Below are positions 1-64,000 of a stretch of DNA of 64,000 nucleotides, piece by piece. The first letter of the stretch is position 1. Every line of letters starts with the position of its first letter. Made by a program: the position numbers and the translations under genes. Location of the stretch: NCBI RefSeq assembly GCF_017592335.1, contig NZ_JACNMP010000017.1, positions 1 to 64,000 of the forward strand, read 5' to 3'. The notes below the pieces were generated by a model. It was not told the DNA's origin, ran no database searches, and saw only the letters and a program-made list of their open reading frames with translations. Source of the DNA: Pseudaestuariivita rosea. GTDB taxonomy: Bacteria > Pseudomonadota > Alphaproteobacteria > Rhodobacterales > Rhodobacteraceae.

Positions 1-120
1 CGAGACGCCGCCGAACGCACGATAGAGGCAACATGGCGCAGGATCGGTAAGCTGCTCGACCGCTTCACCCCGCAGGAATGTGCGAATTACCTTGTCAACT
101 CAGGATACGCTTCAACCTGA
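1..120 (+). CDS. IS630-family transposase, C-terminal fragment (runs off left edge)
   Basis: Frame 1 is open from the first base and ends at TGA 118-120, giving the last 39 residues of a protein. The fragment contains the run WRRIGKLLDRFTPQECANYL and ends NSGYAST, which I recognise as the usual C-terminus of IS630-type DDE transposases. The catalytic domain would lie to the left of the window, so I cannot tell whether the gene is intact. No terminal inverted repeat could be identified in the 40 bases after the stop. The presence of this end marks a mobile-element insertion next to the ior locus. Confidence 0.75.
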   Translation, partial: RDAAERTIEATWRRIGKLLDRFTPQECANYLVNSGYAST

Positions 121-156
121 TCTCATCTTGCTCTAGTACTGACGGCGAAAAGTAAT

Positions 157-393
157 TTGGAAAAGGGTGCTGAGTCTTTGGCAAACATGATTGCTCTACG
201 TCAAACTTGTGGCCTCATGCCGACCTTTCGGGGATACGATGGTGTGGCTGGACGATACGATTTCGACCGCGCTGATCAACAGGAATTCCAGCTGGCGTAT
301 GCTCATTACCTCGCTAGGGCAGAAAGCCGGATTCTTGAAATGACATCCGAAGAACTAACAGAGATTTGCGAAGTCGCTTCACGGTCTGAATAG
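157..393 (+). CDS. Hypothetical protein, doubtful
   Basis: This is a 78-residue frame from a TTG start; an internal ATG at 187 would give 68 residues. The protein is acidic toward its C-terminus, has no signal peptide or membrane segment, and matches no family I know. There is no convincing ribosome binding site. It sits between a transposase end and a LysR gene, a place where debris from insertion events is common. It may be a remnant or not a gene at all. The rest of 121-640 holds only the hairpin at 481-511. Confidence 0.25.
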   Translation: MEKGAESLANMIALRQTCGLMPTFRGYDGVAGRYDFDRADQQEFQLAYAHYLARAESRILEMTSEELTEICEVASRSE

Positions 394-480
394 GATCGCG
401 CCTCAACTCAGACCTTGGTTCGCGATGGGCGAAAGCTTGGTTTGTCCAGCAAAGCGGATATTTGGCCTCAACATTACAAT

Positions 481-511
481 AAAAGAAAAAAGGCCGAGCA
501 TATGCTCGGCC
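481..511 (-). terminator. Rho-independent terminator, minus strand
   Basis: A perfect 20-bp palindrome (GGCCGAGCAT and its complement, 492-511) is followed on the minus strand by a T-rich run (complement of 481-491). It lies about 130 nt beyond the stop of the LysR gene and is the only terminator-like structure between that gene and the transposase remnant, so it probably ends the LysR transcript. Confidence 0.65.
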
Positions 512-640
512 GAAGTCCAACAGGGAGGTATGAAGACGTCATAAGTCGCCTTCATGGATTGAGATAAGTGTCATAGATTAACAAGACAAGGTCAAACATG
601 CCGCAAGTGCGACATAACCGGCATGCGTTGCGTGCAAGCC

Positions 641-1546
641 TCAGTTGTTTGGGGGGTCCTCTGGTCGCTTGCGGTGGGCGATGATTTCATCCTGTACAAA
701 ATCCCGGAAGGCGGCGATGCGTTTGGATTGGCGCAGTTCTTCGGGGTAGGCGAGGAAGACGGGGACTTCGCCTGATTCAAGATCGGGCAGCACGCGGACC
801 ATGTCGGGGAAGTCCTTGATCACGTAATCGGGCAGGACACCGATGCCCAAGTCATTGATAACGCCCTGTAAAACACCGAAATAATTGTTCACCGTCAGCA
901 GGCTTTGCAGGTCAAATGTCATCAAATGCTGTACCATGGTCATGCCGGCGCCCACCTGGGTCGAGCTGGGGTTCTGACAGATCAGGCGGTGGTTTCGGAT
1001 GTCTTCGATCTTTTCCGGCGTGCCGTTACGGGCCAGGTATGCAGGCGTTGCATAGAGCCGCATGCGCACGGTCATCAGCTTTTTGCGGATCAGATCGGCC
1101 TGCGAGGGTTCCTTCATGCGGATGGCGACATCGGCTTCGCGCATGGGCAGGTCCAGCACGCGTTCTTCCAGCATCAGGTCGATTTTCAGGTCGGGGTATG
1201 TGTCATAGAATGTCGCCAGACGGGGGGCCAGCCACAGGGTGCCGAAGCCGGTTGTGGTGGTGACTTTCAGTTCGCCGAACACCTCTTCTTCGCTGTCGCG
1301 GATGCGGGCCGAGGCGGCATCAAGCCGCTTATTCATCGCCGATGTTGCATCAAAAAGCAGCTCGCCCTGTTCGGTCAGGATCAAACCGCGGGCGTGTCGG
1401 TGGAAGAGTGTGGTGTTGAGTGATTCTTCCAGCGCGCGGATTTGGCGGCTGACGGCGGATTGAGACAGGTGCAGAACCTCGCCCGCGTGGGTCAGGCTGC
1501 CGGCATCGGCAACGGCGTGAAATATTCTTAGTTTGTCCCAGTCCAT
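641..1546 (-). CDS. LysR-family transcriptional regulator
   Basis: 301 residues, the usual length for the family. Residues 1-60 form the winged helix-turn-helix (MDWDKLRIFHAVADAGSLTHA, then a recognition helix around LSQSAVSRQIRALE), and residues from about 90 onward are the periplasmic-binding-like effector domain. The gene is divergent from the indolepyruvate oxidoreductase at 1693, the classical LysR arrangement, so it probably controls that gene and itself through the inverted repeats at 1614-1659. The effector is unknown; an aromatic amino acid or its keto acid would be a reasonable guess from the neighbour. The family assignment is firm, the target is inferred. Confidence 0.9.
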   Translation of the reverse strand: MDWDKLRIFHAVADAGSLTHAGEVLHLSQSAVSRQIRALEESLNTTLFHRHARGLILTEQGELLFDATSAMNKRLDAASARIRDSEEEVFGELKVTTTTGFGTLWLAPRLATFYDTYPDLKIDLMLEERVLDLPMREADVAIRMKEPSQADLIRKKLMTVRMRLYATPAYLARNGTPEKIEDIRNHRLICQNPSSTQVGAGMTMVQHLMTFDLQSLLTVNNYFGVLQGVINDLGIGVLPDYVIKDFPDMVRVLPDLESGEVPVFLAYPEELRQSKRIAAFRDFVQDEIIAHRKRPEDPPNN

Positions 1547-1613
1547 TTTTGCGCAATCACCCTAAACGTTTCTGCCCGCTACCTTGGCTTTTGTTTCTCG
1601 TATTCGACAAAAT

Positions 1614-1659
1614 CTGACCTAACGTCAAATTCATTTTGTAGGTCAGGTTTTTTGACCTA
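1614..1659. promoter_or_regulatory. Inverted repeats in the lysR-ior divergent promoter
   Basis: Three copies of TGACCTA alternate in orientation: CTGACCTA at 1614-1621, TAGGTCAG at 1639-1646 and TGACCTA at 1653-1659. The second and third form a perfect 7-bp inverted repeat with a 7-base spacer, and the first and second an 8-bp repeat with a 17-base spacer. A good -10 (TATAAT, 1658-1663) directed at the ior gene overlaps the third half-site, and TTGTAG at 1636-1641 could be its -35. The layout suits a LysR regulator with an activation and a recognition site. Confidence 0.6.
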
Positions 1660-1692
1660 TAATTACTCTAACAGAACACGGGGAGGTGCGCG

Positions 1693-4600
1693 ATGAGCAG
1701 ACAGGATATTTCTTTGTCCGATCGGTATGATCTGGCCAAGTCGCAGGTTCTGCTGAACGGCACGCAGGCGCTGGTGCGGCTGATGCTGATGCAGCGGGCG
1801 CGGGATGAACGGGCGGGGCTGAATACGGCCGGGCATGTCACTGGCTATCGCGGATCGCCCCTGGGCGCGGTTGATATGCAGATGATGCGGGCGGAAAAGC
1901 AGCTGAAGGCCGCGCAGGTTCTGTTTCAGCCGGGGCTGAATGAGGATCTGGCCGCCACTGCCCTTTGGGGGTCGCAGCAGGCCGAGTTGCGGGGCGAAGG
2001 GAAGTATGACGGAGTTTTCGGCCTGTGGTACGGCAAGGGGCCGGGGGTCGACCGCACCGGCGATGTGTTTCGGCATGCGAATATGGCGGGCACGTCGCAG
2101 CATGGCGGTGTGCTGGTGGCGATGGGCGATGATCACACGGGCGAAAGTTCGACTGTTTTGCATCAGTCCGAATGGTCTTTGATCGACTTCTACATGCCGA
2201 TTGTCAGCCCCGCCGGTGTGCAGGAAATTCTGGATTACGGTCTTTATGGTTGGGCGCTTAGCCGGTTTTCGGGGCTTTGGGTGGGGCTGAAGACGATGAA
2301 GGACACGGTCGAGGCGACGAGTGTCGTCAACGGTGATCCGTTCCGGCTTGATTTTATGCGCCCAGAGTTTGACATGCCGCAGGGTGGGCTGAACATCCGG
2401 CTGCCGGATACGCCGGCGGAACAAGAGGCGCGGGTTATCGATTATAAACGCTTCGCGGCCGAGGCGTTTTCCCACGCCAACCAGATGGACAAGCGCGTCT
2501 GGGGCAAGCCCGGCGCCAGGATCGGGTTTGTGGCGGCGGGCAAGAACTGGCTGGATCTGGTGCATGCGCTGTCACTGTTGAATATTGATGAGGCCGAGGC
2601 CGAGCGTCTGGGCATCACAACCTATAAGGTCGGGCAAACCTTCCCGCTGGATATGAAGGGCTTTCATGATTGGGCCGAGGGGCTGGATCTGATTGTTGTC
2701 GTTGAGGAAAAGCGCAAGCTGATCGAGGTGCAGATCAAGGAAGCGATCTTTGATGACCGGCGCGGGCGGCGTGTTTATGGCTGGTACAAAGGCGGGGCAG
2801 GTGGGATGCACCGGGACGAACTGTTCCCGACCCGCGGCGCGCTAGACCCGATCTGGATTGCGGAAAAGCTGGGCGAGATTCTGATTGAGGAAGGACGCGA
2901 GACGGATCGCATCCGCGCAGGGCTTCAGACGCTGCAAGAGGCGCGCAAGGCCGATAACGCCGAAGAAATCGCAGCGCGGCTGCCCTATTTCTGTTCGGGG
3001 TGTCCGCATAACAGCTCAACCAAGCTGCCCGAGGGGTCGCGCGCCTATGCCGGGATCGGCTGCCATTATATGGTGCAGTGGATGGACCGGGAAACGGTCG
3101 GGTTCACTCAGATGGGCGGCGAGGGCGTGAACTGGGTGGGCGAGGCCCCGTTTTCGACCCGCGATCATGTCTTTCAGAACCTGGGCGACGGCACCTATAA
3201 CCACTCGGGCGCGCAGGCCATTCGGGCGGCGCTGGCGGCGGGCACGAATATCACCTTCAAGATCCTTTATAACGATGCGGTTGCCATGACCGGCGGACAG
3301 GCGAATGAGGGCGACCTGAGCGCGGATCGGATTTGCGATGAGCTGCTGGCGATGGGGGTTCGGAACGTCGCTTTGGTACATGATCCAAAGGAAGGTCTGG
3401 ATTTATCGGTTTTCCCCAGCCAGGTCGAACAATTCGAGCGCAGCGATCTGATGTCGGTTCAGAAGAAATATGAGAAAATCAAAGGCGTATCGGCCATTGT
3501 TTATGTTCAGACCTGTGCTGCGGAAAAACGTCGCCGTCGCAAGCGCGGGCAGTTTCCGGACCCGGATAAACGGGTCTTTATCAACACGGATGTCTGCGAG
3601 GGCTGTGGCGACTGCGGGGTACAGTCGAACTGTGTGTCGATCGTGCCGGTGGAAACCGAACTGGGCCGCAAGCGGGCGATTGACCAGTCGTCCTGCAACA
3701 AGGATTTTTCTTGCGTGAATGGCTTTTGCCCCAGTTTCGTGACGGTGCAGTGGGCCAAGATACGCAAGCAGGCGGCGACGGATTTTGAGCTGCCCGCTCT
3801 GCCTGATCCGCAGCTGCCCGCGATCAAGGGCACCCATAATATTGTGATCACGGGCGTTGGGGGCACGGGCGTTGTGACCATCGGCGCAGTTCTGACGATG
3901 GCCGCCCATATTGATGAAAAGGGCGCTGCCATGATGGAAATGGCGGGTCTGGCGCAAAAGGGCGGTGCGGTGCATATCCATTGCCGTCTGGCAGAAAAGC
4001 CCGAAGATATCAGCGCGATCCGCGTGGCCACGGGGGAATGCGATGCGCTGATCGGCGGTGATCTGGTGGTCAGCGCGGGGGCTAAAACTCTGGGGCTGAT
4101 GAAAACCGGCCGCACGGGTGGGGTGGTGAACAGCCATGAGATTATCACCGGCGATTTCACCCGCGATACTGGATTCCGCATTCCCTCGGACCAACTTGCG
4201 CTGGCGCTGCAGGCGCGGTTGCAGGATGGGCTAAGCCTGTTCGATGCGTCCGAGATTGCCAAGAAATTGCTTGGCGACTCGATCTTTTCCAACATGCTGC
4301 TGTTTGGTGCGGCCTGGCAAAAAGGGCTGATCCCCTTGACCCGCGATGCGATCCTGCGCGCGGTTGCGCTGAACGGTGCGGCGGTCGAAAAAAACCAACG
4401 CGCGTTTGAGATCGGGCGGTGGTGTATTGAATTTCCCGAAGAAGCTGCGCGTCTGGTGACGGATGTTGTGGTCGACAAGCCCAAGTCTTTGAAGGAAAAA
4501 ATTGATTTTCGCGTGCAGCACATCACCGACTATCAATCGCGCAAACTGGCGGATCGGTATCTGGCGCTGCTGGATCGGGTCAAGGACCCTGCGCTGAAAG

Positions 4601-5112
4601 AAGCTGTGGCGATGGGCTATCACAAGCTGCTGACTTACAAGGATGAATATGAAGTCGCGCGGCTGTTGCGGACGACAAAAGAAAAAGCGCAGGCCGAGTT
4701 TGATGGCGACCTGACGTTGACCTATCACCTGGCGCCGCCGTTGCTTAGTCCGATGGGCGCGAATGGTCGGCCCGTTAAGCGAGCGTTCGGTGGCTGGATC
4801 GGACGTTTCTTTGGCCCGTTGTCCCGCATGAAGGGGCTGCGCGGAACGCCGTTCGATATCTTTGGCTATACCGCCGAACGCCGGATGGAGCGTGGCCTGA
4901 TTGCCCAGTATGAGGCCGATATGGACGAGGTTTTGGGCAATCTGACGTCTGACAAGCTGCCAATCGCAGTGGAACTGGCGGAACTGCCCCTTCAAATTCG
5001 GGGGTTTGGTCCGGTGAAGGACGCCAACGCAAAGGCTGCTGAAAACCGCCGCACTGAACTGCTGCAGGCGTTTCGGGCACCCCAAACCGAATATTCCACT
5101 GCGGCAGAATAG
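1693..5112 (+). CDS. Indolepyruvate ferredoxin oxidoreductase, fused alpha and beta (IorAB type)
   Basis: 1139 residues. The enzyme oxidatively decarboxylates aryl-2-keto acids such as indolepyruvate to the acyl-CoA, using thiamine diphosphate and passing electrons to ferredoxin. Order of parts: an N-terminal thiamine-pyrophosphate pyrimidine domain (YRGSPLG near residue 53); a second TPP domain with GDGTYNHSG near 498 and NDAVAMTGGQ; an iron-sulfur motif C-E-G-C-G-D-C near 634 with a further Cys-rich stretch; a gamma-type domain starting at GVGGTGV near 720; and a long C-terminal extension. The archaeal enzyme is two subunits; the single-chain form is usual in proteobacteria. Ribosome binding site GGGGAGG precedes the ATG. 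It stands alone after the divergent LysR gene, so it probably serves aromatic amino acid breakdown. Confidence 0.92.
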   Translation: MSRQDISLSDRYDLAKSQVLLNGTQALVRLMLMQRARDERAGLNTAGHVTGYRGSPLGAVDMQMMRAEKQLKAAQVLFQPGLNEDLAATALWGSQQAELRGEGKYDGVFGLWYGKGPGVDRTGDVFRHANMAGTSQHGGVLVAMGDDHTGESSTVLHQSEWSLIDFYMPIVSPAGVQEILDYGLYGWALSRFSGLWVGLKTMKDTVEATSVVNGDPFRLDFMRPEFDMPQGGLNIRLPDTPAEQEARVIDYKRFAAEAFSHANQMDKRVWGKPGARIGFVAAGKNWLDLVHALSLLNIDEAEAERLGITTYKVGQTFPLDMKGFHDWAEGLDLIVVVEEKRKLIEVQIKEAIFDDRRGRRVYGWYKGGAGGMHRDELFPTRGALDPIWIAEKLGEILIEEGRETDRIRAGLQTLQEARKADNAEEIAARLPYFCSGCPHNSSTKLPEGSRAYAGIGCHYMVQWMDRETVGFTQMGGEGVNWVGEAPFSTRDHVFQNLGDGTYNHSGAQAIRAALAAGTNITFKILYNDAVAMTGGQANEGDLSADRICDELLAMGVRNVALVHDPKEGLDLSVFPSQVEQFERSDLMSVQKKYEKIKGVSAIVYVQTCAAEKRRRRKRGQFPDPDKRVFINTDVCEGCGDCGVQSNCVSIVPVETELGRKRAIDQSSCNKDFSCVNGFCPSFVTVQWAKIRKQAATDFELPALPDPQLPAIKGTHNIVITGVGGTGVVTIGAVLTMAAHIDEKGAAMMEMAGLAQKGGAVHIHCRLAEKPEDISAIRVATGECDALIGGDLVVSAGAKTLGLMKTGRTGGVVNSHEIITGDFTRDTGFRIPSDQLALALQARLQDGLSLFDASEIAKKLLGDSIFSNMLLFGAAWQKGLIPLTRDAILRAVALNGAAVEKNQRAFEIGRWCIEFPEEAARLVTDVVVDKPKSLKEKIDFRVQHITDYQSRKLADRYLALLDRVKDPALKEAVAMGYHKLLTYKDEYEVARLLRTTKEKAQAEFDGDLTLTYHLAPPLLSPMGANGRPVKRAFGGWIGRFFGPLSRMKGLRGTPFDIFGYTAERRMERGLIAQYEADMDEVLGNLTSDKLPIAVELAELPLQIRGFGPVKDANAKAAENRRTELLQAFRAPQTEYSTAAE

Positions 5113-5189
5113 CCGTGATGACAAAAATCTGACTAGCCACATTGGCCAAACATGCATAGATAGCGCTGAGTATTATTAAGGTTAAGCGC

Positions 5190-6065
5190 ATGAACCAGCG
5201 TCAGATTGCCCGCGAGATCAGCTATGCCAGCTCGGCCAACAGCCGGGGCGGGCGCGCGGTTATTCGGTTGATGGAAAACGCGACGGGTCGGTTGCGGCTG
5301 ATCCGACGCGCCAAGGGCTATGAACAAGAGGTCGCGGCGGGTCGCGATTTCTGGCAGGTGATGGTTGATCGCTATGGCCTGAGCCTGGATGTGGTTGGCG
5401 GATCGCTGGAAAACATCCCGAAAACCGGCCCGCTGATCATGGTGGCCAATCACCCCTATGGCATTCTGGACGGGCTGATGATGGGCCATATCCTAAGCCA
5501 CGTGCGCGGCGATTTCCGTATTCTGGCCAACAGCGTGTTTCGTAAAGCGAAAGAACTGGACGATGTGGTGCTGCCGGTGTCGTTTGATCAGACGAAAGAG
5601 GCGGTGCAGCTGAACCTGCAGACCCGCAAGGATGCGCTGGCCTATCTGGCGCAGGGCGGGGCGATTGGTGTGTTTCCTGGTGGGACTGTTTCGACGGCGG
5701 CCAAGCCCTTTGCCAGGCCGATGGACCCCGGTTGGCGGTCGTTCACGGCCAAGATGGTGGCAAAGTCCGAGGCGACCGTGGTGCCTGCGTTTTTTGAGGG
5801 CCATAACTCACGCCTGTTCCAGATTGCCAGCCACCTGCATACGACGTTGCGGATGGGGCTGCTGATCAAGGAATTCAAATCGCGCATCGATGAACCGGTG
5901 CGGATCGTGATTGGCAAGCCGCTGGATGCCGCTGAAATAGACGTGCGGCGTAAGGATCCCCAGGCGATGATGGCGTATTTGCGTCGGGCGACCTATAGTT
6001 TGTCATCAAAACCCATCCTATGGTCTGATCAGGGCTATGAATTTGAAAAGCAACATAAAAACTGA
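5190..6065 (+). CDS. Lysophospholipid acyltransferase-family protein
   Basis: 291 residues with the glycerolipid acyltransferase signature. NHPYGILDG near residue 87 is the catalytic motif, but here His and Asp are separated by five residues rather than the four of the classical HX4D; this variant is found in the branch related to hemolysin-like and ornithine-lipid acyltransferases. A second motif, [10 protein letters not shown], corresponds to the substrate-binding EGTRS block. No signal peptide is seen. It probably transfers an acyl chain to a lysolipid at the inner membrane. Its stop overlaps the murI start by one base (TGATG), so the two are co-translated. The exact acceptor cannot be told. 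Confidence 0.8.
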
Positions 6066-6877
6066 TGGCGATTGGTATTTTTGACAGCGGGCTTGGTGGT
6101 CTTACGGTTCTGAATGCCGCAGCAAAACGGCTGCCGGAGGTGCCCTTTGTTTATCTGGGCGATAATGCGCATACGCCCTATGGGGTCCGTGATGCGGATG
6201 ATATCTATGACCTGACGACCATGGGCGTTCAGAGGTTGTGGGACGCGGGCTGCGATCTGGTTATTCTGGCATGCAATACGGCGTCGGCGGCGGCGCTGCG
6301 GCGGATGCAGGAAAGCTGGATTCCACGCGACAAACGGGTCTTGGGTGTTTTCGTACCGCTGATTGAGGCGCTGACAGAACGGCAGTGGGGCGATAATTCA
6401 CCCCCGCGCGAGGTTTCGGTGAAGCATGTGGCGCTGTTTGCGACGCCAGCGACAGTGTCCAGCCGTGCATTTCAGCGCGAACTGGCGTTTCGCGCGATTG
6501 GCGTCGATGTCGAAGCGCAGGCCTGCGGCGGGGTCGTGGACGCGATTGAGGAAGGCGACCTGATCCTGGCCGAAGCGCTGGTGCGGTCCCATGTCGATGC
6601 GCTGAAACGCAAGATGCCGACGCCCGAGGCCGCGATACTTGGCTGCACGCATTATCCGCTGCTTGAGGATGTTTTTCAGGATGCCCTGGGGCCCGAGGTC
6701 AAGGTCTATTCGCAGGCCAATCTGGTGGCGGACAGCTTGGCCGACTATCTGGGCCGACACCCCGATATGATGGGGCCTGGTCAGGACTCGATGTTCCTGA
6801 CGACGGGTGATCCGGGGCGTGTGTCGAACAAGGCGACCCAGTTTCTGAAACGACGCATTTCATTCACCGCCGCCTGA
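6065..6877 (+). CDS. murI: Glutamate racemase
   Basis: 270 residues. MurI interconverts L- and D-glutamate to supply D-glutamate for peptidoglycan. The family marks are all present: [11 protein letters not shown] at the N-terminus, the first catalytic cysteine C70 in [11 protein letters not shown], and the second, C194, in LGCTHYPLL, with the following histidine. The Asp of DSGLGG is the usual accessory residue. It is read directly after the acyltransferase with a one-base overlap. Length and motifs are typical, and I see nothing odd. Confidence 0.95.
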
Positions 6878-6959
6878 TCTTGGGGATTGCCACAGGCGAT
6901 CCCGTTTGAAATTCCAGACCAGCTGACCTACAGACATTTTAAGAACTTTGGAGAGGTCA

Positions 6960-7988
6960 ATGACCCATAAAATCGCTATTCTAGGGGCAAGTGGATATAC
7001 TGGCGCGGAACTGGTGCGTCTGATTGCGACCCATCCCACGATCGAAATTGAGGCCCTGTCTGCTGACCGCAAGGCGGGGATGACAATGGCCGAGGTTTTT
7101 CCGCATCTGCGTCACCTTGATCTGCCGGTTCTGCAAAAGATCGATCAGATTGAGTTTTCGGGCATTGAACTGGTGTTCTGCGCCTTGCCGCATGCGACGT
7201 CGCAGGCGGTGATCAGCAAGTTGCCGCACGATCTGAAAGTCGTTGATTTATCAGCAGATTTCAGGCTGCGCGATCCGGCAGAGTACGAAAAATGGTATGG
7301 CCAACCACACAGTGCAATCGATTTACAGGCCGAAGCGGTCTATGGCCTGACCGAGTTTTATCGCGATCAGATCAAAACGGCGCGGCTGGTGGCTTGTACG
7401 GGCTGCAATGCGGCGACCGGTCAATATGCCCTGCGGCCGCTGATTTCGGCGGGTATTATTGATCTGGACGATATCATCATCGATCTGAAAACCGGCGTCA
7501 GCGGTGCGGGCCGGTCGCTGAAGGAAAACCTGTTGCATGCCGAGCTGAGCGAGGGCGCACATGCCTATGGTGTGGGCGGTGTGCACCGGCATCTGGGTGA
7601 GTTTGATCAGGAATTTTCGCGGCTGGCGGGTCGCCCCGTTCAGGTTCAGTTCACGCCACATCTGATGCCCGCGAACCGCGGTATTCTGGCGACGATCTAT
7701 GTAAAAGGTGATGCAGATCAAATCCATTCGACCCTGAACGAAGTATATCAGTCAGAGCCGTTCATTCAGGTTCTGCCCTTTGGTCAGCATCCCTCGACCC
7801 GGCATATACGGGGGTCAAACCTTTGCCATCTGGGTGTCGTTGCGGACAGGATTGCCGGGCGCAGCATTGTGATCGCGGCGCTGGACAATTTAACCAAGGG
7901 ATCAAGCGGTCAGGCCTTGCAGAATGCAAACCTGATGTTAGGTGAGGATGAAACCACGGGGCTGATGATGGCCCCTGTTTTCCCATGA
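6960..7988 (+). CDS. argC: N-acetyl-gamma-glutamyl-phosphate reductase
   Basis: 342 residues. ArgC carries out the NADPH-dependent reduction of N-acetylglutamyl phosphate to the semialdehyde, the third step of arginine synthesis. [10 protein letters not shown] at the N-terminus is the nucleotide-binding loop, and the catalytic cysteine is C149 in [11 protein letters not shown] chose ATG 6960 because GGAGAGG lies 5-11 bases before it; a TTG at 6948 is in frame but overlaps that ribosome binding site. The next gene, ccmE, starts 7 bases after the stop, so arginine and cytochrome c maturation genes are transcribed together here. Confidence 0.95.
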
Positions 7989-7995
7989 GGCGCGT

Positions 7996-8454
7996 ATGAA
8001 GGGACTGAAAAAACAACGTCGTATCCAGGTGGTCCTGCTGACAACAGGGGCGCTGATCGTGTCGTTTCTGTTGATCTGGTATGCCAGTCAGGATGCCTTT
8101 CAGTTCTTCCGCGCCCCAAGCGAGGTGATCGCCGCGCCGCCCCCGGAAAATGAGGTGTTTCGCATTGGCGGTCTGGTGGAAGAGGGCACGCTGATCCGGG
8201 ATCAGGGGGAAACGATCACCTTTATGGTGACGGATGGCGGTGGCTCGGTCCCTGTGGCCTATACCGGTGTTTTGCCTGATCTTTTTGGTGAAGGTGAAGG
8301 CATGGTGGGCACCGGGCGGCTGATCAATGGCACCTTTCAGGCGACTGAAATTCTGGCGCGCCACGATGAAACTTATATGCCCGCCGAGGTGATCGATGCG
8401 CTGAAAGAGCAGGGCGTCTATCAGGATCCGAACGGTGATATAGCGACGAATTAA
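7996..8454 (+). CDS. ccmE: Cytochrome c maturation heme chaperone CcmE
   Basis: 152 residues. CcmE is the membrane-anchored periplasmic chaperone that binds heme covalently and hands it to the CcmFH lyase. One N-terminal membrane anchor lies at about residues 10-29, followed by the OB-fold domain. The heme-attachment histidine is H123 in RHDETYMP, matching the conserved HDExY box. It follows argC by 7 bases. The partner genes ccmABCDG are 5.8 kb away at 13.8-16.5 kb, and ccmF, ccmH and ccmI are not in this window, so the pathway is split among loci. Confidence 0.95.
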   Translation: MKGLKKQRRIQVVLLTTGALIVSFLLIWYASQDAFQFFRAPSEVIAAPPPENEVFRIGGLVEEGTLIRDQGETITFMVTDGGGSVPVAYTGVLPDLFGEGEGMVGTGRLINGTFQATEILARHDETYMPAEVIDALKEQGVYQDPNGDIATN

Positions 8455-8472
8455 CCTTCATTACGCAAACTT

Positions 8473-8499
8473 TGCCCCACAGTTAACCATAATGGGGCA
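8473..8499 (+). promoter_or_regulatory. Hairpin with TTAACC half-site before the endolysin-holin pair
   Basis: TGCCCCA (8473-8479) and TGGGGCA (8493-8499) form a perfect 7-bp inverted repeat whose 13-base loop carries TTAACC (8483-8488). A second TTAACC is at 8451-8456, overlapping the ccmE stop. TTAA(CC) is the half-site of CtrA in alphaproteobacteria, but a full TTAA-N7-TTAA box is absent. The right arm also abuts the AGG before the endolysin start, so the hairpin could affect translation. Function is inferred. Confidence 0.4.
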
Positions 8500-8505
8500 T
8501 AGGCA

Positions 8506-9117
8506 ATGCAAACCGTTCAGGAAATTGCAGAAGAAATCGTTGTCCGAGAGGGCGGCTATGTCAACGACCCGGATGATCCGGGCGGGGCGACAAAATACGG
8601 TGTCACGATCCATACGATGCGCCGGTTGGGGTTGGACCTGACCGGCGATGGCCGTGTCACCGAACAGGACGTGCGGCGGCTAAGTCGCGGTCAGGCCATC
8701 GAAATCTTTATCGATCATTATTTCAACCGGCCGCGGATAGCGTCGCTGCCGCGCGTTTTGCACGCGTCGGTTTTCGACATGTATGTGAACGCGGGCGGCA
8801 ATGCGGTGAAGATTTTGCAGCGGCTTTTGGGGCAGATGGGCTGGCGCGTATCGGTTGATGGGGTCATCGGACCCCAGACCATCACTGCCACAAAAGAGGC
8901 GAATACAGCTGCGCCCGATCACCTGGCCGATGCCTATGGCATCGCGCGCCGTAACTATTATTACCGTCTGGCCGATGCGCGCCCGGCGTCACGCAAATAT
9001 GCACGCCGTCGGGATGGCGGCAAGGGCGGTTGGATCCTGCGGGCCGAAGAATTCATTTCGCCAAAATATCATCTGACAGACGAAGAACATGCCAAGAGGA
9101 TCGCGTCATGGGGCTGA
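8506..9117 (+). CDS. GH108-type N-acetylmuramidase (GTA/phage-type endolysin)
   Basis: 203 residues. The N-terminal half has the glycoside hydrolase 108 pattern: E15 in REGGYVNDPDDPGG, followed by ATKYGVT, with E15 as the probable catalytic acid. The C-terminal half carries the peptidoglycan-binding domain that follows in this family (VDGVIGPQTI). There is no signal peptide, so it would need a holin to reach the wall. The next gene is exactly such a holin, overlapping by 10 bases. A paired endolysin and holin outside the structural cluster is how Rhodobacter capsulatus encodes release of its gene transfer agent, so a GTA release role is likely here; a prophage remnant is the alternative. Confidence 0.85.
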   Translation: MQTVQEIAEEIVVREGGYVNDPDDPGGATKYGVTIHTMRRLGLDLTGDGRVTEQDVRRLSRGQAIEIFIDHYFNRPRIASLPRVLHASVFDMYVNAGGNAVKILQRLLGQMGWRVSVDGVIGPQTITATKEANTAAPDHLADAYGIARRNYYYRLADARPASRKYARRRDGGKGGWILRAEEFISPKYHLTDEEHAKRIASWG

Positions 9118-9683
9118 TTGAACGTATTTTTGGGTTCATCTTTGGCGGCGGTCGCAATGTGATCAAAGAAACCGCCGAGGTCTTTATCGAGAACAAGGAA
9201 GAAAGTGCCGTGCGCGAGGCGGCCTTGCGGACCCAGGCCCTGCAACAATATGGCAGTGAATTCGTTGTGCCGCGCAAGGGCGGTTTTGACCAGTTCATGG
9301 ATGGGGTGAACCGTATTCCACGGCCTGCGCTGGCTTTGGGCACATTGGGGCTTTTCGTGGCGGCGATGGTTGACCCGATCTGGTTTGCGAGCCGCATGCA
9401 GGGGATCGCGCTGGTGCCCGAACCGCTGTGGTGGTTGCTGGGTGCGATTGTCAGCTTTTACTTCGGCGCTCGCCATCAGGTCAAAAGCCAGGAATTTCAG
9501 CGATCGATCAATGAAACCATGACGCGCGTGCCTCAGGTTATTGAAAACACGCGGGCTTTGGCGGACCTGTCGGCTGACACGCCTGGCGTTGCTGAAACGA
9601 CCCAAAGTGCCAATCTGACAATGGCGGCGGTTCAGCCGGACCGCAATCCGGCGTTGGACGACTGGCGCAGCAGTCGGGCATAA
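9108..9683 (+). CDS. Three-TM holin of the GTA-release type
   Basis: 191 residues from ATG 9108, which overlaps the endolysin stop by 10 bases. The protein begins with an amphipathic GLIERIFGFIFGGG segment, then a charged stretch, and has hydrophobic segments near residues 70-88 (LALGTLGLFVAAMV) and 103-120 (PLWWLLGAIVSFYFGA). This matches the Pfam family named for a holin of three membrane segments used in GTA release. It would form the pores that let the endolysin reach peptidoglycan. An upstream in-frame start at 9030 lies inside the endolysin and is unlikely. A strong terminator follows 20 bases after the stop, so the module ends here. Confidence 0.85.
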   Translation: MGLIERIFGFIFGGGRNVIKETAEVFIENKEESAVREAALRTQALQQYGSEFVVPRKGGFDQFMDGVNRIPRPALALGTLGLFVAAMVDPIWFASRMQGIALVPEPLWWLLGAIVSFYFGARHQVKSQEFQRSINETMTRVPQVIENTRALADLSADTPGVAETTQSANLTMAAVQPDRNPALDDWRSSRA

Positions 9684-9702
9684 CCGCCAAGCATCACCAC
9701 TG

Positions 9703-9733
9703 AAAATGCGCCCTTTGTTGGCGCATTTTTTTA
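9703..9733 (+). terminator. Rho-independent terminator after the holin
   Basis: AAAATGCGCC (9703-9712) pairs with GGCGCATTTT (9720-9729) around a 7-base loop, and seven T residues follow (9726-9732). This is a textbook terminator 20 bases after the holin stop. It separates the argC-ccmE-endolysin-holin run from the glycosidase. Confidence 0.9.
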
Positions 9734-9795
9734 TTCCGCCCTTGTCACCGGATCAGAAGTGCCGAAAGCTGCGCTTGGGGAACTGGGGGGGCAAG

Positions 9796-11127
9796 ATGGC
9801 AGAGATCGGTTTCAAACGTGCGGATTTTCCGGAAGATTTTATCTTTGGGGTCGCGACCTCAAGCTATCAGATTGAGGGGCATCAATTCGGCGGTGCCGGT
9901 CTGACCCACTGGGATAGCTTTGCGGCGACACCCGGTAATATCAAAGGTGCCGAAAACGGCGCAACGGCCTGTGATCATTACCATAAATGGCCCGAAGACC
10001 TGGATTTGATCCAAGCCATGGGCGCCGATGCCTATCGGTTTTCGACATCCTGGGCGCGTGTTCTGCCAGAGGGGACGGGCCAGCCAAACCCGCAGGGCTT
10101 GGATTTTTATGATCGGCTGGTCGATGGTTTGTTGGATCGTGGGATCAAGCCCTTTGCGACGCTGTATCACTGGGAATTGCCAGCGCCCCTGGCGGATCTG
10201 GGGGGCTGGCGCAATCGGGATATTGCGAAGTGGTTCGCCGATTTTGCGTCTATTCTGATGCGGCGGATCGGGGACCGGGTGCATGCAACGGCCACGATCA
10301 ATGAACCATGGTGTGTCAGTTGGCTAAGCCATTTTCTGGGTCATCACGCACCGGGGCTGCGGGACATCCGGGCCACTGCGCGGTCGATGCTCCATGTTTT
10401 GCTGGCCCATGGCGCGGCGGTGCAGGCGATGCGCGCCGAAGGGATCGACAACATCGGCCTGGTGGCGAATATGGAGTACGCTCAGCCGGTCAGCCAAAAC
10501 CCGGCCGATATCGCCGCCGCCGAACGCTATGATGCGATCTATAATCTTTGGTTTCTTGATGCTGCCCTGCTGCAAAGCTATCCCAAAGCCGCACTGGACG
10601 GGCTGGAACCGCATTTGCCCGCGGGTTGGGCCGATGATTTCCCCATGATTGCCGCGCCGGTCGACTGGATCGGGCTGAATTACTATACCAAAAAGATCAT
10701 TGCCGCCGCCGACGGCCCCTTTCCAGCGCTTGCCGAAATCGATGGCCCGCCCCCGAAAACCACGATGGGATGGGAGATATATCCAGAAGGCCTGGCCTAT
10801 TTTCTAAGAAACATTCATAGCCGTTATGGCGACAGGCCGATCTATGTCACGGAAAACGGGATGTCACATGACGATCAGGTCATAGATGGTCGTGTGTCCG
10901 ATCAGGTGCGCATCGAATATCTGGAAAAACACGTTGCTCAATTGCGCCAAGTGATGGCCGAAGGCGTTGATGTAAAAGGATATTTCATCTGGTCCCTATT
11001 GGACAACTACGAATGGGCCCTGGGGTATGACAAGCGCTTTGGCCTGGTGCATATGGATTTTGAAACATTGGTCCGAACGCCCAAAGTATCCTATTTCGCC
11101 CTGCAAAAAGCATTGAAGAGACAATGA
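9796..11127 (+). CDS. GH1 beta-glucosidase
   Basis: 443 residues. Glycoside hydrolase family 1 enzymes cleave beta-glucosides such as cellobiose with retention. The start FPEDFIFGVATSSYQIEG is typical; the acid/base glutamate is E170 in TINEPW and the nucleophile is E353 in YVTENGMS. WSLLDNYEWALGY is the usual C-terminal aglycone-site block. No signal peptide, so it is cytoplasmic. I take ATG 9796 after a G-rich ribosome binding site; the longer frame from 9706 would begin inside the terminator and add 30 residues that do not belong to the fold. No sugar transporter is adjacent. Confidence 0.93.
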   Translation: MAEIGFKRADFPEDFIFGVATSSYQIEGHQFGGAGLTHWDSFAATPGNIKGAENGATACDHYHKWPEDLDLIQAMGADAYRFSTSWARVLPEGTGQPNPQGLDFYDRLVDGLLDRGIKPFATLYHWELPAPLADLGGWRNRDIAKWFADFASILMRRIGDRVHATATINEPWCVSWLSHFLGHHAPGLRDIRATARSMLHVLLAHGAAVQAMRAEGIDNIGLVANMEYAQPVSQNPADIAAAERYDAIYNLWFLDAALLQSYPKAALDGLEPHLPAGWADDFPMIAAPVDWIGLNYYTKKIIAAADGPFPALAEIDGPPPKTTMGWEIYPEGLAYFLRNIHSRYGDRPIYVTENGMSHDDQVIDGRVSDQVRIEYLEKHVAQLRQVMAEGVDVKGYFIWSLLDNYEWALGYDKRFGLVHMDFETLVRTPKVSYFALQKALKRQ

Positions 11128-11161
11128 TGCCGGGTGCGTCAATGCAACTTAAAGTGTATAT

Positions 11162-11174
11162 TGACGTAACGTCA
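11162..11174. promoter_or_regulatory. 13-bp palindrome upstream of the LuxR gene
   Basis: TGACGTAACGTCA is a perfect inverted repeat about a central A, ending 38 bases before the LuxR start. A near copy, TGACGTAGCGTCT, lies at 11966-11978 directly after the gene. A regulator-binding site is likely, possibly for the LuxR protein itself, but its sequence is not a standard lux box. Confidence 0.5.
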
Positions 11175-11212
11175 TATTGCCAGCATTATTGAAGATCTGA
11201 AAAGGGGTTGCA

Positions 11213-11965
11213 ATGGACCAAAAGTCTTTAAGCTGGTTCACCGAAAGATGTCAGCAGTGTAACAATTCGACTGATCTTTGGGGTATTGCCCTTGATTACT
11301 TTCACGGGCACGGCGTCAAGATGGCCAGCTATCATCATTATGGCGCCCAGGATCGCAATGAACTGGAGCTGACCGGAATCACTATCAATTCGTCAGGTTT
11401 TCCACAGGACTGGGTCGACTATTATATATCGGACCAGCTTTATAAGGTTGATCCGATCCCTGCTTTGGCGATGGAAAGCACGCAGCCCTTTTTCTGGTCC
11501 GACGCAACCCAGGTCAAAGGGTTGCTGAAAGAACAGAAAGACTATCTGCAGGAACTGAATGATGCTGATCTGGGCGATGGCATTGCCGTGCAGGTCTTTG
11601 GACCGGCGTTTCGCAATGGCTATGTCGGGCTGGGTTTTGGGGGCGATAAACCCGATCTGGCACCCGCGCAGATCATCGAATTGCAATGCGCGGCCCAGAT
11701 TGCCCATATGCGCTATTGCGAATTAACGGCGGAACGCGCGCGGAAAAAGCGTGATCTGTCGCCGCGTGAATTCGAAATCCTTCACTGGATCGCCCGTGGC
11801 AAAAGCAATCGTGTGATTGCCGACATACTGGGGGTATCGCCCCATACGGTCGATACGCTGGTCAGACGCGTGTTCGACAAATTGAACGTTGCAGACCGTA
11901 CAACAGCCGCGATCAAAGGCATCGGATCGGGTCTTTTACAGTTCACCACCACCCAAAATAGTTAA
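11213..11965 (+). CDS. LuxR-family regulator with autoinducer-binding domain (solo)
   Basis: 250 residues. Residues up to about 160 fit the N-acyl-homoserine-lactone binding domain, including W and D positions in the WVDYYISDQLYKVDPI region. The C-terminal helix-turn-helix starts at LSPREFEILHWIARGKSN and runs through GVSPHTVDTLVRRVFDKLNV, the hallmark of LuxR proteins. No luxI synthase lies in the window, so this is a solo that may respond to a signal made elsewhere in the genome or by neighbours. In Roseobacters such regulators feed into motility, GTA and CtrA control. Palindromes flank the gene on both sides, suggesting autoregulation. Confidence 0.9.
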   Translation: MDQKSLSWFTERCQQCNNSTDLWGIALDYFHGHGVKMASYHHYGAQDRNELELTGITINSSGFPQDWVDYYISDQLYKVDPIPALAMESTQPFFWSDATQVKGLLKEQKDYLQELNDADLGDGIAVQVFGPAFRNGYVGLGFGGDKPDLAPAQIIELQCAAQIAHMRYCELTAERARKKRDLSPREFEILHWIARGKSNRVIADILGVSPHTVDTLVRRVFDKLNVADRTTAAIKGIGSGLLQFTTTQNS

Positions 11966-11978
11966 TGACGTAGCGTCT
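11966..11978. promoter_or_regulatory. Second copy of the TGACGT-type palindrome
   Basis: TGACGTAGCGTCT matches the palindrome before the LuxR gene at 11 of 13 positions. It begins one base after the LuxR stop and lies about 100 bases before the small gene at 12076, so it could be an operator of that gene. Confidence 0.4.
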
Positions 11979-12000
11979 GTCACGTGATTGCGTGATATGT

Positions 12001-12014
12001 CCAAAGCGCTTTGG
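12001..12014. promoter_or_regulatory. 14-bp perfect palindrome CCAAAGCGCTTTGG
   Basis: A perfect 14-bp palindrome between the LuxR gene and the small gene at 12076. The central AAAGCGCTTT resembles LacI-type operators, but no LacI regulator is in the window. It could instead be a target of the LuxR protein. The role is unknown. Confidence 0.35.
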
Positions 12015-12075
12015 AAGCTATAAGTAAATCCATCGCAAGGTTGGGTGTCTGACCGCTGGTATGGGGGATACGGGA

Positions 12076-12348
12076 ATGAGTGCATGGGAAGACAGGGGCG
12101 CGATACAGGCTGTCACGTCGTCATTGTTAAGTTTTGTAGAGAGTACGGACGGACAACCAAAATCGGCAGCTGCGATCGAAATCGCAGCTCTGATGTTAGA
12201 GACGGCAGCGTATAATATGGCCGGCAAGGCCGGTGCGTCAGAGGTATCAAAGTTAATCGTATACGCCGCCGAGTTAGAGAGATTGGCAGACGGTTTTCGC
12301 GAAAGCGAAGCAAAATCTGCTGATAATGTAGTGAGTATCTTTCGGTAA
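12076..12348 (+). CDS. Small hypothetical protein next to the LuxR solo
   Basis: 90 residues from ATG 12076, with GGGGGATACGGGA upstream as a ribosome binding site; ATG 12061 is also in frame. The protein is mostly helical in composition (AAAIEIAALMLETAAYNMAG, then a second acidic helix) and has no signal peptide, membrane segment or cysteine. I do not recognise a family. It is bounded upstream by two palindromes and downstream by a strong terminator, so it is a stand-alone transcription unit and probably real. A target gene of the LuxR regulator is the natural guess. Confidence 0.65.
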   Translation: MSAWEDRGAIQAVTSSLLSFVESTDGQPKSAAAIEIAALMLETAAYNMAGKAGASEVSKLIVYAAELERLADGFRESEAKSADNVVSIFR

Positions 12349-12357
12349 TGTGTAGTT

Positions 12358-12389
12358 CCGCACAGCAGGTCTGTCCTGCTGTGCGGTTT
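12358..12389 (+). terminator. Rho-independent terminator after the small gene
   Basis: A perfect 12-bp stem, CCGCACAGCAGG (12358-12369) with CCTGCTGTGCGG (12375-12386), closes a 5-base loop and is followed by TTT. It starts 9 bases after the stop of the 90-residue gene. Confidence 0.85.
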
Positions 12390-12449
12390 CACCAGTAACG
12401 TTCCTGCCCTAGGTATTGATCAGACCAATCAATGCAAAGGACAGAAACG

Positions 12450-13388
12450 ATGAGTTGGAATCCTGCTTTAGAGAGTAAATGCATCGATGACGCCAGTATC
12501 GATGCGATTGAAACGGTGATTGTGCCGCGGGCAAGAGACTTGGGTGGTTTTGAGGTACGTCGTGCCTTGCCCGCGCCCAAACGCCAGATGGTCGGGCCCT
12601 TTATCTTTTTCGATCAGATGGGGCCCGCTGAGTTCATCACGGGAACAGGTATCGACGTGCGGCCGCATCCTCATATCGGGTTGGCCACGGTGACCTATCT
12701 GTTCGATGGCAAAATCCATCACCGCGACAGTCTGGGCACCGATCAGTGGATCGAGCCGGGCGCGGTGAACTGGATGGTGGCGGGCCATGGCATCACCCAT
12801 TCCGAACGCACCGATGGCGAAATCCGCAAGGCGCCGCATAAGCTGTTTGGCATTCAGACCTGGGTGGCCTTGCCCAAGGACCACGAAGATCGCGAAGCAG
12901 CTTTTGAACACGCCGCCGAAGATCAGCTGCCGGTTCTGACGGGCGAAGGCAAGCATCTGCGACTGATTCTGGGGGCCGCCTACGGTGAACGCGCGCCGGT
13001 CGAAACCCCGTCCGAGATGTTTTACGCCGACGCCACGCTTGAGGCCGGGGCAGTGCTGCCCTTGCCCGACAATCACGAAGATCGCGGTATCTATGTGCTG
13101 GACGGGTCCGTTGAAATCGCAGGTCAGCGTTTTGACAAAGGCCAGATGATGGTGTTTCGGCCCGGTGACCATATCAGTCTGCGGGCAGGCGAGGTCGGTG
13201 CGCGGTTGATGTTGCTGGGGGGCGAAACGCTGGAAGGGTCGCGGTATATCTGGTGGAATTTCGTGGCCTCTTCGAAAGAACGCATTGAAGAGGCCAAGGA
13301 AGCCTGGCGCGCGGGTGACTGGCAACATGGCCGCTTTCAACTGCCGCCGGGCGATGACGATGAATTCATTCCGCTGCCGGATCGCTAA
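12450..13388 (+). CDS. Pirin-family protein
   Basis: 312 residues with the bicupin fold of pirins. The N-terminal cupin has RPHPHIGLATVTYLFDG and HRDSLG, which give the metal-binding His residues, and AGHGITHSER completes the site. The C-terminal cupin follows from about residue 190. Pirins are iron-binding; some have quercetinase activity and others act as redox-sensing regulators, so the exact role here cannot be fixed. I chose ATG 12450 with AAGGA upstream instead of ATG 12432. It is a single gene following a terminator. Confidence 0.9.
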   Translation: MSWNPALESKCIDDASIDAIETVIVPRARDLGGFEVRRALPAPKRQMVGPFIFFDQMGPAEFITGTGIDVRPHPHIGLATVTYLFDGKIHHRDSLGTDQWIEPGAVNWMVAGHGITHSERTDGEIRKAPHKLFGIQTWVALPKDHEDREAAFEHAAEDQLPVLTGEGKHLRLILGAAYGERAPVETPSEMFYADATLEAGAVLPLPDNHEDRGIYVLDGSVEIAGQRFDKGQMMVFRPGDHISLRAGEVGARLMLLGGETLEGSRYIWWNFVASSKERIEEAKEAWRAGDWQHGRFQLPPGDDDEFIPLPDR

Positions 13389-13500
13389 GCTATCAAGGCT
13401 GACCCAAGGAATCTTGTGTTTGAGCGATTCAAGCGCTTGACGGGATCAAAGCGGCAGAATAAACCACACTTCACGTTCGGCCCGACCGGACGTGCAGTGA

Positions 13501-13577
13501 GCGGTTGTAGCTCAGTTGGTTAGAGTACCGGCCTGTCACGCCGGGGGTCGCGGGTTCGAGCCCCGTCAACCGCGCCA
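13501..13577 (+). tRNA. tRNA-Asp (GTC), copy 1
   Basis: 77 nt with an encoded CCA end. The acceptor stem is GCGGTTG with CAACCGC, the anticodon stem CCGGC/GCCGG holds the loop CTGTCAC with anticodon GTC, and the T arm is CGGGTTCGAGCCCCG. A second copy follows 58 nt downstream. Confidence 0.97.
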
Positions 13578-13635
13578 TCACTGCCATGCCCGATCCGGGC
13601 ACGTGGACGATGATTCCACACCCATACGACGATGC

Positions 13636-13712
13636 GCGGTTGTAGCTCAGCTGGTTAGAGTACCGGCCTGTCACGCCGGGGGTCGCGGGTTCGAGCCCCG
13701 TCAACCGCGCCA
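13636..13712 (+). tRNA. tRNA-Asp (GTC), copy 2
   Basis: 77 nt, identical to copy 1 except in the D loop (AGCTGG in place of AGTTGG). The anticodon is GTC and CCA is encoded. The two copies are probably cotranscribed, and the ccmA gene starts 54 nt after this one. Confidence 0.97.
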
Positions 13713-13766
13713 CTTCCCCACCACTATCACATCTGTCTTTTTCTTTTCCAAAGAATGGGATAGGCA

Positions 13767-14387
13767 ATGCAGATGGTTCTACGCGTTTCCAATCTGACCT
13801 GCATGCGCGGGGGCATTCCAATTCTGGCCAATGTCTCGTTCGACCTGCATCCGGGGCAAATTCTGATGCTGCGGGGCCCGAACGGAATTGGCAAGACGAC
13901 CCTGTTGCGGACCCTGGCTGGGCTTCAGCCATTGCACGCGGGTGATATTCAGGGCGCCGAGGATCAGATCGCCTATGCCGGTCACTCCGATGGGCTGAAA
14001 TCCACACTGACCGTGCAAGAGAATCTGCTGTTCTGGGCGCGCATTTATGGGACATCCGGTATCCAGGCCGGGTTGGACGCCTTTGATCTGATGGATTTGC
14101 AGGATCGCAAGGCGCATGATCTGTCGGCGGGGCAAAAACGCCGCCTTGGTCTGGCGCGGCTTTTGGTGACGCACCGGCCGATCTGGATGCTGGATGAACC
14201 CACGGTATCGCTGGACACAAACAGCGTCGCACAGTTTGCCACGGCCGTGCGCGCCCATTGCGCATCGGGTGGGTCGGCGATCATGGCGACACATATCGAT
14301 CTGGGGCTAGAGGCCGAAACGGTGGACCTGACCCCGTTCAAGGCCCTGGCCCCGATTGATGATGCCTTTGACGAGGCGTTCTTGTGA
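13767..14387 (+). CDS. ccmA: Heme exporter ATP-binding protein CcmA
   Basis: 206 residues, the ATPase of the CcmABCD complex that releases heme-loaded CcmE from CcmC on the periplasmic face. Walker A is GPNGIGKTT near residue 37, the signature is [14 protein letters not shown] and Walker B is PIWMLDEP. The start has AGGCA just before ATG 13767; an in-frame ATG at 13773 is an alternative. The stop overlaps ccmB by 4 bases (GTGA). First gene of ccmABCDG, placed immediately after the tRNA-Asp pair. Confidence 0.95.
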
Positions 14388-15040
14388 TTGCCATCCTGAC
14401 CCGCGATCTGCGTCTGGCGATCCGGTCGGGCGGGGGCTTTGGTCTAAGTCTGATGTTTTTTCTGATTGTCGTGGTGCTGACCCCCTTCGCGGTTGGCCCC
14501 GAGCCGCAGATACTGTCCCCCATCGCGGGTGGTATATTGTGGCTGGGGGCGATGTTGGCCTGTCTTTTGTCGCTCGACCGGATTTTTGCGCTGGATTACG
14601 AGGACGGATCACTTGATCTGCTGGCCACCGCGCCGATCCCCATGGAGGGCATCGTGACGGTCAAGGCATTGGCCCATTGGCTGACAACCGGTTTGCCCCT
14701 GACACTGGCCGCGCCTGCCTTTGGTCTGTTGTTGGATCTGCCGTTCTCTGCCTTTGGACTGCTGACACTGTCACTTGCCTTGGGAACGCCTGCCCTTAGC
14801 ATGATCGGCACTTTTGGCGCTGCGTTGACAGTTGGCATCAAACGGGGGGGGTTGCTGTTGTCGTTGCTGGTTCTGCCGCTTTATGTGCCCACACTTATTT
14901 TCGGGGCCGAGGTCGTGCGCCGTGGCATCGAAGGATTGTCCATCGCGCCAGCCTTGATGATGCTGGCGGGCATCACCGCCGGGTCCATTGCGCTGATACC
15001 CTTTGCCGCAGCTGCGGCAATTCGTGTGGGTCTAAGATAA
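14384..15040 (+). CDS. ccmB: Heme exporter membrane protein CcmB
   Basis: 218 residues, almost wholly hydrophobic with about six membrane segments. It starts with GTG inside the ccmA stop. [23 protein letters not shown] is the conserved cytoplasmic loop of CcmB. It forms the permease half of the CcmAB transporter that works with CcmC and CcmD. Length is normal. A 55-base gap follows before ccmC. Confidence 0.94.
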
Positions 15041-15095
15041 AGGAATAGCTGTCATGTCTCTTGTTGCGCAAGGATCCGAGGTTTAATTATACACC

Positions 15096-15824
15096 ATGTC
15101 TCTTTGGGAATACGCCAACCCCCGCAAATTCATTGCCACAACCGATGTGGTGCTGCCTTGGTTCTGGGCGGGAACGATCGCGTGCCTGGTGGTGGGGCTG
15201 ATCTGGGGGTTTTTCTTCACGCCCGATGATTTCAGGCAGGGGTCCACGGTCAAGATTATCTACCTGCATGTGCCATCGGCTTTGATGGCGATTAATGCCT
15301 GGCTGATGATGTTGGTGGCGTCGCTGATCTGGTTGATCCGAAGACATCATGTCAGTGCGCTGGCGGCCAAGGCGGCGGCACCCGTTGGGATCGCGATGAC
15401 CTTGATCGCGCTTTTGACCGGCGCAATCTGGGGGGCGCCGATCTGGGGCAAACCCTGGGCCTGGGACCCGCGATTGACGTCGTTTCTGTGGCTATTCCTG
15501 TTCTATATCGGCTATATCGTGCTGTGGCAGGCCCTGGATGATATGGATACAGCCGCCGACATGACCTCGATTCTGTGTCTTGTCGGGTCGGTCTTTGCGC
15601 TATTGTCCCGCTATGCGTTCTTGTTCTGGAACAGTGGCCTGCATCAGGAAGCTTCGCTGTCCTTGGATAAGGAAACCAATATTGCGGATGTGTTTTATTA
15701 TCCACTGCTGCTCTGTATTGCGGGATTTGTCCTTTTGTTCATAACGCTGGTTCTGGTGCGCACGAGGATGGAAATCCGGGCACGGCGGATGAAAGCATTG
15801 ATTGCACGTGAAAGGATGGTTTGA
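15096..15824 (+). CDS. ccmC: Heme-handling protein CcmC
   Basis: 242 residues with six membrane segments. CcmC binds heme and loads it onto CcmE. The tryptophan-rich WD loop is seen as GAIWGAPIWGKPWAWDPRLTS, and the flanking periplasmic histidines that ligate heme are in HVPSALM and in the loop around SGLHQ. The last bases of the gene overlap the start of ccmD. Typical length and motifs. Confidence 0.95.
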   Translation: MSLWEYANPRKFIATTDVVLPWFWAGTIACLVVGLIWGFFFTPDDFRQGSTVKIIYLHVPSALMAINAWLMMLVASLIWLIRRHHVSALAAKAAAPVGIAMTLIALLTGAIWGAPIWGKPWAWDPRLTSFLWLFLFYIGYIVLWQALDDMDTAADMTSILCLVGSVFALLSRYAFLFWNSGLHQEASLSLDKETNIADVFYYPLLLCIAGFVLLFITLVLVRTRMEIRARRMKALIARERMV

Positions 15825-15982
15825 TGATGCCGGATCTTGGACGGTACGCGACCGAGGTGATTTCGGCCTATGTGGTATCTATTGTGATTATTCTGGCTAT
15901 TGTCGCGCTGACATTGTGGCAGGCGCGCAAAACGAAAGCCCGCCTGGAAGAGGTCGAAAAGCGGAGCGTGCGACGTGGTTAA
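15824..15982 (+). CDS. ccmD: Heme exporter accessory protein CcmD
   Basis: 52 residues beginning MMPDLGRYATEV. It has one hydrophobic segment (VVSIVIILAIVALTLW, about residues 17-32) followed by a basic and charged tail, the standard layout of CcmD, which stabilises the CcmC-CcmE complex. The ATG overlaps the ccmC stop (ATGA type) and the 3' end overlaps ccmG by 8 bases. Its identity rests mainly on position between ccmC and ccmG together with length and topology. Confidence 0.9.
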   Translation: MMPDLGRYATEVISAYVVSIVIILAIVALTLWQARKTKARLEEVEKRSVRRG

Positions 15983-16544
15983 ACTTGTTAAATTCAAATT
16001 TAAGCCGCTTGTTGTGACACCGCCTATTATTTTTGTAGGTTTTGCCACATTGGCGATGGTGGCAATGATGCGCGATGACCCCGACGCACTGCCGTCGGCC
16101 CGGATCGGGCAGCCCGCACCAGAGATCGACATTGCGCCATTGGGCGAAAAGGCGATTTTCGATGACAATGTGCTGCGGCAGGATGGGATCAAACTGGTGA
16201 ATTTCTGGGCCAGTTGGTGCACGCCTTGTCGCGTTGAACATCCCAACCTGATGATGCTTGCGGATGAGGGCTTTCCGATCTACGGCATTAACTACAAAGA
16301 ACCCAACGCCAGTGACGCCCTGAGGTTTCTGAATGATCTGGGTGATCCCTATGCCGCAGTCGGGACAGACATCACAGGTCGGGATACTGCGCTGGACTGG
16401 GGGGTTTACGGTATTCCGGAAACCTATGTGATTGATGACGATGGCACGATCCTGCTGAGAATTGCGGGTCCAGTGACGCAACGCGTGTTGGATCAGCAGA
16501 TACGCCCTGCAATCGCGGCCGCCCGGGCCAATCAGGGGCCCTGA
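15975..16544 (+). CDS. ccmG: Thiol:disulfide interchange protein CcmG (DsbE)
   Basis: 189 residues starting at GTG inside the end of ccmD. An N-terminal membrane anchor at about residues 12-30 is followed by a periplasmic thioredoxin fold with active site W-C-T-P-C (C82 and C85) and the cis-proline region GVYGIPETYV. It keeps apocytochrome c cysteines reduced for heme attachment. It closes the ccmABCDG operon and converges on cckA with a gap of only 4 bases and no terminator visible between them. Confidence 0.95.
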   Translation: MVKLVKFKFKPLVVTPPIIFVGFATLAMVAMMRDDPDALPSARIGQPAPEIDIAPLGEKAIFDDNVLRQDGIKLVNFWASWCTPCRVEHPNLMMLADEGFPIYGINYKEPNASDALRFLNDLGDPYAAVGTDITGRDTALDWGVYGIPETYVIDDDGTILLRIAGPVTQRVLDQQIRPAIAAARANQGP

Positions 16545-16548
16545 TACC

Positions 16549-18867
16549 TTATTGCAATTGTTTTTGAACGGTCGAGGTCAGTTCGGTCAATGAAAACGGC
16601 TTGGGCAGAAAAACCGAATTCGGGATGTCCGCCTGATCGTCGGAAAACGAATCCTCGGCATAGCCGGACACAAAGACGACTTTTACATCTGGACGTTTTT
16701 CCAAGGCAGATTTTACCCATGTCGGCCCGTCGAGGCCCGGCATGATCACATCGGTCACAAACAGGTCGATATCCAGCGTTTCGTCTTCCAGAATGTCCAG
16801 GGCTTGCTCGGCGCTATCAGCTTCGATCACCGTATAGCCCCGTAGCTGCAACGCCCGGGACGCAAAGGCGCGCACTGGGGCTTCATCTTCGACCAGCATG
16901 ATAACGCCGTCCCCTTGGCGGTCGCTTTGCTCTTTCGGCTCGGCGCTTTGCACGATGGGGGCATGGGCATCCAGCGGCCTTTCATGTGCAGGGAAATAAA
17001 GTGTGAAGGTCGTACCAGATCCAACGACGCTGTCGACAAAAATGTAGCCGCCTGTCTGTTTGACAATACCATAGGCCGTTGACAGCCCAAGTCCCGTGCC
17101 TTCGCCCGTGCGTTTGGTGGTGTAGAACGGCTCAAAGATCTTCGTCAGCTTTTCGGGTGGAATGCCCACGCCCTGATCGGACACCTTAACCGTCACATAA
17201 TGACCTGCGGGCACGACGGCGCGGTCACGTTCTAGCGGGCCGGACAGAATGCGCGATTTCGTCTCGATCATGATCTCGCCGCCATCGGGCATCGCATCGC
17301 GGGCATTCACGACCAGGTTCATCAGAACCTGTTCCAGCTGGCGTTTGTCCGCTCGGATGGGTGACAAGCCCGCATCATGGATCAGTGACAGCGTGATTTT
17401 TTCACCGACAAGACGGTTCAGAAGATGCGTCAGATCTGACAGTGTGTCGCGCAGATCCATCGTTTCGGGTTGCAGATTTTGTTTACGTGAAAAAGCCAGC
17501 AACTGCCCGACAAGGCTGGCGGCACGGTTGGCGTTTTGATTGATCTGAACCAGATCGCCGTAGTCCGGATCCCCCTGATCATGCCGCAAAAGCAGCAGAT
17601 CGCAGTGACCCGAGATTGCCGTCAGCAAGTTATTGAAATCATGGGCCACGCCACCGGCAAGCTGACCAATAGCCTGCATTTTCTGGCTTTGTACAAACTG
17701 GGCCTCAAGTGTTTTGAATTCGGTCGCGTCATTTAAAACGGCGATCAGGGCCGGTTTGCCGTCGTCCATGATACGGCTAAGCGTGATCTGGACGTATTTG
17801 TCATGATCGTCATTTTTGACCTTCAGGACTTCGGCGTGCAACAGGCCGCGACCGTCCAAAGTGTCGGCGATCCAGTCGGTCACCGCGCGCCCCAGCCCTT
17901 CGACCAGATCGCTCAGCCGCACGCCATTCTGGATCGGCTGATCAAAAATATCCTGCGCCGATGCGTTATGCGCGACGATCTTTCCATCGGGGCTGATTTT
18001 CAGCAAGGGCACCGGCAAGACCTGAAATAGGGTCCAGTTCGCCTCGCCTGTTCCGTCGGGTTTGGCGTTGGGTGTCAGATAAATCTCTCGCCGTCCACCG
18101 ACGCTGTCAATGGCGGCCACACGGACAGAAATCAGCCCGGTCGCGCTGTCGATGGTATGAACGCCGCCGTGGCGCAGCGGAAGGTCGACAAAGACCTGCC
18201 CCAACGCTTTGGGTGTCTGGCCGAGCAGTGTCTTCATCGCATCGTTCGCAAAAAGGACCGTGCCCGATGTATTTGTCGTCATCATCGGCAGATGTATGGC
18301 GTCCAGACCGCGGACCGGAGGGGCGGTGTCTTCGATTTCCTCAATGCGCCACAGGAAATGACGGGTCCCGATCAGATGAACCGAAAGCCGCATATGACCC
18401 TGACGCGTTATGACCTCTTCCAGTGCCGATCCGGCTGTTAGCGTTTTGTTTTGCAAACGAAAAAGAACAGCCGAGGGATTGGCAAAGAGGCGTTTCAGAT
18501 AGTCCGCAAGCGGTTTGCCCTGCCATTCATCGCCATCTGGCAAGGCGGCTTTGTTCTGATATTCGACGATACCATCGGTGTTTGTCAGGTAACAGTTCGC
18601 GCTGTCATGTTGGACAAATTCTGCGACACCCCGTGCGGTTCGGGTTTCGCGGCGTAGGGCCAGATGTGTGATGCACCATATCAGGCCAGCCAGGCAAAGA
18701 AAAATACCGGACAGGCCCAAGACAAGCGTGAATGTCAGAGGATCGCTTAGGAATGCTGAGACGGCAATCAAGACAATTCCCGTCAACAACATCAGCCGCG
18801 TCTGGGGCGACAAACGCAAAGCCATGTGAACAATTGGCTTCATTGATATCGACGGACTCGTCAACAC
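16549..18867 (-). CDS. cckA: Hybrid histidine kinase CckA
   Basis: 772 residues. Two membrane segments lie near residues 24-42 and 47-67, then PAS-like regions, then the dimerisation and phosphoacceptor domain with H409 in AIGQLAGGVAHDFNN, an ATPase domain (NLVVNARDAMPDGG; GVGIPPEKLTKIFEPF; TGLGLSTAYGIVKQ), and a C-terminal receiver with D706 in FVTDVIMPG. This order and the H-box sequence match CckA of alphaproteobacteria, which phosphorylates CtrA through ChpT and in Rhodobacterales governs motility and gene transfer agent release. A perfect CtrA box lies 45 bases upstream at 18912-18926, suggesting feedback control. The receiver and kinase residues are all intact. Confidence 0.93.
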   Translation of the reverse strand: MLTSPSISMKPIVHMALRLSPQTRLMLLTGIVLIAVSAFLSDPLTFTLVLGLSGIFLCLAGLIWCITHLALRRETRTARGVAEFVQHDSANCYLTNTDGIVEYQNKAALPDGDEWQGKPLADYLKRLFANPSAVLFRLQNKTLTAGSALEEVITRQGHMRLSVHLIGTRHFLWRIEEIEDTAPPVRGLDAIHLPMMTTNTSGTVLFANDAMKTLLGQTPKALGQVFVDLPLRHGGVHTIDSATGLISVRVAAIDSVGGRREIYLTPNAKPDGTGEANWTLFQVLPVPLLKISPDGKIVAHNASAQDIFDQPIQNGVRLSDLVEGLGRAVTDWIADTLDGRGLLHAEVLKVKNDDHDKYVQITLSRIMDDGKPALIAVLNDATEFKTLEAQFVQSQKMQAIGQLAGGVAHDFNNLLTAISGHCDLLLLRHDQGDPDYGDLVQINQNANRAASLVGQLLAFSRKQNLQPETMDLRDTLSDLTHLLNRLVGEKITLSLIHDAGLSPIRADKRQLEQVLMNLVVNARDAMPDGGEIMIETKSRILSGPLERDRAVVPAGHYVTVKVSDQGVGIPPEKLTKIFEPFYTTKRTGEGTGLGLSTAYGIVKQTGGYIFVDSVVGSGTTFTLYFPAHERPLDAHAPIVQSAEPKEQSDRQGDGVIMLVEDEAPVRAFASRALQLRGYTVIEADSAEQALDILEDETLDIDLFVTDVIMPGLDGPTWVKSALEKRPDVKVVFVSGYAEDSFSDDQADIPNSVFLPKPFSLTELTSTVQKQLQ

Positions 18868-18911
18868 ATACTCCGATCAACTTACACTTCGTGCTTATCA
18901 CGCCGTAAGTC

Positions 18912-18926
18912 TTAACAGTGCCTTAA
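18912..18926 (-). promoter_or_regulatory. CtrA box upstream of cckA
   Basis: The minus strand reads TTAAGGCACTGTTAA, a perfect TTAA-N7-TTAA, the CtrA binding consensus. It lies 45-59 bases upstream of the cckA start, in the short gap before rsmB. The match is exact, but TTAA pairs can arise by chance in this AT-rich gap. Confidence 0.6.
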
Positions 18927-18955
18927 TTGGTTGGTTTTTTCAACTTCAGATTGAT

Positions 18956-20113
18956 TTAATTTTGACGCAGGGTGGCGCGGAAAAATCCGTCGCCGCCGTC
19001 AAGGGGCGTCAGAAGGCGGCGATCATCGCAGGCCCAGGATGGATTGCGCGTCAGAAAACTGTCGATCTGAGCATGATTTTCCTGTGGCAGAAGTGAGCAT
19101 GTCAGATAGATCAGCGCGCCCGTCTGCGACACGAGTTTTGCCGCATCGTCCAATATATCAGCCTGTTTTTGGGTCAAATCCCGCAGGCGATCCGGTGTCA
19201 GGCGCCATTTGGCGTCGGGCGTGCGCCGCCATGCGCCGCTGCCGGAACAAGGCGCATCGACGACAACCAGATCAAACGGTGCTTGCGCAGCCAATGCCTC
19301 AGTTTTTAAAATATCAATCCGTGTCCCTGCACGTTTTGCGCGAACCGGAATATCTTGCAGTCGACGATGATTGATATCGTGGGCGTAGACATCGAATCCC
19401 TTTGCCGCCAGCGCCAGGCTTTTGCCGCCCCCGCCCGCGCAGTAATCCAGAACGCGACCGGTCTGAACAGGCAGATCCGTCAGAACGGCCTGACTGGCGA
19501 CGTCCTGCAGCTCAACCAGGCCATCCAGATAGGCGGCGCTGGTTTGGATGCGTTTTGTCTGATGGGTGACCTCAAGTGCTGTTGGGGCCAAGGCATGGGG
19601 GTGTGTCTCAATACCATCGGCCCGCAGTGCATCCTGGGCCGCGGTCAGTGTCGTTCGTGCGGTATTCACCCGCAGAAAAACCGGCGCGCGGTGCTGCATC
19701 AGGGTGCAGATGTCGGTGAAATCGGGCCCCAGGCTGGACTGAAGGGCAGGATGCAGCCAGTCGGGCATATCGACGGTGGCATCCGGTCTATCATGGCGCA
19801 GGGCCACATGTTCGGCATCTGACAGGGGGGCAGGGGCGTGACCGATACCAGAGAAAATCTCTTTTATATCTGTATCGTGGGTCATGGTCAGGCCGATCAT
19901 AAGGCCACGCCCCGTCAACCCGCCGCCCATATGGGCCAGTGAATTGCGCTGCCGCAGCGTGTCGAACACCAGGTCACGGATGGCCTGACGATCTTTTGAC
20001 CCCGCAAACCGATGCTGACGTGCCCAGGTGGTCAGCACGCGTTCAGCCGGGGCGTCATTCAGAATATCGTCCAGGATCTCAATCGCGGCGGCGACGCGGG
20101 CGGCGGGGGTCAT
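18956..20113 (-). CDS. RsmB-family rRNA (cytosine-C5)-methyltransferase
   Basis: 385 residues. An N-terminal NusB-like region (about 1-130) is followed by a SAM-dependent methyltransferase domain: LDYCAGGGGKSLALA is motif I, VDAPCSGSGAWRRTPDAKWR holds the first cysteine and LTCSLLPQEN the second, together the two-cysteine signature of m5C methyltransferases. It most likely methylates C967 of 16S rRNA, but RsmB and RsmF-like paralogues cannot be told apart for certain. Same strand as cckA, with an 88-base gap that carries the CtrA box. Confidence 0.85.
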   Translation of the reverse strand: MTPAARVAAAIEILDDILNDAPAERVLTTWARQHRFAGSKDRQAIRDLVFDTLRQRNSLAHMGGGLTGRGLMIGLTMTHDTDIKEIFSGIGHAPAPLSDAEHVALRHDRPDATVDMPDWLHPALQSSLGPDFTDICTLMQHRAPVFLRVNTARTTLTAAQDALRADGIETHPHALAPTALEVTHQTKRIQTSAAYLDGLVELQDVASQAVLTDLPVQTGRVLDYCAGGGGKSLALAAKGFDVYAHDINHRRLQDIPVRAKRAGTRIDILKTEALAAQAPFDLVVVDAPCSGSGAWRRTPDAKWRLTPDRLRDLTQKQADILDDAAKLVSQTGALIYLTCSLLPQENHAQIDSFLTRNPSWACDDRRLLTPLDGGDGFFRATLRQN

Positions 20114-20160
20114 GGGAACGGGGTGCTTTCAGTTGCGGCTGAAACGACGCAATACCTGTA

Positions 20161-21249
20161 TTATTGTTTGAACAAAACCAAAGATCTTTCGTCCCACCGC
20201 ACTTTGGTCTTTTCACCGCGTTGCAACACATGGCGCCCCACCAGGTTTTTCATCGAAATCGTCACCGGGCGTTCGATATTTTGAAGACGGACGTCGTAGT
20301 AGGTCATGTCACCGTAATAGGCGACCTCCTCGACTTGACCATCGATCAGATTACCCGTGTCGGTGTCGTTTTCAAAGGCAATGGCCATGGTTTCCGGCCG
20401 GATGCCCACATGAGTTTGCCCGGTCTTGGCCCCCGCCGGGCATTGATCTGGTGTCAGCATGACGGGGCCAAGCCCCGCCACATCGACCGCGATGCGGGCG
20501 CCCACGGCTATTTTGACCTCGGCCGGTAAAATGTTCATCACGCCGATGAATTCGCCCACCTGTCGGCTGATCGGTCGGCGATAAAGCGTCTGCGGGTCGG
20601 CCAGTTGCGCGATCTGGCCTTCGAACATCACAGCGATGCGGTCGGACATGATCAGCGCCTCTTCCTGATCATGGGTGACGAGGATGAAGGTGATCCCGAC
20701 CTGTCGCTGCAGCCTGCGCAATTCGCTTTGCATCTGTTCGCGCAGCTTTTTGTCCAGCGCCGACAGCGGTTCATCCAACAGCAGGACCTTGGGTTTCAGG
20801 ATCAGTGCACGTGCCAAAGCCACCCGTTGACGCTGACCCCCGGACAGAGCATGGGCCGCGCGCTTGCCGTATCCGTCCAGTCCGACCATATCCAGAGCAT
20901 CTTCGACCAGTGTGTTGCGCGCGGCAGCGTTCAGATCCTTGCGGCGGCGCAGACCAAAGGCCACGTTCTGTGCGACGTTCAGGTGGGGAAAAATCGCGTA
21001 GCTTTGAAAAACCATGTTCGTCGGGCGGCGGTTGGCCGGGACATTTGCCATCGGCTGACCGTCGATGGTGACGGTGCCGTCGGTGACATCCTCAAACCCT
21101 GCAATTGTACGCAAAAGGGTGGTCTTGCCGCAGCCCGACGGGCCCAGAAGCGAAAAGAATTCGCCTGCCTGAATATCCAGGTTGATCCCACGAAGGGCGT
21201 GGTAGTCGCCATAATGCTTTTCAACGCCCTGTAGCGTGATCATGGTCAT
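20161..21249 (-). CDS. potA: Polyamine-type ABC transporter, ATP-binding protein
   Basis: 362 residues. Walker A GPSGCGKTTLL, signature LSGGQRQRVALARAL, Walker B VLLLDEPLSALD and the C-terminal TOBE-type domain (residues about 270-362) mark the spermidine/putrescine class of ATPases. ATG 21249 overlaps the stop of the permease gene at 21246 by 4 bases; a longer frame to 21402 would run through that permease and is not credible. It completes a transporter with the two permeases that follow upstream. The substrate-binding gene is not in this window, so putrescine, spermidine or another compound is not settled. Confidence 0.9.
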   Translation of the reverse strand: MTMITLQGVEKHYGDYHALRGINLDIQAGEFFSLLGPSGCGKTTLLRTIAGFEDVTDGTVTIDGQPMANVPANRRPTNMVFQSYAIFPHLNVAQNVAFGLRRRKDLNAAARNTLVEDALDMVGLDGYGKRAAHALSGGQRQRVALARALILKPKVLLLDEPLSALDKKLREQMQSELRRLQRQVGITFILVTHDQEEALIMSDRIAVMFEGQIAQLADPQTLYRRPISRQVGEFIGVMNILPAEVKIAVGARIAVDVAGLGPVMLTPDQCPAGAKTGQTHVGIRPETMAIAFENDTDTGNLIDGQVEEVAYYGDMTYYDVRLQNIERPVTISMKNLVGRHVLQRGEKTKVRWDERSLVLFKQ

Positions 21250-22058
21250 AAAAAGCCCCCTTTGTCTTTCAGGCCCGCACGTCGTAACCCATAGCGCCGC
21301 ATGGTTTCCGCCAGGATCAGGATCAGGATCGACAGAACCACCAGGATGGTGCCCAATGCCATCACCACTGGCAATCGCTGCGGAAACCTTAGCTGGCTCC
21401 ATAGGTAAACCGGCAAGGTCGGGTCGGTTCCGCTTAGGAAAAAGGCGATGATGAACTCATCCAGACTGATCGTGAACGAAATCAGCAAAGATGAGATAAT
21501 GCCTGGCATCACAAGCGGCAGGGTGATCAGACGGAAGGTATTCCACTGGGTTTCCCCCAGATCATGCGCGGCCTCTTCGATCGCCGGGTCCAGATTTTGA
21601 AAGCTGGAATTCAGGATAGCGATACAGAAGGGTGTACAGATCAGGACATGGCCCATGATGACCGTCCACAGGCTGATGCCCAGACCGACATTCATGAAGA
21701 CGATCAGCAGCGAAACAGCGACGATGATTTCGGGCAGGACCAGTGGCAGCATGATCAGACCCATGATGCCGCGTTGGGCGGGAAACCGATAGCGGGTGGC
21801 CGCCCGCGCGGCACAAATCCCAAGCAGCGTTGAAAAGACCGCCGTGATCGACGCAACAATCAGGCTGTTGATCACACTTTCATGCAGCGCGGTTGATCGT
21901 GCAGCGAAAAGCTCGGTGAACCATCTGGTTGTTCCGCCCTGCAAGGGAAAGGCAATAATCGTGCCGTCATTGAAGGCAAAGATGGGCAACAGCGCGATGG
22001 GTGCGTAAAGAAATACCAGATAGACAAACGCATAGATACGCAGGCTGCGTCCACTCAT
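21246..22058 (-). CDS. Polyamine-type ABC transporter, permease (PotC-like)
   Basis: 270 residues with about six membrane segments and the EAA loop EEAAHDLGETQWNTFRLITLPL, which contacts the ATPase. Its place as the second permease, and its sequence, fit PotC/PotI. It overlaps the ATPase start by 4 bases and is overlapped in turn by the first permease at 22055-22058, so the three genes are translationally coupled. Confidence 0.9.
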   Translation of the reverse strand: MSGRSLRIYAFVYLVFLYAPIALLPIFAFNDGTIIAFPLQGGTTRWFTELFAARSTALHESVINSLIVASITAVFSTLLGICAARAATRYRFPAQRGIMGLIMLPLVLPEIIVAVSLLIVFMNVGLGISLWTVIMGHVLICTPFCIAILNSSFQNLDPAIEEAAHDLGETQWNTFRLITLPLVMPGIISSLLISFTISLDEFIIAFFLSGTDPTLPVYLWSQLRFPQRLPVVMALGTILVVLSILILILAETMRRYGLRRAGLKDKGGFL

Positions 22059-22918
22059 CGTTGTGTCCTTAGAAAGGGCCTGTTCAGGACCAGAAGGATC
22101 AGCGCAATTACCGTGACGCTTGCCATTGTCAGCACTGATAATGTTGCGCCCATGGGCTGATTGTCCAACCGCATGAATTGCAGCTGGATCATGTTGGCAA
22201 TCATGGTGCCGCCGGGGCCACCAACCTGTTCCGGCGTAACATAGTCGCCCACCGTCGGGATGAACACGATCAGAATGCTGGCCAGAACCCCCGGCATCGC
22301 CAGCGGCAGGGTCACGCGGATAAATGTCGTCAGGCGGTTTTCGCCCAGATCCCGTGACGCCTCAAGCAGCGATCGGTCAATTTTTTCCAGTGCTACAAAG
22401 ATCGGCAGAATGGCAAAGGGCGCAAAGGCATGGGCCAGTGTGATGACGACGGCTGTCGGATTATACAGGATGAACTGAAGCGGTGTTTCGATGAGGCCCA
22501 ATCCCATCAGGCTGGAATTCACAACTCCGTTGAAGCCCAGGATCACTTTCCACAGAAATACCCGGATCAGATAGCTGGTCCAGAACGGAATGGTGATCAG
22601 AAAAAGCCAAAGGGATTTATGTCTGGGCGATACATGGAAGCTGATGAAATAGGCAATCGGAAAGGCCAGCAAGACAGTCACCACCGTCACCGCGCCTGAA
22701 ATCAGCAAAGACCGGCGCAGAAGCTCGGGGTAGATGGGGTCATTGAAAGCCTCGGCGTAATTCGACAGTGTGAAGGTCGCCTCGGTCGGGTTGTCGGGCT
22801 GCGGCAGGAAGCTGAACAGCAATATCATCCCCAAAGGCCCCGCCAGCAGCAAAACTGCGTATAAAAGCGGTGGACTGACCAGTTTCAGACCTTTGATTGT
22901 ATGAGTATCTGACGGCAT
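22055..22918 (-). CDS. Polyamine-type ABC transporter, permease (PotB-like)
   Basis: 287 residues, six membrane segments, EAA loop LEASRDLGENRLTTFIRVTLPLAMPG. It is the first gene of the potBCA run on the minus strand. No periplasmic binding protein precedes it; upstream is a 204-base divergent region and then a GGDEF-EAL gene on the other strand. The binding protein must be encoded elsewhere, or the transporter shares one. Confidence 0.9.
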   Translation of the reverse strand: MPSDTHTIKGLKLVSPPLLYAVLLLAGPLGMILLFSFLPQPDNPTEATFTLSNYAEAFNDPIYPELLRRSLLISGAVTVVTVLLAFPIAYFISFHVSPRHKSLWLFLITIPFWTSYLIRVFLWKVILGFNGVVNSSLMGLGLIETPLQFILYNPTAVVITLAHAFAPFAILPIFVALEKIDRSLLEASRDLGENRLTTFIRVTLPLAMPGVLASILIVFIPTVGDYVTPEQVGGPGGTMIANMIQLQFMRLDNQPMGATLSVLTMASVTVIALILLVLNRPFLRTQR

Positions 22919-23062
22919 CTTAAGCTTATCTCACATCAAATTTGACCAGACGGAAAGCAAAAAGATGCGAACCGTTCGAATGAAGCTTTAGGGATTTTAA
23001 CCATGTTTCAAGCCACTTAGAGACGGATTTTCGACAAATGACGTTCCTCCGCCCGGCAAATG

Positions 23063-23077
23063 TTAAGCATTGATTAA
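23063..23077 (+). promoter_or_regulatory. CtrA box upstream of the GGDEF-EAL gene
   Basis: TTAAGCATTGATTAA is a perfect TTAA-N7-TTAA CtrA consensus, 46 bases before the ATG at 23123. A poorer second site (TTAA-N7-TAAC) follows at 23097-23111, and TTAACC is present at 22997-23002. The region is divergent from potB. Confidence 0.6.
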
Positions 23078-23122
23078 GAAACGCGCATTAGGGTTGTTAA
23101 CATTCTCTAACGGAGCCTCAAG

Positions 23123-25522
23123 ATGAAATTCCGCATCCTGTCTGGATTTTTCGGCCGCGTTGGTGACCAGATGATGACAAGGCTGCTCAATCGCGGTGAT
23201 ACATCCGAGGGCGCGGAAATCAGTCAAGATATGACGGGCGTCATTCGCGGGGCGCAGTTTTCGGCAATATTGTCGGTGACCCCAACGATGATGATCGCAA
23301 ACCTGTGCAATGCCATCGCCCTTTTGATCCTGGAGGTCAGTCTGAACAACATGACACCAGTGACCGCGCTATGGTGTCTGTTGGTGTGTTCTTTTGTAAT
23401 CAAGGGCTTTACTGGTGTGAAACGGATCAGGAAAACCGGGTTTCGGCACAGTGTCAGCAGTCGCGCAACGGGTGCTATTGTGACGTCGTCGGTCTTTCTG
23501 GCCATCGTCTGGATGTATCCGGTTTTATACATCATGCCTCAGGGCGGGCTGCTTGAGGTGGCCTTCATCGCTGCTTTGACAGCAGGGATGATCGCAGGCG
23601 GCGCTTTGTCGCTTTACCCCCTGCCATTGGCCGCCATGCTGTATTCCGGCATGCTATTCACGGCATCAGTGGTTGGGTTGATCATCAGCGGCGTTGATCA
23701 GCTTGGGCCATTCCTGATCGTCATGGGGGCTTTTTTCGCGGTCGTCGTATCCTCAAGCAACAGGCATACGGGCCTTTTCCTGTCTGAGTTCAAAGGCAAA
23801 ATCGATGCCGAGCGACAACGCGATATGATCTCATTGCTATTGGGTCAGTTTCATCAGAACAGCGGGTCGTGGCTGTGGCAGGCCGATAAGAATATGGTGT
23901 TTTCCACCACGTCCAAACCTTTGTTGCTGGCGCTTGGATTTTCGGAAAATGTGTCTCAGATGCCGAAGATCAGTGAATTTCTGAACATGATTTCGGCGCG
24001 CGCTGCGGATGATCGGTATCAGGATCAATTTGAAATTCTGAACAGCGGTGCATCCTTGGTGGGTGGTCAGTTCGAGGTCAAAGTCAAAGCCCAGGATCTG
24101 CACGGGCGTGAACGTGTTTTGATCATTGCAGGCAGCCGGGCTAATGACGACACGAACCTGACATTGGGCTATCAGGGCTATGTCAAAGACATCACGCAAG
24201 AGGCCAAGGCGAATGCGCGGGTGCATTATCTGGCGACCCATGATGTGGCGACAGGCATCTTCAACTATGCCGAGTTCTGTCGTCGATCCAGTGAATTCAT
24301 CGAGGCTGTTCCAGGGCCGGATACGGTGATCCTTTTCCTGTTTGTCGACTCGGATAACCTGAAATCGGTCAACGATAATTTTGGTCATGCAGCAGGCGAC
24401 AAACTGATCGAAACCGTCGCGGACCGGATTGGTCAGTTGGTCGGGCAGGACGGTCTGGTTGGACGCAAAGGCGGTGACGAATTCCTGGTCTGTAAAAGTT
24501 TCGATACCGATCAAGACGCGCGGGCCTTTGCACATTGCGTGCATGAAGCCCTGAGTCGCGGGTTGGATCACAAGGGGCGTTCGGTACCGTTGAGTTGCAG
24601 CATTGGTGTCAGCCTGCAAACAGCCCTGGAAGCAAACCCGGCCGAGCTAGAGCTTGAAGCGGACCGCGCGCTTTATCGTGCGAAAATGGCCGGCAAAGCG
24701 CGGCTTGTGTTCTATGACGCAAAGATGGGCGAAGAACTGAAGCAGGAAAGACAACTGGCCCTTGATCTGAAATCGGCCATAGATAAAGGGCAGCTTAACC
24801 TGGTGTTCCAGCCTTTTGTTTCCGTAAACGGCCAAAACATCGTGGGCGCCGAGGCGCTGTTGCGCTGGCAGCACCCCGTTTTCGGCCCCATCAGGCCGGA
24901 CAAGATCGTCAAATTGGCCGCAGAAGAAGGCTGCAGTTTCGACCTGGCGCTATATGTTCTGCAAAATGCGATCTCGACCGCGTCCACTTGGCCTGATCCG
25001 ATCTTTGTGTCGGTCAACATCACCGCAAGTGAACTGCAAGACAGCCGGTTTTCATCCGAGGTGATCCATCTGTTGCAGGCCATTGATTTCGCGCCAGATC
25101 GCCTTTGTATCGAGATCACAGAATCCGAGGTGCTTGAAACAAGTGATGCTGTGGCCAACAACCTTCGCAAGCTAAGACAGGAAGGAATTTCAATCGCCGT
25201 CGATGATTTCGGCGCGGGCTATTCGTCGCTGAGTTATCTGCATAAATACCCCGCCGATTGCGTCAAGGTTGACCGATCACTGGTCACCAACTGTGATCTG
25301 CGCCAAAACGGACAGGTCGTCTTAAGTGCGGTTCACAAGATGATCCACGCCACAGGATCCAGGATCATCATCGAAGGGGTCGAGACGCAGGAAGAACTGC
25401 AGGTGGTCAAAGCCGCAGGATATGGAATCGTGCAAGGGTATATCTTCTACAAACCCATGCCTGCAGAGGATCTTATCCCCCTTTTTAACAATGACAGCGA
25501 TGTGAAGGCAAAGATGGCATAG
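23123..25522 (+). CDS. Membrane-bound GGDEF-EAL c-di-GMP protein
   Basis: 799 residues. Hydrophobic segments at about residues 50-200 (several helices) form the membrane part, then a PAS-like stretch around 230-360. The diguanylate cyclase domain has an intact GGDEF at 451-455 with its DSDNLKSVNDNFGH metal site, and the phosphodiesterase domain has EAL at 575-577, NITASEL, DDFGAGYSSLSYL and KVDRSLV. Both active sites look complete, so it could both make and degrade cyclic di-GMP; which dominates cannot be seen. A perfect CtrA box is in the promoter, and related proteins in Roseobacters are part of the CtrA regulon. Confidence 0.9.
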   Translation: MKFRILSGFFGRVGDQMMTRLLNRGDTSEGAEISQDMTGVIRGAQFSAILSVTPTMMIANLCNAIALLILEVSLNNMTPVTALWCLLVCSFVIKGFTGVKRIRKTGFRHSVSSRATGAIVTSSVFLAIVWMYPVLYIMPQGGLLEVAFIAALTAGMIAGGALSLYPLPLAAMLYSGMLFTASVVGLIISGVDQLGPFLIVMGAFFAVVVSSSNRHTGLFLSEFKGKIDAERQRDMISLLLGQFHQNSGSWLWQADKNMVFSTTSKPLLLALGFSENVSQMPKISEFLNMISARAADDRYQDQFEILNSGASLVGGQFEVKVKAQDLHGRERVLIIAGSRANDDTNLTLGYQGYVKDITQEAKANARVHYLATHDVATGIFNYAEFCRRSSEFIEAVPGPDTVILFLFVDSDNLKSVNDNFGHAAGDKLIETVADRIGQLVGQDGLVGRKGGDEFLVCKSFDTDQDARAFAHCVHEALSRGLDHKGRSVPLSCSIGVSLQTALEANPAELELEADRALYRAKMAGKARLVFYDAKMGEELKQERQLALDLKSAIDKGQLNLVFQPFVSVNGQNIVGAEALLRWQHPVFGPIRPDKIVKLAAEEGCSFDLALYVLQNAISTASTWPDPIFVSVNITASELQDSRFSSEVIHLLQAIDFAPDRLCIEITESEVLETSDAVANNLRKLRQEGISIAVDDFGAGYSSLSYLHKYPADCVKVDRSLVTNCDLRQNGQVVLSAVHKMIHATGSRIIIEGVETQEELQVVKAAGYGIVQGYIFYKPMPAEDLIPLFNNDSDVKAKMA

Positions 25523-25556
25523 ACCGTGTTCGGACTATGCCACGTGATTTGCGATC

Positions 25557-26201
25557 TTATTCGATGATAATTGCGGGGCTTTCCGGGGCCGGTGCGGGTT
25601 CGGCCGCGGGGCTTTCTGGTGCTGCGGGGCCGCAATCCCCCTGAAGTGTCTGATACTGCTGCCGCAGCCAGCTCAACGCCTGTTCCGGGTCGCGATCTTC
25701 GATTTGACCCGTCAGCGATGCAAAGACCTCGGATGACCGAGAGTCGTTGATCATTGCATAGCCGGATGGGTTCCCATCTGCATCGACCGATCCACCCAGG
25801 GCAATATCATAGACAAAAAATGCAATTGCGACCAGCAACAGCCCACGGATCACCCCGAACAAAAAGCCCAGACCGCGGTCAATCCCGCTGAGCGAAGATC
25901 GTTGTATCATGCCAGACAAAAGCGGCGTGAAAAGTGAAAAGACAACCAAAGCTGCTGCAAAGACTGCGGCTGCTGCAACGATAATCGCTATCTCGCAGCT
26001 GTCACCGACAAAATCGCCGACCACAGGAACCTCTTTCACCAGCGGTTCGACCTGAGGTGTCAGCAAAAATGCCGCAACGGCTGCACCGATCCAACCGACA
26101 ATCGCCATTGCTTCGCGGACAAATCCACGGGAATAGGCCAAAATGGCAGACACGATAACCAAAACGACGACGCCGCCGTCAACAATGTTAAAACCTTCCA
26201 T
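25557..26201 (-). CDS. CvpA-family membrane protein
   Basis: 214 residues with four hydrophobic segments in the first 150 residues (VVVLVIVSAILAYSRGFVREA is the CvpA start). A Pro/Ala/Glu-rich tail ends the protein (APESPAAEPAPAPESPA). CvpA is named from colicin V production and is linked to envelope integrity; the gene usually stands before purF. Here purF is absent and the next gene is the convergent GGDEF-EAL gene 34 bases away. It lies 21 bases after radA, as the last gene of the alr-mla-pqiA-radA-cvpA run. Confidence 0.85.
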   Translation of the reverse strand: MEGFNIVDGGVVVLVIVSAILAYSRGFVREAMAIVGWIGAAVAAFLLTPQVEPLVKEVPVVGDFVGDSCEIAIIVAAAAVFAAALVVFSLFTPLLSGMIQRSSLSGIDRGLGFLFGVIRGLLLVAIAFFVYDIALGGSVDADGNPSGYAMINDSRSSEVFASLTGQIEDRDPEQALSWLRQQYQTLQGDCGPAAPESPAAEPAPAPESPAIIIE

Positions 26202-26222
26202 TCCCTCGCTCCTTTGGTCGCG

Positions 26223-27587
26223 CTAATCTGCGCCGAAGACATCACCGACAAAACCGGCCAGATCACCAAATTGACGAACAGCGATCCCGTTGATCTGCGA
26301 CTGTTTCGCACTTGAAGGTGCCATGGCCGTTTTGAAACCAAGTTTTTGGGCTTCTTTCAACCGATTTTCCGTTTGAACGGCGGGTCTTAATGCCCCGGAC
26401 AGGCTGATTTCGCCAAAAAGGACACAGTCTTGCGGCAAACTAACATCTTCACGTGCAGAAAGCAGAGCCGTTGCAACCGCTAGATCCGCAGCTGGTTCGG
26501 TGATGCGTAGCCCGCCCGCAACGTTAAGATAGACGTCTAAGCCGGTGAAAGGTATGCCGCATCGCGCCTCCAGAACGGCTAAAATCATCGCCAGCCGTCC
26601 GCCATCCCAGCCCACAACGGTGCGCCGCGCCTGGGAATGCGGCGACGGCGCAACAAGGGCCTGAAATTCGCACAGAACAGGCCGAGTGCCTTCGATGCCG
26701 GCAAAGACCACCGATCCGGGCGCAGGATCGCCGCGTTCCGACAGAAACAGGGCCGAGGGGTTTTTGACCTCAACCAACCCACGGCCAGTCATCTCAAACA
26801 CACCGATTTCGTCGGCGGGGCCAAACCGGTTCTTGACGGCGCGCAGAATGCGGAACTGATGGCCACGTTCGCCCTCGAAATAAAGAACGGTGTCCACCAT
26901 GTGCTCAACCACGCGGGGGCCAGCGATCTGGCCGTCCTTGGTCACGTGACCGACCATAATGACCGAGATACCGCGCCGTTTGGCAAAGCTGGTCAGTTCA
27001 TGTGCGGCCGCGCGCACCTGACTGACCGACCCTGGCGCTGCCTCGACATTATCGGCCCACATGGTCTGGATCGAGTCGATGATCACCAGATCGGGCCGTT
27101 CGGTGTCAAGCGTTGTCAGGATATCGCGCAGATTGGTTTCCGAGGCCAGCGCGACGGGGCTTTCCGTCAACCCCAACCGCTGCGCGCGCATCCGGATCTG
27201 GGCGGCGGCCTCTTCGCCCGAGATATAGATGACCTTCAGCCCGTTGCGCGCAAACCGGGCGGCGGCCTGCAGCAGCAATGTCGATTTCCCGATGCCCGGA
27301 TCGCCGCCCACCAGCAGGGCCGATGCCTGTACCAGCCCGCCGCCCAGAACACGGTCCAATTCCGCCACTCCGGCCAGGGTCCGTTCAGGCGGGGTTTCTT
27401 CGGTCGACAGATCCGTCAGCGCAATCGCCCGCCCCCGCGTCGACCCCAAGGATTTCGAGGATGGCCCCGCGCTTAGCGGTTTTTCTTCGATGATCGTGTT
27501 CCACTCGCCGCAGTTTTCACAGCGACCCGACCATTTGGTATAGGTCGCGGCACAGGCCGTACAGGTGAACTGGGGGGATTTGGCCAT
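26223..27587 (-). CDS. radA: DNA repair protein RadA
   Basis: 454 residues, the family length. The N-terminus has a four-cysteine zinc finger (FTCTACAATYTKWSG, then CENCGEW), a RecA-like core with Walker A GGDPGIGKSTLLLQ and the KNRFGPADEIGVFEM block unique to RadA, and a C-terminal Lon-protease-like domain (GLDVYLNVAGGLRI). RadA is a hexameric helicase that drives branch migration during recombination. I set the start at 27587 (MAKSPQFTC); a much longer frame to 28046 crosses the pqiA gene and is an artefact. pqiA ends 2 bases upstream. Confidence 0.95.
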   Translation of the reverse strand: MAKSPQFTCTACAATYTKWSGRCENCGEWNTIIEEKPLSAGPSSKSLGSTRGRAIALTDLSTEETPPERTLAGVAELDRVLGGGLVQASALLVGGDPGIGKSTLLLQAAARFARNGLKVIYISGEEAAAQIRMRAQRLGLTESPVALASETNLRDILTTLDTERPDLVIIDSIQTMWADNVEAAPGSVSQVRAAAHELTSFAKRRGISVIMVGHVTKDGQIAGPRVVEHMVDTVLYFEGERGHQFRILRAVKNRFGPADEIGVFEMTGRGLVEVKNPSALFLSERGDPAPGSVVFAGIEGTRPVLCEFQALVAPSPHSQARRTVVGWDGGRLAMILAVLEARCGIPFTGLDVYLNVAGGLRITEPAADLAVATALLSAREDVSLPQDCVLFGEISLSGALRPAVQTENRLKEAQKLGFKTAMAPSSAKQSQINGIAVRQFGDLAGFVGDVFGAD

Positions 27588-27589
27588 AT

Positions 27590-28072
27590 CTATGCCTTGG
27601 CCGTCGTGGTTGTAACGTCCAGGCGGGACTGTGCGATCGACAACTCGATAGAGGCCAGAATGCAACCGGTGAACAGATAAAGACCCCATGCGATTTCGAT
27701 CTTGCCCAGACCAATGCCTTTGAACACAACGACATAAAGCGCGACCAGAAAAATGTCTGCCATCGCAAGCTTGCCCAGATATCCGATCACCGGAGATGTG
27801 CGGTGATCCAGCAGGCCGAATTGCAGCAAAGCCAATCCGATGGTTTTCAGATATGGCGCAAACAATGCGAACAACGTGACCATCAGCGCCAGAAACACGT
27901 CGCTGCCCCAAAGCGACTGCAGGCCCGAAATCACGCTGATTTCCGACAGTCCGAACAGCGGCAGAAGTCCCGCGCGCATCAGGGGGGCAAACCAGGCAAT
28001 GGGAAAAAGGATCAGCAGCGAAAGGTTCAGGATGCGCAGCACCCATCCGTAGGGGGTCGTTTGAAATGTCAT
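27590..28072 (-). CDS. Paraquat-inducible protein A-family membrane protein
   Basis: 160 residues with four hydrophobic segments (LRILNLSLLILFPIAWFAPL; VFLALMVTLFALFAPY; MADIFLVALYVVVF; and AWGLYLFTGCILASIE). This is the PqiA half-domain found in single-unit proteins. It lies between mlaF and radA, with 37 and 2 bases to its neighbours, so it may act with the Mla-type lipid transporter in the outer membrane or in lipid trafficking. I use ATG 28072; the longer frame to 28174 would overlap mlaF. Confidence 0.8.
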   Translation of the reverse strand: MTFQTTPYGWVLRILNLSLLILFPIAWFAPLMRAGLLPLFGLSEISVISGLQSLWGSDVFLALMVTLFALFAPYLKTIGLALLQFGLLDHRTSPVIGYLGKLAMADIFLVALYVVVFKGIGLGKIEIAWGLYLFTGCILASIELSIAQSRLDVTTTTAKA

Positions 28073-28109
28073 GTCGGTCAGGTGGCAGGCCCGCAGGATT
28101 AAGTCAAGT

Positions 28110-28852
28110 TTAACGCACCGCTTCAATCGGGCCTTCGGCCTTGCCGTGAATGAATTGCTGGACGTAAGGGTCATCGGTCTGGTCCATCTCGGCCACGGTG
28201 CCGGTCCACTGGATCACCCCGTCGTGCAGCATGGCAACGCGATCTGCAATGGACCGGACGGAGGTCATGTCGTGCGTGATGGTCATCGCGGTGGCGCCCA
28301 TTTCAACCACGATTTCGCGGATCAGATCGTTGATGACACCGGCCATGATCGGGTCCAGCCCGGTGGTGGGTTCGTCGAAAAAGATGATCTCGGGGTCCGC
28401 CGCGATGGCGCGGGCCAGGCCCACACGTTTTTGCATACCCCCCGAAAGTTCGGCCGGAAAACGGTCGGCCACATCAGATTTCAGACCCACGCGGCGCAGC
28501 TTATCAATGGCTATTTCGCGTGCCTCGGCCTTGGGTCGTTTCAATTTGCCGCGCAGCAGACGGAACGCCACATTCTGCCAGACGGGCAGACTGTCAAACA
28601 GGGCCGCCCCCTGAAACAGCATGCCGAAGCGGGCCAGGAATGCATCGCGGTCGGCTTCGGTGACATCCTGATCATCGACAATGATCTGGCCGCTGTCGGG
28701 TGTGACCAGCCCCAGAACGCATTTCAGCGCGACCGATTTACCAGTGCCGGACCCACCAATGATGACCATGCTTTCGCCCTTGGGTACATTCAGTGTCATG
28801 CCGCGCAGCACCTGATTATTGCCAAAGGCCTTATGAACGTCGTTAAGCTGGA

Positions 28853-28856
<4 letters not shown>
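28110..28856 (-). CDS. MlaF-like ABC transporter ATP-binding protein
   Basis: 248 residues. Walker A GGSGTGKS at 35-42, signature LSGGMQKRVGLARA, Walker B IIFFDEPTTGLDP, and the C-terminal part typical of Mla/Ttg2A ATPases. With the MlaE-like permease it would move phospholipids between the inner and outer membranes. Its start overlaps the permease stop by 4 bases. No MlaD-type substrate-binding gene follows, so MlaBCD must be elsewhere or different. Confidence 0.9.
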
Positions 28857-29634
<778 letters not shown>

Positions 29635-29638
<4 letters not shown>

Positions 29639-30675
29639 CCGATGTACCGTCTGTTGTAGCGTTGCCCAAGCGATGTCAGGATTTCATACCCGATTGTCCC
29701 TGCTGTCGCGGCCAGATCATCGACGCCCTGATGGGGGCCAAGGATATCCAGATGCGACGGCACATGCGACAGGGCGCTGACATCAATCGTAATCAAATCC
29801 ATCGAGACGCGGCCCACAATAGGGCAGGGGGTGTCATCGGCATAAAGCTGCCCCTGATTGCCCATCGCGCGGATCAGTCCGTCGGCGTAACCTGCGGAAA
29901 CGGTCGCAATCGTGGCGGGTCCGTCGGCGATCCAGGTGTTGCCATAACCCACGGCCTCACCCGGAACCAGTTCGCGCAGCTGTACGATCGGCAGTGATAA
30001 TTGCACGGGTTTTGACGCAGTATCAAAAGGTTGCCCGCCGTAAAGACCGATGCCAGGACGCGTGATGTCAAAGTGATAGCCCGGATCCAGCAAACAGCCG
30101 CCCGTGGCCGACAGGGACAGGGGGCAATCAAGGCCTTCGGTCATCTTGCGAAAGGCTTCCAGTTGAAATCCGTTCATCGGATGCCCCGGTTCATCGGCGC
30201 AGGCCAGGTGACTGATAACCATCGCCGGTCCCTGCGCCATGACCAGTTCGGCGACCGCGGCCCATTCGCCGGGTTCCATCCCCAGGCGGTTCATGCCGCT
30301 GTCCAGCTGGATGCCAAAGGGGTGTCCTGGCAGGGCTTCAAAATGACGGGTCAGCTGATCGACCGAGTTGATCATCGGGACCAGTCCCAGATCACTGATC
30401 ATGTCGGTGTCACCGGCCATATGTCCCGAAAAGATAAAGATTTCAGGGCCTTCCCCCAAAGCCTGCCGCACCGCTGCGCCTTCCTCGACCACGGCGACAA
30501 AGAACTTGCGTGCCCCCGCCTTGGCCAGTGTGCGGGCCACACGGCCTGACCCCAGACCGTATCCGTCCGCCTTGACCACGGCACCCGTTTCCGTTCCCGA
30601 TCCGGTCAAACGGTCCAGCGCGCGCCAGTTTTCGGCCACCGCATTCAGGTCAATGGTCAGTGTTCCCGTCGCCAT
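29635..30675 (-). CDS. alr: Alanine racemase
   Basis: 346 residues. The pyridoxal phosphate enzyme that makes D-alanine for peptidoglycan. The lysine K35 lies in [10 protein letters not shown], the standard site; the RPGIGLYGG motif and the YADGL-type segment near the C-terminus are also present. It is the first gene of a six-gene minus-strand run that continues with mlaE, mlaF, pqiA, radA and cvpA. Length is a little shorter than average but complete. Confidence 0.94.
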
Positions 30676-30795
30676 TAGCGCGTTTTGACAGGCAATTGGC
30701 GAAGGTCAAGCGAAAACGGGGTTCGATCGGTGGGCTTTGAACAAAAAACGTCGTTGTGAAACCGCAAGCGACTGATGTGATGCCCAGGCTGAATT

Positions 30796-31137
30796 TCAAA
30801 GCTGTTCGACCGTCACTTTTGTCAGATAGAAGGCCAGATGATCCTTGATTTCCGCCGCACCGTCGATGGGGGTTTCATAGGTCCAGGCCGCGTCTTCTAT
30901 CGTTTCACTTTTGGTCACGATCGAAAAGTAATTCGCAGTGCCCTTATAAGGGCAGCGGGTGGTGCTGTCAGTCGGTTCCAAAAACGCCATCGCCAGATCG
31001 CTGCGGGGGAAATAGATGGCGGGCGGATAGGGGCCTTCGCTCAGCTCAAGTGCATCGCTGGATTCACCGATCACCGCGCCGCCGACGCGCACAACCCAAG
31101 TGCCGGGTGCCTTGCGAATTTTGATGTGATCTGCCAT
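30796..31137 (-). CDS. DUF427-domain protein
   Basis: 113 residues from ATG 31137. The conserved features of DUF427 are seen: YFPRSDLAMAFL, TRCPYKGTANYFS and WTYETP. The family has a small beta-barrel-like fold of unknown function, often alone or duplicated. The longer frame to 31212 has no added support. It lies 44 bases after the aminopeptidase on the same strand. Confidence 0.85.
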   Translation of the reverse strand: MADHIKIRKAPGTWVVRVGGAVIGESSDALELSEGPYPPAIYFPRSDLAMAFLEPTDSTTRCPYKGTANYFSIVTKSETIEDAAWTYETPIDGAAEIKDHLAFYLTKVTVEQL

Positions 31138-31181
31138 GTGATCCCCCCTTTTCCTTGCATGACGTTCGTAACAGCACTGTG

Positions 31182-32972
31182 TCAAAGTGGCCTGCAGGCC
31201 CGTTCCAACCACGCCCGCGCACTGTCACTTAACCGGTCCTGCAACCTGGTGAAACAGTCGGCGTGATAGTCATTCAGCCAACTGCGTTCCGCCGTCGTCA
31301 GCATATCCAGTCGTATCAGACGTCGATCAATGGGAACATAGGTCAGCGTTTCGAAAGACAACATCTGACGGTCATCCGCGCCGGGCAATTCGGGCGCGGG
31401 TTGCACGACGATCAAATTTTCTATGCGGATGCCAAAGGCCCCATCGCGATAATAGCCCGGTTCATTCGACAGGATCATACCGGGTTTCAGCGGAACCTCG
31501 GACGCGCGACTGATCCGTTGCGGGCCTTCGTGCACGCCCAGATAAACGCCAACGCCGTGGCCCGTGCCGTGGTCAAAATCCAGCCCCGCGGTCCAAAGGG
31601 GAAACCGCGCCAGCGCGTCCAGATCGCGGCCCGCCAGCCCCTTGGGGAACCGCACGCGGCTCAGCGTGATCATCCCCTGCAGCACGCGGGTGAAGCATCT
31701 GCGTGGCTCTTCATCGGGGTCACCCATGGCGATGGTGCGGGTGATATCGGTGGTGCCGTCGATATATTGCCCGCCGCTGTCGACCAGCAACAGATCACCG
31801 TCGCGGATTTTGCGGTTGGTTTCGGTGGTCACGCGGTAATGCACAATCGCGCCGTTGGGGCCGGTGCCGCTGATGGTCTCAAAGCTGATGTCGCGCAGGG
31901 CGTTGGTGGCGCGGCGATAGCCCTCCAGCGCTTTGACCACATCGATCTCAGTCAGGGTTTCGGCGTCTTGAGCATCCAGCCAGGCCAGAAATTCAACCAC
32001 CGCCGCGCCATCGCGCAGGTGCGCCTCGCGCGTGGCTGTAATCTCGGCGTCAGTTTTGCAGGCCTTGGGCAGGATGCAGGGGTCTTCGTCATAGGCAATC
32101 TGAGCCTTCGTCACCTGCCGCGTTACTTCAAGCGGGGCCGATTTCGGATCAACACGGACCGTGCCGGTCAGTTGGTTCAGGTGATCGGTGAAATCAGTGA
32201 TCGGGTGCAGCCGCACGTCGCCGCCAATGTGATCCGTCAGGTCGCCCAAGCTAGAGTTGTTGCTGAACAGGTCCACGGTCTCATCGGCGCGCAGAATGGC
32301 AAAAGCCTGCACGACCGGCATCCGATCAATGTCACTGCCGCGGATATTCAGCAGCCAGGCGATGCTGTCGGGCAGGGTCAGGATGGCACAATCGTGATCT
32401 GCGTCTTTCAGTGTTTGCGCAACTTCACTGCGTTTTTCGTCATGAGTTTTTCCCGCGAGATCGGCGGGATAGACGATGGTCTTGCCGTCGGGGGCAGAGG
32501 GCTGATCATCCCATATGTGGTCAATCAGGTTCGCCGGATCGGGGCGTAGGGTGATATCGGTACCCTTCAGCGTTTTCTCAATCTGCTCAATCTCATGTTG
32601 CGTGTGCAGCCAGCTGTCAAAGCCGATGATGCCGCCGGTCAGCTGATCTTTCAGCCAATCGCCCGGCTTGGTCTCGGGCCAGTTGACGGGGGTAAAGACA
32701 TCGGCCACCTGATCGCGTACTTGCAACCGATAGCGCCCGTCAATGAAAACGCCCGCGATATCCTTCAGGGCGATGCAGAACCCGGCCGAGCCCGTAAACC
32801 CTGTCAGCCACGCCAGGCGTTCATCCCGCGGGGCGACATTTTCGCCCTGATGCACATCTGCGCGCGGGATGATATAGCCATCAAGCCCCTGATCGCCCAT
32901 CGCGCCCCGCAGTTTCGCCAAACGCGGAGGCCCCTGTTCCGGTGTCGTCGTGGGATCAAAGGTCTGAAACAT
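31182..32972 (-). CDS. Xaa-Pro aminopeptidase (aminopeptidase P, M24B)
   Basis: 596 residues, the long three-domain form. Two creatinase-like N-terminal domains are followed by the pita-bread catalytic domain with the five metal ligands: D in LLVDSGGQYIDGTTDITR (two Asp), H in HGTGHGVG, E in SNEPGYY and E in FGIRIENL. It cleaves the first residue from peptides with proline in position 2, using manganese or zinc. No signal peptide is seen. The gene is separate from GNAT by 144 bases that contain a palindromic repeat. Confidence 0.92.
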   Translation of the reverse strand: MFQTFDPTTTPEQGPPRLAKLRGAMGDQGLDGYIIPRADVHQGENVAPRDERLAWLTGFTGSAGFCIALKDIAGVFIDGRYRLQVRDQVADVFTPVNWPETKPGDWLKDQLTGGIIGFDSWLHTQHEIEQIEKTLKGTDITLRPDPANLIDHIWDDQPSAPDGKTIVYPADLAGKTHDEKRSEVAQTLKDADHDCAILTLPDSIAWLLNIRGSDIDRMPVVQAFAILRADETVDLFSNNSSLGDLTDHIGGDVRLHPITDFTDHLNQLTGTVRVDPKSAPLEVTRQVTKAQIAYDEDPCILPKACKTDAEITATREAHLRDGAAVVEFLAWLDAQDAETLTEIDVVKALEGYRRATNALRDISFETISGTGPNGAIVHYRVTTETNRKIRDGDLLLVDSGGQYIDGTTDITRTIAMGDPDEEPRRCFTRVLQGMITLSRVRFPKGLAGRDLDALARFPLWTAGLDFDHGTGHGVGVYLGVHEGPQRISRASEVPLKPGMILSNEPGYYRDGAFGIRIENLIVVQPAPELPGADDRQMLSFETLTYVPIDRRLIRLDMLTTAERSWLNDYHADCFTRLQDRLSDSARAWLERACRPL

Positions 32973-33075
32973 ATGGCGCCCCTTTTGCGGTTTCAGATGT
33001 TGTGCCTTTTGGGGCGGGGCTTGTCGAGGGGGAGTAAGTTGATAGTTGAAGTGCTTTATTCAATGTTTTTCAGGA

Positions 33076-33098
33076 GGTCCCGGATCAAGTCCGGGACC
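33076..33098. repeat. Palindromic repeat unit
   Basis: GGTCCCGGA and TCCGGGACC are perfect 9-base arms around a 5-base loop (TCAAG). Palindromes of this CCCGGA type are spread through alphaproteobacterial genomes. It lies between pepP and the GNAT gene; with no T run on either strand it is not a clear terminator. Confidence 0.6.
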
Positions 33099-33116
33099 GC
33101 GCCACTAGTTTTCCAG

Positions 33117-33566
33117 TTAAGCCCGTCGTGGAATACGCCGTTTTTGAAATCCGGTTTTTGTCTGCTCGAAGCCTGCCTGATGATAGAAGTTAATAGCGTC
33201 AGAGCGGGTTGATCCCGTCAGCAGCATGACCTTATAGCACCCCTGTTGCCACGCAATCTCGGTCGCCGCATCAAGGATCATCTTTCCCAACCCGCGCCGT
33301 CTGAAATCCGTATGGGTGACAACATTTTCAATCAGACCATATGGCGTGCCCGCGCGCGTCAGGTTCGGTACAACGACCAGAGTGCAGGATGCAACAAGTT
33401 GGCTATCAATCTCGCCCAGAAAAATACCGCTGCCGTCGTACTTCAGAAAGGCGTCAAAAACCGTCTCGGCCTGTGTTTTTGAGGGGCGCCGGTCCTCTGG
33501 CATAAGGTGCCGATAGAGGTCCAGCAGGTTTTCTAGGTCTGTACGAACGGCCTGACGAATATGCAC
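33117..33566 (-). CDS. GNAT N-acetyltransferase
   Basis: 149 residues. The acetyl-CoA binding loop is seen at RRRGLGKMIL, and the family's C-terminal strand at NFYHQAGFE. The substrate cannot be told. It lies 7 bases after cobT, so it is cotranscribed with it, though nothing else ties it to cobalamin. Confidence 0.85.
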   Translation of the reverse strand: MHIRQAVRTDLENLLDLYRHLMPEDRRPSKTQAETVFDAFLKYDGSGIFLGEIDSQLVASCTLVVVPNLTRAGTPYGLIENVVTHTDFRRRGLGKMILDAATEIAWQQGCYKVMLLTGSTRSDAINFYHQAGFEQTKTGFQKRRIPRRA

Positions 33567-33573
33567 GCTGACG

Positions 33574-35451
33574 TCACCCTGCCTTCTTCAGTCCCATGAC
33601 CCGCGCCCTTGCCCTTGGGTCGCTGTCGAACAGGCTGGCGAGTTGTTCGGTCATAGCGCCGGCCAGTTGTTCGACGTCGGTGATCGTCACGGCGCGGTCG
33701 TAATAGCGGGTGACGTCGTGGCCGATGCCGATGGCGATCAGCTCAACCGCTTTCCGCTTTTCAACCATGGCAATCACGTCACGCAGGTGTTTTTCCAGAT
33801 AATTCGCGGGGTTAACAGACAGGGTTGAGTCGTCGACCGGCGCGCCGTCGCTGATCACCATCAGGATTTTGCGGGCCTCGACACGGCGCTCCATCCGGCG
33901 ATGCGCCCATTCCAGCGCCTCGCCGTCGATGTTTTCTTTCAGCAGACCCTCTTTCATCATCAGGCCCAGATTGTCGCGGGATCGCCGCCAGGGGGCATCG
34001 GCGGATTTATAGACGATGTGGCGCAGGTCATTCAGGCGGCCGGGCTGTTGCGGACGCCCGTCGGCCAGCCATTGTTCGCGGCACATCCCGCCCTTCCACG
34101 CGCGGGTGGTAAAGCCCAGAATTTCGACCTTGACCTGACAGCGTTCCAGCGTGCGGGCCAGGACATCGGCGCAGATGGCTGCGATGCTGATCGGACGCCC
34201 GCGCATGGACCCCGAGTTATCCAGCAACAGCGTCACGCAAGTATCTCGGAACTCGGTATCTTTTTCGACCTTGAAGCTAAGTGGTGTCGTGGGGTTGGCG
34301 ACCACACGGGCCAGCCGGCCTGCGTCCAGAATGCCTTCCTCAAGATCGAATTCCCAACTGCGGCTTTGTTGCGCCTGCAGGCGACGCTGCAGTTTATTCG
34401 CCAAGCGGCTGACGGCACCTTTCAGAGGGTCCAACTGCTGGTCCAGATAGGCGCGCAGGCGTTCCAGTTCGGCGGGTTCGGCCAGATCTTCGGCAGCGAT
34501 TTCTTCGTCGTTTTCGGTGTTGAAAACCTGGTAATTCGGATCAGCGTCGGACACGGGCTGCGGGGCGGGAGGCTCAAGCGGGGCCTCGCCCTCGGGCATA
34601 TCAGCCTCGTCCCCCATTTCCGCATCGGCCATGTCATCCAGTGTCACACTGGCTTGAGCCGCATCCTGCTGTTCTTCCTGCGATTGCTCGGGCGAGGCCT
34701 CGACGTCATCTTCCTGGTCCTGATCGTCCTGCCCGGTGCTGTCGGGTTCCTGATCCGGGTCATCACCGCTTTCGGCTTCATCTTCCTGATCGTCATCGTA
34801 TTGGTCGGGGTCATCGCCCAACTGATCGCCATAGCCCAGATCGCTGATGATCTGACGCGCAAATTTGGAAAAAGCGGTTTGATCTGAAAGGGTTGCTTCC
34901 AGATCGTCCAGCGTGCCGCCTGCGCGATCTTCGATAAAGCCGCGCCAAAGCTGCATCACGTTATCGGCCCCTTTGGGCAGGTCGCGACCTGTGGCCAGAT
35001 GCCGGATCAGATAGCCCGCAGCGGTGGCCAGTGGTGCTTCGGTTGGGTCCTTGATCTGATCATACCCCCGCCGCATTGCCTCGGACCCGATTTTGGCGTC
35101 TATATTTCCCGCTGTGCCGGGCATATGCTGCGCACCAACGGCTTCGATGCGGGCCGTTTCCATCGCTTCATACAGATCCCGCGCCATCTGCCCTTGTGGG
35201 GCGTAACGGGCGTGGGTTCCGGTGTCATGAAACTTGTGCCGCAGAGCCAGCGCGTCGGCGGTCCCGCGGGCCAACAAAACTTCGTCCCGTGTCATGCGGC
35301 GACTGACCTGTGGCAGCCTGATCGTGTCGGCCGTTTGCCCCGGTGGGTCGACCGTATAGCTGACCGATAGCTCAGGATCATCGGCCATGACCTTGGTGGC
35401 CTCGGCCAGGGCTTTTTTGAAGGGATCAGCGGGATTGTCAGAGTTTGTCAT
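33574..35451 (-). CDS. cobT: Cobaltochelatase subunit CobT
   Basis: 625 residues. CobT with CobS forms the AAA-type complex that helps CobN insert cobalt into hydrogenobyrinic acid diamide in the aerobic cobalamin pathway. It has a long N-terminal part, a very acidic low-complexity stretch (about residues 205-300, rich in Asp, Glu and Gln), and a C-terminal von Willebrand A domain with the metal-ion site DNSGSMRG. Length and composition match the family. cobS lies 750 bases upstream with a lipoprotein gene between them, an uncommon separation. Confidence 0.94.
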
Positions 35452-35529
35452 AGCGCTGCATCATATGGCGGATTTGCCGATGGTAAAGACCAATCCGAAT
35501 GAGATGCCTGCGGCATCAGGTTTGAGGTT

Positions 35530-35594
35530 TTGCGCCGCGCTGGCGCGCGTCGCCGTGCCTGCGGCGCGAGTATTTTTGGAACAATAAAAGAAGG
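35530..35594. repeat. Dispersed GAGTATTT-type repeat near cobT
   Basis: GCGCCGCGC... then GAGTATTTTTGGAACAA (35568-35584) followed by AAAAGAAG, between cobT and the small lipoprotein gene. The GAGTATTT core and the following AAGAAG resemble two other sites at 36070-36095 (reverse) and 39556-39576, so it looks like a family member. Confidence 0.4.
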
Positions 35595-35602
35595 TGTAGT
35601 TA

Positions 35603-35977
35603 TTACAAGCCTTCTAGGCCTGAGTAGTCGATATTCCTCAGGACGCGATCAAATTTGTCAGGTTCACGGGACTTGATGGCATTGATGGTTGCAGCAGATC
35701 GCATCTGACGCATTTGTGCCTCGGATTGGGTTTCGCACTGACGAAAAGCGTCGGACCAGCCCTGGGCGTAGTCGCGGTCAGAATTGAAGCGTGTCTGGTC
35801 CTTGCGAAATTGTTCGAACAGATCACCGGCGGCCTGGCGTCCAGAATGGCATCCGTCATCGAAACCTGCACGATAACTGGCAGATGTATTGGATCTGTCT
35901 GATATCATCGTTTCAGATGGTTCCGGTAGATCGCATGCGAACAGTGCAAATGCAGGCAAGGCTATAATCCAACGCAT
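35603..35977 (-). CDS. Small lipoprotein with two YxxG(F/W)xD repeats
   Basis: 124 residues from ATG 35977, with GGA eight bases upstream; the first in-frame ATG is 35986. The lipobox is LFAC, so the mature protein starts at that cysteine and is lipid-anchored. The rest has two matching motifs, YRAGFDDGCHSG and YAQGWSDAFRQC, which look like a short repeat. Small lipoproteins of this pattern occur in many proteobacteria, but I know no assigned function. It sits between cobT and cobS on the same strand. Confidence 0.7.
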   Translation of the reverse strand: MRWIIALPAFALFACDLPEPSETMISDRSNTSASYRAGFDDGCHSGRQAAGDLFEQFRKDQTRFNSDRDYAQGWSDAFRQCETQSEAQMRQMRSAATINAIKSREPDKFDRVLRNIDYSGLEGL

Positions 35978-36069
35978 CTTGATCATCCAATATATGCAAT
36001 TACGGATTCATCAACGACACAATACATCTAAAAGTTGTTTTTTGGCAAGCCCGCTTAGTATAACAGAAT

Positions 36070-36180
36070 GTCATCTTCTTCTTGGTTAAAATACTCTGGG
36101 GGTGAAGGCCGTCTCTGAAACGCTCTGGCAGAGCGTTTCAGGCCTGAACGGGCGAAGCCCAGGCGGGGCAAAGCCGCAAT
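36070..36180. repeat. Mosaic repeat copy A, downstream of cobS
   Basis: It starts with CTTCTTGGTTAAAATACTC (reverse of the GAGTATTT element), passes AAGGCCGTC, then a perfect 11-bp hairpin (TGAAACGCTCT, 36116-36126, with AGAGCGTTTCA, 36130-36140, loop GGC). It continues with AGGCCTGAACGGGCGAAGCC and a GC-rich tail with GCGC inverted pairs. A matching block on the opposite strand is present at 39545-39660. No gene fits here. Confidence 0.55.
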
Positions 36181-36197
36181 TGCGCGCAGCGCAAATC

Positions 36198-37187
36198 TTA
36201 CCCCAGGCTCATGCTGGCGGCGCTTTCAGGCAGTTCCTCGTCAAAGCAGCGCTGATAGAATTCGGCAACAGTCTGGCGTTCCAGTTCATCGCATTTGTTC
36301 AGGAAGGTCAGTCGAAAGCCGTAGCCCACGTCGCGGAAAATTTCGGCGTTTTGGGCCCAGGCGATCACTGTCCTTGGGCTCATCACAGTCGACAGATCGC
36401 CGTTCATGAACGCCGTCCGGGTCAGGTCAGCCACGGTGACCATCTGGCCCACGGTTTTGCGACCTTTTTCAGTGTTGTAATGCGGGTTTTTAGCCAGAAC
36501 GATGGCGGCCTCGGCATCGTGGGACAGATAGTTCAACGTGGCCACCAGGCTCCACCGGTCCATCTGGCCCTGGTTGATTTGCTGGGTGCCGTGATAAAGC
36601 CCCGTCGTGTCGCCAAGGCCCACCGTGTTGGCCGTGGCGAAGATGCGGAAATAGGGGTGGGGGGTGATCACCTGGTTCTGATCCAGCAGGGTCAGTTTCC
36701 CGTCGACCTCAAGCACACGCTGGATCACAAACATCACATCGGCGCGACCGGCGTCGTATTCGTCAAACACAATCGCCGTCGGATTGCGCAGCGCCCAGGG
36801 CAGGATACCTTCTTGAAATTCGGTGACCTGTTTGCCGTCTTTCAGCTTGATCGCATCTTTGCCGATCAGATCAATCCGGCTGATGTGGCTATCCAGATTC
36901 ACGCGCACACAGGGCCAGTTCAAACGGCTGGCCACCTGTTCGATATGCGTCGACTTCCCGGTGCCGTGATAGCCCTGGATCATGACACGGCGGTTGTGGC
37001 TGAAGCCTGCAAGGATCGCCAGCGTCGTATCGGGATCGAATTTATAGGTGCCGTCCAGATCAGGCACGCGGTCGGACCGGTCGGCAAAGCCCTTGACTTT
37101 CATATCGGTATCGATGCCGAATACCTCGCGGACAGAGATTTCTTCGGTTGGTTTTGCATTCATGTCCATGGTCCCGTCCGCCATCAT
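36198..37187 (-). CDS. cobS: Cobaltochelatase subunit CobS
   Basis: 329 residues from ATG 37187. CobS is the AAA+ ATPase of the cobaltochelatase. Walker A is GYHGTGKST, Walker [10 protein letters not shown], and the sensor-1 region [22 protein letters not shown] is typical. Three consecutive ATG codons (37190, 37187, 37184) each follow GAGGG, so the exact start is uncertain by a few residues; a longer frame to 37238 lacks a ribosome binding site. The lipoprotein and cobT lie downstream. Length is near the family's 330. Confidence 0.93.
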
Positions 37188-37360
37188 CATACCCTCACGT
37201 CTATGCGTGGATTGTGGTGCAACATATCGCCGGAACACGCAAGAGGGGGATGCGGTGGTGGTGCCTTATTTCATTTAGATACTGACGGTTTTTACAGGAA
37301 ATCCGGTGCGGCAATCTGCGCGTCCGCGCAGCATGCCTGTTTATGACAACTTCAAGTCCC

Positions 37361-37378
37361 ATGTCACGTGGCTGTAAC
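37361..37378 (+). promoter_or_regulatory. Pho box before phoX
   Basis: ATGTCAC (37361-37367) and CTGTAAC (37372-37378) are two 7-base direct repeats separated by four bases, matching the PhoB consensus CTGTCAT-N4-CTGTCAT with few mismatches. A third weaker repeat (GTTAATG, 37383-37389) follows at the same 11-base period. It lies 68 bases before the phoX start. Confidence 0.65.
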
Positions 37379-37445
37379 ATTGGTTAATGTAACGTGTCCT
37401 GCATCGCAAGGCTTGCATGTCGCAAGACCCAGTTGGAGGATAAAG

Positions 37446-39473
37446 ATGGATCGCAAGACAATTGTGAATGACCCCGAATATGGCAACAAGGCCGAGGCAT
37501 TCGAGGCATTCGACGACATCCCGACAAACCCGAATCTGTCGAATACCATTGGTGACGTGATCAACCGCCGGTACGGTCGCCGTGACATGCTGCGGGGTGC
37601 GCTTGGTGTGACGGCTGCGACGGCGCTGTTTGGCACATCCGCCCTGATCTCGCCCAAGCAGGCAGCTGCCCAGACAGCTGCGAACAGCCGCTATAATTTT
37701 GACGAACTGACCTGGGGCAACGACATCAATCACCACATCGCCGACGGGTATAACGCTGACGTGCTGCTGCGGTGGGGTGACCCCATCACCGCCGATGCGC
37801 CCGAGTTTGATCCGCAAAACCAGACGGTTGAGGCGCAACTGAAGCAGTTTGGCTATAACAACGACTATGTCGGCTATACCGCGCTGGACGAAAATCGTGG
37901 CATCCTATGTGTGAACCACGAATACACCAACGAAGAGGTCATGTTCCCCGGTCTTGGTCGTCAGGATCGCGCCGGATTTGAAGGCATGACGAAAGAGATC
38001 GTCGACATCGAAATGGCCGCCCATGGTGGCACGGTCGTCGAAATCCAGAAGGGTAGCGACGGCAAATGGTCGGTGAACCGCAACAGCTGGTACAATCGCC
38101 GTATTTCGCCTTTTGATACCGAAATGACATTCTCGGGGCCGGCTGCAGGACATGACCGGATGAAAACCAACGCCGACCCAACCGGCCTGGCGGTGATCGG
38201 CACGATCAACAACTGCGCCGGTGGTATGACGCCCTGGGGTACGTACCTGATGGCCGAAGAAAACTTCCACGGATATTTCTGGACCGATGTCGTGGATGCC
38301 GATGGCGACCCCGATGTGTCGGCCCAGCCCGAGGCCGTATCGATGCGCCGTTATGGTGTGCCTGGTCGTTGGTACGCCTGGGGTCAGTACTATGACCGCT
38401 TCAACATCGACAAAGAACCGAATGAGCCGAACCGTTTTGGCTGGATTGTCGAGGTTGATCCGCGCGACCCGACCGCGACGCCGATCAAGCACACGGCGCT
38501 TGGCCGGTTCCGCCACGAAGGCGCGGAAACCACCGTCAGCAGCGACGGTCGCCTGGTGATCTATTCTGGCGACGACAACCGCTTTGACTATCAGTACAAG
38601 TGGGTGTCGCGGAACGTGGTGAACGAAGAAACCGCTGTCTTCGGCAGCAGCCTTCTGTCGGACGGCACGCTTTATGTGGCGCGGTTCAACGAAGACGGCA
38701 CCATCGATTGGCTGCCGCTGCGCCATGGTGAGGGCCCGCTGACCGCTGAAAACGGCTTCAAGGATCAGGGTGATGTAATGATCGACACACGCCTGGCCGC
38801 CGACCTGTTGGGCGCCACACCGATGGACCGCCCCGAGGACGCTCAGCCACGTGGCGACGGCACGGCCTATATCATGCTGACCAACAACACCCGTCGTCAG
38901 GCCGATCAGGTCAATGCTGCCAACCCGCGCGCTGAGAGCGCCTTTGGTCACATCATCGAGATCAAGGAAGAGGGCGGCAACCACGCAGCCACCCGCGGCA
39001 CCTGGGACATTCTGGTGAAATGTGGTGACCCGACCGTGGCCGAAGTGGGCGCCGAGTGGAACCCCGAGACCAGCGAAAGCGGTTGGTTCGGATCACCCGA
39101 CAACTGTGCGATCGACGCAGATGGTCGTCTGTGGATTTCGACCGACCAGGGCAGTAACTGGGGTCGCACGGGTAAGTCCGATGGCCTTTATGCCCTGGAA
39201 ACCGAAGGTGATCTGCGCGGTCATTCGAAACTGTTTTTCCGCTGCCCTGTCGGCGGTGAACTCTGTGGCCCGTACTTCACCGACGACGCCGAAACGCTGT
39301 TCCTCGCGGTTCAGCACCCGGGCACCGACGGCACAAAGGACTTCGAGGGGTTCGAGCGTGACTCGACCTTCGAAGACCCTGCGACCCGTTGGCCCGACTT
39401 CCAGGACGGCATGCCACCGCGCCCATCCGTCGTGGTCGTCACGAAACAAGGCGGCGGCAAAATCGCTGTTTAA
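37446..39473 (+). CDS. phoX: PhoX-type alkaline phosphatase (DUF839)
   Basis: 675 residues from ATG 37446 with GGAGGA upstream. A twin-arginine signal is at about residues 43-72 (RRDMLRGALGVTAATALFG), so it is exported folded by Tat. The rest is the PhoX/DUF839 beta-propeller. PhoX is a calcium- and iron-dependent phosphatase that releases phosphate from organic esters and is widespread in marine bacteria. A Pho box stands upstream, so it is probably induced when phosphate is scarce. A terminator follows 20 bases after the stop. I see no substitution in the conserved core. Confidence 0.9.
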   Translation: MDRKTIVNDPEYGNKAEAFEAFDDIPTNPNLSNTIGDVINRRYGRRDMLRGALGVTAATALFGTSALISPKQAAAQTAANSRYNFDELTWGNDINHHIADGYNADVLLRWGDPITADAPEFDPQNQTVEAQLKQFGYNNDYVGYTALDENRGILCVNHEYTNEEVMFPGLGRQDRAGFEGMTKEIVDIEMAAHGGTVVEIQKGSDGKWSVNRNSWYNRRISPFDTEMTFSGPAAGHDRMKTNADPTGLAVIGTINNCAGGMTPWGTYLMAEENFHGYFWTDVVDADGDPDVSAQPEAVSMRRYGVPGRWYAWGQYYDRFNIDKEPNEPNRFGWIVEVDPRDPTATPIKHTALGRFRHEGAETTVSSDGRLVIYSGDDNRFDYQYKWVSRNVVNEETAVFGSSLLSDGTLYVARFNEDGTIDWLPLRHGEGPLTAENGFKDQGDVMIDTRLAADLLGATPMDRPEDAQPRGDGTAYIMLTNNTRRQADQVNAANPRAESAFGHIIEIKEEGGNHAATRGTWDILVKCGDPTVAEVGAEWNPETSESGWFGSPDNCAIDADGRLWISTDQGSNWGRTGKSDGLYALETEGDLRGHSKLFFRCPVGGELCGPYFTDDAETLFLAVQHPGTDGTKDFEGFERDSTFEDPATRWPDFQDGMPPRPSVVVVTKQGGGKIAV

Positions 39474-39491
39474 TCAAACCACTATTCTTAG

Positions 39492-39523
39492 AAAGGGTCC
39501 CTTCGGGGGCCCTTTTGTTTTTT
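39492..39523 (+). terminator. Rho-independent terminator after phoX
   Basis: AAAGGGTCCC pairs with GGGGGCCCTTT around TTC, with T-rich bases (TTGTTTTTT) after. It is 18 bases downstream of the phoX stop. Confidence 0.85.
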
Positions 39524-39544
39524 AGCGACCTCTGGTCGCTTGGC

Positions 39545-39660
39545 CTGACGGCCTTGAGTATTTGGGCCAAGAAGAATGGGTGTACTGCGCCTTATATCTT
39601 CTTCTTGGCTTGGGCTCCGTCCGTTCGGGCCTGAAATCGTCCCCTGGGCGATTTCTTTTT
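39545..39660. repeat. Mosaic repeat copy B, between phoX and DUF2189
   Basis: GAGTATTTGGGCCAAGAAGAA spans 39556-39576; CCAAGAAGAA (39567-39576) and TTCTTCTTGG (39599-39608) form a 10-bp inverted repeat. Then comes GAAATCG...CGATTTC (39633-39655) with TTTTT. The reverse strand reads TTTCAGGCC then GAACGGACG then AGCCCAAGC, matching copy A at 36070-36180 across the same blocks. The last hairpin could also terminate transcription on the plus strand. Confidence 0.55.
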
Positions 39661-39767
39661 CGGTCCTCACACTCTCGCCGAAGGCAATGCAGCTGTAGGC
39701 TGCGGAAAAAACTGTGGCGCGTGGCGTTTGGGTGAATATGATAATGTAAATAAGTAGGGAGGCAGCC

Positions 39768-40535
39768 ATGACAGACACTCCGGCCTTGGGCGTGCCCGAC
39801 CTTGGGCGCGTCAATATGCAGACGCTGCGCGATGCCTTGGCCCATGGGTGGCGTGATTTCAAAACGGCGCCGCTGTTCGGGCTTTTCTTTGCCAGTGTTT
39901 ATATTCTGGGCGGTCTGTTGATGTTCTGGGTCACGCAGATCACCGGTCAGACCTATTGGCTCATTTTCGCGGCCATCGGATTTCCGCTGATCGGACCTTT
40001 CGCAGCCGTGGGGCTTTATGAAGTCAGTCGCAGGCTTGAAGCGGGCCTGCCACTGCAATGGGCCAGCATTCTGGGCGTCGTCATGTATCAGCGCAACCGG
40101 CAACTGCCCTGGCTTTGTGCGATCATCATTATCATTTTTCTGTTCTGGTTTTTCATTGCCCATATGATCTTTGCCCTGTTTCTGGGCCTGTCGACGATGA
40201 CGAATGTCTCGACTTCGTACGAGATTTACCTGACCCCGAACGGCCTGATGATGCTGGCCTTTGGAACGGCGGTCGGTGGCGCCTTTGCGCTGTTGATTTA
40301 TGCCATCACCGTTGTCGCCCTGCCGCTTTTGCTGGACCGAGAGATCGATTTCGTCACTGCCATGATCACCAGCTTCAATGTCGTGATGGAAAATCCTGTG
40401 CCGATGCTGCTTTGGGCGCTGATCATTGCGTTGATGACCTTTGCTGCGATGATCCCGGCGTTTCTGGGGCTGTTCGTTATCCTGCCGCTGCTTGGACATG
40501 CGACGTGGCATCTGTATCGGTCGCTGGTGATCTGA
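39768..40535 (+). CDS. DUF2189 membrane protein
   Basis: 255 residues with about six hydrophobic segments, starting TLRDALAHGWRDFKTAPLFGL, the DUF2189 start. The family has no assigned function; it is an integral inner-membrane protein in alphaproteobacteria. The ATG follows GGGAGG. Single gene, with repeats on its left and a lysozyme-like gene 159 bases to its right. Confidence 0.85.
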   Translation: MTDTPALGVPDLGRVNMQTLRDALAHGWRDFKTAPLFGLFFASVYILGGLLMFWVTQITGQTYWLIFAAIGFPLIGPFAAVGLYEVSRRLEAGLPLQWASILGVVMYQRNRQLPWLCAIIIIIFLFWFFIAHMIFALFLGLSTMTNVSTSYEIYLTPNGLMMLAFGTAVGGAFALLIYAITVVALPLLLDREIDFVTAMITSFNVVMENPVPMLLWALIIALMTFAAMIPAFLGLFVILPLLGHATWHLYRSLVI

Positions 40536-40556
40536 CAGCCTTCGGCGAAAAATCAC

Positions 40557-40640
40557 CGGATTGCTGGTCTTCGCCGATGAAATCTCGGCGGATTAGCTGA
40601 TGCATGCCGGATTGCTGGCCTGGCCCAAAGGTTGCTGGTT
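40557..40640 (+). repeat. Short direct repeats before the lysozyme gene
   Basis: CCGGATTGCTGGTCT (40557-40571) recurs as CCGGATTGCTGGCCT (40607-40621), and TTGCTGGTTCT appears again near 40632. The period is 50 bases between the first two. They may be operator-like sites or an old duplication. Confidence 0.4.
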
Positions 40641-40694
40641 CTTTTAGCCAGCCCTTGCGACGCTTCTTTCATCTGATTGAAAGAGGTTGCCGTC

Positions 40695-41258
40695 ATGCAG
40701 ATCACATCCCGAACCGCTCTGGAAATTGCCTGGCATGAAGCCCTGGTGCGCCAGGCCTATCGCGACAGCGTCGGTGTCTGGACCTGGAGCATCGGGCTGA
40801 CCAATGCTTCGGGGCATCAGGTCTATCCCCGTTATCTCGACAACCCGCAACCCATTCGCCGTTGTCTTGAGGTCTGGCTTTGGGCGCTGGAACGCTATGC
40901 GGTTCGCGTGCGCGGTGCCTTTGACGGGTTCGACCTGACCGAGGCGCAATTCGCCGCAGCCCTGTCCTTTGATTTCAACACTGGCGGGATAACCCGTGCG
41001 ACCTGGGTGCGGCTGTGGAAAGACGGGGATGTCGACGGGGCGCGCCGCGCTTTCCTCAATTGGCGCCGCCCGCCCGAGATCATTCCAAGGCGCGAGAAAG
41101 AACGCGATCTGTTCTTCGACGGCACCTGGTCAAATGATGGGTTTGTATCCGAAATCACCCGGCTGACTGCTGACTATCGCCCGATTTTTTCCAGTGCGGT
41201 GCGGCAGGATATACGCGATGATATTGAACGTCTTCTGGGCAATCGGGCCGCGGCATAA
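40695..41258 (+). CDS. Phage-type lysozyme (GH24-like)
   Basis: 187 residues from ATG 40695, with GAAAGAGG upstream; a TTG at 40677 is in frame but lies within that site. The N-terminus has WHEALVRQAYRDSVGVWTWSIG, which fits the E-x8-D-x5-T catalytic triad of the T4-lysozyme family (Glu, Asp in YRDS, Thr in VWTWS). No signal peptide. Such genes come from prophages or GTA-like elements, but no other phage gene is adjacent. It converges with the MFS gene with no gap. Confidence 0.75.
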   Translation: MQITSRTALEIAWHEALVRQAYRDSVGVWTWSIGLTNASGHQVYPRYLDNPQPIRRCLEVWLWALERYAVRVRGAFDGFDLTEAQFAAALSFDFNTGGITRATWVRLWKDGDVDGARRAFLNWRRPPEIIPRREKERDLFFDGTWSNDGFVSEITRLTADYRPIFSSAVRQDIRDDIERLLGNRAAA

Positions 41259-42743
41259 TCACTGCGGTGCGATGCCCTGATCAGCGGTCACAGGCCGCGG
41301 AATGCCAAAGAACGCGATCAGGGCCGAGATCAGGCAAAGCCCGGTGCAGATCCACGCGATGCGGGCGAAAGCGGCGTTCATGGCGATGATGTGGCCTGCC
41401 GTATCGGATGCGGCGCCAAAACTGTCCAGTCCGCCTGCCATGGCATAGGTCGACGCCGCCAGACTGCCCATAGCCGCCACCGCCAACAGCCCCGCAATGC
41501 GCGAGATGGCGTTGTTCACACCCGAGGCCGCGCCTGAATTCTGATCATCCACAGCGCCCATTACAGCGGCCGACAGGGGGGCCACGACAAAGGCCATGCC
41601 AAAGCCAGTCAGCATCATCGCAGGAAAGACGCGGAACCAGACATCCTGATCTGCCATGGTGGCAGCCAGTAACCCATACCCCAGCCCTACGATCAGTGAT
41701 CCAAAGGCAATCATCCGTCCCGCACCGAACCGGTCGGCCAGACGCCCCGATACAGCAGAAAGGGTCGAGATAAAGACTGACAGTGGCGCAAAGATCGCGC
41801 TGGTCACAATTTCTGTCACCCCCCAGCCCGCGATCAGCGTCATTGGCAGAAAGAACAGCATCGCCGACAGGGCGAAGTAAAGCGACAGCGTTGCTATGTT
41901 TGCGGCTGCGAACCCCGGCAGGCGGAACAGTCCAAGGGGCATCATGGGGTGTGGCGATTTCAGTTCGACCAGAATGAAACCCACCAGGCAGGCCGCCCCG
42001 GCGGCGCCGTAGATCATCGTCGGGCCGTTTGTTGCGGTCAGGGCATAGGCCACCAACCCAAGTCCCGCCGTGGCCAGCAGGGCGCCTGACAAGTCGATAC
42101 CACGCGGGCCCGCCACCGGGTCCGATTGCACGTGCCGCCATAACAACCAGAGTGCCAGTGCGCCGAAGGGCAGGTTGACGGCGAAGATCCAGCGCCACAT
42201 CTCATCCCCGCCCAGGGTCAGGGCAACGCCGCCGATGATTGGGCCAAGCGCCGTGGTCAGCGCCGATGCTGCAGCCCATATGCCGATGGCCCGGCCGCGT
42301 TCCTCTTTCGGGTAGGTGCGCGATATCAGCGCCAGCGACCCCGGTATCATGAATGCGGCACCGATGCCTTTCAGGCAGCGGGCGATGATCAGGGTTTCAG
42401 ACGTGGGGGCGACCGCACAGGCCAGGGACGCCAGGACGAAAAAGCAGATGCCGATGGAAAAGATGCGCACAAGGCCAAACCGATCGCCAAGCGCGCCCCC
42501 CACCAGGATCAGCGCCGACAGCGTCAGCATATAGGCGTTCGAAAACCACTGCGCCTGTTCCAGGGTGGCGCCCAGACTTGCGCGCATGGCAGGCAGGGCG
42601 ATGGCCACGACCGATCCGTCGATGAAGCCCATGGAAGATGCCAGAATGGCCGCGATCAGGATAAAACGCCGCGCGCGTGCCTGACACAGGTCGGAATAGA
42701 AAGCAGGCGCCGAAGGTATGTTCGGCGCCTGCTGGATCGTCAT
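41259..42743 (-). CDS. MFS transporter, DHA2 (14-TM drug:H+ antiporter) type
   Basis: 494 residues with about 14 hydrophobic segments. The loop GDRFGLVRIFSIG is motif A of the family, and the start MGFIDGSVVAIALPAM is motif D1 of EmrB/QacA proteins. Export of toxic compounds driven by protons is likely, but no EmrA partner is present. It starts 12 bases after the bactofilin stop on the same strand, with AGGA upstream, so it may be cotranscribed with the cell-shape genes. Confidence 0.88.
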   Translation of the reverse strand: MTIQQAPNIPSAPAFYSDLCQARARRFILIAAILASSMGFIDGSVVAIALPAMRASLGATLEQAQWFSNAYMLTLSALILVGGALGDRFGLVRIFSIGICFFVLASLACAVAPTSETLIIARCLKGIGAAFMIPGSLALISRTYPKEERGRAIGIWAAASALTTALGPIIGGVALTLGGDEMWRWIFAVNLPFGALALWLLWRHVQSDPVAGPRGIDLSGALLATAGLGLVAYALTATNGPTMIYGAAGAACLVGFILVELKSPHPMMPLGLFRLPGFAAANIATLSLYFALSAMLFFLPMTLIAGWGVTEIVTSAIFAPLSVFISTLSAVSGRLADRFGAGRMIAFGSLIVGLGYGLLAATMADQDVWFRVFPAMMLTGFGMAFVVAPLSAAVMGAVDDQNSGAASGVNNAISRIAGLLAVAAMGSLAASTYAMAGGLDSFGAASDTAGHIIAMNAAFARIAWICTGLCLISALIAFFGIPRPVTADQGIAPQ

Positions 42744-42755
42744 ATTCCTGGCAAC

Positions 42756-43271
42756 CTAGGCTTTTTTCTCGGCCGGTGCTGCTGTTGCTGTTGCAGGCTT
42801 GGGCGCGCCGGGCTTGGCACCGGACAGCGGTTCGTCCTGACGCTGAACCGAGCCTTCAAAGTGGGCACCGTTTTCGATCGCGATCGTCTTGTGGATGATG
42901 TCGCCTTCGACACGGGCGGTCGACGTCAGGCGCACCTTCAGACCACGGACGCGGCCCAGGACCTTGCCATGAACCACGACATCGTCTGCAATGCATTCGC
43001 CCTTGATCACGGCAGTTTCGCCGACAGTCAGCAGGTGGGCGCGAATATCGCCTTCGACGTTGCCTTCGACCTGAATGTCGCCGGGTGTCTTGATGTTACC
43101 TTTGACATGCAAATCAGCCGAAATCAGCGATGCAGGTGCTTTTGGTTTTGGGGTCGAAGTCGGTTTTGGATCTGTTGAAGATGACACTGGTGATGTTACC
43201 TTATTCTCAGTGGGCTTCGGGGCCTCGGTTGGTTTTGGTGTTGGTTCGTTGATTTTGCTCTTAGAAAACAT
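42756..43271 (-). CDS. Bactofilin
   Basis: 171 residues. A proline- and threonine-rich N-terminal tail is followed by the bactofilin beta-helix core (LISADLHVKGNIKTPGDIQVEGNVEGDIRA) and an alanine-rich tail. Bactofilins polymerise without nucleotide into scaffolds at the membrane and organise wall enzymes. The start overlaps the end of the M23 gene by 11 bases, so they are coupled, as in other bacteria where a bactofilin positions an M23 endopeptidase. Confidence 0.93.
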   Translation of the reverse strand: MFSKSKINEPTPKPTEAPKPTENKVTSPVSSSTDPKPTSTPKPKAPASLISADLHVKGNIKTPGDIQVEGNVEGDIRAHLLTVGETAVIKGECIADDVVVHGKVLGRVRGLKVRLTSTARVEGDIIHKTIAIENGAHFEGSVQRQDEPLSGAKPGAPKPATATAAPAEKKA

Positions 43272-44598
43272 CTCTTGCAGCCTTGATATAGGTCATTGGG
43301 TTGACGGGATTCCCTCCGACGCGCACTTCGTAGTGCAGGTGTACACCCGTTACACGTCCAGACGCTCCCATATCACCGATCTGGTCCCCACGCGAGACCC
43401 TTTCGCCAACTTTCACGCGAATGGCGGATAAATGAGCATAGCGCGTCTCAATTCCGAATTCATGTTTGATCTTGACCAGACGGCCATAGCCCGATTGCCA
43501 GCCCGCGTGGGTCACAACGCCATCGGCGGTCGCATAAAGCGGGGTGCCTGAAGGTGCTGCAAAGTCAACGCCATTGTGCATCCGGCGACCACCGGTCTTG
43601 GGATCACGGCGAAAGCCAAAGGGGCTGGTGAAGCGGAAGGATGATTTTACCGGTTCGGCAAAGGGCGCCTTTTCAGCGGCCAGACGATAGAGGTTCAGCC
43701 GGTCCATCTGGTTAAGGATTTCATTGGCGCGGATGCGGTTCTGGCTTTGCTGTTCGCCCTTGGTCGAAAACGACAGGGGGGTCAGCGGGCCACCTTGACC
43801 GGAATAGGCGCGCTTGACCTGACGCAGTATTGAATCGGTATCCATACCCGCGGCCGAAAACATCTTTTCCAGCGGTTCGACAGAAACGGTCATGGCTTCT
43901 TCCAATTGACGGAAGATGGCGTCATTTTCGTCTTCCATGATCTGGATCTGAAGGGCCAGGTCATCAGCCGTTTCAATGGCGTCCGCAGCATCGGCGATAA
44001 CGGTGTCGCGTTCCTTGGCTGTCTGTTCCAGTGCATCACTCAGGAAATTGACAGCACCTGCCATATCGTTTGTGCGCACAGGTCCATTTGGCCCAATCTC
44101 TGCGTCCTGCAGTTTCGCGGTCAGAACATTGGCATCATAGCGGGCCTCGTCGCGTTCCTGCATCGCGCGGCGCAGGGTGGCGTGGACGGCCTCCATCCCG
44201 GTTTCAAGTTCTTTGCGCTGATCTTCCAACTGCAGCAGTTGGGTTTGCATCTGCGACACCTGCTCAAGGGCTGCATTAAAGCGTTGCTGCGCGGCAAGCG
44301 CTTCGGCCGTGCGGGCATCGCGTTCTTCGGCAAGTGCATTCAGGCGGGCCTGATACATTGTCTGGTCGCGCTTGGCCTGTTCACGAAAATTACCTGCGCC
44401 GATGTTGTCCATCAGCAGGATCGCCGTTGCGATGATCGACCAGGCGATCAAGGCCGATCCGCCAACCCAAAACAGCAGCTGAGAGGTTGGCTTGAGCAAG
44501 ATAAATCTGGTGTCGGTATCTGAACGTAGAAAAAGACGACGCTCAGGGAACACACGCTCAAGCGCGTGGTTTATTCTGTTGATTAGCGGTGGCTTCAC
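43261..44598 (-). CDS. M23 metallopeptidase
   Basis: 445 residues. A membrane anchor lies at about residues 38-60, a long coiled coil follows (residues 70-250, rich in Q, E, A), and the C-terminal LytM-type domain has the zinc motifs HNGVDFAAPSGTPLYA (H-x3-D) and HLHYEV. It cleaves peptide cross-links of peptidoglycan in the periplasm. It overlaps the bactofilin gene and fits the known partnership of bactofilins with M23 enzymes in shape control. Confidence 0.9.
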   Translation of the reverse strand: MKPPLINRINHALERVFPERRLFLRSDTDTRFILLKPTSQLLFWVGGSALIAWSIIATAILLMDNIGAGNFREQAKRDQTMYQARLNALAEERDARTAEALAAQQRFNAALEQVSQMQTQLLQLEDQRKELETGMEAVHATLRRAMQERDEARYDANVLTAKLQDAEIGPNGPVRTNDMAGAVNFLSDALEQTAKERDTVIADAADAIETADDLALQIQIMEDENDAIFRQLEEAMTVSVEPLEKMFSAAGMDTDSILRQVKRAYSGQGGPLTPLSFSTKGEQQSQNRIRANEILNQMDRLNLYRLAAEKAPFAEPVKSSFRFTSPFGFRRDPKTGGRRMHNGVDFAAPSGTPLYATADGVVTHAGWQSGYGRLVKIKHEFGIETRYAHLSAIRVKVGERVSRGDQIGDMGASGRVTGVHLHYEVRVGGNPVNPMTYIKAARDVF

Positions 44599-44753
44599 TT
44601 CAACTGCCCTGTTCTGTTACCCGGGTTCTTTTATCGCGTTCCCCCAAACGCGGTCCTGAATTCAATTAGCTTTCCTGCGCGATAACCGCAAGATTTTTGG
44701 AAAACTATCGGCAAGTTTAGTGACATTATTGCGTTATGGTGGCGTAAAATTGC

Positions 44754-45578
44754 TTATTTCCGCAACGGAACCTCGTCAGACAGGGGCCAATAGAAATCAG
44801 GTGGCAGGCCCGCTTCGGCGCGTTTTTCTTCGTTAAAAGGCGGCTTGAGGGGCCCGTGAAAATAACGGCGCACAAGATCGTGAAAGATCTCTTTCGGATC
44901 CTTGTCATGTCGCCCACACAGAAAGTGAAACCATTTCGACCCATAGGCCACATGGTGCACCTCTTCGCTATAGATGACCTCAAGTGCCGCTACAGCCTGA
45001 TCGTCCTTGGCTTTGCGGAAGATGTCGATCATGCCGGGGGTCACATCCAGGCCGCGCGCTTCAAGCACCATGGGCACGACAGCCAGCCGCCCCATGAAAT
45101 CCTGTGCCGTGTCTTCGGCGGCGCGCCACATGCCGGCATGGGCGGGCAGGGCGCCATAGTGGCTGCCAAGCCGCGCCAGACAGTCCGAGACCAGACCGAA
45201 GTGTTTGGATTCCTCATCTGCCGCCTTCACCCAATCGTCGAAAAACCCAATAGGCATCGGCACATCGGAAAACCGCGCGATGATGTCCCAGTGCAGATCA
45301 ACTGCGTTCAGCTCGATATGAGCGACCGCATGCAGAATGGCTGCGCGGCCCTCGGGCGTGCCGGGGCGGCGGCGGGGGACATCACGGGGCGACAACAGTT
45401 CCGGTTTGTCAGGTCGCGCCGGGCGCAACGGCGGATCAGCCCGACCGATATCGGGGCGGGCATCATCCTGACGCGCTGCAAACCAATCCGCCGCATAGCG
45501 CCGCGACAGTTGCGTCTTGGCCACCGCATCGGCGGTCTGCAACACGTCGCAGGCCATTTCTGCAAGCGGCTTGATCAC
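44754..45578 (-). CDS. DUF455 ferritin-like protein
   Basis: 274 residues. The conserved diiron-type residues are in HAVAHIELNAVDLHWDI, KAADEESKHFGLVSDCL and IYSEEVHHVAYG, the pattern of COG2833. The ferritin-like fold binds two metal ions, but the reaction is unknown. Its start overlaps the bcp stop by 4 bases, so it is coupled with the peroxiredoxin. A role in oxidative stress is inferred from that neighbour only. Confidence 0.85.
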   Translation of the reverse strand: MIKPLAEMACDVLQTADAVAKTQLSRRYAADWFAARQDDARPDIGRADPPLRPARPDKPELLSPRDVPRRRPGTPEGRAAILHAVAHIELNAVDLHWDIIARFSDVPMPIGFFDDWVKAADEESKHFGLVSDCLARLGSHYGALPAHAGMWRAAEDTAQDFMGRLAVVPMVLEARGLDVTPGMIDIFRKAKDDQAVAALEVIYSEEVHHVAYGSKWFHFLCGRHDKDPKEIFHDLVRRYFHGPLKPPFNEEKRAEAGLPPDFYWPLSDEVPLRK

Positions 45579-46036
45579 AGCGCTTTCACAGCTTCAAGCA
45601 CCGCTTCGGCATGACCGGGCACCTTCACCTTGCGCCAGACCTGCGCAATCTTGCCATCGCCATCAATCAGGAACGTCGCGCGTTCGATGCCCATGTATTT
45701 CTTGCCGTACATCTGCTTTTCGACCCACACGCCATAGCGTTCGCAGACATCGCTTTCCTCATCCGACAGCAGTGTCACCTTCAGCTCATGCTTATCACGG
45801 AACTTGTCGTGTTTCTTGACGCTGTCTTTTGACACACCCAGAATGGTTGCGCCTGCGTCTTCGAAGGCCGCAATATGGTCGGTAAAGGCAATCGCCTCTT
45901 TCGTGCAGCCCGACGTATCGTCTTTGGGATAAAAATACAGGACAATCTTCTTGCCCTTCAGATCAGACAGGCTGACCTGGCCCTCGCCGTCCCGTGGAAG
46001 TGTGAAATCGGGTGCCTTTTCTCCGATATCTGCCAT
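45575..46036 (-). CDS. bcp: Thiol peroxidase Bcp (peroxiredoxin Q)
   Basis: 153 residues. C44 in YPKDDTSGCTKEA is the peroxidatic cysteine. The usual second cysteine five residues on is replaced by isoleucine, but C97 in DVCERYGVW may act in its place, or the enzyme is one-cysteine. It reduces hydrogen peroxide and alkyl peroxides with thioredoxin. First gene of the bcp-DUF455 pair, divergent from the AsmA-like gene with a 91-base gap. Confidence 0.92.
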   Translation of the reverse strand: MADIGEKAPDFTLPRDGEGQVSLSDLKGKKIVLYFYPKDDTSGCTKEAIAFTDHIAAFEDAGATILGVSKDSVKKHDKFRDKHELKVTLLSDEESDVCERYGVWVEKQMYGKKYMGIERATFLIDGDGKIAQVWRKVKVPGHAEAVLEAVKAL

Positions 46037-46127
46037 TTTTTCGCCTTCCTTGATGCAAACAGTTGTGACTTCCGTTCTAGTGCCGGTAAGATGGACTTAA
46101 AGGGATGAAACAGCAACATGCCGCAGA

Positions 46128-49100
46128 ATGACCGACGCACCTGAGAAAAAGAAACCTGTCAAGCGGCCCATCGGTCGCCGCGTCGGACGCTTTTGTGTGC
46201 GGTCCGGTGCGATGGTTGTACTTTTGATCGGTGCGCTGACCTTTGCCGGATATCTGATGCTGGGCAAGCCTGTCACCGCGCCCGACTGGATCCGGACCGA
46301 GGTCGAGGGCCGCATTTCAACCATGTTGCAGGGCGGCAGCCTGACCCTGGGTGAGATTGAGGTTCAGGTGTCAGACGCGCTTGTGCCCACGGTCCGGTTG
46401 AACGAATTGAACCTGTATGACGCTAACGGGCGGCGGCTGGCGGAACTGGGCAATATCCAGGCCAGACTGTCGCGCAGTGATCTGATGCGCGGCGAACTTA
46501 GCGTCAAGCAGTTGGATGTGAATGGTCTGCTGTTGCGGTTGCGGCGGGCGCAGGACGGATCGCTGGACGTGGCCTTTGCCGAAGATGCCGAGGCCGTCGA
46601 CCAGGCCGATACGCTGGCCGAACTGCTGGCCGGTATTGACGCACTGTTTCAGGAACCGCAGCACGCCAGCATCGGACGCATTGCGATCAATGGTCTGACC
46701 CTGCGCTATGAAGATCTGCGCGTGGGGCGTGTCTGGATCGCCGATGGTGGCCGCGTTGTACTGACGCAAGATGCGCAAAGCCTGCGGTTGCGCACCGATT
46801 TTGCGTTGCTCAGTGGCGGGGCCGATGTGGCAACGCTGATGATGACCTACGAAAGCCCCAAAGGGCAGATCGCCGCACAGATGGGGATGACGCTGAAAAA
46901 TGTCCGGGCGACCGATATTGCGCTGCAGACCCCGGCGCTGGCCTGGATGGCCGGTCTGGACGCGCCGATTTCGGGCAATATGCGGTTTGATGTGAACGAA
47001 GACGCCACCCTGGGGCCGCTCTTTGGTCGGATGCAGATCGGCCAGGGCGCGCTGCAGCCAACGCTTGAAACGCAACCGATCCGCTTTGAAAAGGCCCAGG
47101 CCTATTTCACCTATGACCCCGCACAGGAACTGATCAGCTTTGATCAGGTCAACGTCATAAGTGACGCCGTTTCTGTTCAGGGCGAAGGGCGGACTTATCT
47201 GCGCGATTTTGAAAACGGATTGCCGCAGACCCTGCTGTCGCAACTGTCGCTGACAGATCTGACGGCGAACCCCGAAGGTATCTTTGAAACAGCCCTGCCG
47301 TTCGAACAGGCCGTATTGGATTTCAGGCTGCGGCTTGACCCCTTTACCGTCGATGTCGGACAGGTTGTTCTGATGCAGGGCGATACAAAGGTGCAGGCCA
47401 GCGGCCGCGTGCGTGCGGCTGAAAACGGCTGGCAGGTCAAGATGGACAGCACGGTGTCACAGCTGTCACCTCAACAGGTGCTGGCCCACTGGCCCGCAAC
47501 CTTCAAGCCGCGCGTCCGGGACTGGTTTGCGCAGAATGTGATCAATGGGCAAGTCACCGATGGCCACGCCGTGCTGCGCTTTGATGCGGGCAGCAAGCCG
47601 ATTTTTCACGTTGGATTTGATTTTAAAAATGGCGCGTTGCGGTATATCAAATCGCTGCCCGTGATGCGCAATGCGGTGGGTCGCATGACGATCACCAACG
47701 ACAGACTGATCGCCGTGGTGGATCGGGCCCAGGTCACCGCGCCTCAGGGTGGCCGGATCGATGTGACCGGCGCGACATTCGAAATCAACGATCTGAAGGC
47801 GCGTCCGGCGCCTGCTGAAATCAGTGTTCAGACCAACAGCACAATCACTGCTGCTTTGGCGATCCTGGACGAAAAACCGTTCGAATTTCTGACCAAGGCC
47901 AATCAACCGGTTGATCTGGCCGACGGGCAGGCGCTGATGTCGATTGATCTGGCGCTGCCCCTGAAACGCGGACTGACGATCCAGGATGTCAATTTCGACG
48001 TGCGCGGCGACCTGCGCAACATGCGCACCAGCCGGTTGATCAAGAACCGTCTTCTGGCTGCGGCCAATCTGCAGGTGACGGCGACCCCCACACAACTGAC
48101 CGTTGGCGGGCGCGCCCGTCTGGGGCAGGTGCCGGTCGATGCCGTCTGGACGCAACCCCTTGGCCCCGGTTCGGACCAGGCGGGCAGCCGGGTCGAGGGC
48201 ACGCTTGAGTTGTCGGAACGTTTCATCGATGAATTCGGCATTGCTTTGCCCGCTGGCAGTGTACGCGGCACGGGGCAGGGTGATTTCACATTGCAGATCA
48301 ACCGCGACCAGCCGGTGCGCTTCCTGATGTCATCGGATCTGCAGGGCATGGATCTGCAGTTGCGCGACATCGGCTGGACAAAACGCGCCAATCAGGCGGG
48401 TCAGTTTGCGATCAGCGGCGCGCTTGGGGTGCCGGCCCGCATCGACGCGGTCGAGATCAGCGGCGGCGGCCTGCAGGCTGCGGGATCGGTCGAACTGAAC
48501 GAAACCGGTGGTATGCGAACCGCGCAGTTTTCACAGGTGCGTGTCGGGGAATGGCTGGATGCGCCCGTGACGCTGAATGGACGCGGCGCGGGCCGTGCGC
48601 CCGAGGTTGTCATAAACGGCGGTCGCATCGATCTGCGCAAGACGACCTTTGGCGATGGCGGCGGCACGGGGCAGGGCGGGCCGATGCAATTGGAACTGGA
48701 CGAAATGATCGTCAGTGACAGCATCCGCCTGTCCGAGTTTCGCGGGGCCTTCAGCGCCGAGGGCGCCTTCAACGGGCAGTTCACCGGCCGCGTCAATGGC
48801 CAGACCCTGGTGCGCGGTCTGTTGGCACCCAGTGAAACCGGCACCGCGATCCGCATCAGATCCGACGACGCGGGCGGTGTTCTGAGGTCCGCCGGTGTCC
48901 TGTCGCAGGCCCGTGGTGGTGATTTCGACATGACGCTTTGGCCCGCACGCCGCGAAGGCACCTATAATGGAAGGCTGGCCGTGGCGGACACGCGCATTCA
49001 TAACGCGCCCGCTCTGGCCAGTATTCTAAGTGCGGTCAGCATCGTGGGCCTGTTGGATCAGATGGCGAACTCGGGCATTCTGTTCAGCGATGTGCAGGCG

Positions 49101-49415
49101 CGCTTTGCCCTGACGCCAAATCAGGTGATCCTGACCGAAAGCAGTGCTGTTGGTCCTGCCATTGGCCTGTCGATGGATGGGACCTATAACTTCAATTCCG
49201 GCCAGATGGATATGCAGGGCGTGCTGTCGCCCATCTATATGGTGAATTCGATCGGATCGGTCCTGACCCGACGGGGCGAAGGGCTGATCGGCTTCAACTT
49301 TAACCTGCGCGGCACGGCATCCGACCCAAGGGTTGCGGTCAACCCGCTTTCCGCGTTAACGCCCGGCATGTTCCGCGAAATATTCAGAAGACCCCCACCA
49401 AGCGTATCCCAGTGA
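46128..49415 (+). CDS. AsmA/YhdP-like envelope protein
   Basis: 1095 residues. A basic cytoplasmic start leads to a single membrane anchor at about residues 24-48 ([19 protein letters not shown]), and the rest is a long beta-rich periplasmic region with the DUF3971 and AsmA-like C-terminal blocks. These proteins bridge the periplasm and carry phospholipids to the outer membrane. It overlaps queA by 4 bases, which is unusual but need not mean a functional link. I see no signal of truncation. Confidence 0.85.
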
Positions 49416-50479
49416 AACTCAGCGACTTTGACTTTGACCTGCCCGAGGCGCTGATCGCCACGCGGCCAGCCCGCCCTCGGACCTCGGCCCGGCTGCTGCT
49501 GGCGCAGGGGGGCGTCCTTCAGGACAGACATGTCTTTGATCTGCCCGACATTCTGCGCCCCGGCGACCGGCTGATCCTGAATAATACCAAGGTGATCCCG
49601 GCCCGCCTGACGGGTACACGCCGTCGCGACAGTTTGCAGGGCCTCGTCGAAGCCAGGATCGAGGTCACGCTTCTGACGCCGCAGCCCGACGGCGGTTGGA
49701 GCGCCCTGTTAAAGCCCCTGCGCAAGGTCAAGGATGGCGAAGTGATCGAATTTGCCGCCGATCTAAGCGCCACGGTCACCGGACGGCAGGATGGTCAGGC
49801 GATTTTGCAATTCAATCTGATCGGTGATGATTTCGATGCCGCCCTTGCTGAAGCCGGTGCCATGCCACTGCCGCCTTATATTGAGGCCAAGCGCAAGGCC
49901 GATGCCCAGGACAGCCAGGATTATCAGACCGTCTTTGCCAAACACAAAGGCGCGGTTGCGGCGCCCACGGCCTCGCTTCATTTCGATCAGGATCTACTGG
50001 ATCAGATCGCCGCCAAAGGCGTTGAGTTCACGCAAGTGACCCTGCATGTCGGTGCGGGCACCTTCCTGCCTGTCAAGGTTGATGATATCGCCGATCACAA
50101 GATGCATTCCGAATGGGGCGAGGTATCGGGGCAGGCCGCAGCCCAGATCAACGAAACCCGTGCCGCCGGTGGTCGGATCATCCCCGTGGGCACCACCGCC
50201 CTGCGCCTGATCGAAAGCGCGGCGCAACCTGACGGCACCATGCAGGCCTGGCGCGGCGACACCGATATTTTCATCACACCCGGTTACCGATTCCGTGTCA
50301 CCGACGGGCTGATGACCAACTTCCATTTGCCGAAATCGACACTGATGATGCTGGTTTCGGCCCTGATGGGGGTGGATCCCATTAAGCAGATTTATGCCCA
50401 CGCCGTTCACGAAGGTTACCGTTTTTTCTCGTACGGTGATGCATCGCTTTTGATCCCCGACAACCCGAAGACGACATAA
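49412..50479 (+). CDS. queA: S-adenosylmethionine:tRNA ribosyltransferase-isomerase
   Basis: 355 residues, start GTG overlapping the previous stop (GTGA). QueA adds the ribosyl group of SAM to the 7-aminomethyl-7-deazaguanine of tRNA to make epoxyqueuosine. The [23 protein letters not shown] start, [10 protein letters not shown] block and [15 protein letters not shown] end are typical. No tgt gene follows in the window; the next gene is an MFS transporter 71 bases on. Confidence 0.95.
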
Positions 50480-50550
50480 AACGACGCAAACCGGATTGAT
50501 CTGTCCGCCCGTGTCGTGTCCATTGCCCGTGAACTGAACAGGAGCATCCG

Positions 50551-51825
50551 ATGATTGAAGTTCTGCGCGGCTCATGGGCTTTGCTTCTGGGGATCATGCT
50601 GCTGATGATCGGCAATGGCCTACAAAGTTCGCTGATCGGTATTCGCGGCGAAGATTTCGGGTTTTCCACATTCGAAATGTCGGTGATCATGTCGGCCTAT
50701 TTCGTGGGCTTTCTGGGCGGTTCACGCCTGGCGCCCGAGCTGATCCGCCGTGTGGGACATGTGCGCGTCTTTGCGGCGCTCGCCTCATTCATCTCGGCCA
50801 TCTTGATCCTGTACCCCACGCTGCCCTATCTGACCAGTTGGACCCTGGGCCGGATGCTGATCGGGTTCTGCTTTTCAGGCGTCTATGTGACCGCCGAAAG
50901 CTGGCTGAACAACGCGGTGACGAATGACAATCGCGGCAAGGCGCTGTCGCTCTATATGATTGTTCAGATGGCAGGCGTGGTCACCGCGCAGGGCATGCTG
51001 GTGCTGCCTGACCCGTCGGGCTTTCTGCTGTTCGTGATCCCGTCTGTTCTGGTGTCGATTTCCTTTGCGCCGATCCTGTTGTCGATTTCGCCGACGCCCG
51101 CCTTTGACACGGCAAAACCCATGACAATTCAAAACCTTATCAAGGCATCCCCTCTGGGCTGCATGGGGATGTTTTTGCTGGGCGGTGTCTTTGCGGCGCA
51201 ATTCGGGATGTCGGCGGTCTATGCCACGATGGCCGGTCTGTCGCTGACCGAAATCTCGATCTTTATCTCGACTTTTTATGTGGGCGCGCTGCTGTTGCAG
51301 TATCCTATCGGCTGGATTTCAGACCGGGTGGACCGGCGACGTCTTATCCTTATTCTGGCAGCCATTGGTGGTGTTGGCAGCGCCATTGGTTTTCTGTTCA
51401 ACGGCACCTATGCTGCCATTCTGACGTCGGCCTTTCTGATCGGGGGTATGTCGACACCGCTTTACGCCCTGCTGATCGCCTATACCAATGACTACCTGGA
51501 ATACGAAGACATGGCGGCGGCTTCAGGCGGGCTGATCTTTATCAACGGGATCGGTGCCATCTTTGGTCCGCTGATCACAGGCTGGATCATGGGCTTGATC
51601 GGACCGGCGGGGTTCTTTGTCTATGTCGGCATCCTGATGTTCGGCCTGTCAGGCTATGCGCTTTACCGGATGACGCAGCGCCCCGCAGGCATCGCTGTCG
51701 ACGACACCACATCCTATGCCCCGCTGACGCCCTCGGCGTCACCTGTTGCGGTTGAGGTCGCACAAGAGGTGTTCATTGAAACATCTATTGAAGACGAAAG
51801 TGCTGAAAATGATGCATCGGCGTAA
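50551..51825 (+). CDS. MFS transporter
   Basis: 424 residues with twelve hydrophobic segments. GWISDRVDRRRLILILAAIGG is the motif-A loop, and a long acidic C-terminal tail follows. The family branch resembles YcaD-like uptake carriers, but the substrate is unknown. It has GGAG upstream of ATG 50551. Single gene. Confidence 0.85.
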   Translation: MIEVLRGSWALLLGIMLLMIGNGLQSSLIGIRGEDFGFSTFEMSVIMSAYFVGFLGGSRLAPELIRRVGHVRVFAALASFISAILILYPTLPYLTSWTLGRMLIGFCFSGVYVTAESWLNNAVTNDNRGKALSLYMIVQMAGVVTAQGMLVLPDPSGFLLFVIPSVLVSISFAPILLSISPTPAFDTAKPMTIQNLIKASPLGCMGMFLLGGVFAAQFGMSAVYATMAGLSLTEISIFISTFYVGALLLQYPIGWISDRVDRRRLILILAAIGGVGSAIGFLFNGTYAAILTSAFLIGGMSTPLYALLIAYTNDYLEYEDMAAASGGLIFINGIGAIFGPLITGWIMGLIGPAGFFVYVGILMFGLSGYALYRMTQRPAGIAVDDTTSYAPLTPSASPVAVEVAQEVFIETSIEDESAENDASA

Positions 51826-51932
51826 ATCTGCAGACCTGTTAACGCAAACCTGTTGCGCCTTGAAATCTCTTTTGTAAGGCTTTGATAGATAACAAGCCTT
51901 GGGGGTGGCCGAAGAAGGGAGGCCCGGAAGAA

Positions 51933-52505
51933 ATGACAACACCAGAAGAGATTTTGGCCTTTTGGCTGGATGAGGTGGATCAGAAATACTGGTACCAATC
52001 AAATGATGCATTGGACCGGCAGATCCGCGAGAAATTCGAACAGGCCTGGCAGGACGCCATGGATGGCACCTGCGGACTGTGGCTGACCTATCCAAGCGGC
52101 ACGCTGGCTTATATCATCCTGCTGGATCAGTTTCCCCGCAATATGTTCCGCGGCACGGCCAAGGCTTTTGCCAGTGACAAACATGCGATGGCAGCGGCCA
52201 AGATGGCTGTTGACCACGGGTGGGATATGAAAATCGACGAACCGGCGCGGCAGTTCTTCTATCTGCCCATGATGCATTCGGAAAACCTGTGCGATCAGGA
52301 ACGTGCGGTACGGCTGATCCTGACCCGTATGCCGAAAACAGGCGCTGACAACCTGCTGCATGCCAAGGCCCACCGCGAAGTCATTCGCCGCTTCGGCCGC
52401 TTCCCCTATCGGAATGAGGCCCTGGCCCGCGAAACCACCGTGTCCGAAGCGGCCTTTATCGATGAGGGCGGCTATGGCGCTACTGTCGAGGCTTTGCGCG
52501 TCTGA
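51933..52505 (+). CDS. DUF924 family protein
   Basis: 190 residues from ATG 51933 with GGGAGG nine bases upstream; a start at 51882 is weaker. FWLDEVDQKYWYQSNDALDRQIREKF, LILLDQFPRNMFRGTAKAFASD and the YLPMMHSE block are typical of DUF924, an all-alpha protein related to tetratricopeptide folds and of unknown role. Not exported. Confidence 0.85.
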   Translation: MTTPEEILAFWLDEVDQKYWYQSNDALDRQIREKFEQAWQDAMDGTCGLWLTYPSGTLAYIILLDQFPRNMFRGTAKAFASDKHAMAAAKMAVDHGWDMKIDEPARQFFYLPMMHSENLCDQERAVRLILTRMPKTGADNLLHAKAHREVIRRFGRFPYRNEALARETTVSEAAFIDEGGYGATVEALRV

Positions 52506-52617
52506 TCGCGGGTTTTCGCCGGTGTTGATCACATAAGGAAGTGGGATCATTGATATGATCCCGCCCGGCATCAATATTCTCTGCAGAGGGATTAAAATTC
52601 AACTGACGGAGAAAACG

Positions 52618-53358
52618 ATGAAGTTTCATTCAGCTGTGCTGATGTCTGCAGCCTTGGGTGTATCGCCTGCGCTTGCCCAGGAAAATCGAACAGGCTTCAG
52701 CGCGGGTGTCGCACTGGGCTTTTCCACTGATCTTTATATCGGTGACGAAAACGATCCCGCGCTGCTGCCGCTGCTGGAATATCGTGGCGACCGGTTTTCC
52801 GTCGGAACACGCGGGGCGTCCTTCACGGCGCTGTCTGCCGAAACCTCAAAACTCGACCTGGTTGCGCGCCCGCGTTTTACCGCGCTGGATGATCCCGATG
52901 CCGACGAACTGGACGGCATCGACCGCGACCTGACCTTGGACGCCGGTTTGCAGGCCACGTATAATTTCACCGATGACCTGATGATCTCGGCCACGCTGCT
53001 GCAGGAAGTCACCGGCGAACATGACGGACAGGAATTCATTGGCGAGGTCGAAAATACAGTGCGCCTTGGCCCCGTGCCGGTTCGTCTTGGGGCTGGCATC
53101 AGCTGGAAAAGTGATGATCTAAGCAACTATATGTTCGGCGTTTTTTCTGATGAGGTTCGCGCCGGTCGCCCCCGCTATGACCTTGATGCGACAACGACAC
53201 CCTTTGTCAGCGTCTCGTCCGGGTTTCCCCTGTCCGATCGCGCGATGTTGATCGGGGGTCTGCGGGCTGATTTTCTGGGCGACGAAATCTCGGACAGTCC
53301 GATCGTCGATGAAGACCAGGTGATCAGCGGCGTGGTCGGGCTGACCTTTTCTTTCTAA
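52618..53358 (+). CDS. MipA/OmpV-family outer membrane protein
   Basis: 246 residues from ATG 52618. The signal peptide ends at ALAQ (residues about 1-21), and the rest alternates in a way that suits a beta barrel and ends in SF. The family includes MltA-interacting MipA and OmpV porins. It is transcribed alone; the palindromic repeat at 53401 follows its stop. Confidence 0.85.
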   Translation: MKFHSAVLMSAALGVSPALAQENRTGFSAGVALGFSTDLYIGDENDPALLPLLEYRGDRFSVGTRGASFTALSAETSKLDLVARPRFTALDDPDADELDGIDRDLTLDAGLQATYNFTDDLMISATLLQEVTGEHDGQEFIGEVENTVRLGPVPVRLGAGISWKSDDLSNYMFGVFSDEVRAGRPRYDLDATTTPFVSVSSGFPLSDRAMLIGGLRADFLGDEISDSPIVDEDQVISGVVGLTFSF

Positions 53359-53400
53359 GGCAAGGCCCTGAAAAAACTTACTGATCTGTTGAACCGTTTT

Positions 53401-53483
53401 CGCCCGGTGGGCACCACCGGGCAGCGCCCGACCGCCCCCCATGGGCGGGCGCTTCACGCCCACCCGCGGACGGTCGCTGCCCT
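53401..53483 (+). repeat. Compound palindromic element, copy 1
   Basis: CGCCCGGTGGGCACCACCGGGC makes a hairpin, followed by a larger stem GCAGCGCCCGACCG... that closes at CGGTCGCTGCCC with an inner hairpin GGGCGGGCG/CGCCC. It lies between the MipA gene and the isovaleryl-CoA dehydrogenase operon. Copies 2 and 3 are at 60166-60245 and 63747-63830. Confidence 0.75.
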
Positions 53484-53585
53484 TTGCACTTCCTTTCATG
53501 ATATAATTTTCAAGGCGGCGTTTGAGGAGGAGGGCCGGTAACCTAACCACACAGGACTCGACAGAATAAATCCTCTGCGCTAAAT

Positions 53586-53603
53586 ATTGAACAAGCGTTC
53601 AAT
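53586..53603. promoter_or_regulatory. 18-bp operator-like palindrome before ivd
   Basis: ATTGAACAAGCGTTCAAT has perfect 7-base arms ATTGAAC/GTTCAAT and a 4-base centre, ending 22 bases before the ivd start. GAAC...GTTC palindromes are typical of TetR-type regulators of acyl-CoA metabolism. No such regulator lies in the window. Confidence 0.65.
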
Positions 53604-53625
53604 AATGCGCGAGGGAGGGTCCGAT

Positions 53626-54789
53626 ATGTTCACTGCATCCATGCAATTCGATCTGGGTGAGGACGTCAATGCACTGCGCGAAATGGTGCACAGATGGGCG
53701 CAGGATCGCGTCAAACCGATGGCGGCCGAGATCGACAAATCCAACAATTTCCCGCCCGAGCTGTGGCCTGAGATGGGTGAACTGGGTCTGCTTGGCATCA
53801 CCGTCGACGAAGAACACGGCGGCGCGGGCATGGGCTATTTGGCCCACACCATCGCGATTGAGGAAATCGCGCGCGCCTCAGCCTCGGTTTCGCTGTCCTA
53901 TGGGGCGCATTCGAACCTGTGCGTCAACCAGATCCGCCTGAACGGGACCGAAGAACAGAAACAGCATTACCTGCCCGGCCTGATCAACGGTGACCACGTG
54001 GGTGCCCTGGCGATGAGCGAGGCTGGCGCAGGCAGCGATGTCGTCAGCATGAAAATGCGTGCCGAAAAGCGCAACGATCACTACCGCCTGAACGGCACGA
54101 AATATTGGATCACCAATGGCCCCGACGCCGACACGCTTGTCGTCTACGCCAAGACTGACCCCGATGCGGGGTCCAAAGGCATCACCGCCTTTATTGTCGA
54201 AAAAACCATGAAGGGCTTCAGCACCAGCCCCCATTTCGACAAACTGGGCATGCGCGGGTCGAACACGGCTGAACTGATCTTCGAAGACGTCGAGGTCCCC
54301 TTTGAAAATGTGCTGGGCGAGGAAGGCCGCGGCGTTCAGGTCCTGATGTCGGGACTGGATTACGAACGCGTTGTGCTGGCGGGTATCGGCACCGGCATCA
54401 TGGCCGCCTGCCTGGACGAAATCATGCCCTATCTGTCCGAGCGCAAACAGTTCGGCAAACCCATCGGCAGCTTCCAACTGATGCAGGGCAAAATCGCCGA
54501 TATGTACACCGCCATGAACACCGCCCGCGCCTATGTGTACGAGGTCGCCAAGGCCTGCGACCGTGGGCAGGTCACCCGCCAGGACGCAGCAGCTTGTGTG
54601 CTCTATTCCAGTGAAGAGGCGATGAAACAGGCCCACCAGGCCGTTCAGGCCATGGGCGGTGCAGGCTTCATGAACGACACCCCCGTCAGCCGCCTGTTCC
54701 GCGACGCCAAACTGATGGAAATCGGCGCCGGTACCAGCGAAATCCGCCGCATGCTGGTCGGTCGGGAATTGATGGGGGCGATGGGGTGA
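53626..54789 (+). CDS. ivd: Isovaleryl-CoA dehydrogenase
   Basis: 387 residues from ATG 53626 with GAGGGAGGG upstream; a TTG-started longer frame begins inside the operator. The family motifs [21 protein letters not shown] (flavin contact), [17 protein letters not shown], and the catalytic base E247 in [12 protein letters not shown] (position used by isovaleryl-CoA and not by most other acyl-CoA dehydrogenases) point to isovaleryl-CoA as substrate. It makes 3-methylcrotonyl-CoA, the substrate of the carboxylase encoded later in the operon. The stop overlaps the next gene by 4 bases. Confidence 0.9.
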
Positions 54790-55262
54790 GGGTTCTAGCG
54801 CTTCTCATTATTTTGGGGGCGGCGATGCAGGCATGGTCAAATCCTGTTTCAGGCACCTCGCCCTCTGACTATGCCGCTTTGAAGCGATGTACTGAAGAAG
54901 CTATTGAAAATAAACGTGATATATCAGTTTGCAAAAGCACTGTTGCATCATCTTGCGAAGATACCTTGATTGAAGCTGACGATGTAAAGCGCAGGTTCGA
55001 TTGTGCGCGTGTCGAAGAATACGCGTGGACGCGATTGGCTCTTGTCTACTCAAGCCAGGTCACCCCCGATAACGTAAAACAATCCGATTTCTCAGAAGAA
55101 GAGTTTCTGGCTGAACTGGAACAGCGCCATGCTGATACGAGAGAAAACTGCTTTCAACAGCCAATTGGAGCAGAAGTTGCATTGGTGGACTGCCTGATTG
55201 ATCGACGTATTGATGAAGTCAAATGGCTTCAGTCCTATTTGGATATTGAGATGGCTGAATGA
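54786..55262 (+). CDS. Exported Cys-rich protein, LprI-related (pair 1, first)
   Basis: 158 residues from a GTG that overlaps the ivd stop. Residues 1-18 are a signal peptide ([17 protein letters not shown]). It has the same core as its neighbours: C-x7-C, then a third C followed by EE and an aromatic (CKSTVASSC, then [10 protein letters not shown]), but it lacks the WxxYRDxxC block of true LprI/DUF1311 proteins. So it is a divergent relative. The stretch is AT-rich beside the liu genes. It overlaps the next gene by 4 bases. Confidence 0.7.
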
Positions 55263-55759
55263 TTTGCTCAGAACGTACCAAATTCAAGCTTTGTTCGTTC
55301 GTCATGCTGTTCTCGATTTTATTCTGCAGATCATTATTTGCCGACCCACCCCCACCTTCTCCCCAGACAAGCCAAACCTGCGTGCAGGACAATTCCGGCA
55401 TTAACGACGATCCCACCAAACTGCGCGACTGTTTCCTTTTGTCGACGCGAGAATGTGAGGCCGAGGAACCTTTTGTCTTCTGCGCCTCGCGTGAGTTGGA
55501 GTACTGGAACGGCCTGATGGCGCAAGACCTTGTCCGACTGATGCAAATGGGCGCCGAATACGATCAGGACACCCCTTACGAATACAGCTTCTCGCAATCC
55601 GTCCTCGCCTCGCAAACCGCATGGGAAACCTACCGCGACGCGCAGTGCCACATGGTCATGAAATCCATGTTTGGCGGTTCGGGCGAGGGGCCCGAACAAG
55701 TCCGATGCCTGCTTGAAACGACAGTCGACCGCGTCATCGCCCTGCGCAAGATGAAGTAG
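55259..55759 (+). CDS. Exported LprI/DUF1311-type protein (pair 1, second)
   Basis: 166 residues with a signal peptide ending near FA at residue 28. The body fits the LprI N-terminal domain (DUF1311): C-x7-C, CASRELEYW, then the AWETYRDAQC block and a final cysteine before VDRVIALRK. LprI in Mycobacterium inhibits lysozyme, but the wider family is uncharacterised. It begins inside the preceding stop (ATGA) and its stop is followed at once by the acyl-CoA synthetase start. Confidence 0.75.
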   Translation: MICSERTKFKLCSFVMLFSILFCRSLFADPPPPSPQTSQTCVQDNSGINDDPTKLRDCFLLSTRECEAEEPFVFCASRELEYWNGLMAQDLVRLMQMGAEYDQDTPYEYSFSQSVLASQTAWETYRDAQCHMVMKSMFGGSGEGPEQVRCLLETTVDRVIALRKMK

Positions 55760-57316
55760 ATGCTGACCAAGACCGGATCATATCAGGCGCTTTATGACCG
55801 CTTTCGGTGGGACCTGCCGGACCGGTTGAACATGGCCGAACAGACCTGTGACCGGTGGGCGGTGACTCAGCCAGACAAGACGGCGATCATCGATCTGTCC
55901 GACGGCACCCGCCGCAACATCAGCTATGGGCAGCTTTGGGACATGTCGCGGCGGATCGAATATGCGCTGCTGGATCGGGGTGTCGAACGCACGGACCGGA
56001 TCGGTGTGCTGCTGTCTCAGTCCCCCTGGACGGCGGCGGCGCATATTGCGATCTGGCGGATGGGGGCGATTTCGGTGCCGCTGTTCAAGCTGTTTCAGCG
56101 GCAGGCCCTGGAAACGCGGCTGACTGATGCCGACGCCCGCATTGTGATCACGGACGCGCCAGACATGCTGGACGGGCTGGCGGTGAATGTGCTGCAGCCC
56201 GATACTCTGCCCGAGGCCATAAACGCGGGTCAGCCGGCTGAAACCGGCCCCGACGATGCCGCGATCCTGATCTATACCAGCGGCACCACCGGCGCGCCCA
56301 AGGGCGCGTTGCACGGGCATCGTCTGCTGACAGGACACCTGCCGGGGGTCGAGCTAAGTCATGATTTTCTGGGTCAGCCGGACGATTGCCTTTGGACCCC
56401 CGCTGACTGGGCCTGGATCGGCGGGTTGTTCGACGTGCTGATGCCTGGTCTGGCGTTGGGCGTGCCGGTTGTGGCCGCGCGCACCGATAAGTTTTCTGCC
56501 GTTTTTTGCATGAACATCTGCCAGCAAGCCTCTGTCAGAAATATCTTTTTCCCGCCCACTGCCTTGCGGATGCTCAAGGCTGCCGATGCCTCGATACCCG
56601 GCCTGCGCTCGGTCGCCAGCGGCGGCGAACCCCTGGGCGCCGAGATGCTGGACTGGGGCCAACAGGCCTTTGGCCTGCAGATTAACGAATTCTATGGCCA
56701 GACCGAATGCAACATGGTCGTGTCGTCATGCGGCGCGCTGTTCCCCGCCAGCCCCGGCTGCATCGGCAAACCCGTCCCCGGCCATCGGGTCGAGGTCATC
56801 GATCAGGCAGGGCAACCCACCACCGACGAAGGCGACGTGGCGATCCACCGTGGCTCGGCCGCTATGCTGCTGGAATACTGGCGCCGCCCGGACGCCACGG
56901 CGGAAAAGTTCCGCGGCGACTGGATGCTGACCGGCGACCGAGGCATTTGGCAGGGTGACTATCTGCGCTTCGTGGGCCGCGACGACGACGTGATCACCAG
57001 CGCAGGCTACCGCATCGGCCCGGCCGAGATCGAAGACTGCCTGCTGACCCATCCCGCCGTGGCAACTGTGGGTGTTGTGGGGAAACCCGACCCGGAACGA
57101 ACCGAAATCGTGAAGGCCTACGTGGTGCTAAAGCCGGGGTTCGACGTGACGGCGGAATTGGCCGATGAGCTGCAAAACTGGGTCAAAGAACGCCTTGCAA
57201 AGCATTCCTACCCAAGGGAAATTGCGTTTATCGACAAGCTGCCCATGACCGTCACGGGCAAGGTCATTCGGAAGGAATTGAAAGTGCGGGCCGCCAGTGA
57301 GGGACAGACGAAATGA
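55760..57316 (+). CDS. AMP-binding acyl-CoA synthetase
   Basis: 518 residues. The adenylate-forming signatures are IYTSGTTGAPKGALHGH (phosphate loop), FYGQTECNMVV, LTGDRGIWQGDYLRFVGR and the final KLPMTVTGKVIRKEL with the catalytic lysine. Position in the liu operon suggests activation of isovalerate or a related branched short-chain acid, but acetoacetate is also possible. It starts with no gap after the LprI-type gene and is overlapped by 4 bases by the next exported protein. Confidence 0.85.
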   Translation: MLTKTGSYQALYDRFRWDLPDRLNMAEQTCDRWAVTQPDKTAIIDLSDGTRRNISYGQLWDMSRRIEYALLDRGVERTDRIGVLLSQSPWTAAAHIAIWRMGAISVPLFKLFQRQALETRLTDADARIVITDAPDMLDGLAVNVLQPDTLPEAINAGQPAETGPDDAAILIYTSGTTGAPKGALHGHRLLTGHLPGVELSHDFLGQPDDCLWTPADWAWIGGLFDVLMPGLALGVPVVAARTDKFSAVFCMNICQQASVRNIFFPPTALRMLKAADASIPGLRSVASGGEPLGAEMLDWGQQAFGLQINEFYGQTECNMVVSSCGALFPASPGCIGKPVPGHRVEVIDQAGQPTTDEGDVAIHRGSAAMLLEYWRRPDATAEKFRGDWMLTGDRGIWQGDYLRFVGRDDDVITSAGYRIGPAEIEDCLLTHPAVATVGVVGKPDPERTEIVKAYVVLKPGFDVTAELADELQNWVKERLAKHSYPREIAFIDKLPMTVTGKVIRKELKVRAASEGQTK

Positions 57317-57852
57317 CCCTCTTTTCCTGCCAAACACGCTCATTTTTTTCCGGCATTGTCTTAGTCATGGCATCTCAGGCTGTCGCTGATGACAACAAAC
57401 ATGACCGATACGAAACCATTGCCGCGTCCTGCTACGCAACCGCGCAAAATGATAATGAACGAAAGTCATGCGCTGGCGCTTACACCCGATCTTGCATTGA
57501 TGACTTGGCTCACAAATCCAGCATGGCAATGAATGGATGCGCCGGGGAAGAAGCCGACTATTGGTACGGTGTGGTATCCAACCGTTTTGATGACCTGCTG
57601 GTCATTGCCGAAGCGCGGGATGCAGATTTACGCCAGATTGGATCAAAGGTGCAGGGCCATGTCACTGCAACAAAGCAAATGCAGGCAGCCTGGCGCGAGT
57701 GGCGCGATGCAGTTTGCCGGTACGAAGCAACAGATATGCTGATGGGCACCGGTGCATCTTCGATTGAGAGTGTCTGCAGAACGGAGCTGGCGTTGGATCA
57801 CTTGATTTACATCGAACGCCGTCTGGCGAACGAAAGGCGGTCAGCACAATGA
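57313..57852 (+). CDS. Exported LprI/DUF1311-type protein (pair 2, first)
   Basis: 179 residues with a signal peptide (about 1-25, ending AVA). The mature part has C-x7-C, CAGEEADYW and the AAWREWRDAVCRYEA block of DUF1311, then VCRTELALDHLIYIE. It is clearly a relative of the protein at 55259. It starts inside the acyl-CoA synthetase stop and overlaps the next gene by 4 bases. Confidence 0.75.
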   Translation: MTLFSCQTRSFFSGIVLVMASQAVADDNKHDRYETIAASCYATAQNDNERKSCAGAYTRSCIDDLAHKSSMAMNGCAGEEADYWYGVVSNRFDDLLVIAEARDADLRQIGSKVQGHVTATKQMQAAWREWRDAVCRYEATDMLMGTGASSIESVCRTELALDHLIYIERRLANERRSAQ

Positions 57853-58478
57853 CAATTATAAAAACTGTGTTTGAAACCAACGTCTGCAAGGGTGCGCGTC
57901 AGGTTGCATTCACTCTCGCATTGCTGACAGCAAACACCGCACAGGCGCAGGATTTCGATCAGTTTGACGCTTGCATTGGGCCAGAGTTGGAAAAGCGTGC
58001 TGTCTATCAAAGCTTGCTTTCATGTAGCTTAAGTTCTGGCCAGCCATGTGATGCTGAAAAGCTCATAAATTATTCCTCTGCTTCGTACAGTGCTGTTCGC
58101 AATAGTTGTGCATTTGACGAAATCGACAGATGTGTAATGAGTGATCAGGTGAACGTTTGTCTGGAAAACTTCAAACAAACTCTACAGAATTTACGTCAAG
58201 GTGTTGTCAACAATCTTGACGCAGACCTCGTAGAGCGTGTGGCGCCTAACCTGGACAACTTGACCCAAAAACCGCGTCAGGAACAACTGGAGCGTTTGCA
58301 TGGCCTGTTCGACGGGTTGTACAACCAAGAACTATGCAAATCCTACACGCACTTGGAAGAAGGCATTGGTATATCCCCAAACCTCTTTTGCGATACATTT
58401 TTTGCGTTAATCGCATGGTCAACTGCCGAAGATTTCCGCGACAGGATTATCATGGAAGAAAAGAAGGGCTTGCAATGA
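57849..58478 (+). CDS. Exported Cys-rich protein (pair 2, second)
   Basis: 209 residues with an N-terminal hydrophobic segment ending in TAQAQ, so a signal peptide is likely. It has CSLSSGQPC (C-x7-C), then SCAFDEIDRC and four more cysteines, the spacing seen in the three other exported proteins, but no WxxYRDxxC block. It is AT-richer than the neighbouring liu genes. The carboxyltransferase starts 25 bases after its stop. Confidence 0.65.
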   Translation: MTIIKTVFETNVCKGARQVAFTLALLTANTAQAQDFDQFDACIGPELEKRAVYQSLLSCSLSSGQPCDAEKLINYSSASYSAVRNSCAFDEIDRCVMSDQVNVCLENFKQTLQNLRQGVVNNLDADLVERVAPNLDNLTQKPRQEQLERLHGLFDGLYNQELCKSYTHLEEGIGISPNLFCDTFFALIAWSTAEDFRDRIIMEEKKGLQ

Positions 58479-58503
58479 CATATAAAAACATCATGGGTCC
58501 GCT

Positions 58504-60108
58504 ATGAAACTCACCTCAACCTTTATCCCGACCTCTGATCAGGCCCAACAGAACCGTGCGGCGCATCTGAAGGCGTTGGCGCTGATCGAAGATGCTGCCA
58601 CTCAGGCCGCGGCGGGGGGTGGTCAGCAGGCGCGGGACAGGCACCTAAGCCGGGGCAAGATGTTGCCGCGTGACCGGGTGGCGAATGTGCTGGATCCAGG
58701 GTCGCCATTCCTTGAGGTCGGCGCGACGGCGGCGCATGGGATGTACGACGGGGCCGCCCCCTGCGCGGGCGTCATCGCGGGCGTGGGGCAGGTGCAGGGG
58801 CAGGACGTCATGGTCATCTGCAACGACGCCACCGTCAAGGGCGGCACCTATTATCCGATGACCGTCAAAAAGCACCTACGCGCCCAGGAAATCGCCGAGG
58901 AATGCCATCTGCCCTGCATCTATCTGGTCGACAGCGGCGGTGCGAACCTGCCCAATCAGGATGAGGTCTTTCCCGACCGTGATCACTTTGGCCGCATCTT
59001 CTATAATCAGGCGCGGATGTCGGCCAAGGGCATCCCGCAGATCGCGGTTGTCATGGGGTCGTGTACCGCGGGCGGGGCCTATGTGCCCGCGATGTCGGAT
59101 GTCACGATCATCGTTAAGGAACAGGGCACGATCTTTCTGGCCGGTCCCCCCTTGGTTAAGGCCGCAACGGGCGAGGTCGTGACAGCCGAAGACCTGGGCG
59201 GCGGCGATGTGCACACGCGCCTGTCCGGTGTGGCCGATTATCTGGCCGAAGATGACGCCCATGCGCTGGCTTTGGCACGGCGGGCGGTTGGGTCATTTAA
59301 TCGCGCGAAGCCCTTGACCGTGCAGTGGGAAACGACCCAGGCCCCCGCCTATGACCCTGAGGAATTGCTGGGCGTTGTCCCCGCCGACCTGCGCACGCCC
59401 TATGACATTCGTGAGGTCATCGCGCGGGTGGTCGACGGGTCGCGCTTTGACGAATTCAAGCCCCGGTTTGGCGAAACGCTGGTCACCGGTTTCGCCCATG
59501 TCAACGGCTGCCCCATTGGGATCATCGGCAACAACGGGGTGCTGTTTTCCGAAAGCGCGATCAAGGGCGCGCATTTTGTGGAACTGTGCTCTCAGCGTCG
59601 TATCCCTTTGGTTTTCCTGCAGAATATCACGGGTTTTATGGTTGGACGAAAGTACGAAAACGAAGGTATCGCGCGGCATGGGGCCAAGATGGTGACCGCG
59701 GTCGCCACAACCAGCGTGCCCAAGATCACCATGGTCATCGGCGGATCCTTCGGCGCGGGCAACTACGGGATGTCGGGCCGGGCCTATCAGCCGCGCTTCA
59801 TGTTCAGCTGGCCCAATTCCCGCATCAGCGTGATGGGCGGCGAACAGGCGGCTGGCGTGCTGGCCACCGTCAAGCGGGCGGCGATGGAAAAGGCGGGCGA
59901 AAGCTGGTCCGACCAGGACGAGGCCGACTTCAAACGCCCCACGATTGAGATGTTTGACCGCCAATCCCACCCGCTTTACGCCAGCGCGCGCCTATGGGAC
60001 GACGGCATCATCGACCCCCGCAAAACCCGCGACGTGCTGGCGCTGTCCCTCTCCGCCGCGCTGAACGCACCCATCGAAGAGACACGCTTTGGCGTGTTCA
60101 GGATGTAG
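58504..60108 (+). CDS. liuB: Methylcrotonyl-CoA carboxylase, carboxyltransferase subunit
   Basis: 534 residues. The beta subunit moves the carboxyl group from biotin to 3-methylcrotonyl-CoA. [33 protein letters not shown] at the start, a glycine-rich CoA site with [17 protein letters not shown], and the C-terminal [39 protein letters not shown] are all standard. Its alpha subunit is at 62228 and continues beyond the right edge. Four genes not known for leucine catabolism lie between the two. Confidence 0.9.
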
Positions 60109-60165
60109 GGCGGTACCGGTCATGAAGAGAACTCAACAGATTTTTCCGTCGTTTCGATCAGTACA

Positions 60166-60245
60166 TCCCGCCCGGTGGGCACCACCGGGCAGCGACCGGC
60201 CCCAGGGCGGGCGCTTCTCGCCCACCCTCGGGCCGGTCGCTGCCC
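60166..60245 (+). repeat. Compound palindromic element, copy 2
   Basis: CCCGCCCGGTGGGCACCACC starts a hairpin, then the outer stem GGGCAGCGACCGGCCC pairs with GGGCCGGTCGCTGCCC (60230-60245) around an inner GGGCGGGCG/CGCCC hairpin. It nearly matches copy 1 at 53401 and, on the other strand, copy 3 at 63747. It lies between liuB and the ASCH gene. Confidence 0.75.
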
Positions 60246-60270
60246 TCACCGCTATAGTGCAGAATAACCA

Positions 60271-60687
60271 ATGACCCTTGACGAGGCCCTTGCCCAATAC
60301 CCCGGCGCCGAAAGCTTCACCTTCGGCGATAGCAAAGCACTTTGTGATGATCTGCTGGCGTTGGTTCGTGCCGGTCAGAAAACCGCCACATGCGGCGCGT
60401 TGCGGGATTTCGGGCCAGGGGGTGACGCGATGCCCGTAGTCGGTCGGCAGGACATCGCGCTGGAATGGGATGGCGCACCGGCCCTGATCATCGAAACCAT
60501 CGACGTCAGCATCACCCGCTTTTGTGACGTCACCGCCGATTTCGCGCTGGCCGAGGGCGAAAATGACAGCCTTGACGGCTGGCGAAGCGATCATCAGACC
60601 TATTTCGAACGAAATGGGGGCTTTGATGCGCAGATGGAACTGGTCTGCGAACGCTTCCGCCTGATCAGGGATTTTGCCGATGACTGA
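60271..60687 (+). CDS. ASCH-domain protein
   Basis: 138 residues. KTATCGAL and the GRQDIALEWDGAPALIIETIDV strand resemble the ASCH domain, a PUA-like fold thought to bind RNA and found in coactivators and small bacterial proteins. No signal peptide. It begins 25 bases after the palindromic repeat and overlaps the next gene by 8 bases. Its presence in a leucine catabolism operon is unexplained. Confidence 0.75.
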   Translation: MTLDEALAQYPGAESFTFGDSKALCDDLLALVRAGQKTATCGALRDFGPGGDAMPVVGRQDIALEWDGAPALIIETIDVSITRFCDVTADFALAEGENDSLDGWRSDHQTYFERNGGFDAQMELVCERFRLIRDFADD

Positions 60688-61156
60688 TGATCCGAAACCA
60701 ACCGAAACCGAACCGGGCCTGCCACCGGGCGCCAAGGCCGGACCGATTGACAAGGAAACCGGCGGACGATGGGTCGAGGTCACACCCGCCATGGCCCACG
60801 CCCACCCCAAGGGCAAACCAGGCATCGCGATCTGGCTGATCGTAGCCTGGTTCGGGACAACCGCGATCCTGCAGATCACCATGCTGCTGATTGGAACGCT
60901 GCCGATATTTCTGATTTTTCTGCCGATTATCAATGCGCTGACGGCCGTGGCCTTGGCCAGCCGTGCACCCGCAGCGGTCTGGCTGACAATGATCGCCGGG
61001 GGGCTTCAGGTTCTGCTTATGATGATGGCGGCCAGCCCGATCACAGTCTTCACGGCGGCGATCACCCTGCTGATCATCTTCTACATCCTCGACGGCGACC
61101 GCCCCAATCTGATCTACCGCCACCGCTATCGCAGCTTCCGAAAGGACAAGGAATGA
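60680..61156 (+). CDS. Membrane protein of unknown family
   Basis: 158 residues from ATG 60680 (a TTG at 60674 is also in frame). The N-terminal 50 residues are soluble and proline-rich, and about four hydrophobic segments follow ([75 protein letters not shown]). No family is recognised. It overlaps the ASCH gene by 8 bases and the macrodomain gene by 4 bases. Confidence 0.7.
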
Positions 61157-61665
61157 CGCGCCTGACGATCTGGCGGGGCGATATCACGACGCTGCAGGTC
61201 GATGCCATTGTGAACGCGGCGAACCGATCGCTATTGGGTGGGGGCGGTGTTGATGGCGCCATCCACCGCGCGGCCGGACCTGAGTTGCTGGAGGAATGCC
61301 GAACCCTGGGCGGATGCGACACCGGGCAGGCCAAAATCACCGGCGGATATAACTTGCCCGCGCGCCATGTGATCCACACCGTTGGCCCCATCTGGCGCGG
61401 CGGGGATCAGGACGAAGCGACACTGCTGGCGTCCTGCTATCTGCAATCACTGGCGCTGGCCGATGCACATAACTGCGCGCAAGTGGCCTTTCCGGCGATC
61501 TCGACCGGGGCCTACGGGTACCCCCACGACAAAGCCGCGCAGAACGCGATTGACACTGTGTCAAAGGCCCAAACCACTGTGTCTGAGGTCATTTTCGTAT
61601 CGCTTGATCACCGAACCAAACGGCACCTTGAAAACGCATTCAAAGCGGCAGGAGTCGTTTTATGA
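61153..61665 (+). CDS. Macrodomain protein (O-acetyl-ADP-ribose deacetylase type)
   Basis: 170 residues. [22 protein letters not shown] is the ADP-ribose binding loop, and the later blocks are [15 protein letters not shown] and [13 protein letters not shown]. These are the standard MacroD-type features; such enzymes remove ADP-ribose or deacetylate O-acetyl-ADP-ribose. It starts inside the previous stop (ATGA) and overlaps the next gene by 4 bases. Confidence 0.92.
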
Positions 61666-62201
61666 TCAGATGTCTATCTGTTCTTTCTCTGTTTCTTGTC
61701 TTTCTGGCCACTGGACCTGCAGTACAGGCTGAAGTCATTCTTCCACAGGATCGGGACAGGTTGATCACTATGCGATGCCAGTCTGACGAATATTTTTTTT
61801 ATGCTGGTATCGGGCCGTCGTCTGATCCGCTGCGTTACGAATTTTCGCGTGAACCTGGCGCGGCCATGTTGAAAACTGATCCAGACGATTTTCAGCACCC
61901 ACATCTTTTATCAGACTGCGTAGCCGCCAATGTTCGTCTGGTACAGACCGGCTATCGCGACTGGCCCGCCCAGGTCGGCAGGACTTGCACCGGTCCCGGG
62001 CAGGTCGACTTGTCTATTTATATGCATGAACGGCTGGTCGCGCGATTTTCCAGTATATGTGAGGGCTTTCTGATACAAAAAATCCAAGATGTGCTGCAAG
62101 TCGTCACGCCAAGCAATGCGTCCGGTTATCTTGAACTGACAGACAAACAGACCTGGGCGCAGGATTTTGTGCCTTACGTCTTTGATCCAGAAAATGGATG
62201 A
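61662..62201 (+). CDS. Exported protein of unknown family
   Basis: 179 residues with a signal peptide ending in VQA near residue 23. The mature part has four cysteines, spaced unlike those in the LprI-type proteins of this operon, and no motif I know. It overlaps the macrodomain gene by 4 bases (ATGA) and ends 26 bases before the biotin carboxylase gene. Confidence 0.65.
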
Positions 62202-62227
62202 GTGCCGGGACCTGAGGGAGGGTGACG

Positions 62228-64000
62228 ATGTTTGACAAAATCCTGATTGCGAACCGCGGGGAAATTGCGGTGCGGGTGGCGCGGACGGCGGCGGAGTTGG
62301 GCGTGCGGACGGTGGCGGTGTATTCAGACGCGGACGCGGGTGCGCTGCATGTGCAGGTGGCTGATCAGGCCGTGCATATCGGCGGTGCGGCTCCGTCGGA
62401 CAGCTATCTGCGCGGCGACCGGATCATTCAGGCAGCGCTGGATACCGGCGCGCAGGCGATCCATCCGGGTTATGGTTTTCTGTCGGAAAACCCCGATTTC
62501 GTGCAGGCGGTACAGGACGCAGGCCTGGTCTTTATCGGGCCATCCGCCGATGCGATCCGCGCGATGGGTCTGAAAGATGCCGCCAAAGCGCTGATGGAGC
62601 AGGCGGGCGTGCCCGTGGTGCCGGGTTATCACGGCGACAATCAGGACCCTGAACATCTGTCCGGCGCGGCTGACACGACTGGCTATCCGGTGCTGATCAA
62701 GGCCGTCGCGGGCGGTGGTGGCAAGGGGATGCGCAAAGTGGACCGCCCGGCCGATTTTCAGGCCGCCCTTGCAAGCGCACGGGCCGAGGCCAAGGGTGCC
62801 TTTGGCAACGACGCCGTTCTGATCGAAAAATTTGTCAGCCAGCCCCGCCATATCGAGGTTCAGGTTTTTGGCGATGGGACCCGCGCGGTGCATCTGTTTG
62901 AACGCGACTGTTCGCTGCAGCGCCGCCATCAGAAGGTGATCGAGGAAGCGCCGGCACCCGGCATGACCGACGACATGCGCGCGGCCATGGGTCAGGCGGC
63001 TGTGCGCGCCGCCGAGGCAATCGGTTATTCCGGTGCGGGCACGGTCGAATTCATCGTTGACGGCAGCCAAGGCCTGCGCGCGGATCGGTTTTACTTTATG
63101 GAGATGAACACGCGGTTGCAGGTCGAACACCCCGTGACCGAATATGTCACGGGCGTCGATCTGGTAGCCTGGCAATTGCGCGTGGCGGCAGGGGAACCGT
63201 TGCCGGTCGCGCAGGACGATCTGACGTTGACCGGCCATGCGTTTGAGGCCCGCCTTTATGCCGAGGACGTGCCCAAGGGGTTTCTGCCCGCCACGGGCAC
63301 TCTGGAACATCTGCAATTCCCGCCCGGTGTGCGGGCAGATACCGGGGTGCGGGCGGGCGATGTGATCTCGCCCTATTACGACCCCATGATCGCCAAGCTG
63401 ATCGTCTGGGGCGAAACGCGCGACGTGGCACTGGCAAAGCTGGACCGCGCCCTGTCGCAGACGCAGGTAGGCGGCACGGTGACCAATCTGGCCTTCTTGC
63501 GCGCGCTGACGCGGCATTCGGGTTTCAAGGCGGGGGATGTCGACACCGGGTTGATTGATCGCGATCTTGAGGCGCTGTCGGTGCAGCCCGAACCCTGCAG
63601 CCGCGCGCAATCGCTGGCCGCGTTGGGTGCGATGGGGTTGCATCAGGGCGTGCCAGAGTTTGCAGGCTTTTCGCTGTGGGGGCCTGTGGCGCAAACGGTG
63701 GAATTCATGCGCGGGGATCAGGTGATAAAGGCTCAAATCAAGACGAAGGGCAGCGCCGGCCCGAGGGTGGCGCAAATGCGCCGCCCTGGGGGGCGGGTCG
63801 GCGCAGCCCGGTGTTTCACACCGGGCGGGGTGTTTGAAGTCGAGATCGGTGATGCTTGTCATCGCATTGAAGGATCAGATAACGGCTGGCGCATCGATGG
63901 CCAATCAGTACCTGCCGACGTCATAACCCACGACAGTCACGTCAGTGTCTTCTGGGGCAATGGCTATACCTTCGACCTGATCGACCCCTTGGCCCGCGAC
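62228..64000 (+). CDS. liuD: Methylcrotonyl-CoA carboxylase, biotin carboxylase subunit (runs off right edge)
   Basis: 591 residues are visible with no stop. IANRGEIAVRVARTAAELG is the biotin carboxylase start, GGGGKGMRK the ATP-binding loop, and FYFMEMNTRLQVEHPVTE the catalytic block. The biotinyl domain with its lysine lies beyond the window. Copy 3 of the compound palindrome is read through in frame at 63747-63830, adding about 30 residues rich in Gly and Arg (near residues 507-535) in the linker before the next domain. ATG 62228 follows GAGGGAGGG. Confidence 0.92.
   Translation, partial: MFDKILIANRGEIAVRVARTAAELGVRTVAVYSDADAGALHVQVADQAVHIGGAAPSDSYLRGDRIIQAALDTGAQAIHPGYGFLSENPDFVQAVQDAGLVFIGPSADAIRAMGLKDAAKALMEQAGVPVVPGYHGDNQDPEHLSGAADTTGYPVLIKAVAGGGGKGMRKVDRPADFQAALASARAEAKGAFGNDAVLIEKFVSQPRHIEVQVFGDGTRAVHLFERDCSLQRRHQKVIEEAPAPGMTDDMRAAMGQAAVRAAEAIGYSGAGTVEFIVDGSQGLRADRFYFMEMNTRLQVEHPVTEYVTGVDLVAWQLRVAAGEPLPVAQDDLTLTGHAFEARLYAEDVPKGFLPATGTLEHLQFPPGVRADTGVRAGDVISPYYDPMIAKLIVWGETRDVALAKLDRALSQTQVGGTVTNLAFLRALTRHSGFKAGDVDTGLIDRDLEALSVQPEPCSRAQSLAALGAMGLHQGVPEFAGFSLWGPVAQTVEFMRGDQVIKAQIKTKGSAGPRVAQMRRPGGRVGAARCFTPGGVFEVEIGDACHRIEGSDNGWRIDGQSVPADVITHDSHVSVFWGNGYTFDLIDPLARD
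63747..63830 (-). repeat. Compound palindromic element, copy 3, inside liuD
   Basis: On the minus strand it reads CCCGCCCGGTGTGAAACACC, then a stem GCCGACCCGCC closing at GGCCGGCGCTGCCC. It matches copies 1 and 2 in block order and is oriented opposite to them. The length keeps the liuD frame open. Confidence 0.7.

Follow-up and report, generated by a model that had tools for sequence, protein, structure and literature searches.

The liuD locus of Pseudaestuariivita rosea raises the question of how a palindromic repeat came to be read in frame within a conserved gene, and what has allowed it to stay there. The locus was analyzed in a 64,000-nucleotide stretch of one contig, hereafter the window. 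On its plus strand, a liuD-like gene for the alpha subunit of 3-methylcrotonyl-CoA carboxylase could be identified at 62222..64000 from its open frame, its Pfam domains (Biotin_carb_N, CPSase_L_D2 and Biotin_carb_C) and its best solved relatives, which are MCC alpha subunits, and it extends beyond the window end. The ATG at 62228 is the likelier start of the gene. The frame is open from 62222 to the end of the window and reaches 672 amino acids when the adjoining stretch of the contig is added, with the biotinyl motif EAMKMEH intact, which bears out the preliminary description in its claim that the reading frame stays open across the insert. The product's best fold matches are MCC of human, bacterial and trypanosome origin, together with human PCC. 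The cluster also contains a carboxyltransferase (beta subunit) gene, at 58504..60108 on the plus strand (Pfam Carboxyl_trans, E 6e-155).

The repeat core within liuD is of the B subtype and occupies 63748..63826 on the plus strand, as judged from inverted repeats, fold and subtype. Its 79 bp consist of a large hairpin of 59 nt and a small hairpin of 20 nt, and the whole compound palindrome (63746-63830) is built of the long hairpin, with arms at 63748-63763/63794-63809 and 63760-63774/63777-63791, and of a perfect 9-bp hairpin behind it, with arms at 63806-63814/63818-63826. The copy has an RNA minimum free energy of -63.2 kcal/mol (z -5.58), and none of 200 shuffles was equally stable; the fold z values of the two other copies in the window are -5.22 and -7.94. 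Both of these lie on the minus strand between predicted genes and are ∼80% identical to the liuD copy in blastn within the window. One (L205, 60163..60246, E 1.9e-14) is found downstream of the carboxyltransferase gene and is present at the matching site in the congener G001. For the other (L031, D subtype, 53401..53484, E 8.1e-13) no counterpart was found at the matching place of G001, where the flanks align poorly. Inverted repeats, fold and blastn together confirm that one copy of the palindrome lies within the liuD coding sequence and that two siblings are intergenic, as had been proposed. One more copy is found just past the window, at contig position 68132. The liu cluster on contig C8 holds four copies within 15 kb (at 53.4, 60.2, 63.8 and 68.1 kb), of which three are common to G001, and two of those three keep an identical spacing of 4331 bases.

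Pooled DNA searches identified at least 91 distinct places with the repeat in the P. rosea genome, some of which consist of the small hairpin only (e.g., L178 and L203). Subtypes were counted in the 79 of the 91 copies in which both ends of the core, 60-130 bp long, were recognized. A simple motif assigns 23 of these 79 cores to the B type and 56 to the A or D type, and some D-type copies are 96-99% identical to one another. A long form with an extra hairpin module of ∼30 bp (GTCGTGCT...GGCGTGAC) inside the large hairpin was observed in 20 of the 79 cores (e.g., L206, L189 and L198), and one long-form copy is common to P. rosea and G001. The gene context was determined with a home-made gene caller trained on the 64-kb window alone, which placed 38 of the 91 copies between convergent genes, 35 between codirectional genes and 2 between divergent genes; 10 overlap an ORF and 6 are unclassified. 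Compared with the small intergenic background within the window (gaps: 3 convergent, 4 divergent, 36 codirectional), convergent contexts are in excess (p = 7e-7). Between codirectional genes, the core shows no preferred orientation (15 copies run with the genes and 16 against them). On inspection by eye of codon scores and protein starts, the nine ORF overlaps other than liuD involve either the end of an ORF or a start that seems over-extended; the least clear is L012, where the repeat lies between the ORF start and a signal-peptide-like stretch. The count of copies over the whole genome, other coding regions included, which the preliminary description had suggested, thus yields at least 91 places, ten of them on ORFs, and liuD is the only gene in which a copy was found deep inside. 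A known Rfam RNA family was rejected for the four loci scanned with covariance models (L001, L031, L019 and L005), which gave one sub-threshold match, outside the element.

The repeat appears to extend beyond the core in part of the copies. A consensus shared by the flanks of many copies corresponds to putative terminal inverted repeats (TIRs) that begin with TAGAGCATCGTCCTAAAAACCTG and reach out to 43-46 nt from the core. When scored with this consensus, which was derived from the very same copies, 32 of 87 copies (out of the 91) reached a match of at least 14/22 at one end or both (8 copies at both), compared with 0.1% of 696 control windows. Complementarity between the two flanks of each copy, scored independently of the consensus, was mostly at background level. 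Since about a third of the copies carry TIRs ∼45 nt outside the core, the full unit, as reconstructed from sequence, resembles a MITE of ∼174 bp. The liuD copy scores 9/22, which is background, and is the core alone, without terminal repeats. Allowing up to 3 mismatches, the TIR pattern occurs at 14 places in the P. rosea genome, as seven pairs or single ends. Each of these either coincides with a known copy or belongs to a short pair. Their spacing is that of the repeat rather than of a transposon, and by this spacing none of them brackets a transposase-sized stretch in this genome.

The outer end of the repeat coincides with a pile-up of stop codons. Among 114 gene ends facing a copy (89 copies used), the stop codon of 29 lies at a distance of 39-45 nt from the core, compared with 7 and 3 in the adjoining 7-nt bins; these counts rest on one genome and on the home-made gene caller. 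The peak lies at about the outer end of the TIR. TAG is used by 16 of the 29 stops in the peak vs 20 of the 85 other facing gene ends (p = 0.0025). In P. rosea copies such as L041, L194, L200, L202 and L190, the stop at the outer end of the TIR is often the TAG of TAGAG.... At three sites that are empty in G001, reading by eye placed the stop at the same codon in both species; of these, only L193 falls within the 39-45 nt peak, with L207 at 33 and L189 at 30 nt. No such placement of stop codons could be discerned in either of the two plasmid contexts examined.

Two genomes of the genus were compared: with at most one mismatch, the pattern was found at 88 places in P. rosea vs 8 in G001. Since sequence divergence varies between the two genomes, with matches for 17 of 28 flank pieces that range from 76-100% identity, this is not a comparison of near-identical strains. 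Four copies are common to both genomes (liuD, L013, L205 and L206), and the three sites L207, L193 and L189 are filled in P. rosea and empty in G001. At these aligned empty sites no target-site duplication could be read, as the flanks are too diverged there. Within the family, the repeat was matched in 151 of 295 Rhodobacteraceae genomes at E <= 1e-6, P. rosea included. In a draw across the class, 5 of 289 genomes matched, and four of them, again including P. rosea, belong to Rhodobacteraceae. Plasmid matches were obtained in 55 records, mostly from Phaeobacter and Leisingera and also from Ruegeria and Pseudosulfitobacter, and among the 30 rows listed for these records the copies lie outside the genes given in an incomplete gene table. 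Searches of the open-licence literature brought up no paper naming a comparable repeat in roseobacters.

To place the insert in the protein, an AlphaFold model of the liuD product was used, which has a mean pLDDT of 87.5. Residues 514-533 of the insert have a pLDDT below 50 and lie between strands 500-511 and 536-542. The insert site is thus, according to the model, a predicted disordered turn between beta strands in the domain after the biotin carboxylase part, a region known as the BT domain. The insert had been described as Gly/Arg-rich, which holds, and as part of a linker; the model places it within the turn and not between domains. The P. rosea protein was aligned with homologs from 110 loci, of which 105 (P. 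rosea included) reach residue 640. The insert columns are filled in P. rosea and in the one congener compared, G001, with a net insert of 24 and 25 residues, respectively, and in none of the 103 other aligned homologs, 92 of which have three residues at these columns. The claim of an insertion therefore stands up to comparison with orthologs: the residues are not common to all of them, because 0 of 103 others have the insert, and an old protein feature is ruled out.

An old, variable loop of the enzyme that only resembles the repeat has next to no probability. Loop length does vary elsewhere, the longest other loops at these columns being the 16 residues of three Psychrobacter rows, but these are unrelated in sequence, and at the DNA level the 59-nt large hairpin in liuD shares 96-98% identity with its five closest copies in the P. 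rosea genome, all of B type. The insert might instead have become useful. A role of the loop or of an mRNA hairpin in complex assembly, translation or mRNA stability could be imagined from the strong predicted fold, from the retention of the insert in both congeners and from compensating differences in both stem arms, by which the hairpin potential has been retained; the last of these, however, would equally follow from exchange of a whole hairpin. Between P. rosea and G001, dN/dS is 0.054 for residues 1-450 (the BC part), 0.242 for residues 451-506 and 0.145 for the part after the insert, whereas it is 0.743 for the insert, a value based on ∼28 codons only, aligned across indels. Three one-base differences between the two inserts shift the frame and sum to three, and because of this the residues in the middle of the insert differ between the species. 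Together with the predicted disorder of the turn, this makes a present use of the insert rather improbable. At liuD, selection has filtered for a net multiple of three and a tolerated site. The open frame of the copy is unremarkable by itself, since at least 4 of the 6 frames are open in 81 of the 91 copies. An element built to be coding was ruled out as well, since the core lengths modulo 3 are spread over 26, 30 and 23 of the 79 cores.

The large hairpins of the two liuD copies differ in subtype: the one in G001 measures 62 nt and shares 97% identity with A-type copies. Two independent insertions at the same place in liuD might be suggested by this difference, and by the L016 spot, where P. 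rosea and G001 (G001:C33:291370, L216) carry the repeat in opposite orientations between flanks that are 96-99% identical, so that a spot can be hit twice or become inverted. Against this, both liuD copies share the codon position, the orientation and an uncommon small hairpin, GTGTTTCACAC, which occurs in 8 of the 79 P. rosea cores and, among the 8 pattern places of G001 (at most one mismatch), only in liuD. Two insertions are hence unlikely, and the two genomes are most simply explained by a single insertion into liuD and a later exchange of the large hairpin in one of the two lineages. As to the means of movement, a REP element mobilized by a RAYT (Y1 transposase) would fit the high copy number, the hairpins and the placement downstream of genes, which PMC3733652 reports for REPs. 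A REP-associated transposase was accordingly looked for in the genome and was not found: the Y1_Tnp profile (PF01797) had 0 matches in P. rosea and in G001, though it was detected in 5 of 14 control genomes. Across the family, its presence is not associated with the repeat, which occurs in 15 of 30 genomes with Y1_Tnp vs 136 of 265 without (cross-counted by hand). Neither GTAG (4 of 89 copies vs 15 of 264 control places) nor CGTC (10 of 89 vs 59 of 264) is enriched at the core ends. Movement by a RAYT is very improbable, and absence of the transposase together with the tag counts refutes it for this assembly, short of a RAYT encoded on DNA that the assembly lacks.

We therefore favor, with a probability of roughly 70%, the reading that a non-autonomous, MITE-like repeat of Rhodobacteraceae entered liuD before the two congeners split, and that selection has since acted on the frame and not on the residues. 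One copy, moved by a transposase acting in trans, would have entered the gene either as the core alone or as a full copy later trimmed to its core, and gene conversion from another copy would then have replaced the large hairpin. Selection at liuD would maintain the frame rather than the inserted residues. The insert would persist because only a stop-poor core, without the stop-bearing TIRs, sits in a predicted disordered surface turn and has a net length divisible by three. Elsewhere the repeat would be tolerated DNA at the 3' ends of genes, where it may have a putative effect on mRNA ends.

Rhizobial RIME elements resemble the repeat by description, as alphaproteobacterial intergenic mosaic elements with large palindromes. 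A parallel is also offered by the Rickettsia RPEs, which two articles (PMC2229807, PMC10969869) describe as palindromes of ∼100-150 bp that occur in intergenic regions and also, in frame, within conserved protein-coding genes. As in Rickettsia, an alphaproteobacterial palindrome is here read in frame in a conserved gene. In contrast to the RPEs of R. conorii, nearly half of which lie in ORFs according to the review (PMC2229807/PMC10969869), only 1 of the 91 places here lies well inside a gene. Moreover, core lengths of all three classes modulo 3 occur, and the insert residues differ between congeners instead of forming a conserved peptide. The CGTC tag that PMC3733652 reports for one end of RPEs is the one not enriched here. 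REPs inside genes of several species are also reported (PMC3733652), and in-frame palindromes are noted for ERIC and Yersinia repeats as well (PMC2229807, PMC10969869). The repeat shares with REPs the many hairpins downstream of genes, but it has a longer compound core, and neither GTAG enrichment nor a Y1_Tnp match was found in the genome. Bacterial MITEs such as Correia/NEMIS, RUP and ERIC are described in PMC2229807 as mostly intergenic with occasional in-frame fusions. Like these, the repeat is a short, non-autonomous and mostly intergenic element in many copies (at least 91 places), with putative TIRs starting with TA and no coding capacity of its own seen. It differs from them in that the putative TIRs are degenerate in most copies and that no autonomous partner was found in this genome and no target-site duplication could be read. 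By the features examined (tag, transposase and in-gene frequency), the repeat is neither a GTAG REP nor an RPE, although it works like the latter; its behavior is that of a MITE with an RPE-like accident in a single gene.

In the reviews, most in-frame palindromes are described from Rickettsia and some from other bacteria. The genome studied here lies outside the Rickettsiales and combines a single in-gene copy with ∼90 non-coding siblings, and a congener can be set beside it. The conditions of survival in a gene can thus be addressed: a frame that stays open, a predicted disordered turn and the absence of TIRs. The subtype difference within liuD suggests how dispersed repeats may rewrite a segment of a protein, and the pile-up of stop codons at the edge of the element provides a testable rule for where such repeats settle. 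A tentative further reading, which we consider possible rather than probable, combines the two: a mobile, family-wide palindrome would land its TA-starting ends on the stop codons of neighboring genes, so that insertion would cost nothing, and an escaped core in liuD would have been rewritten in place by hairpin exchange, with frame and fold surviving. If this were true, exchange of whole hairpins between dispersed copies could replace a stretch of protein in one step.

Apart from the repeat, the window also contains two neighboring tRNA-Asp(GTC) genes at 13501-13577 and 13636-13712, which are 98% identical to each other.
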